Below are positions 1 to 34,774 of a DNA stretch of 34,774 nt, piece by piece. The stretch comes from Bryobacterales bacterium. GTDB taxonomy: Bacteria; Acidobacteriota; Terriglobia; Bryobacterales; Bryobacteraceae. Position 1 is the stretch's first letter; every line of letters begins with the position of its first letter. A model generated the notes under the pieces. It was not told the DNA's origin. It searched no databases and worked only from the letters and a program-made list of their open reading frames with translations. The stretch is taken from the NCBI GenBank assembly GCA_003166875.1, contig PMUN01000321.1, positions 1-34,774 of the forward strand, given 5' to 3'. The translations under genes were made by a program, and so were the position numbers.

Positions 1-230
1 GCTTCAGGCTCATCCTGCGTTATATAAGGCTAACGACAGCGTGGCACCTGATCTGTGTTATGCTTAATTCGGTAAGTTTCGAGACTCTCGCCCAACAGCG
101 CCGCTCCAGCAAGTAATCTTACAGTCTGGCAACCCCTCCGCGACGAGAAGTTTTTCACCAAAAAGAGACTGTGGACTAGTGATCTATCAGAGGTTTGCTG
201 TCAGGCTGCGCTACCTGATACCTAGGATCC

Positions 231-527
231 ATGGATGTGAAAGTGCTCACAGGGTGGTATACGATGATTGCCCAATCGGAAGTAGCTGCAAAGAATGGAC
301 CATTCTCGGAAAGTGATGCGAAATATCGCTCAACGAGAGCAATTGACTTCTGGGAGGTGGTTAAAACGCCGCGCTTCGGATCGGGTGTGATGCAGTTTCG
401 CATCAGGGTAACCTATCCAAACGGTGACGTTCGTATGATGGCGGGCGCATTCCCAGACCGGCGCTGCATGGACGATTACATCGACAGATGGTTACCCACT
501 TTTGCGGGAAAGGAAAAAGCCGCCTAG
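231..527 (+). CDS. hypothetical protein
   Basis: 98-aa ORF with ATG start; no family recognised. Confidence 0.4.
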   Translation: MDVKVLTGWYTMIAQSEVAAKNGPFSESDAKYRSTRAIDFWEVVKTPRFGSGVMQFRIRVTYPNGDVRMMAGAFPDRRCMDDYIDRWLPTFAGKEKAA

Positions 528-607
528 TCACTACAAGATCAACAGCTACCACGATGACCTCAAGGGTTCAGCCCCCAGGTGTAGCCTTTGAAAGCGGCAA
601 TGGGTTC

Positions 608-943
608 ATGACAACAGAGCAGATCATCAAAATCTTGGGAACTGGCGCCGAGGACGCTCGATTCCGGGACTGGGACCAAGGACGGACACTCGAATGGCGA
701 TTCGTTTATTTGTGCGAGTACGGGACGATTTGGAGATTTGGACCGCAGGAATGGTGGCGATTCGTTATTAGAACCATTCGAAACAATGGAGCTTACGATC
801 TTCCTCTGTCGAGAGCACTCCGCATCCGTCCAAAGCATATTTTCAAAGGTGAGGACCATAAATGTTATTCATCGGACAATTCGGTGCGCTGTGTGAACCC
901 GTTGGATTGGACAGTTGAGGACTGGAAGAACGAACTGATCTGA
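608..943 (+). CDS. hypothetical protein (start probably ATG at 608 rather than 488)
   Basis: ORF 488..943; the part from MTTEQIIKILGTGAEDARF onward looks protein-like. Confidence 0.4.
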   Translation: MTTEQIIKILGTGAEDARFRDWDQGRTLEWRFVYLCEYGTIWRFGPQEWWRFVIRTIRNNGAYDLPLSRALRIRPKHIFKGEDHKCYSSDNSVRCVNPLDWTVEDWKNELI

Positions 944-1356
944 TAAGGCGAAGAGCCCCGAAAATCGCGCTGGACTTTTCGTCTTTGAACACGCATTTTA
1001 CGTCTTGCGTTTTGGACACACTCCCATAGCATCATCTGAGCGCTAGCGCAAATTCGTGGCAGGCCCGATTGCCATCGGCCGATTGCTTTTTCTGGCCTCA
1101 AGTCTATCAAGCCCAATAGAGTGCTTCCTGGTATCCTTTCTCTTAATGAGGCAATTGGGTGTATACTCATTGGGACTCGGGATGGAAAATGGAAATCCGT
1201 GGTAAAGACTCGCTAGCCGGGAATTGGCTCCGGCGCATCGCAACCCCAGCAACCAAAACTACGACGGTCCGAAATTTCGATGCTCCGAGGCGAGGCACGG
1301 AACCGTAGAGTACCATCAGATTACCCCTCGCGATTTGCGCAGGCTGAAAGAGGCGT

Positions 1357-4300
1357 ATGGACGAGACGCAAGTGCCCGGCGGTGTCCTCCCGGAAACCGA
1401 AGCGGACGGAGAGCACACTTTCACCGAAGAAGCGTGCAAACCGGTTCTTGCGTCCGGGTGGGGCGTCCCAGTGGCCGGCATTGGCGCCTCCGCGGGCGGG
1501 TTGGAAGTTTTCAAGCTTCTCCTCGCGGATTTGCCGGCCGATAGCGGCTTAGCCATCGTATTCGTTCAACATCTCGATCCAAAGCACCACAGCATGCTGG
1601 CCGAGATTCTTGCGAGAGCCACCACCATGCCGGTCAGCGAAGCGGCCGATGGCATGCCGGTGGAAGCCAACCACGTATACGTCATACCGGCAAACGTTGA
1701 TCTGAGCATCGCACACGGCACGCTGCAACTGATCCCGCGCACGCAAGCGGCGGGATCGCACATGCCCATCGACCGCTTCCTGCGGTCCTTGGCTGACCAG
1801 TGCGGAAACAGGGCGATCGGGGTAATCCTTTCCGGCGCGGGCTCGGACGGCTCGGCGGGCGTGGAAGCGATCAAAGCCGCGGGTGGCGTGACGTTTGCGC
1901 AGGACGCGGCCACTGCGAAGTTCGCCTCCATGCCTAAAGCCGCCGTGGCCACCGGTTGCGTGGATTTCGTTCTGCCGCCTGAGGGCATTGCCGCCGAACT
2001 TGTAAGAATTGGCCTGCACCCTTATATTGCGGATGCCCTACGCGCGCAACAGGAGCGAACGCCGGCCGCCGACAAAGAGGGGTTCGGCAGCGTCCTGGCT
2101 ATTCTAAAGGGGGCAACCGGCATCGACTTTTCGCTTTACCGGGAGAAGATGATCAAGCGCCGCATCCTGCGCCGCCTCGCCCTGCGCAATATCAACGGCC
2201 TCGCGGAGTACAGAGAGCGGCTGGAGAACGATTCCGATGAGCTGATGGCGCTCCAGCGGGATTTGCTTATCAGCGTGACCAGCTTCTTCCGCGATCTGGA
2301 ATCATTCGAATGCTTGAAGAAAGTCGTCTTCCCACGCATTCTCCAAGGGAGGCCCGCGAACGAGACGATTCGCATCTGGGTTGCGGGTTGTGCCACGGGA
2401 GAAGAGGCATTCTCGATTGCCATAGCGTTACAGGAGTACCTGAACGAAACGGGCGCCGCCTTTCCGGTGCAGATCTTTGCTTCCGATATCAGCTTGCCGG
2501 CAATTGAAAAGGCCCGCACCGGCAGGTACCTCGAAAACATTGCGGCGGACCTTACCCAGGAACGCCTGAACCGCTATTTCACGCAGATCGAAGGCGGCTA
2601 CGAGATCAACAAGAACCTGCGCGAGATGTGCGTCTTCGCCAGGCATAACCTGATCGACGATCCGCCGTTTTCGAAGCTGGACTTGATCAGTTGCCGCAAC
2701 GTGCTGATCTATCTGGGAAGCGTGCAGAAGAACATCCTCCCGCTGTTCCACTACGCGCTCAAGCCGGCTGGGTTTCTTATGTTGGGCGCATCGGAGGGGG
2801 CGGCGGCTAGCGATCTGTTTTCGGTGGTGGATCGCGAGCACAAAATCTATGCCAAACGGGAAACGGCGAGAAAGCCGCACTTGTTTCCCGCGGGCGAGCG
2901 CGGTTCACGCCGGGGGGCGCCGGCGAGCCGCAACGCTGCCGCGCCGCCAGCTCCGGAATTGTGGGGCGTCGTCGATGTACGGAAAGAGGTCGATCGCATA
3001 CTCCTGTCGAAGTACAGCCCGGCCGGTGTGGTGGTGGACGAAGACCTGGAGGTCATCGAGATCCGAGGCAAGGCCAGCCCCTACCTCACGCTGCCGGTTG
3101 GAAAGATGAGCTTCAATCTCATGAAGCTGATTCCTGACACTGGATTGTTCCTTGAAGTCGAGAAACTGATCCAGCTGGCGCGAAAGAGCGGCGAGCCGGC
3201 GCGGCAGCAGCGCGTACCTTACGAACATGACGGAAGCGCCGGCGAGTTGACCGTGGAGGTGGTACCACTGGACTCCAGTCAATCGACCCTGGTCCTTTTC
3301 GAACCGTTGCAGGGGACGGCCGGGCGCGAGACCGAACCGCCGGACGCACCTCCCGAAGGCGATATCCGGGACCGCCAGATCTCACGATTGAAACAGCAAC
3401 TTACTGACGCGAAGAAGCGGTTTCTCTCCGCAATCGAAGCGAATCAGACATCCAGGGAAGAAAGCCAGAACACGACCGAGGAGGCGCTTTCGGCCAACGA
3501 GGAACTGCAAAGCCTCAACGAGGAACTGGAGACCGCCAAGGAAGAGTTGCAATCCACCAACGAAGAGCTGATCACGGTCAACGATGAATTGCAGTCCAAG
3601 AACGCGGCGCTCGCGCAGGCGCGCGACTTCGCGATGTCGATCGTAGAAACCGTCCGTCAGCCGTTATTGGTGCTCGATATGGATTTGCGGATCACGATGG
3701 CGAATCGAGCCTTCTACGGACGTTTCAAGTATCACCTCTGGAAGCCGAGGGACAGGTCATCTATTCGCTGTCGCGCGGCAGTTGGGACCTTCCCGGCCTG
3801 CGGGATTCGCTGGACGGTCTTCTCCGGGGCGGCAACTCGTTCCCGGATTTCGAAGTCGAGCAGAATTTTCCAAGCGTGGGGCACAGGAGCCTGATGCTCG
3901 GGGGCTGCCGCATCAATCATCTCAAGATGATTCTGCTGGCAATTGACAACATTACCGAGCGCAAACTGACCCAGCAGGTCCTACGCAAGAGCGAGGAGCA
4001 TCTTCGCCAATCACAGAAAATGGAGGCCCTCGGCCGGCTCGCCGGCGGCATCGCTCACGACTTCAACAACCTGCTCACGGCCATCATCGGCTACAGCAGC
4101 CTGCTTTACGATAGGCTGGCCGGGGACGAGTCCGCCATCGACCAGGTGCTTGAAATCAAGACTGCCGGTGAGAGGGCAACCTCGCTCACGCAACAGTTGC
4201 TAGCCTTCAGCCGGCATCAGGTGCTTCAACCGAAGGTGCTCGACTTGAACGCGATCGTCGCGGACTTCGACCGGATGCTGCGCCGTCTGGTGGGCGAGCG

Positions 4301-5159
4301 GATCAAGGTCGCCGTCGATTGTGAGCCGGCCCTCCGGCAAGTGAGGGCCGATCCGGGCGAAATCGGCCGCGCGATCATGAACCTTTCGTTGAACGCACGG
4401 GACGCGATGCCCGAAGGCGGTACGCTGACCATTGAAACGGCTAACGTGACTCTGACGGAGGTCGATGTCCCGAATAAAGAGCTTGCGCCGGGACGCTACG
4501 TAATGATGGCCGTGCGAGACACCGGGGTTGGAATAGACGCGGAAGTGCGGGCGCATATCTTCGAGCCGTTCTTCACGACGAAAGACACCGGCAAAGGAAC
4601 TGGCCTGGGCCTCGCCACCGTTCTGGGAATTGTTGAACAAAGCGGGGGTGCCATTCGTTGCGAGTCCGAACCGGGCCGGGGGACGACCTTTGCCATCTTC
4701 CTACCGGCAGTCGCCGAGGCGGTGGACAAGGGAGCGCATCCGGCCGGATTCCTTGCCAAGGCGCCCAAGGGCTCCGAAGTCATACTCCTGGTGGAGGACG
4801 AAGACGCGGTCCGCAAGCTAGCCCGCATGATTCTGGAGGCGAGCGGGTACGTGGTTCTCGAGGCGCGCAACGGACGGGAAGGTCTGGCGCTTTGCGAAGC
4901 GCACGCGGGCCCAATCGATTTACTTGTGTCCGATGTGGTTATGCCGGAACTCGGTGGCCGCGAACTCGCGGAAGGTGCCCTCAAGCTGCGGCCCGGCATG
5001 AAAGTCATGTTCATGTCCGGGCACACACAGGACGTCATCTTGAAAGAGGGCGTCCAGAAGGGAACCGCGTTTTTGCAGAAGCCTTTTACGGCCGTCGAGA
5101 TCGCGCAAAAAGTGCGCGAGACCTTGGATTCGGCTGCCAGATCCGCCGGGCAGCCGTAA
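1357..5159 (+). CDS. CheB methylesterase - CheR methyltransferase - coiled coil - PAS - histidine kinase - receiver hybrid, split by one frameshift at about 3723-3725
   Basis: ORF 1357..3894 has CheB (GVPVAGIGASAGGLEVFKLLL, VILSGAGSDGSAGVEAIKAAGG) and CheR (IRIWVAGCATGEEAFSIAIAL, FSKLDLISCRNVLIYL) motifs plus a coiled coil. ORF 3876..5159 has HisKA (GRLAGGIAHDFNNLLTAIIGYSSLL), HATPase (GKGTGLGLATVLGIVEQSGG) and receiver (LLVEDEDAVRKLARMIL, LLVSDVVMPELGGREL). Adding one T to TTT at 3723-3725 joins them through VSPLEAEGQVIYSLSRGSWDLPGLRDSLDGLLRGGNSFPDFEVEQNFP. Confidence 0.9.
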
Positions 5160-5181
5160 TCGCGGTTCGTTTCGCGGCGGA

Positions 5182-5210
5182 GTCAGATCGCAGGACCTGT
5201 CGGATCTGAC
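5182..5210. repeat. inverted repeat GTCAGATC...GATCTGAC just after the hybrid kinase stop
   Basis: Perfect 8-bp arms 5182-5189 and 5203-5210; no T-tract follows. Confidence 0.5.
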
Positions 5211-5356
5211 CCTCCGACACTCTTTGAGAATCTACTGTGTTTTCAACAGAAACGGCTTTTCGGACCATACGGCCTCCCCGTGCATACCGAAAATCCCATC
5301 GGTGACCCTTATCTAGGGTTTAGCCACCGTTAGGTAACAATTTTAAATCGCGTCTC

Positions 5357-5575
5357 TTGGAAGGCCGGAATTCCATCAAATCACTGCGACGGGTATTTTG
5401 GCCATACGGGAACCAGTTGTTTTTAATGCTGGCGCTTCCGGCTTTTTGCGTGCCGGCTTCTGCCGATATCGTCGGCATAAGTGATGTTTTTGACGTTTAC
5501 TTCGGGACCGCGACATTCAATGCATCGCAGACCACGGCCGTTACCTGTGGTTCTCGGAAACTTCAATCTTTCTGA
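5357..5575 (+). pseudogene. 5' remnant of a secreted protein (PEP-CTERM-type N-terminus), cut off just before the transposase
   Basis: Signal peptide LFLMLALPAFCVPASADIVGISDVFDVYFGTATFNASQTTAV, then loss of similarity-like sequence next to the IS. Confidence 0.45.
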
Positions 5576-5613
5576 GATCATTAGGTTTGTCGAAGTCCTG
5601 ACTGGCTAACCCG

Positions 5614-6643
5614 ATGTTGACCGTCCTGTGTCCGTTTCTTTCAACAATGTTCTCGCTCTGCCGTTCGCAGGCTGCTCTCCAGGCAGAGATTGTGGCGCTT
5701 CGACACCAGATCGGTGTGCTCCGGCGCTCCGCCAAGAAACGGCCCAAGTTGACCGTGGTGGATCGTGTCTTCTGGGCATGGTTGTCCAGAGCTTGGGCCG
5801 ATTGGCGATCGGCGCTGATCATCGTCAAACCCGAGACGGTCATTGCCTGGCACCGGAAAGGCTTCCGGTTGTTTTGGACTTGGAAGGTCCGGCACGGACA
5901 AACCGGAAGGCCCGCCGTCTCGCAGGAGGTCCGGGATCTGATCCGTACCATGAGCCGTGCCAACCAACTCTGGGGCGCGCCGCGCATCCATGGAGAATTA
6001 CTCAAACTCGGCATTGACATCGGCGAGACTAGCGTCAGCAAATATATGGTCCGCCAGCGAAAGTCGCCCAGCCAAACCTGGCGGACTTTTCTCGACAACC
6101 ACCTCCAACAGCTTGTTTCGGTCGACTTCTTCACCGTGCCAACCATCCGCTTCCAGGTTCTGTACGTGTTCCTGGTGCTGGCCCATCAGCGGCGGCGAAT
6201 ACTGCACTTCAACGTTACGGCTCATCCGACCGCGGAATGGACCGCCCAGCAACTTCGTAATGCGTTCTCCTGGGACTCGGCACCACACTATCTGTTGCGA
6301 GATCGGATCGAATCTTCGGCGACAGCTTCACCAGACAGGTCCACGACATGGGCGTAGAGCAAGTGCTTTGTGCGCCACGATCCCCGTGGCACAGGGCCTA
6401 CATCGAGCGAGTGATCGGAACCATTCGGCGCGAGTGCCTAGATCATGTGATCATCTTCAGCGAAGCGGGGCTGTACCGGCAGGTGACATCATTCGCGGCA
6501 TATTATCACGGGTCCAGAACACATCTCTCGCTGGAAAGGACTCGCCGGAGCCGCGGGCGGTGCAGCCGCCAGAACTTGGACGTATTGTAGCTATCCCGCA
6601 AGTGGGCGGCCTCCATCACCGCTACGAGCGCCGCGCAGCCTGA
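5614..6643 (+). mobile_element. IS transposase (integrase core / rve superfamily), broken into three frames
   Basis: HQIGVLRRSAKKRPKLTVVDRVFWAWLSRAWADWRSALIIVKPETVIAWHRKGFRLFW; QLVSVDFFTVPTIRFQVLYVFLVLAHQRRRILHFNVTAHPTAEWTAQQLRNAF; PWHRAYIERVIGTIRRECLDHVIIFSEAGL; C-terminus KDSPEPRAVQPPELGRIVAIPQVGGLHHRYERRAA. Frames are rejoined by +G at 6305-6306 and +A at 6535-6537. Confidence 0.88.
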
Positions 6644-6844
6644 AAACGGTGGGAGCAGGGATTGTTCGCGCGAAACGTGTACGCCACTTCGGCGTTTCCC
6701 CGCTCGCGATGCCAGTAATCGCCACTAATGGCCGCGTTGAATCCTGCATCCCTTCGTTGCGAGCAAACCTTTGGTGGGCTTTGGCCTTCACTTTCTCGCG
6801 TTCGAAGGGATTTTTCACGCTTCATGGAGTTTCCGATAGGGACA

Positions 6845-6922
6845 GTGCGAAAAGTGGCCGTGATCACAACGAAGAAGTCACACGCCACGATCACCTTGGC
6901 ATGATTGTGGACAAAAGTCAGT
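6845..6922 (-). pseudogene. short internal fragment of a second integrase-core transposase
   Basis: Minus-strand translation TFVHNHAKVIVACDFFVVITATFRT resembles the start of the rve catalytic core; similarity ends on both sides. Confidence 0.6.
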
Positions 6923-6940
6923 TCACCCCCGAACGAACTC

Positions 6941-7438
6941 TTAATCTCCCGCGTACCTAGAGGTCATGACCTCAATTCCTTTCGAAAACACGACTCGCCA
7001 CGCCGCTGCCACGTCATCTTTGAACTTGGGGTCGAACTGGCGCACAGTTTCAATCAAGCAGTCCAGCCAGACCGAGTAGAGTTCTGGAGGTATGTCCACG
7101 CCTCGTTTGCTGTGACGCTCCGCAAGTTTTCCGAGGTATTCGTCCTGACGGCTGCTCACGAAGAAGTTCAGGAGAACGGTGACCGATGATTGGAGCGTCC
7201 GAACTTGCTCCGCCATGTCGGTGTTCCGAAACTTGCTTGCCGCTTCGTCGCTGGTCGCGGTTAGTAAGTCATAGAAGGCAACGAAGAACTCGCCGCTGCT
7301 TTTACCCGGCCCATGCATGACCCTTTCGTAGCTGTCGTTGAAGATGCGAGCTAGATCATTCGTCTGCTCACTAGACACGTATAATGCTCCCTGCGTGAAG
7401 TAGTGCTGGAGCGATAGCAGGCTCGAGCGCTGGCTCAC
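6941..7438 (-). CDS. single-domain globin-like haem protein
   Basis: 165 aa; globin-like pattern with putative proximal His in LAERHSKRGVDIPPELYSVWLDCLIETVRQFDPKFKDDVAAAWRVVFSKGIEVM. Confidence 0.7.
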   Translation of the reverse strand: MSQRSSLLSLQHYFTQGALYVSSEQTNDLARIFNDSYERVMHGPGKSSGEFFVAFYDLLTATSDEAASKFRNTDMAEQVRTLQSSVTVLLNFFVSSRQDEYLGKLAERHSKRGVDIPPELYSVWLDCLIETVRQFDPKFKDDVAAAWRVVFSKGIEVMTSRYAGD

Positions 7439-7492
7439 AGATGGGCATCAGAGCCACGGGCGCATGAGTGCAACCCAAACCGATTATACAGC

Positions 7493-7534
7493 AAAGGCCC
7501 AACCGAAAAGAGGAACAGATCGGGTTGGGCCTTT
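7493..7534. repeat. hairpin with perfect 12-bp arms AAAGGCCCAACC / GGTTGGGCCTTT
   Basis: Arms 7493-7504 and 7523-7534, 18-nt loop. Confidence 0.7.
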
Positions 7535-7639
7535 CTGGTTACGGAAAGCTACCTGCTTGTATTTGGTATTATCGAAACAATTAGCCGACTTTTGAAACAA
7601 TCTCAGCAGCCAGTAGCAAAGCCATGTTGCCCGACCGCA

Positions 7640-7672
7640 CCAGCCTGTCAGGCTCGGTCCCTTTTTTATGTA
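7640..7672 (+). terminator. probable intrinsic terminator, plus strand
   Basis: ACCAGCCT GTC AGGCT(c)GGT stem followed by CCC and TTTTTT. Confidence 0.65.
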
Positions 7673-7974
7673 CCCGGCAAAATGAGCACTGTTGACTGAA
7701 ACCAGCGTCTAGCACCACGTCGTCCGAGTACGGCCTCCTCCGCTCCCAGTTTCAGCAATGGACTTTACATAGAATTGGGTGGGTGAATGGGGCAAAAAAA
7801 CGGTTATTTAACCCGCACGTACTCACCACCCTTAGAACATGCCTAAGGGAGGTCCTGTAAGAGATTGCGGAAGGTACGTTGTAATTTTGAAGCCAATTTT
7901 CAATAGCCTCAATAACATCCGCCAACGATTCACGTGTATAGAAAAGTGGCCGCTCAGATGCACGTAACCGTTTC

Positions 7975-8559
7975 ATGCGAGCTTTCCAGTTCGAACGTAA
8001 CAGCCTACAAGTTCTAGCAGAGACAGAGACCCTGGCCCAGAATCCAAACGCTTCGCTCGGGGCTGGCATACCTGTTGTGATTAGAACCTCTGGCCTTAGC
8101 CTCGTCGGCGTGATCGAAGAGATACAGTCTCACCATGTATCGTTTATTGTCGGAGGGGCTTTGGCGGAAGGTAGTGCCGTCTCCATCGAATTCGGCGCCG
8201 TGAGCCTTGCGGGCGAGATCGTCTCCTGCCGCCCCATTGGGAGCAAGTACGTCGTATGTGCTGTGATTCCGAACACAAACGGTTGCGACCGGCGCGCCGC
8301 TGGACGATTTCCCGTGACTCAGGAAGTGCGGATTTGGAGGGCCGAGTTGAACTCGCCACTGGATGCGGTTGTGGTCGATCTATCGGCACATGGCATGGGA
8401 TTGGAGCTTTCGGTATGGCTGGAGAAGGGTGAGACAGTCATGGTGGAAAGCATCTCGTGCACAGCATTCGGCGTGGTCCATTACTGCAGGTCAGTGTGTG
8501 ATGGCCGCTTTCACGCAGGTGTGGAGGTGTTCCACGTCATGCCGAAGCAGGGAGAATAG
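7975..8559 (+). CDS. PilZ domain protein
   Basis: DRRAAGRFPVTQEVRIWRAELNSPLDAVVVDLSAHGMGLELSVWLEKGETVMVE fits PilZ RRxxxR and the D/NxSxxG-like motif. Confidence 0.7.
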   Translation: MRAFQFERNSLQVLAETETLAQNPNASLGAGIPVVIRTSGLSLVGVIEEIQSHHVSFIVGGALAEGSAVSIEFGAVSLAGEIVSCRPIGSKYVVCAVIPNTNGCDRRAAGRFPVTQEVRIWRAELNSPLDAVVVDLSAHGMGLELSVWLEKGETVMVESISCTAFGVVHYCRSVCDGRFHAGVEVFHVMPKQGE

Positions 8560-8707
8560 GCCTCCGGAGCTCGTCTTCCAGCGTGCGCGCGGCTTGCATC
8601 TCGGCCTGACGGAAACGAACGGGATAGCTCGGATCGTGTTGCATCCAAAAGTAGTGGGTCTCCCGGAGTGTTTTGGCCCAAATGATTGGCAGTGCCACGC
8701 ACAACAT
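8537..8707 (-). CDS. 56-aa hypothetical protein, start overlapping the upstream stop (TGATG)
   Basis: Manual translation MLCVALPIIWAKTLRETHYFWMQHDPSYPVRFRQAEMQAARTLEDELRRPILPASA; below the ORF-track length cut-off. Confidence 0.45.
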   Translation of the reverse strand: MLCVALPIIWAKTLRETHYFWMQHDPSYPVRFRQAEMQAARTLEDELRRPILPASA

Positions 8708-8973
8708 CAGCTAGGCCAATCGAACTCGGCGGCGAGTGGCAGGTGATCGGAAGGCTGATCGTTAGACGGAAGGGGCGTTTGGCCATCAATGGGCGCCGGA
8801 AAAATCGGACGCGCGCGGAGCGCATCGCTACAGAAGAGGTAGTCGATGAGCTTGGGCTCGCCATTCGAGTTGCAGGTGCAGATGCCCGCAAGCCCGCGAT
8901 GCGCGTAGTCGAGACCGGCGGCGAGCAGCGTTGCGACGACATCGCTCGCCGGTGTTACGTTGAATTGGTCTTG
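8706..8973 (-). pseudogene. C-terminal remnant of an endonuclease/exonuclease/phosphatase family protein
   Basis: Open frame without start: FNVTPASDVVATLLAAGLDYAHRGLAGICTCNSNGEPKLIDYLFCSDALRARPIFPAPIDGQTPLPSNDQPSDHLPLAAEFDWPS*; IDYLF and SDHLPLAAEF are EEP C-terminal motifs. Confidence 0.7.
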
Positions 8974-9011
8974 TCAAGCGATTTGTGTAAACGGCTTCAG
9001 TTTCTTGCCTT

Positions 9012-9246
9012 GCCAGTGAGCTTCGAGCAGTTCGTTTACACGCACCGCGTTTATGAGAAGGATGGATTCGATCCTCACTGGCGGGGCATTTATGACGACA
9101 AGGGCCGGATCATGGTGGCGATCTGCCATGACATGGATCTGGGCGATTCCTGGGAGCACGCCGACAATCCCAAATATCCCGAGAAGTATTCTGCGCTCGG
9201 CATCCGCATCGGTGTAAATTACATCGTCTACGCCATGACTCACTAG
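9012..9246 (+). pseudogene. C-terminal remnant of a DUF4159 protein
   Basis: FVYTHRVYEKDGFDPHWRGIYDDKGRIMVAICHDMDLGDSWEHADNPKYPEKYSALGIRIGVNYIVYAMTH; the N-terminal half of ORF 8686..9246 is antisense to the endonuclease remnant. Confidence 0.7.
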
Positions 9247-9439
9247 GCATGCAGGGCCTCTCCACGCACCTGACCGGATTGTCGATATATTCACCCGATG
9301 TGGGCGCCAGTCATCAGTCAGATCAACGGCAGCGCGTTACACGGCCAAGTGGATAACTTCCCTATGCGCCATCCAGAACCTATCGGCTTCTTGATCGAGT
9401 AAACTAGGCTGAATCGAAAATAGAGGAGACCTGAATTTC

Positions 9440-9784
9440 ATGAGCGTGAAATTGAATACCCGCCAAGTGGGCGACGTAACGGTGATCGATGTTTCCGGCC
9501 GGATCACTCTCGGCGAAGGGGCAAGCGTGATACGCGACGCGGTGCGGGACCTGACAACTAAGGAAAACAAGAAGATCCTGCTGAACCTCGGAGATGTTCC
9601 GTATATTGACAGCTCTGGTATAGGCGAACTGGTCGCAGGCTACACATCGGTGGCAAACGCAGGCGGCACGCTGAAACTGCTGGGCCTGACCAAACGCGCG
9701 CAAGACTTGCTGCAGATCACCAAGCTCTACACCGTTTTCGACGTGCAAGAGGATGAGGCGCACGCAGTGCGGAGCTTCGCGTAG
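9440..9784 (+). CDS. STAS-domain anti-sigma factor antagonist
   Basis: VTVIDVSGRITLGEGASVIRDAVRDL...KKILLNLGDVPYIDSSGIGELVAGYTSVANAGGTLKLLGLTKRAQDLLQITKL; phosphorylatable Ser in DSSG. Confidence 0.93.
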   Translation: MSVKLNTRQVGDVTVIDVSGRITLGEGASVIRDAVRDLTTKENKKILLNLGDVPYIDSSGIGELVAGYTSVANAGGTLKLLGLTKRAQDLLQITKLYTVFDVQEDEAHAVRSFA

Positions 9785-10184
9785 CGGCGAAGCGGCTTTC
9801 CGATTACAAGAATTTCAAACACGGCGGTTCCGAGCCTAAAACAAAATCTCCACCGCGACCTCAAGACAGGCAGATCAAGGAGCGCGATGTATAGGAGTGG
9901 GCCTCGGCGCCGATCATCATGAATGCGCGCTTTCACTCTCTCGGCCAAGGAGTCCCGCCGTAACCATATCCGGTCGCATGACCATATGTGGTTAGTGTGT
10001 CGCCGGTCATTCCGGCGAGTCGGCCGCCTGGCGATTGCATTTGGCGCGGCACCCGCCCGAACGGCCATTGCTGTGCTTCTTCCGAAATGGCCGTGGGCCC
10101 GTTTCGGCGGGAAGATTCGGAGGATAGCGGCCAGGACAACACGGAATCCTGGCTTCAAGACGAAAGACGAAGGGATGAATCTTT

Positions 10185-10475
10185 ATGAGAATGAATTTTC
10201 AACACTGTGTCCGAGTTCTGGCCGTAACGGCAGCTATGAGTATCAGTGGAGGCGCGCTACAGGCTGTGGCGGCTCCATTAGTCCAGGATCGCGACCAGGA
10301 TTCGACGAAAAACAAAGACCAGGATTATTCGAAAAACAAAAGGTACCAGCAAGGTGTGCGTGAAGGCCAGGATGACAAAGCGCATAACCGGGACCACTCC
10401 AAGAAGAGGCACTTCACAAAAGACGAAGACCAGAAAGCATATGAGACTGGCTACCAGAAAGGTCACGGCAATTGA
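10185..10475 (+). CDS. small secreted, highly charged protein
   Basis: Signal peptide then QDRDQDSTKNKDQDYSKNKRYQQGVREGQDDKAHNRDHSKKRHFTKDEDQKAYETGYQKGHGN. Confidence 0.6.
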   Translation: MRMNFQHCVRVLAVTAAMSISGGALQAVAAPLVQDRDQDSTKNKDQDYSKNKRYQQGVREGQDDKAHNRDHSKKRHFTKDEDQKAYETGYQKGHGN

Positions 10476-10675
10476 AATAGCCACCTCCGCGGGCGACCCG
10501 CGGAAAGCTTCATCCGCGCCACTCTTGGAGTAGGCCGGAGACCACTCAATTGTGGTGGGTAAGCTGGTGCGCAGCTCGAATCGCGTCGGGCCGCGCGGCG
10601 GCTCGGCTAGCGATAGAAAACGATCGTGCTCAGCCAGTCCGGGTGCCAGCGGTTCGGTGTGCTTCCTTGGCCGGT

Positions 10676-11074
10676 TCATCGGGATTCTGCGCCCTCCGGT
10701 GCTGCGCTATGGCTACAATCAGCGTGCGCGCCCCCTTCGTACGAGCGCCAATACACCTTGGCTCGAATGAGAGCCATCACCACGAGTGCCGTGAGATCAG
10801 GGTCCAGCATGCCGCGAATGGCCGGAGTATCGATGAACACGATGACATTGTTTCCGTCGTTCGGATTGTTAACCAAGGTGGTGGTCTGGAAGGGGGCGAA
10901 TCGCGCTGCAGTGGTTGGAACGCTGTTCCAGGTTGACATGGCCGCCGCCAGCGCTCCCTTGACGTCGCTGTCCGGCGTGACCACGACCAGGCCAGTACTA
11001 TTCTTGAGGCCAGGCACGGAGTTCTGATTCAAAAGAAACTGCTTTCCTATGCCCTCATTAGCGCAGCAATGCAC
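10676..11074 (-). CDS. N-terminal part of a possible secreted matrixin-like protein, probably truncated
   Basis: DVKGALAAAMSTWNSVPTTAARFAPFQTTTLVNNPNDGNNVIVFIDTPAIRGMLDPDLTAL; no HExxH site present. Confidence 0.3.
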   Translation of the reverse strand: MHCCANEGIGKQFLLNQNSVPGLKNSTGLVVVTPDSDVKGALAAAMSTWNSVPTTAARFAPFQTTTLVNNPNDGNNVIVFIDTPAIRGMLDPDLTALVVMALIRAKVYWRSYEGGAHADCSHSAAPEGAESR

Positions 11075-11481
11075 GTGTTATGCGGAATTTGCTCGATGAG
11101 CTTGCGTGCGTCATCGACAGTAACGATCAATCTCATCGGGTGGGCGATACTCGATTGCACGTTCGCTAACTCCTTCGAGGCAAGGTCGATTATACAGCGC
11201 AGGGCAATCTGCCGTTAAGTTCAGACAGATGAAGGCAGTCGGCTACGTTCGAGTTTATCGCAAGTAGCCTTTTTGTCGTCCTATAAAAAAGGGCACCGGC
11301 CCGCCAATTGCTATCCTGCCCTCCTCCGGCATCCGCCAGGCAGGATCCGCTGGAAGATTGTGCTTGCTGTTTCTCCCGACCAGAGCGATGAATGGTCACG
11401 ACCGCAGCCCGGTCAGGGGAAGCACGATGAACACGAACGCAATCGATACGGAGAAAGCCACACTTCATCGTAGCCGCTGGC

Positions 11482-13266
11482 TCAGTAGCGGGCGCCGGCG
11501 CGAACCTCAGCCAGCGGCTTCTTGAGGTCCGCGAGCAATTCAGGTCCGAGAACGGAAAAGGGTGTCGACCCGTAGCATAAGAGACGGTCGTGGAAATCGC
11601 GCAGCGACGCGCCAGCGCCCGCTTGACTCCGGTATTCCGCGAGCAATCCTTCCAGCTCCGAGCGACCGGCCGTATAGGCAATCACGCCTCCTGGCCCAAG
11701 CGCGATCCCCGCCACGGCTGCCTTGGCTTGTTCCACCGAAAAGCCGGTTTCATGCGCGAAGAATTCAACCCCCTGCTCGACACTCCACGCGCCGCTGGCT
11801 AACTCCGGATCGACGATGGCTCGCGCGCCGCGCACTCGTTCCCACTGAGCCGTGTAGTAACGCGCATCCAGGTCGTCGCCAAAGAGACCGAGTTGGACAA
11901 GAAGTTCTTCGCCGTAAAACGCCCAACCTTCCACGAACTCGCCGCTGCCTTGGATTTTCCGAACGAAATCGGGGTGGCGGCGCGCGATGGATAATTGCAG
12001 AAAGTGGCCCGGCATGGCTTCGTGCACCGCCGTCGAAAGGATGCGATCGCGGTCGAAATCCTGATTAGCATCCAGATTCTTGGCCGCCTCCGTCAGCGAT
12101 GTCGGAGGTGTTATGAAATAGAAGCCGGTTGTTCCTTTGCTGAACAACAGCGGCGAAAACATAGAAGCGCCCGGAGATACCGGCTGTAGAAATTTGGGCG
12201 TCTCGACAATGTCGATCTCGCCCAGCCACGCAGGCACGTCCACCAAATGATGCTTGGCAACGAACTCTCGTAGCTGTGCGATACGCGCGCGATAGTATTC
12301 GATGAGCGCAACGCCGCCCGGAGCCAAGCCGCCGCCGCTCTCGGGCCCGATCGGCGTGCCGCGTTCCCTGGCGAGCTCTTCCATCCAGCTCTGCACGGCC
12401 CATCCGTGAGCCAGTTCGTCGCGCGCCATCCGCTCAATGTCCTCGGAGTTAAAGGGCAGCAGCTGCTCGTCGCGCAGCATCGCGTCATAAGCGGCGCGAC
12501 CAATCGCATAGTTTTCAGGCCACGACGCCGCATGCTGGTCGATGTACTTCTTGGTTTGCTCCATGGCGGCTAGCGTTCGGTCGCGTCCTTTGACGAACGC
12601 CGCAAAGCGATCGGCAGGCAATTGTGCCTTCGCGGCGTCCGTCAAAGGGCCGCCCAGGAAGCTCGGCGCGCCGGCCAGCTGCTCGGCGCCGGTAACACCG
12701 TAGAGGTGGCCCGGATTCGTGACTAACGCGTTGCCCGCCGCGATGTACGCGGCTGCGCCGTCCAGCCGCTCAATGATTTTCTGCCATGCGGAGGTTACGT
12801 CGGCCTGGGTGGCTCCGGCGGTCCCGGCGATCGGCAAATGAAGGAATTGCATGTAGATCGCGCCGACAATCGCCAACGACGGCGCGGAGGGATCCTTCTC
12901 GTAGATCTTATAAACCAGGTACTGCCTCTCCATACCGACCAACTGCGCGTGGAGCAGTTTGGCGTCGTCCACATCCACGAGCGATGCGCCGTCGAGCGGG
13001 ATTGACGCGAGTTCGCTTTCCCAGCGCCGGATCATCGCGAGATCGCGCGTGTTCTCGGCCTCGGACGGCGTGTCCACCTGGCCGTCCTCGTCGCTAAGGC
13101 CGAGCGATGTCGCAACCAGCGGGTGAGATTTTGCCCAATCGAAAGTAATCGATTGCGCACGCTTCTGGAGCCGCTCCGTGGTGGCGGTCGCAGGAGCTGC
13201 GGGAAGCGCACACCAAGCGAACAACGCCAACGGGAGCAAGGGTGTTCGGGCGGAAGAGAGCGGCAT
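11482..13266 (-). CDS. DUF885 family secreted protein (M32-like HExxH-containing)
   Basis: 594 aa; signal peptide; STAVHEAMPGHFLQLSIARRHPDFVRK, EFVEGWAFYGEELLVQLGLF, GPGGVIAYTAGRSELEGLL. Confidence 0.9.
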   Translation of the reverse strand: MPLSSARTPLLPLALFAWCALPAAPATATTERLQKRAQSITFDWAKSHPLVATSLGLSDEDGQVDTPSEAENTRDLAMIRRWESELASIPLDGASLVDVDDAKLLHAQLVGMERQYLVYKIYEKDPSAPSLAIVGAIYMQFLHLPIAGTAGATQADVTSAWQKIIERLDGAAAYIAAGNALVTNPGHLYGVTGAEQLAGAPSFLGGPLTDAAKAQLPADRFAAFVKGRDRTLAAMEQTKKYIDQHAASWPENYAIGRAAYDAMLRDEQLLPFNSEDIERMARDELAHGWAVQSWMEELARERGTPIGPESGGGLAPGGVALIEYYRARIAQLREFVAKHHLVDVPAWLGEIDIVETPKFLQPVSPGASMFSPLLFSKGTTGFYFITPPTSLTEAAKNLDANQDFDRDRILSTAVHEAMPGHFLQLSIARRHPDFVRKIQGSGEFVEGWAFYGEELLVQLGLFGDDLDARYYTAQWERVRGARAIVDPELASGAWSVEQGVEFFAHETGFSVEQAKAAVAGIALGPGGVIAYTAGRSELEGLLAEYRSQAGAGASLRDFHDRLLCYGSTPFSVLGPELLADLKKPLAEVRAGARY

Positions 13267-13525
13267 ACGAGCGAAGCTGCTAGTTTAGCGCGATCTTCCG
13301 GAAAAATGCTCCCCTCGCTTGTTCTATTGTTAGTCCATATAGCCGCATTCCGGCGCGGCGCCTTTGCGGAAATGCCTTTGGGGTCGGCAACACAATTGAG
13401 GATTCGCGTGAAAGCCCCGGAGGAAGAACACACAGTCACAGTGGGGAAGGTGCTGTCGTGGCTGGAGGGTGGCGCAAGGAGTCCAAACGAGCAGGTCAAG
13501 AAGAATCGGTTGAAAGAGCGGCTGA

Positions 13526-13702
13526 GGCGATGAGTATCGCCAAGCCACGCCCATTGAAGTCGAGATCGGTCCGGGGGACATTTTATTCATCCCTGTGGGG
13601 TGGTGGCACTATGTTGAGGCCCTAGAAACATCGATAATGGTCTCCTACGTCAATTTCCGGTTCCCAAATGCTTACGAGTGGTTCGATCCCGACATTCGGT
13701 AG
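13526..13702 (+). pseudogene. C-terminal fragment of a cupin-like (JmjC-type) protein
   Basis: Open frame GDEYRQATPIEVEIGPGDILFIPVGWWHYVEALETSIMVSYVNFRFPNAYEWFDPDIR*; no N-terminal half in frame. Confidence 0.6.
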
Positions 13703-13958
13703 CGGTCTGTAGGCGCCTGAGAGATTTCGTTAGTGTCGCCGAAATTGCATTGGGTATGTTGCGGTCGACTTCCAACGGATTTTGAATTGGCGGGGCCGCG
13801 TAAGGAAGGCCAGCATTGTAGTCATCAAGTCGACGGGTAGCCTGTTGCGCTGTCACCCAGACTTTCGTTGGGCGTCCGCAAGCACAGTTTCAATTGCGGC
13901 GTCCCAGAGGCATACCGTGGAGCTACGTGATCGCGCACGAGATTGAGCCGTTAGGAGG

Positions 13959-14032
13959 CCTGTTAACTACAGGGTGGGCCTGTTCGTCCGGGTCCCCAGA
14001 CGAATCGGCTCGACCACTGGCTAGTTAACAGG
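13959..14032. repeat. 74-bp element with 11-bp terminal inverted repeats CCTGTTAACTA / TAGTTAACAGG
   Basis: Arms 13959-13969 and 14022-14032; internal segment 13975-13997 recurs inverted at 14207-14229 (22 of 23 nt). Confidence 0.75.
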
Positions 14033-14172
14033 TAGACAAGCGAGGGTGAATCACTTTTTGAGCGGTGGCATTAGAATCGCAGGAATAACCGATGCACTGA
14101 TTCCACAGGAGTTGCTCAGCATTGCGTCCGCATAATCGGCGCGGAGAACAGAATAATCGAACGCACCCTCCG

Positions 14173-14236
14173 TGTTAACTGGCGAGTCGAACGCGCCCAT
14201 TCATTCGGGGACCCGGACGAACGGGCCCATTTTTTT
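14173..14236 (+). repeat. inverted partial copy of the 13959-14032 element, ending in CGGGCCCATTTTTTT (terminator-like)
   Basis: TGTTAACTGGCGAG...GGGGACCCGGACGAACGGGCCCA then a T-run. Confidence 0.65.
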
Positions 14237-14351
14237 CTTCGCGTATGTGTACACTCGGCGGTTGGCGGCACGCACTGTGAGCCGCCGCGTTGTTCTTCGG
14301 CGAGTTCCAGCCGTTGCCGGCTATGAAACCACCTGCCGATGGGTACTGAGC

Positions 14352-14789
14352 ATGGTGGTCACCACGATAGAAGGCATTTTGGACGCCCTCGGGGCCGGAG
14401 TATCAAGCGAGGAGGTTCGACTCGCCGTGAAGGGGCTGCCAATCTATCAGCGCTACTCTGTGCTTTGCTCCGCATGTTACAAGCGGGACGAGATCGCGGT
14501 GGAAGGACACGTAACCGCGGCGATATTCCTGCTCAAAGGATTGCGGCCGGAGAAGTACAAAGACCGACAAGCGCATGAAGTCGTGTGGGACGGTGATCCG
14601 ATGACGTTGACCGACTCGCAGTTGGCGAAGATGCGCGGTCAATACACCGCGGCGCTCACGATCGTCCGGCAGCAATTGGCGGCCGGCGGCGAGACGATCG
14701 ACTTTACGGCTAATGAATCAACCAGTCCGGCGGGGAAAGAGAAAGAAGCCGATCAACAGCCGAAAGAACCATTCCAGTTTCCCGAGTAA
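14352..14789 (+). CDS. hypothetical protein, weakly like phage terminase small-subunit/HTH proteins
   Basis: VTAAIFLLKGLRPEKYKDRQ motif; the longer ORF start at 14172 runs through the repeat element so ATG 14352 is preferred. Confidence 0.45.
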   Translation: MVVTTIEGILDALGAGVSSEEVRLAVKGLPIYQRYSVLCSACYKRDEIAVEGHVTAAIFLLKGLRPEKYKDRQAHEVVWDGDPMTLTDSQLAKMRGQYTAALTIVRQQLAAGGETIDFTANESTSPAGKEKEADQQPKEPFQFPE

Positions 14790-14957
14790 TGTTGTCAGGC
14801 TGAAGGAAACAAGAGGCGCCGGTTCGTCGCGCACAAAGTCGGCCTCCCAAACAATAGCGTCACCAAAGTCCGTGAAGTGGATGAAGTCACCAGCATGAAG
14901 GCCACGTACTCGAAAGCTATCCAAAATGCGTTCGGCTTTGGCGGTCATTTTATGCAT
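14718..14957 (-). CDS. hypothetical protein
   Basis: MHKMTAKAERILDSFRVRGLHAGDFIHFTDFGDAIVWEADFVRDEPA looks protein-like; overlaps the opposite-strand ORF end. Confidence 0.3.
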   Translation of the reverse strand: MHKMTAKAERILDSFRVRGLHAGDFIHFTDFGDAIVWEADFVRDEPAPLVSFSLTTLLGKLEWFFRLLIGFFLFPRRTG

Positions 14958-15017
14958 TGTCTCGCCCTCCGTCCGTTAAAAGCAATAGACATCGGCCACG
15001 CTCGGCACTTTATCGGC

Positions 15018-16334
15018 CTACTTGATTTTGCCCAACATCTGGTAAATCCAAATCAGCGCCGTGTTCATGATCTGCTCACCCGCACCGACCGCCACCGGCG
15101 ATACACCTTGATCGGCGCCGTAGCCGCCTTCGGCCACCGCTTCGATGGTTGGGAAGTACTGATGGTAACCATTCGAATAGCCAAAAAAGAAGAGCTGTTT
15201 CACGCGGGCGCGTGCCTTCAAGCGCAGAGCGTGATTTGCGAAGAACTCGCCCGATACGCCAACCACCGCGACGTCGCCATTGAGCAGCGCGACGGTCAGT
15301 CTGGGCCGGACTCCGTCCGCGTATTCGTCGACGAAATTCGGAATCAGCTCCGGAAAGAACGCCTTCTGATACGCTGCCAGCACCATCGGATTGCTCAAGT
15401 CAATCCGGGAGCTGAAACGGAAACGGTCCTCCTTCACTTCTAGGGATGGGTTAGCGACATCCTTCGGTTCGAGACCGGAGGCCAGCTTCACTACCTCATC
15501 GCCTAGCGCCTTGCCGAATGCCTCATAGCCTTTGTGTGGGTCATCGGGAAGCACCGATTGATCGCCTGCAGCGCCCTGCATGAAAAGCGTCGCCGCTCCA
15601 GTCCGGCTGGTTACTTCACTCTTCATGGCTCCTACATAGTCAGCCGAGAACTTCAGCACCGACGATGGGATTGTAGTTGGGTGGCCAGTGAAGTTCACGA
15701 CGATCGCGACTGATTGTCCGGATTTGTCGTCGATTCGCAGGACCGCCAGTTCACGGTCCACGGGCTTGGGTTCAATCCTGGTCTGACGGTTGCGGTTGAA
15801 TCCTTGGAGTTGCACCGTGCCGGTGGCCATGCGCGCCGCTGTCAGCTTGCTATTGGCCTCCACGATCGCTGCCACAATGTTCTCTTCCAGTACCGGGTAG
15901 TAGCGAAGCGCCGCGTCGAATTTGCCCTTGCCCTTACCCGGTTCATCGGACAACTCCAGCACCGGGCCGTGATGCGTATGCGATCCCGCAATGAAGGAGA
16001 ACTCGATACCGGCTTCTTCCTTGATGCGCTTGCGGATGTTCTGAAGCGACCGTTCCGTCGGTGCCCGGCCTAGATCCAGGCTGACAATGGCCAGTTTCTT
16101 GCCGGCGCACTCCAGCACCAGTGCGTCGGCGTGGAGCGGATCCAAGATGCCCGTCGACAGTGCATCGTGGCGGTCGCCATAACCCCACATGGGAACTGGC
16201 TCGGTCGGTGTGATTTCGCGGCGTGCCGCGCCGGCGCGGAACTGCGCCTGCCCCGCTGAACCCAGCAAGATCAGGCCACAAATGAACGCACTGGAACGCG
16301 AATGTATCGAAACCTCTCGTTTGGTTGCGGTCAT
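15018..16334 (-). CDS. secreted neutral/alkaline ceramidase-like protein
   Basis: FRAGAARREITPTEPVPMWGYGDR, FIAGSHTHHGPVLEL, VNFTGHPTTIPSSVLKFSADYVGAMKSEV, LFMQGAAGDQS. Confidence 0.85.
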   Translation of the reverse strand: MTATKREVSIHSRSSAFICGLILLGSAGQAQFRAGAARREITPTEPVPMWGYGDRHDALSTGILDPLHADALVLECAGKKLAIVSLDLGRAPTERSLQNIRKRIKEEAGIEFSFIAGSHTHHGPVLELSDEPGKGKGKFDAALRYYPVLEENIVAAIVEANSKLTAARMATGTVQLQGFNRNRQTRIEPKPVDRELAVLRIDDKSGQSVAIVVNFTGHPTTIPSSVLKFSADYVGAMKSEVTSRTGAATLFMQGAAGDQSVLPDDPHKGYEAFGKALGDEVVKLASGLEPKDVANPSLEVKEDRFRFSSRIDLSNPMVLAAYQKAFFPELIPNFVDEYADGVRPRLTVALLNGDVAVVGVSGEFFANHALRLKARARVKQLFFFGYSNGYHQYFPTIEAVAEGGYGADQGVSPVAVGAGEQIMNTALIWIYQMLGKIK

Positions 16335-16382
16335 TACCCCTCACTCAACATCACCGGTGTCGTGCTAGGATCAAACGCCTTA

Positions 16383-16636
16383 TGCCGACTGAACACATCA
16401 TCGCACTCCTTGTCGCAGAGCGCGACCAGCTCAACCGGGCGATCGAAGCCCTTGGTGGAGCGAGCACGAAACGTCGGGGCCGTCCAAGGAAGAACGAGGG
16501 CGAGACGATTGCCGCTATTGCTTCTCCTCCAGTTCAATCAAACAATCATCACATGAGAAGCCCTGCGGCACGGAAAGCTCAGGCGCGCCGGATGAAACTA
16601 TATTGGGCCAAGCGGAAGAAGCAAGAAAAGAAATAA
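16383..16636 (+). CDS. small basic protein with AT-hook-like RRGRPRK segment
   Basis: MPTEHIIALLVAERDQLNRAIEALGGASTKRRGRPRKNEG...SPAARKAQARRMKLYWAKRKKQEKK. Confidence 0.65.
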
Positions 16637-16914
16637 CTGGTTCTCGCTTTCGGGCGTACAAGATCACCGTATCTCCACGGTCAACCGTCTGACTATAAGC
16701 ATCACCAATCCGAAGCACCAATGGGACCGCTGGGCCACGAGCATCGTTAGGTATACGCGCGCTGAGTTGGATCACACCTTCGACTAGACCGGGCGCATCC
16801 GCCTCAGCACACATCGGCCCGTAGCGTGTGGAGGACGCGGATGAATCCGTTTCAAGGGGTGCCATCAGTCGATCCCATGCCCACTAGAGTTCGATGGTCC
16901 GTTGTGTGCCAGGG

Positions 16915-17385
16915 CTACCGCTTGTAGCGGCGAATGTAATTCTCCCAGTATGCCCGATCTGAAAGATAGCGGAATCCTGTGTCGGAGAAACCATTGGCGG
17001 ATTCCCAAGTGTTCTGGTCGATGCGTCGGAGAAACCATAGCCCTTTCTGCAAGGCGAACGCGGGATAATGCGGCGGCGGCCACCACTGGCAAAGGTTCCA
17101 CCTGCAAGCAAACCGGAAAATGATCTCGCGAGGCAAGTGGTTTCCGTAAAGAACCTCATCGACGGTGATGACGCCGCTCACATGCCAACCGTCAAACCAA
17201 GGGAACGTCGGATTAGGCTCAAAGGTGCCTACGACAATGGCTTGAGCCTCATGTGCAATCCAGTGTTTTTCAGTTGCCCGCAGAAACGGAGACCCGACTA
17301 GTGCTCCAGAGACAACGAAAATGCGAGCTACGTGCCCGAGCTTGCATACTGCGCGAAGCATACCGTAGGATTCGACACCGATCAT
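16915..17385 (-). CDS. hypothetical secreted protein
   Basis: 156-aa ORF with hydrophobic N-terminal segment. Confidence 0.45.
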   Translation of the reverse strand: MIGVESYGMLRAVCKLGHVARIFVVSGALVGSPFLRATEKHWIAHEAQAIVVGTFEPNPTFPWFDGWHVSGVITVDEVLYGNHLPREIIFRFACRWNLCQWWPPPHYPAFALQKGLWFLRRIDQNTWESANGFSDTGFRYLSDRAYWENYIRRYKR

Positions 17386-17482
17386 CCGAACAGAGTTCCC
17401 GGCTACGGAAATCTTCGGCCATTCACCGCGATTGTCCTATCGAGCCTACGAAGGTATGCTCTGAGCAAAGGCACTTTATCGT

Positions 17483-17735
17483 GATGACGCCCGAACAACT
17501 GGATTGCATCGCCGAGCATTTGATTGCGAAGGCCCTGGGGAACAATCCTCACGCGATAGCCGAAGCGCACCGCCGGATTGAAGCCGGCGAGACGGTGACG
17601 AATCGAGGACTGCATGCAGGCAGCGGAGCAGTAGCCGGGGAAATAAGCCCGCTGGTGATTCTCGAGAAGGGCTGGGTCTGTTCCCCATCTATTGCTCACT
17701 CGTTGCATGTGGATACAGTGCGGAAAACAGGCTGA
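17483..17735 (+). CDS. small hypothetical protein
   Basis: MTPEQLDCIAEHLIAKALGNNPHAIAEAHRRIEAGETVTNR; start inside ORF 17253..17735. Confidence 0.3.
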
Positions 17736-17752
17736 AAAATCTCGGCGGAAAT

Positions 17753-20257
17753 TCACCACGGCATGATTTCACATGGGTCCACATGCCAAATCTCAGACGC
17801 GTATTCCCGAATAGTGCGGTCGGATGAAAACTTTCCGGCCCGAGCCACATTCAAGATGGCTTTTCTTATCCATCCATTACGATCTCTATACGCTGCGTCA
17901 ACCTGATCCTGTGTCTGGATGTAGTCGCGAAAATCGGCCAGGAGCATATAGTGGTCGCCCTGCGACAGAAGGGCCTCGGTCAGAGGCCTGAAGATTCCAG
18001 GCTCCAACATGCTGAAAAAGTCTTGCTCAACGAGGTCGATCGCCTGCCGGATCTCTGTGTCACTGTTATAGATCTCGCGTGGATTGTAGGTAGGCCGGCG
18101 TCGCTCCACCTCTTGAGCGTTTAGTCCGAAGATGAAGATGTTATCGTTGCCGACTTCTTCCATTATTTCCACGTTGGCGCCATCCAGCGTCCCAATGGTC
18201 AAGGCCCCATTGAGTTGTAGTTTCATGTTGCCCGTGCCCGACGCTTCCGTGCCGGCCAGGGAAATCTGCTCACTGAGGTCCGCGGCTGGGATGATTTTCT
18301 CGGCTAACGACACCCGGTAATTCGGCAAGAAAACTACCTTCAGCTTGTCCGAGACTTGGGGATCGCGGTTAATGACCTCCGCAACCTGGTGAATGAGCTT
18401 GATGATCAGCTTGGCTGTCGCATACCCGGGAGCCGCCTTCGCACTGATGATAAAGGTGCGGGGCACGATGTCCAGTGCTGGATCTTTTTTGAGGCGGCCG
18501 TAGCGCACAATTATGTACAACAGGAACAGGAGTTGTCGCTTGTATTCGTGCAGCCGCTTCACTTGTACATCGAACAGCGAGCCCGTCGAAATCGGGATTT
18601 CGAGCTCGCACTGGATGTGCTGCGCGAGCGCTGCTTTGTTATATCGCTTAGCCGTGAAGAACCGCTCTTGAAAACCGGCCTGGTCCGCGAACGCCTCTAA
18701 CCTCCGGAGTTGACCGAGATCCGTGATCCATTGCTCCCCGATCGTTTCCGTGATCAGTTGCGCCAGGGCAGGGTTCGCCTTGAGGAGCCAGCGCCGGGGC
18801 GTGATCCCGTTCGTTTTGTTGTTGAACTTAGCAGGCCAGTACTCTGCAAAATCCCGCAAGACTACGTTCCTCAGAAGGTCGCTATGAAGCTTGGCCACTC
18901 CATTGACCGAACACGATCCGACAATCGCCAGGTGCGCCATGCGCACATGTTTCTCTCCGTCCTCATCGATAATGCTCATGCGGCGTAGGCGGTCTCCGTC
19001 GAGCGGATAACGCGAAGCCACATTCCGCATAAACCGGGCATTGATCTCATAGATGATCTGGAGGTGGCGCGGGAGCAGCCTTTCCAGCATGCCTACCGGC
19101 CACTTCTCCAGTGCCTCCGGCAAGATGGTGTGGTTGGTGTACCCGGTCGCATGGGTTGTGATCGACCATGCCTGTTCCCATCCAAGGCCCTCGCGATCCA
19201 TAAGTAACCGCATGAGCTCGGGGATGACGAGTGTCGGATGGGTGTCATTCAATTGCATGAAGACCTTGTCCGGAAATACATCCCATCCATTGCCGTCGGA
19301 CTTAAAACGCCGCACAATATCCTGAAGTGAGCATGAGACGAAAAAGTATTGTTGCTTCAGGCGGAGTTCCTTGCCTTCAAACATGTTGTCGTTCGGGTAC
19401 AACACCTTGGTCAGGTTTTCAGCCAGGACTTTGTTGGCCACCGCGTCGACATACTCGCCTCGGTTGAAGTCGTCCAGGTCGAACTCCTCGGCGGCCTTTG
19501 CCGACCACAGCCGGAGCGTGTTGACGGTGCCCCCACCGTATCCCACAACCGGTAGATCATACGGCAGACCCACCACCGTTTTCGTATCCACCCATCGCCA
19601 TTCTTTTCCCCTCGGTCCTGAGATGACCTCCACGCGACCTTCAAACTGCACGGGAAAAGAGAACTCCGGATGGGGGATCTCCCAGGGGTAGCCCAGCTTC
19701 AGCCACTCGTCCGGTTGCTCCACCTGATAGCCGTTTACAATTTTCTGGTTGAAGATCCCGAAGTCGTAGCGAAGGCCGTAGCCGATCGCCGGCAGGCTCA
19801 GCGTGGCCATGGAGTCGAGAAAACAGGCAGCCAGGCGGCCCAACCCGCCATTGCCCAAACCCGCGTCCACCTCGCGATCTCGCAGGACCTCCCAATCCAA
19901 CCCCAGCTCAGCCATCGTGCAACGGCAGCTCTCTTCCAACTTCAGGTTGATGACGTTATTGCCGAGGAGGCGGCCAATCAAGAATTCGAGCGACAGATAG
20001 TAAATCCGCTTCACATTCCGCTTGTGATGCGTCTGCTGCGTCGCAATCCATCGCTCGATCAACTGGTCTCGAACCGTGAGGGACAACGCGAAGTAGCGGT
20101 CGCGGTCCGTCGCGGTATAGCGATCCTTCGCCAAGGTCCGTCGAAGATGGCGCTCAAAATCCTGCCGCAGGGTCTCGGCCGACATGCGTGCACCCCCCTT
20201 GGTGGCCGGGGCATCCGGCGTCAAAAGCTCAAGCAGTCCTGGCGTACCCGGGTACAT
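17753..20257 (-). CDS. glgP: glycogen/starch/alpha-glucan phosphorylase
   Basis: Full-length family protein: YYLSLEFLIGRLLGNN, DAGLGNGGLGRLAACFLDSMATL, QLNDTHPTLVIPELMRLL, NKTNGITPRRWL, VKRLHEYKRQLL, SLAGTEASGTGNMKLQLNGALTIGTLDGANVEI. Start probably at the internal MSAETLRQDFE. Confidence 0.97.
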   Translation of the reverse strand: MYPGTPGLLELLTPDAPATKGGARMSAETLRQDFERHLRRTLAKDRYTATDRDRYFALSLTVRDQLIERWIATQQTHHKRNVKRIYYLSLEFLIGRLLGNNVINLKLEESCRCTMAELGLDWEVLRDREVDAGLGNGGLGRLAACFLDSMATLSLPAIGYGLRYDFGIFNQKIVNGYQVEQPDEWLKLGYPWEIPHPEFSFPVQFEGRVEVISGPRGKEWRWVDTKTVVGLPYDLPVVGYGGGTVNTLRLWSAKAAEEFDLDDFNRGEYVDAVANKVLAENLTKVLYPNDNMFEGKELRLKQQYFFVSCSLQDIVRRFKSDGNGWDVFPDKVFMQLNDTHPTLVIPELMRLLMDREGLGWEQAWSITTHATGYTNHTILPEALEKWPVGMLERLLPRHLQIIYEINARFMRNVASRYPLDGDRLRRMSIIDEDGEKHVRMAHLAIVGSCSVNGVAKLHSDLLRNVVLRDFAEYWPAKFNNKTNGITPRRWLLKANPALAQLITETIGEQWITDLGQLRRLEAFADQAGFQERFFTAKRYNKAALAQHIQCELEIPISTGSLFDVQVKRLHEYKRQLLFLLYIIVRYGRLKKDPALDIVPRTFIISAKAAPGYATAKLIIKLIHQVAEVINRDPQVSDKLKVVFLPNYRVSLAEKIIPAADLSEQISLAGTEASGTGNMKLQLNGALTIGTLDGANVEIMEEVGNDNIFIFGLNAQEVERRRPTYNPREIYNSDTEIRQAIDLVEQDFFSMLEPGIFRPLTEALLSQGDHYMLLADFRDYIQTQDQVDAAYRDRNGWIRKAILNVARAGKFSSDRTIREYASEIWHVDPCEIMPW

Positions 20258-20535
20258 ATTAACAAGATCGGCAGAAACGACTCCGCATCTTATGGCCAGT
20301 AGGCAATCATCAGCTGCGAGATCTGTCTAACCCGGCATCTCGAATTCGCGTGATTATAATAACCGGTGGCTTTGTCCGATATGTTGTAGTGCGGCTCTTT
20401 GCAGAATGTTCCAGCATCCGAACTCTATTCGGGACCTTTCTGAAAGCTGCGACGGCAGGAATCCTTTATGAAGTCCTGAAGGATTTTGCATTCCCACATA
20501 TCACCTTGAGGCAATCGAAGGGGTGACGGTCGTTG

Positions 20536-20878
20536 TCATTGCTCTCGCGGCGGGCCGCTTAAGCGCGTGGCAATTTTAGCCAAGGACAATTCGTAATTCA
20601 CTAGGGCGCTGAGCGGAAGTTTTTCGCTTTCCATGTACCCTTTCAGTGACTCGGGCTCTGCCAATGTGCGCGGGAAGCCGTCCAGAATGAAGCCCTCCAC
20701 CGCAGCAGAGACAGCTGCTCCGTTCGCGGACCATCTCCCACACCGTCGCATCAGGGACCAGGGCACCGCGGCGCATGTATTTAATGGCGGCCTCCATCGA
20801 GGGTGTCTGCTCACAAGCGTCTCTGCCGCCAGCAGCCCGGAAGACATCGCCGGTCGAAAGATGGCAAGCGCCAGACAT
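20536..20878 (-). pseudogene. adk: degraded adenylate kinase without P-loop
   Basis: CHLSTGDVFRAA, MEAAIKYMRRGALVPDATVWEMVRER, then frameshift, then GFILDGFPRTLAEPESLKGYMESEKLPLSALVNYELSLAKIATRLSG; no GPPGxGKGTQ upstream. Confidence 0.8.
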
Positions 20879-20994
20879 CCGACAAAGTGACTCTGAAGTT
20901 GATGGTGTCGCGTGATCTCAACTAAACAATCGCCTGAATTTGACCTCGGTCAGTCACAAGCGGCGCGGAACTATTCCAGCGTATGCGGCCGTCG

Positions 20995-22503
20995 TTATTC
21001 ATTGCGTTTCGGCGCTGCACCGCCGCTGTCCGGTTTGCTTTCGCGAGTGTTGAAGCCAATGTCGACGACGGCGTTCTTATCGAATTGCACTTCGCGGCCT
21101 CGGGCGACGACGGTTGAGAACACAGACCACGCTAAGCCGTAGTATCCCAACGCCGCGCCAACGGTTCGAGAGCTTTGGGCAGCTATCGTGCCTAACAATC
21201 CGAATCCCAGGCCGCCTCCCAGGGTCCGACCGCCAATGTTTTGACGTTGGCCTATGATTGCTCCGCGAGTCCCGCCTGAGCTGGGCGCACGAATGTGATC
21301 GGCATCCCCTGCGGCTTGGGCTACCAATAAGGCAACTGCCGTCCCAATGAAACGAGTCTTGGATTCGGTCGCCTGAACGCCTCCCTCGTGATCTACCTTC
21401 AGCGGTCCCGTGTCTCCTTCTGCGGCGGCTAGCGTCCCTTGTGTTCGGATCTGCAGCCTCTTCTTTTCTTGTACCTGTGGTGTTTGCGATGGAGCCGAGG
21501 TTTGCGGTGGCACCAGCAACGTCGCCATTTCCGGCAATTCCAGATTCTGGAAATTAAACCGCAGACGGCCGCCACGATGGAACCAGCCTGCTTTCTTCGC
21601 GACAACAACCGAGCCGTCAACGTGCGTACCCTCGGGCAGGATCAGTTTGTGGTCGGCGGAAAATAAAGGTTGCTCCAAAACAGCTTCCACCTTCTGCCCC
21701 TGCGTGGAGCTAGCGGAATCCAGGGCTGTAAGCAGCCTCGCGTGAACCACGCTGCCGGCAGCAGGCTGAGATCCTAAGAAGGCCATTGAGCCTGGAGTCA
21801 CGTCTTCTGATCCAAAATTGAGCGGTGCTGCAAGCTCCGCATCGAAACGGGTCCGGCTGCGCACGTATTGCGGATGATAGGGTAGCCTCGACATCAGGTA
21901 ATCGGACAGCCACTCCTTCTTGTCGGTTCCCCGCACAAGTTCCGGAAGGCTCTTGATACGGTCGATTTGGGCATCGGCCTGGTCCTTGAGATTTTGCTTG
22001 GCCGTGCCCACCAGTCCGGCGCTCTGCGCATTCGGGTTCCGCTGTTTCGGGGGCCGCAAAGGAAGCAGCGAGTTGAGCCCAGCACTCGGGGCCGTGTGCA
22101 ACTGCATTTCCCGGCCATCCGGCAGCACCAGAGAAGTGAACTCAACTTGCGCCACGTGCAGCGGGGTGAAATCACCGCCGAGTATGGCCCTTACGCGTTG
22201 CCATTTCGGAACGGATTCGAGGCGGCTCACGTGGCCAACCGCCCGGGTTCCGAAGGGAATCACTTCGTGATCGAATGCATACAGCGGCACGGCGAGCCTT
22301 GCCTCCACTGGTGCGTCCAACCGCTTAGAAACGCGTTTGGTCAGGTACAAACGGAGCGGAACGCCGGCTGGAATCACCAGCGGAATGCTTTGAGATTGAT
22401 TGCTTTTGACATCTTGAGGATATGCGAATGTAACAGATGCAAAGAACAATAGCATGGTAGTCTGACTGGCTTTCATAGCTCTCCTTGAGGGTGATGCCAC
22501 CAT
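20995..22503 (-). CDS. conserved-looking secreted protein, probably surface/envelope
   Basis: 502 aa, signal peptide, repeated stability motifs (IPAGVPLRLYLTKRVSKR; AAGSVVHARLLTALDSASSTQGQKVEAVLEQPLFSADHKLILPEGTHVDGSVVVAKKAG), glycine-rich C-terminus. Confidence 0.7.
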   Translation of the reverse strand: MVASPSRRAMKASQTTMLLFFASVTFAYPQDVKSNQSQSIPLVIPAGVPLRLYLTKRVSKRLDAPVEARLAVPLYAFDHEVIPFGTRAVGHVSRLESVPKWQRVRAILGGDFTPLHVAQVEFTSLVLPDGREMQLHTAPSAGLNSLLPLRPPKQRNPNAQSAGLVGTAKQNLKDQADAQIDRIKSLPELVRGTDKKEWLSDYLMSRLPYHPQYVRSRTRFDAELAAPLNFGSEDVTPGSMAFLGSQPAAGSVVHARLLTALDSASSTQGQKVEAVLEQPLFSADHKLILPEGTHVDGSVVVAKKAGWFHRGGRLRFNFQNLELPEMATLLVPPQTSAPSQTPQVQEKKRLQIRTQGTLAAAEGDTGPLKVDHEGGVQATESKTRFIGTAVALLVAQAAGDADHIRAPSSGGTRGAIIGQRQNIGGRTLGGGLGFGLLGTIAAQSSRTVGAALGYYGLAWSVFSTVVARGREVQFDKNAVVDIGFNTRESKPDSGGAAPKRNE

Positions 22504-22549
22504 TGCCAGCGGCCTAGATTTAGCATGGCTTGGCCCGTTGCGGCGACAT

Positions 22550-25151
22550 TTAGAAGATCACGTCGAAATCCGCCGTGTAGCGTCGCCGGTATTCCCCGAA
22601 AAATACACCGTACAGCGGATCGGCGGTGTTGGCATGGACGCTGATGGGATTGAAATGGTTCGTCAAATTCGATCCGACGATCGAAAACCGAAAAGTGTAT
22701 TTGTCCGAAACTTTGATGTCCTTCGATAAGCGCGCATCCACGGAAAGGTATGCAGGAAACCGGGACTGGTTCGGGAGGCCGGCGTATTGCTGCCGCGCAT
22801 CCACTGAAGAATATGGGAATCCGGTCCGGTATTCTACTTTGGGCATCAACTGAACCTTACTCGGAAAGCGAAGGGAACCCCATGCCAAGAAGCGATTGGG
22901 CACGTCCCCTGGAAGCGATGTATAGTAATTCGGCAATATTACGGCGGGAGGAAAGTTCGCCAGGTAGTTGTTGAAGTCGTTCAAACTTCCAGTTGCATGA
23001 GTTCGAACGTACGAAAAATAGAGAAGGTCGTTGTGCGGAGCGCGAACTGCAGCGATGACTTCAAGTTGTTTAAGCTGCGAACTGCCATTCCCATTGAGAA
23101 CGAAGGCATTGCTTCCTTGCACCATTTGAGGGTTGAGAACAATGAGGCCGTCCGAACTACTCTGTAGATAGTTCGCTCGGATTCGCAACGTAGGCAGGAG
23201 AATCTGCTCGATTTGGACGTTCCAGTTCACACTGTAGGGCGCGAAGTTGCCAGGCTGCTGTTCGTTTTGGATGAACGGGAGCTCGGATGAAGCTGCCGCT
23301 TGGGTCAGGTTGTAGAATTGCGTCGGTCCGCTGAGAATCTGTCTACCCGGCCCATAGGACGTGACGATCTGGTTCGGGTAAGCTGCGAAGCCATACACGT
23401 TCAAGGGAACACGATCGTAAAAAACTCCGGCGCCCGCTCGCACGATGGTATGCTCCCCGCCAAAGGGTGTCCAAGCGAACCCGGCACGTGGACCGATGCG
23501 AATGGTGTCGGGTAATGCGTTGCTGCTCGGCCCGGATTCCGGACTCAATCGCAAAGCGCGAGCCAACCACCCAATGGTCTTGGGCGAAGAAAGCTGTCTC
23601 GACATCGGACCTTTGAAACGGTAGCCCCGGCGTGAAGCGGATGGTTTCAAGCAGGGCACCCGCCGCGTCGAGGATATTGACAGGATGATCCTGGACCAGC
23701 CCGCGCTCCGCCGAGCCTGCGATTGTCGAGCCGAATTTCAGATTGTGAACACCCAGCCAGTTGCGGGTGAAACCAAAAGTCTCCCGCCACTCTAACCGCG
23801 ATGCAGTTCTGGACTGCTGGCTGAAATAATTTCCTTGATTTCCCCCTGGATTCAAGATCATATCCAGCGTTCCTTGCGGCCACACTCCGGCACGGAAGCT
23901 AGTGGCTGAGAGCGCACTCTCGAACAGTGCACCGCCCAGCGATGCCCGATCGCTTAATGCGGCGGCGTAGGTGGTATTGGCGGAGTTGGGCGTCACGGGT
24001 TCCGGATTGAATGCGTCCAAGTTGGCGAAACGCGTATGCTGATTCGCGATGTGAAGCGTGGCGGTCAGGATGTTCGTCGAATTGACGATGTAATCCAGCG
24101 CCGTGAATGAGTTGATGCCTTCCCGGCGCTGCTGATTGTCAGGGAACGGCAGCGTAATTACCTCGCTAGACCGCATTTCATATTGGATGGACTCGACCAA
24201 ATGGAGGCGGCTAGAAAGCATCGGGCCGCCGAAATTGACGCGTGGGGTGGCAGACTTCATACCTACCATATGCCAGCTACGGAATCGGAATTCCGGCAGC
24301 GGGTCGTTCAGCTCAAAGTGCCATGTATCGCCGCCTCGGCGAGTCTCCACTGCAACTACGTTGGATGTGAATCCGCCGTATTCAGCCAGAAACGGGCTGG
24401 TCAAGACGTTGATGGTTTGCACGCTGTCGATGGGGATGGAGGCCCCAAATTGGCCTGTCGCCGGGTCCGTGGCAGTGCCGGAATTGACTAACAGAGTGCT
24501 GCGTTGTTCCGCATTGCCTGAGAGGCTCAACTGTCCATTCGGTAATCGAAGGATTGCGGGCGCAAGCGGAAGGGCGTCCGCCACGGATGCCGGGCGGTCC
24601 GGCGTGTTCTTGACTTCAGTTCTATCCAATGCGACAGGCGTCGAGAGGCTTTCGTCCAGCGGGCTATCCACGGCTCCGACTACTGTAACGCTGTCCTTCT
24701 GAATGGTCCCTGCCGCCAGGATGGCATCCACTCGCTGCGTCGCACCTTCCATCAGGGTAACCTCAACTGTCAGCTCTTGGAAGCCCGGGGCCGTGATGCC
24801 GACCTGGTACGAGCCCGGCGCGAGGTCGGCGAAACGAATGTCGCCGGCCGTACCGGTTTCTCCGTCTCGGAATGAACCGCCAGGAGAACGAACACTCACC
24901 TTAGCACCGGGTACAGGGGCGCCCTGCTCATTTCGAGTGTTGACTTCCAGCGCAACTGCCTGCGCGCGATTCTCCGGCTGAGCCAAGCTGTCTGGCGCAG
25001 CCGACAGGGCCAGCATCATCAAGAGACTCATACCTAGCGGCAATGAATGTGAACCAGGAATGTGAACGTGAAGGCGAATCGCACGTTCGTGGCCAGTTTC
25101 TTTTGACAGGAATCTCCTTGCGACAGCGTTCGTTGGCGACCGAAATGGCAT
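22550..25151 (-). CDS. Oar-like TonB-dependent receptor with carboxypeptidase-regulatory-like N-terminal domain, split by one frameshift at 23510-23512
   Basis: VNTRNEQGAPVPGAKVSVRSPGGSFRDGETGTAGDIRFADLAPGSYQVGITAPGF; barrel with APRAGFAW-type motif. Removing one base of GGG (plus strand 23510-23512) joins the frames as RAEQQRITDTIRIGPRAGFAWTPFGGEHTIVRAGAGVFYDR. Confidence 0.88.
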
Positions 25152-25188
25152 CGCCCAATGGACTTCGCTGCCACCCTTCCGGAACTAG

Positions 25189-25207
25189 GGGCGGCAAATT
25201 GTCGCCC
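25189..25207. promoter_or_regulatory. 19-bp dyad GGGCGGCAAATTGTCGCCC, candidate activator binding site
   Basis: GGGCG.CAA.TTG.CGCCC; one mismatched pair; about 100 bp upstream of the sigma-54-like -24 element. Confidence 0.5.
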
Positions 25208-25300
25208 TTGGGCTGCGTCACTAGTATGCAGAGCAGTGCACCAGATACGCTATCGCTCGCGTTTTATTTGGACAACACTCAAGTGCAATCTGGATTGAAC

Positions 25301-25316
25301 TGGCGCTACGATTGCG
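25301..25316 (+). promoter_or_regulatory. sigma-54 type -24/-12 promoter
   Basis: TGGCGC-TACGA-TTGCG against consensus TGGCAC-N5-TTGCW; GG-N10-GC spacing exact. Confidence 0.65.
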
Positions 25317-25378
25317 ATTAGTTCTTAAGTTTCAATGAAAGCTTTAGAGTCAGGTCCCCTCCAGGTTCCAGGAACAAG

Positions 25379-28141
25379 GTGAGAGCAAACTTAGCCAACA
25401 CCGTTTCGCTGGCAGCAATCGTGGTTGTCTCGGCGCTGTTCGGAACGTTTGTCTGGTGGCGGGCGCCTGGTATCGATCAATACATGCGGGACTGGATGAT
25501 CCAGGCGCGTGGCCCGCTTCCGCCGCCGGACGACATCGCTATCGTTGCCATTGACGAACCGAGCGTTGCCCGCTTCGGCCGATTCCCTTGGTCGCGCGCT
25601 CTGTCGGCGCGTGCTATCGACGTTATAGCTGCGGCGCAACCCAAAGCGATCGGGGTGGATGTCCTGTACGTTGATCCGACATCGGAAGCGGATGACGGAA
25701 CTCTGGCGCGTTCGATACAACAAGCGGGAAACGTGGTTGTCGCGGCGCAACTAGTAGCACCCCCGGCTGCTGGCGGCCCGGCAAGCTGGCTGCTGCCGTT
25801 GCCTGCTATAGAGGGGGCCGCGGCGGCAGTCGGCCATGTGAACGTTTCGACCGAGACGGACGGAATCGCCCGGCAGATTCTGATCCGGGTTGCCGATGAT
25901 CAGGGACGTGCCATCCGCGCGATGGCAGTGGAAATCATCCGTATCGGCGATGGCATTGCCGACCAATCGCTGATAGAGACTTCACGGAGCCTATTGCTCG
26001 GCTCGCGAGTCATCCCCGTGGAAAGCACCGCTCCTGGCGTGGTCATCGGCGGGGTTCCGGGCGTCGAAAGCTCGACGCTGACACTGCGCGCAGCCCGGAT
26101 GACCATCGACTATATTGGTCCTGCAGGATCCTATAGAACATACAGCTTCACGGACGTTTTGGGAGGGCGCATCCGGTCCGCCCAGTTCCGAGGCAAATAC
26201 GTGCTGGTGGGCGCGACGGCGGCTTCCTTGGGCGATCGTCTCGCTTCGCCGTTCATTCATCAAGAGGATGCAGGGCCCAGTCAGCACGGATCCTGGATGC
26301 CCGGTGTCGAAGTACTTGCTGACACGCTGAACACGATTTTGCGGTCCCGTTTCTATTCCGAAACTCCGGATTGGCTCGCGCTTCTGTGTGGCGCCCTGGT
26401 GGCGGCGCTCACTCTGTTCGGAATGACAGTGGCGCAAGGCGGTCATGAGGCAATCAAGCAAGTTGGCGTTCTGGCTGCGGTCCTCGTGGCGGTTTTGTTG
26501 GCGGGTTATCTCGCATTCACCCGTTTTCTCGTGTTTCCGCCGCTAACACTGTCTCTTGTTTCATTCGCCTCGGCGGGCGTTTTCGGACTGCTGCGACGGT
26601 CGTTGGTCGCTAGTACCCAGCTCGATAGGAGCATTGAAGACATCCAGCGTGCTGAAGAGTCCTTGAATGCAATGAGCCTGGGATCGGCGGCAGAATCGAT
26701 CGCGCGACTGGCGGACGCCGAGGCTGTAGCGATCTACGCATTGCAGGGAGGCGGGCGTATACGGTTGGTGGCAACATACGGAATTGCTATTCTCCGGAAG
26801 GGCTCTGGTGGTTTTGCGCTACCGCCTGACAACGACCACGACCGGGAACTGGTGGTGATTCCAATCGAAGGGTCGTGCGGCTCTAGTGCCGGAACGCTCG
26901 TGATCGCGCGTGCTGCCCGGGTATCATCCATCGAAATACAACAGCTTTGCGCCGCGATCGCTGGCAGCCTCGTGGAGGTTCGGGCCGAAGAAGAGAAATC
27001 GTCTCGATGGTGGTGGCCGCGAGGGCTGGCTTGGAAGGCGCGCTCTTTGAGCGATTTGAACGGCCGTATCGTGGACCGCGCGAAGTTCGTGGACTTGGCG
27101 ATGCGGTCGGTCGAAGACATACTCATTATTGCCGGAGTAGATGGACGCATCACATTTGCAAACAGGCGCGCCGCGGCGGTTCTCGACTCCTCCGAGCAGG
27201 CGCTGCGTGGCCGTGATCTGCTAGGACTGTTAGCAGAGGCCGAACAGAGTTCGCCCGAAGCCGGCCGCGATGTTTTAGTGCGCCTGGTGGTTGACCGCGC
27301 CAAGATCGAACGTGAAATCATAATTGGAAGTGCGCATCCGCGCCATTTCACTTTGCGAATGGCCGCGGTATGCTCGGGCGAGGATGGGCGCGGCGCCGTA
27401 CGGGGCATAGTCGCATCGCTTTCTGATATCACACGGCAGCACGAGTTGCAGCAAACCAAGAATGACGTCATGGCGCTGGTATCGCATGAGATGCGCACAC
27501 CCCTGACGGCTATTCAAGGCATGAGTGAGTTGCTGGCGCAATTCGAGCTCGATCCGGAACGGAGCCGTGAAATGAGTATCGCGATTCACGACGAGGCCAA
27601 GCGGCTGACGCACATGATCAACCAGTATCTCGACATTACTCGCCTCGAATCAGGGGCGACCGTCTTGCGGCGCGCGGCGGTGCGGATCGAAGCACTCCTG
27701 GAACGCACGCTATTGATGCTGGACCCATTGGCCTTGGAGCGGGGAATACGCCTGACAAGACACTTGGATTCTAATGTGACTCCCGTAATCGCCGATGCGG
27801 ACTTGCTATCGCGCGCGATCAGCAACCTGGTGTCGAATGCGGTCAAATATAGCCCGCGGAAAACGGAGGTTGTCATTTCAGCGAGGAACCTCGCCAATGG
27901 CGTTGCAATTGAAGTCGCCGATCATGGATACGGCATCCCGGAGGATAGCTTGAGTCGCATTTTCGAAAAGTTCTATCGCGTTCCCCGAGTGCAAGACGTG
28001 GATGTTCCTGGCACTGGACTTGGCCTCGCGTTGGTGCGGGAGATCGCCGAACTGCACGGCGGATCGGTTGCTGTTCAAAGTTCTGTGGGTACTGGCTCAG
28101 TATTTACTTTGTGGCTTCCGTTTTCTGAGGGAAAGAAATGA
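25379..28141 (+). CDS. CHASE2 domain membrane sensor histidine kinase with PAS
   Basis: CHASE2 (DYMRDWMIQARGPLPPPDDIAIVAIDEPSVARFGRFPWSRA..., GKYVLVGATAASLGDRLASPF), TM segments, PAS (VEDILIIAGVDGRITFANRRAAAVL), HisKA (MALVSHEMRTPLTAIQGMSELL), HATPase (GTGLGLALVREIAELHGG). GTG start. Confidence 0.93.
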   Translation: MRANLANTVSLAAIVVVSALFGTFVWWRAPGIDQYMRDWMIQARGPLPPPDDIAIVAIDEPSVARFGRFPWSRALSARAIDVIAAAQPKAIGVDVLYVDPTSEADDGTLARSIQQAGNVVVAAQLVAPPAAGGPASWLLPLPAIEGAAAAVGHVNVSTETDGIARQILIRVADDQGRAIRAMAVEIIRIGDGIADQSLIETSRSLLLGSRVIPVESTAPGVVIGGVPGVESSTLTLRAARMTIDYIGPAGSYRTYSFTDVLGGRIRSAQFRGKYVLVGATAASLGDRLASPFIHQEDAGPSQHGSWMPGVEVLADTLNTILRSRFYSETPDWLALLCGALVAALTLFGMTVAQGGHEAIKQVGVLAAVLVAVLLAGYLAFTRFLVFPPLTLSLVSFASAGVFGLLRRSLVASTQLDRSIEDIQRAEESLNAMSLGSAAESIARLADAEAVAIYALQGGGRIRLVATYGIAILRKGSGGFALPPDNDHDRELVVIPIEGSCGSSAGTLVIARAARVSSIEIQQLCAAIAGSLVEVRAEEEKSSRWWWPRGLAWKARSLSDLNGRIVDRAKFVDLAMRSVEDILIIAGVDGRITFANRRAAAVLDSSEQALRGRDLLGLLAEAEQSSPEAGRDVLVRLVVDRAKIEREIIIGSAHPRHFTLRMAAVCSGEDGRGAVRGIVASLSDITRQHELQQTKNDVMALVSHEMRTPLTAIQGMSELLAQFELDPERSREMSIAIHDEAKRLTHMINQYLDITRLESGATVLRRAAVRIEALLERTLLMLDPLALERGIRLTRHLDSNVTPVIADADLLSRAISNLVSNAVKYSPRKTEVVISARNLANGVAIEVADHGYGIPEDSLSRIFEKFYRVPRVQDVDVPGTGLGLALVREIAELHGGSVAVQSSVGTGSVFTLWLPFSEGKK

Positions 28142-29574
28142 TCGAGAAAGGTGTGCCAAGCTCATCCCCGCACATTCTTGTCGCAGACGATGAGCGTTCC
28201 ATACGGCTGATGCTCGAGGCGGGCCTGAAACTGCACGGTTTTCGGGTTACATCGGTACCCACTGGTTCAAAAGCGCTAGAAGTGGCGCGCAATGGCGGCA
28301 TCGACGCTGTGCTGAGCGACATTTACATGCCGGATGGAGGAGGTCTCGATCTCATCAAGGACATTCGGCAGCTCGACCCTACGATTCCGATCATTCTGAT
28401 GACGGCACAGGGTTCGGTCGAGGCTGCAGTCCGCGCCATGGCCGAAGGCGCGACCGACTTCATCGGGAAGCCTTTTGACGTTGCGGCGGTAATCGAACTC
28501 CTACGGCGTCACCTCGGTGCACGGCAGGAAGCTGAGTCGGCGCAGGCGTCATCGAGCATCGAGAACGTTATTTCACGTTCCGGGCTGGCTGGCCGAAGCG
28601 CGCCGATGGTGATGGTCTACAAGCTGATCGCGCAAGCTGCGCGCAGCGATGCGACGGTGCTTGTTCTGGGCGAGTCCGGAACTGGAAAAGAACTGGTGGC
28701 TCGAGCCATTCACGACTTCAGCACCCGATGTAGCCGCCCGTTTCTTTCGGTGAACTGCTCGGGTTTGACGGACACGTTGCTCGAATCGGAACTCTTTGGC
28801 TACATCCGAGGAGCTTTTACAGGCGCCGCGGGAGATCGCGGAGGTCTTTTCGAAGCCGCTGATAGCGGCACGCTGTTTCTCGACGAATTGGCCTCCACAA
28901 GCGCCGCGTTTCAAGCCAGCTTGTTGCGGGTATTGCAAAGTGGAGAAGTGCGGCGTGTCGGCTCTACTCAGGCACGCCAAGTCAATGTGCGTGTGATCGG
29001 CGCGAGCAACGCGCCGCTGCGCGAGTTGGTGGCTGCGGGAACTTTCCGGGCCGACCTCTTTTACAGGCTGAGTGTATTTAGCATTGAACTGCCTCCCCTG
29101 CGTGATCGTCCCGGGGATATCGAGTTGCTCACCACTCACTTTCTACAGAGATTTGGCGATCCCGCGAAGGTGCCGCTGCATCTTACGCGCGAGGCCATGG
29201 CCGCGCTTTCTTCGTACGGATTTCCAGGTAATGTAAGGGAGTTGGAGAACGCCCTGCGCCGGGCAGTGGCGCTCTCCTCCAGCGGCCTCATTACCGTGGA
29301 CTGCATTCCTTCGGAAATCACGGATGCCGGCCACAGATCCGGCAGTCCGGCCAGTGCCGAAAAGCGATTGATCGCGGACCGGCCGGATATGGACGAGCTA
29401 CAAAGGAGGTACCTGCAATTGATCCTCGACGAGACCGGCTGGAACCGAAGGCAGGCAGCCGCCGTCCTTCACCTTGACCGTCGAACCATTCAGCGCCTCA
29501 TCGCTCGATATAGGCTCCAGGGGGCTGCAGACCCGGAAGGTGACGCGGAGGGGGATGCCGAGCATACTGAATAA
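28138..29574 (+). CDS. NtrC-family sigma-54-dependent response regulator
   Basis: Receiver (ILVADDERSIRLMLEAGL, DAVLSDIYMPDGGGLDLI), AAA+ (GESGTGKELVARAIH, RGAFTGAAGDRGGLFEAADSGTLFLDE), Fis-type HTH (ETGWNRRQAAAVLHLDRRTIQRLIARY). Overlaps kinase stop by ATGA. Confidence 0.97.
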   Translation: MIEKGVPSSSPHILVADDERSIRLMLEAGLKLHGFRVTSVPTGSKALEVARNGGIDAVLSDIYMPDGGGLDLIKDIRQLDPTIPIILMTAQGSVEAAVRAMAEGATDFIGKPFDVAAVIELLRRHLGARQEAESAQASSSIENVISRSGLAGRSAPMVMVYKLIAQAARSDATVLVLGESGTGKELVARAIHDFSTRCSRPFLSVNCSGLTDTLLESELFGYIRGAFTGAAGDRGGLFEAADSGTLFLDELASTSAAFQASLLRVLQSGEVRRVGSTQARQVNVRVIGASNAPLRELVAAGTFRADLFYRLSVFSIELPPLRDRPGDIELLTTHFLQRFGDPAKVPLHLTREAMAALSSYGFPGNVRELENALRRAVALSSSGLITVDCIPSEITDAGHRSGSPASAEKRLIADRPDMDELQRRYLQLILDETGWNRRQAAAVLHLDRRTIQRLIARYRLQGAADPEGDAEGDAEHTE

Positions 29575-29611
29575 GTAGAGCTTTGCGGAGAAGGGGCAGA
29601 CCACCGAGATT

Positions 29612-31675
29612 TTGAGACACCAAGCCCTCGCGACAATCGGCGACCGTGCCCTGTTCATCCTGGGCGCGGCGCTGGTATTGTGTTCCGGCATGGACGCTCA
29701 AACCGTGGCTCGCGCCACCGGCGTGACCGGACGCGCCCTGATTTTGAGCGGCAACGGAACACCCGCTATCACGCTGGCGCCTGGCTACGAGTTGGGCCCT
29801 GGGGACCGGTTGGACACGCACGGCGGCGGCCGAATCGTAATTGAACTGACCGACGGAAGCATGGTCATCGTACAGCCGGAATCTGTGATCGTGATCAAAG
29901 ACTTTCGCGCCGCTGCTTCACTCCGTGAGTTGTTTGAGATCACGCTGGGCAGCGTGCGAGTAAAGATCAATCACTTTGGCGGGCGTCCCAATCCGTATCG
30001 CATAAACAGTCCTACCGCCTCGATCGCCGTGCGTGGAACCGACTTTAGCGTCACCGTGAATAGACTTGGCGATACCCAGGTATTGGTTTACGAGGGCAGT
30101 GTCGAAGTAACCAGTCTGGCCGACCCCGCGCAATCAGTGGTCATCGAAGCAGGCCGCGGGGTGCTGCTGGTTCCGGGGCAAGGTTTTCAATTGTTCAACG
30201 TACCCTCCGCCCGCGAAATCGCGGAGCAAAATCGCGGGTCCGGCGCGGCGGGCACGGATACCCACGGAGGCCAGGGCGACGAGCGTACCTGGGATTCGCC
30301 GCGCAATATCGCTAGCATTTACGAGCAGTACATCGCCGGTCTGTCTGAAATCGGACAGGCTCCTTTCCTGCTGCGCTACAATGCTTTTCCGGAATCGCAT
30401 CTGGATAGTCTGGAAAACCCCGCATACGCCACTGGGTTCAAGGCGGCCGAAGGACGCATCGTGTTCCTACCGTCCCTGAACGGAAGCGGCGGCCTAGATG
30501 AAAACCCCACTCCGCCTGGGCTTTCCTCCTTCAGCCCACTTAATTACAGCGCTGCCACGCAGTTTTCGATGTTTGTTCCGCTGGCCAACAGCTTTGTGAT
30601 CGGTGGCAGCGTCACTGGATCGAAGATCGGAGAAGGTGTACAAGGCGCGCCGTCCGATCTCGGCTTGTCAAGCGTCTTGAGCCAGAGCGTACCCGCGAGA
30701 AGCTTACAAACCAGCGGTTCGTCAACGGGGGAGTTCATCTCGGGCTCTTTGCTCGTCGCACGGCGCTTCGGCGCGAACACCAGTGTTGGAATTGAAGTCG
30801 AAAGCTTGCGGGGGACTGGCTCCTTGGCTTCACAGATTCTTTCAACTGGACAACCGAGCGGCTCCATCGAGCGTATAGACTCCGGTTCCTCGATCTCGCA
30901 GAATCGCATTACCGCAGGCATTGAAAGAAATTTGCCGCATGATCAAAAACTCGGGATCTTTTATCGCTACAGCTTAATCGATGCTCAGGACAACGACACG
31001 AGTCATACATTGAACAACCTTCCAGAGCCGCTCGATTCGACTCGATCTTCAGGCCATTCGTCCGAATTTGGTCTTCGTCTTCGCGGACCGTTGGGTCGAA
31101 AGTTTTTCTATGGATTGGAGGCGTCCCGGCTCGGGCTGTCGCTGAGCGACAACTTGACGCGATCCATCGCGGTCGATTCGCAACAGCGGGACCGTGCGCA
31201 GCGAAGCTCCGCAGCGTTGGGCTTTGGTTATTTTCTCAATCAGCGGACAGTGTTGAGCGCCGATCTCGCCGGCGGCGTCTCGCGTGCCGGCACGGGCCGC
31301 ACGGAGACTAGCATCGGCGACCTGCTGCAGACGGGCATCCAGAACAGCCGCTTCGTCTCAGCAAACCTGGGCGTTCAAACCAAGGTGTCCTCACACCTGT
31401 TTTTGAACGCGTCACTGCTGGCCATCGGGCAGGCGTACGACCTGAGTCAGGCCACTTACCCGGATAGCCTCGGGAATACGGTCCTCATTACAGACCCGTT
31501 TCTGCCTCTGACTGCCACGGGTTACAAGTTGCCACGCCGCTCCTCCGACTTCGGCGCGGGGTGGCGCTTTTCCAACAGCCTTTTTGCGCAATACGTGTTC
31601 TCCACCTCTTACGGTGTCGATTCCGGAGGCCACACCTTCATGCTGCGCTACACGTTCCGCTTGCACGGCGAATAA
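29612..31675 (+). CDS. FecR-domain protein with C-terminal beta-barrel-like region
   Basis: FecR (GPGDRLDTHGGGRIVIELTDGSMVIVQPESVIVIKDF...RINSPTASIAVRGTDFSVTVNRLGDTQVLVYEGSVEV); repeated beta-strand-like C-terminal region ending FMLRYTFRLHGE. TTG start; 37 nt after the regulator. Confidence 0.85.
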   Translation: MRHQALATIGDRALFILGAALVLCSGMDAQTVARATGVTGRALILSGNGTPAITLAPGYELGPGDRLDTHGGGRIVIELTDGSMVIVQPESVIVIKDFRAAASLRELFEITLGSVRVKINHFGGRPNPYRINSPTASIAVRGTDFSVTVNRLGDTQVLVYEGSVEVTSLADPAQSVVIEAGRGVLLVPGQGFQLFNVPSAREIAEQNRGSGAAGTDTHGGQGDERTWDSPRNIASIYEQYIAGLSEIGQAPFLLRYNAFPESHLDSLENPAYATGFKAAEGRIVFLPSLNGSGGLDENPTPPGLSSFSPLNYSAATQFSMFVPLANSFVIGGSVTGSKIGEGVQGAPSDLGLSSVLSQSVPARSLQTSGSSTGEFISGSLLVARRFGANTSVGIEVESLRGTGSLASQILSTGQPSGSIERIDSGSSISQNRITAGIERNLPHDQKLGIFYRYSLIDAQDNDTSHTLNNLPEPLDSTRSSGHSSEFGLRLRGPLGRKFFYGLEASRLGLSLSDNLTRSIAVDSQQRDRAQRSSAALGFGYFLNQRTVLSADLAGGVSRAGTGRTETSIGDLLQTGIQNSRFVSANLGVQTKVSSHLFLNASLLAIGQAYDLSQATYPDSLGNTVLITDPFLPLTATGYKLPRRSSDFGAGWRFSNSLFAQYVFSTSYGVDSGGHTFMLRYTFRLHGE

Positions 31676-31700
31676 TTGCGAAAGAGTGACATCGGCATGT

Positions 31701-31739
31701 CTTCCCTAAAAAAGAAGGGGGCGAGGGAAGGATGCCCCC
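31701..31739 (+). other. H-type pseudoknot-like arrangement of two interlocking stems
   Basis: CTTCCCT (31701-31707)/AGGGAAG (31724-31730) and GGGGGC (31717-31722)/GCCCCC (31734-31739). Confidence 0.45.
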
Positions 31740-32000
31740 CTAACCGAAAACTACGGTTGCGACGCTCGTGTTATGAACATCGCGCCGGAACGAGTGCACG
31801 CAGCGTACCGAACGCTCGCAGCGAGATAGGTCAATGAGAATGCAAAGATCGGATCGTTTTGCATAGCAATCGCCGAGATCCTTGGCGTGGCATCTCGTCA
31901 CATCAGGAGATTCGGACGGTGGCCGAATGCCGCTGACAGGCGGTCCCATTGACCGGGTGTTTGAACGGTATTGGGCCAGACCACAAGCCTCGAATAGACT

Positions 32001-32705
32001 TTATGGCGCGTCATCTTTCCCTGCGCGGTGCTTTCGTGAAAACTTGCGGTTTATGTCCGGCCAGAACTCCTTCAAGATATTCGCCGCCATGTCGACCCCG
32101 AGTTGAACACCGAGTTTGGAGACTGCATTGGTGGCCGTCCGATTATCCGGATAGTACGCGGTCGAAATCGCCACGGCGGTTGAATTGCCGATGATCTCTG
32201 AAAAATTGAACTGCGTATGATCGGAATCCGTGTGAGTCCAGAAGATCTGGCCGGCCGCGCTTCCCAGGCGCGACCAGACTGTTCCTGTCCCGCGCCGGAA
32301 GTAGCGAGGGTCCTGGTGAAGCAGCACGGGATAGATTGCTTCCGTCATCATGTCTCCGATCACGAAATCGGCGTAGGACGTCCCCAGGTACCGAGCGTAA
32401 CCCTTTACTCCTTGCCCGAACGCCGGAGTCGCGTTCGTCAACTGAGCTTCGCCCGCGAACAATACGGCAAGTGCGGCGGTACCGCGGTCAAACGATTCCT
32501 CCGTAGCAATCTTGAACTTTTCTTCAGGAGTGAGTGGCTTATAGGGATGTAAACTCGCGGAAGTCCGAAAGTTAGGAATGATCCAGAATATTCGTTTGTC
32601 GTCGGGTTGCGCCGGATTCGGTGTGGGTGAGGGCTGCTGGCCCAGCCCAACGCTCGAACCGAGGGTGCAAAGAGCGACGAACAAAACGCGTCCATGAGAG
32701 AGCAT
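32001..32705 (-). CDS. secreted hypothetical protein of acidobacterial type
   Basis: 234 aa; signal peptide; LTPEEKFKIATEESFDRGTAALAVLFAGEAQ, GDMMTEAIYPVLLHQDPRYFRRGTGTVWSRLG. Confidence 0.75.
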   Translation of the reverse strand: MLSHGRVLFVALCTLGSSVGLGQQPSPTPNPAQPDDKRIFWIIPNFRTSASLHPYKPLTPEEKFKIATEESFDRGTAALAVLFAGEAQLTNATPAFGQGVKGYARYLGTSYADFVIGDMMTEAIYPVLLHQDPRYFRRGTGTVWSRLGSAAGQIFWTHTDSDHTQFNFSEIIGNSTAVAISTAYYPDNRTATNAVSKLGVQLGVDMAANILKEFWPDINRKFSRKHRAGKDDAP

Positions 32706-32796
32706 GCGTTCCAGCGTGCACGAGAAGTACCAGCCTCAACGCTCGGAACAGAGCAGCGAGCTTCATAGTGGAGCCTTGACGCGTTGTCCTAGCCGC

Positions 32797-32850
32797 GAAC
32801 ACGGCGGCAAACTGCCACATGCCGGGCGAAGACTGCGACACTTTGCCCAC
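32797..32850. repeat. 54-bp repeat, copy A (between 32705- gene and hpnJ)
   Basis: 43/54 identical without gaps to 34576-34629; contains imperfect dyad CAAACTGCCACA / TGCGACACTTTG. Confidence 0.75.
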
Positions 32851-33087
32851 CGACTGCCGGATATGTCGTCCAGTTGCCACTGCGGCCTTGTCCCGCTCCG
32901 GCCCGCAGTTGGCACAATGCGTCTGGTTGGCTGCGATCGAAAGAGGTTGGCTAGCCGGCGAAGATGCTGGCGGTCCGGAAGCAAACGTGCAGTAGCAGAG
33001 CGTCATATGAATTCGAAAGCGGCCACGGCCTACCCCTGGAACTGCGGCCGCAGAAGAACAGGCGGATTGTAGAGCCGAGCGAATATC

Positions 33088-34539
33088 ATGCGAACACTAT
33101 TTTTGAATCCGCCCTCGTTCGAGGGTTTTGACGGAGGTGCCAACTCACGGTGGCCCGCCACGCGCGAAATAGAGTCCTACTGGTACCCGGTGTGGCTTTG
33201 TTACCCCGCCGGAATGCTGCCGGACAGCAAGGTTGTAGATGCTCCGCCGCACAAGATATCGGTTGCGCAGATCGTCGAATTGTCAAAAGATTTCGAGCTC
33301 CTCGTGTTGTTTACTTCAAGCGTGGGCTTCCACGTCGACCTGAAGATCGCGGAAATGATAAAAGACACGAACCCGAAATTGAAGGTGGCATTTGTCGGGC
33401 CGCCGGTTACGATCGATCCGGAGAAGGCGCTTCAGAATCCAGCAGTCGATTTTATCGTGCGACGCGAATTCGATTATCAGATCGCCCGCTACGCCACTGG
33501 TACGCCGCTCGAAGAATTGCCCGGCGTGAGCTTCCGGAAAAATGGCGGCATTACACACAATCTCGAGGGCGGGGTTATTGAAAACCTAGACGAGCTACCT
33601 TGGGTGACGAAGACCTACAAGCGCGACCTCGACGTAACACGCTACAACGTTCCGTTCCTGCATCATCCGTACATCTCCTTGTACACCTCGCGTGGGTGTC
33701 CCGCTATGTGCACTTTCTGCCTCTGGCCACAGACGCATTCTGGACACCGGTGGCGCCTGCGCTCAAGCGACGACGTTGCAGCGGAGGTCCGCTATGCGGT
33801 CAGCACCTTTCCGGAGGTCAAGGAGATCTTTTTCGATGACGATACCTTCAATTACCGGAAGGCCCGTACGCTTGAGTTGTGTGCGAAGCTCAAGCCTCTC
33901 AAATTTACTTGGTCGTGTACCTCACGGGTGACAACGGATTACGAAACGCTCAAAGCGATGAAGGAATCGGGATGCCGTTTGCTGATCGTCGGATATGAAT
34001 CTGGCGATCCGCAGATCCTGAAAAACATCAAGAAGGGCGCCACCGTCGAGATGGCGCTGCGATTCACTGAGAATTGCAAAAAGCTGGGCCTCACGATCCA
34101 CGGAGATTTCATCGTCGGGTTACCCGGCGAAACGCGGGAGACAATTCGACGGACGATTGACTTTGCAAAACGCCTCGACACTGAAACCATCCAGGTATCG
34201 ATCGCGCACGCACTTCCCGGCACGGAACTCCACAACTATGCCGTCCAGAACGGATTGATCAATCTCTCGATGGCCGACGAGGCGGGCCATCAGCTCCCGA
34301 ACATCACATACCCAGGACTGGACGAAGCGGAACTAGTGGACTCGGTCGAACGCTTCTACGACGAGTACTATTTTCGGCCGGGTGTAGTATGGCGTATGGT
34401 CCGCAAGACAATTCTCAATTCTCACGAGCGGCACAGGCTGGCCAAGGAGGCACGCGAGTATCTGTCTTTACGTTCCAAGCGCAAACGGTTCGTGGTTGAC
34501 CAGCGCAAAGTCGTGGCGGCAAGTGCCGCGACTGAGTAG
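33088..34539 (+). CDS. hpnJ: B12-binding-domain radical SAM protein HpnJ (hopanoid side-chain modification)
   Basis: MRTLFLNPPSFEGFDGGANSRWPATREIESYWYPVWLCYPAGMLPDSKVVDAPPH; radical SAM CxxxCxxC in SRGCPAMCTFCLWPQ; HGDFIVGLPGETRETI. Confidence 0.9.
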   Translation: MRTLFLNPPSFEGFDGGANSRWPATREIESYWYPVWLCYPAGMLPDSKVVDAPPHKISVAQIVELSKDFELLVLFTSSVGFHVDLKIAEMIKDTNPKLKVAFVGPPVTIDPEKALQNPAVDFIVRREFDYQIARYATGTPLEELPGVSFRKNGGITHNLEGGVIENLDELPWVTKTYKRDLDVTRYNVPFLHHPYISLYTSRGCPAMCTFCLWPQTHSGHRWRLRSSDDVAAEVRYAVSTFPEVKEIFFDDDTFNYRKARTLELCAKLKPLKFTWSCTSRVTTDYETLKAMKESGCRLLIVGYESGDPQILKNIKKGATVEMALRFTENCKKLGLTIHGDFIVGLPGETRETIRRTIDFAKRLDTETIQVSIAHALPGTELHNYAVQNGLINLSMADEAGHQLPNITYPGLDEAELVDSVERFYDEYYFRPGVVWRMVRKTILNSHERHRLAKEAREYLSLRSKRKRFVVDQRKVVAASAATE

Positions 34540-34575
34540 ATATTGTCACTCTTCTACGGCATGGCCGGTGTTTCG

Positions 34576-34629
34576 GAACACGGTGACAAACTGCCGCATC
34601 CGTGACGAATAGCGCGACAGTTTGCCCAC
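34576..34629. repeat. 54-bp repeat, copy B (just downstream of hpnJ)
   Basis: See copy A; contains dyad CAAACTGCCGCA / CGCGACAGTTTG. Confidence 0.75.
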
Positions 34630-34709
34630 AAACGGGCTGGCTACATCGTCAGCATGCGGTTGATTGGGCCGGGGGGAGTGGAAAATGCTTTGTAGTGCAG
34701 AGAAAGAAA

Positions 34710-34740
34710 CACGTGTGCCGAAAGGGACACGGCACACGTG
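34710..34740. repeat. perfect 11-bp inverted repeat CACGTGTGCCG / CGGCACACGTG with 9-nt spacer
   Basis: Arms 34710-34720 and 34730-34740; no T-tract follows. Confidence 0.75.
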
Positions 34741-34774
34741 ACCAACATACCTAATGGGAATCGCCGTCGTGATC

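Follow-up and report, generated by a model that had tools for sequence, protein, structure and literature searches.

Sequence evidence for a probably autoregulated sigma-54 operon encoding a CHASE2 histidine kinase and an NtrC-type activator in Bryobacterales

Overview of the operon

A palindromic dyad at positions 25189–25207 very probably acts as the enhancer of the NtrC-type regulator encoded in the operon that it precedes, and an element at 25301–25316 as the sigma-54 promoter of the same operon, within a circuit of positive autoregulation that also takes in a few nearby genes. This reading is based on the elements themselves, on their conservation, spacing and co-occurrence, and on their recurrence at neighbouring genes. 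Positive autoregulation had been offered as the simplest model in the preliminary description, and it is well supported by sequence because dyad and promoter are conserved, a search that starts from the dyad motif leads back to the operon, the dyad is enriched among genomes carrying the regulator and it recurs at neighbouring genes. The window, which denotes the whole stretch of 34,774 nucleotides analysed here, is contig 187 of an 8.0 Mb draft genome (a Bryobacterales MAG, Acidobacteriota) whose nearest relatives are Bryobacterales MAGs with isolate names starting "palsa". The rpoN gene that a sigma-54 promoter requires is present in this genome in single copy, with one Sigma54_DBD match (E 2e-57).

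The operon opens on the forward strand with a CHASE2-PAS histidine kinase of 920 residues (25379–28141, GTG start), in which Pfam CHASE2 (5e-49), PAS_4, HisKA and HATPase_c domains are recognised. The start of the regulator gene overlaps the stop codon of the kinase gene. The encoded response regulator (28138–29574, forward strand, 478 residues) matches Response_reg, Sigma54_activat (6e-63), AAA_lid and HTH_8 and contains the sequences GESGTGKE, GAFTGA and GTLFLDE. Thus the claim that the second gene encodes a GAFTGA-bearing sigma-54 activator holds, the protein displaying the receiver domain, the AAA+ domain with Walker A and B motifs and GAFTGA, and the C-terminal Fis-type helix-turn-helix that define NtrC-type enhancer-binding proteins. 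The third gene (29612–31675, forward strand) encodes a secreted protein of 687 residues with a FecR domain (1e-13) and a C-terminal 16-strand barrel. In the AlphaFold model the 16 strands span residues 279–684, with a mean pLDDT of 69 and values mostly of 75–95 in the barrel strands, and fold comparison matches the barrel, with low TM-scores, to FadL/TodX/CymA-like channels and to siderophore receptors. The protein is thus predicted to place an outer-membrane barrel behind a FecR domain. The same FecR-barrel fusion is kept as the third gene of the operon in the carriers whose region is readable.

The predicted promoter and the upstream dyad

The TGGCGC-N5-TTGCG element reported at 25301–25316 is present on the forward strand as TGGCGCTACGATTGCG, with exact GG-N10-GC spacing in a context resembling YTGGCACG-N4-TTGCW, and is conserved in orthologues. 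Among the sigma-54-like matches between the dyad and the start codon it ranks clearly first (P = 0.003 from shuffles of the region; the weights of the score were assigned by hand, following the published consensus). The C of the -12 element lies at 25315, so transcription is predicted to start near 25327, leaving a leader of about 52 nt (25327–25378) to the GTG at 25379, in agreement with the start site and the leader of roughly 50 nt proposed earlier. An SD-like AGGA is located about 8 nt before the GTG.

The dyad, GGGCGGCAAATTGTCGCCC, is a proposed upstream activating sequence in which eight of the nine arm pairs match and a single pair is mismatched. It had been described as a 19-bp dyad about 103 bp upstream of the -24 element, and its centre was located 104 bp from the -24 GG. 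Measured to the predicted start, the centre lies at about 129 bp in the window and at about 85–130 bp in the relatives, within the range of about 80–150 bp of palindromic enhancers. The dyad is kept with few changes at most in G002 and G034, and a scan of genome contigs returned related loci whose upstream regions have diverged overall while retaining this palindrome, whose consensus is GGYGGCAANTTGCCRCC. A literature search found no description of the motif GGYGGCAANTTGCCRCC and nothing relevant on the dyad motif or on helical phasing.

Conservation and spacing among carriers of the regulator

A census of 237 genomes of the family identified 18 carriers of the regulator at ≥70% identity, 17 of which are testable, the upstream region of the remaining one (G264) lying off its contig. 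The dyad was counted as conserved when it contained the core GGCAANTTGCC with no more than two mismatches to the 17-bp consensus. Alignment of the upstream regions of orthologues had been suggested in the preliminary description, with non-conservation named as the outcome that would speak against the model; the dyad was found before the operon in all 17 testable carriers. In 15 of them the best GG-N10-GC element lies on the kinase side, 59–104 bp from the dyad centre; examples are TGGCAAGCGACGTGCC, TGGTATCCGGCTTGCG, TGGCCACTGGATTGCG, TGGCAAATGCTGTGCT and ATGGGGCGGGAATTGCA. Both exceptions keep the dyad. In G032, where the locus is on the other strand, a TIG gene heads the operon and is itself preceded by the dyad and, at 62 bp, by a weak candidate element, CGGTCGACGGCCTGCC. 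In G265, a single case from a draft genome, the -24 GG is lost, the kinase gene carries a large internal deletion (L148 639–2650) and the regulator is intact. Searching with the dyad alone reached kinase, regulator or FecR genes in six genomes that had no part in defining the motif (G075, G246, G262, G263, G265 and G267). One of these, G075, has a kinase of 37% identity preceded by a dyad and an element at 82 bp, and a second such pair, at 72 bp, follows its FecR gene.

The discriminating power of the dyad depends on how strictly it is defined. With the looser motif CGNCAANTTGNCG the genome shows no enrichment (36 matches, 32 for the control), and allowing one mismatch to the 17-bp motif brings the family close to background. 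Carriers are set apart from the other genomes by the exact 16-bp form alone: 15 of the 18 carriers contain GCGGCAANTTGCCRCC, as do 19 of the 219 others (Fisher 6e-12), and its reversed control pattern is present in 12 of the 237. Among genomes lacking the regulator the exact dyad is thus present at a low rate, and a clear sigma-54 element is missing beside several of the dyads that have no link to the operon. The dyads in L113, L156 and L157 share common flanking elements that look like one related coding sequence and were treated as unrelated.

The best sigma-54 score in the direction of the kinase has a median of 11.2, which is higher than the 8.2 obtained next to dyads that have no link to the operon (Mann-Whitney 4e-7) and than the 7.4 obtained when the operon's dyads are scored on their other strand (P = 5e-5). 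The compared values were entered by hand and come from relatives that are not fully independent. Single matches in L042, L044, L046 and L049 are not significant individually (P 0.1–0.4). The distances from dyad to promoter cluster at about 60, 70, 82 and 103 bp and are in phase with a 10.5-bp period; the Rayleigh test, which here rests on few independent spacings, gave P ~0.002 with one value per lineage and 0.02 with the four spacing classes alone. This suggests that insertions and deletions between the two sites tend to be retained as whole helical turns, a phasing not seen in the second targets taken alone (P 0.25).

Alternative explanations

One-mismatch versions of TGGC-N7-TTGCW are common in the window (20 found, about 17 expected by chance), so the case for the promoter depends on its context. 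The possibility that TGGCGCTACGATTGCG is a chance match, the operon being served by another, unrecognised promoter, draws on this abundance and is nevertheless extremely unlikely. The 15-mer TGGCGCTACGATTGC is letter-identical in the window, G002 and G034, whose kinases are 93% and 81–83% identical to that of the window, respectively; in G034, where the divergent gene differs, it sits within a region of only about 64% identity. Furthermore, GG-N10-GC recurs at a constrained distance in the 15 carriers (combined P ~5e-6, seven lineages), and the stretch from dyad to start codon yielded no sigma-70-type promoter. Position and conservation thus lift the predicted promoter above a chance match. 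It is very unlikely, too, that the dyad serves mainly the divergent CarboxypepD outer-membrane gene, whose start codon is probably at 25031, and that its position upstream of the kinase is incidental. The dyad does lie between divergent genes, and a tentative -24/-12 candidate, CTGGCCACGAACGTGCG (25080–25096, reverse strand, score 9.9), is found 104 bp away on its other side, in G002 as in the window; a similar sequence, CTGGCGATGAACGTGCC, precedes a different gene in G034. However, the divergent gene varies by lineage, encoding a CarboxypepD barrel in the window, a PAP2 phosphatase in G034 or a small secreted protein, whereas dyad and forward element are constant, and the sigma-54 scores are lower on the opposite strand. 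A bidirectional role of the dyad, additional to the forward one, is possible. In the window the CarboxypepD/outer-membrane barrel gene (22550–25151, reverse strand) is split into two overlapping frames, which is a frameshift or an assembly error; in G002 it is a single frame of 886 residues (L037:6530–9190).

Binding of the dyad by the operon's own regulator is an inference, and the dyad might instead be bound by a repressor or activator encoded elsewhere, a genuine sigma-54 promoter being driven by another NtrC-type activator. The genome is probably rich in such activators (159 candidates at a first look, 6 of them scored) and dyads are present in genomes without this regulator, but this explanation is unlikely given that the presence of the dyad tracks that of the regulator across the family, that every testable carrier has it linked to the operon, that its distance from the sigma-54 element is restricted as in an enhancer, and that dyad sites recur beside the operon.

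Proposed mechanism and relation to known systems

In the model of positive autoregulation, the CHASE2 kinase would sense an envelope signal and phosphorylate the regulator, which would then bind the palindrome as a dimer and oligomerise. With the DNA looped, ATP hydrolysis acting through the GAFTGA loop would open E-sigma54 at the promoter, making expression dependent on rpoN. The output would be more kinase, regulator and FecR-barrel protein, and expression would also rise for a small number of neighbouring envelope and secondary-metabolism genes that lie behind the same dyad. This is the ordinary mechanism of enhancer-binding proteins (PMC7057263).

The arrangement resembles autoregulated NtrC systems of the ZraS/ZraR type, ZraS/ZraR being described as autoregulating its own operon (PMC12316311): kinase and GAFTGA regulator share one operon with an upstream site and a -24/-12 promoter, and feedback on the operon is here suggested by sequence. 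In contrast to ZraS/ZraR, the sensor is of the CHASE2 type, the third gene encodes a FecR-barrel protein and the targets are others. The regulator falls below the NCBIfam equivalog cut-offs for NtrC (393.8 bits, cut-off 558.6), AtoC (392.6, cut-off 714), ZraR (345.4, cut-off 760) and PrsR (TIGR02915; 313.5, cut-off 502.6). PrsK/PrsR is a two-component sigma-54 activator system thought to control genes for secreted or surface proteins (PMC9850573, PMC1569441); the PEP-CTERM systems of this kind share the predicted enhancer upstream of RpoN promoters, whereas the kinase of the window has a CHASE2 sensor and a PEP-CTERM target was not identified here. The Burkholderia BiofilmReg operon (PMC5192318) similarly unites a CHASE2-PAS histidine kinase, an exported FecR-domain protein and a response regulator. 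Its regulator is, however, of the OmpR/CreB type, its FecR domain is joined to LysM and its gene order differs, while the window encodes a Sigma54_activat regulator and a FecR domain followed by a barrel, with no LysM. Reconstructions of Desulfovibrio sigma-54 regulons (PMC4641369) likewise describe an autoregulated activator with a conserved upstream motif and a -24/-12 promoter, although in another phylum.

The literature search found no paper joining CHASE2 with sigma-54, and Acidobacteria are not named in a recent broad survey of sigma-54 (PMC12316311); two-component sigma-54 regulons of Acidobacteriota appear to be hardly described. As far as sequence can tell, the window system is a new regulon with a mechanism of an already known kind, that of an autoregulated NtrC-type two-component system. 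A regulator, its probable operator, promoters and a short list of targets are now proposed for these uncultured soil bacteria, and the system makes the role of CHASE2 and FecR-barrel proteins testable.

Candidate targets beyond the operon

The preliminary description overlooked further dyad-promoter pairs close to the operon, which make it probable that the regulator acts on other genes as well as on its own operon. A second dyad, GGCGGCAAACTGCCACA, is located at 32803–32819 with two mismatches to the consensus and is also present in G002 (L037:16328) and G034 (L111:4680). At 80 bp from it, on the reverse strand, the -24/-12-like sequence CTGGTACTTCTCGTGCA (32717–32733, score 13.1) precedes a gene for a secreted protein of 234 residues (32001–32705, reverse strand), the proposed second target; the G034 counterpart of the element, CTGGTACTTGCCGTGCA, is 79 bp from its dyad, and an orthologue of 81% identity occupies the same place in that genome. 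The secreted protein matched no Pfam or NCBIfam family.

An exact dyad also precedes a FAD oxidoreductase-YceI operon, on another contig in G000 and downstream on the operon contig in G002, where the operon additionally includes PAP2 and CarboxypepD barrel genes. The sigma-54 element of this target is weaker in both genomes, lying 107–108 bp from the dyad, out of phase and with CGG at -24. In G065 the dyad after the FecR gene stands before genes for a CxxCH-containing TIG protein, an aminotransferase and a FAD oxidoreductase, and in G075 (L147 8301–11872) an operon of aminotransferase, type III polyketide synthase and flavin/FAD oxidoreductase genes directly follows the FecR gene, with a dyad and a good sigma-54 element ahead of it. 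Homologues thus recur behind the dyad: PAP2 proteins in G002 and G034 (76% identical), TIG proteins in G032 and G065 (49%), aminotransferases in G065 and G075 (61%) and FAD oxidoreductases in three lineages (46–50%). It is difficult to account for such homologous genes in differing arrangements other than through control by the dyad. The data do not support a general phenolic-lipid regulon, since no dyad lies close to the type III polyketide genes of G000, G002 and G032. More tentatively, these genes may belong to an undescribed Bryobacterales sigma-54 regulon in which the operator GGYGGCAANTTGCCRCC, held in helical register with the promoter, follows envelope and flavin/aminotransferase/type III polyketide genes when they change place in the genome and would couple a CHASE2/FecR-barrel surface sensor to envelope or lipid metabolism.

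The window also encodes, at 33088–34536, the hopanoid-associated radical SAM protein HpnJ (TIGR03471, above cut-off), and a dyad-like sequence, GGTGACAAACTGCCGCA, lies after this gene, at 34582.
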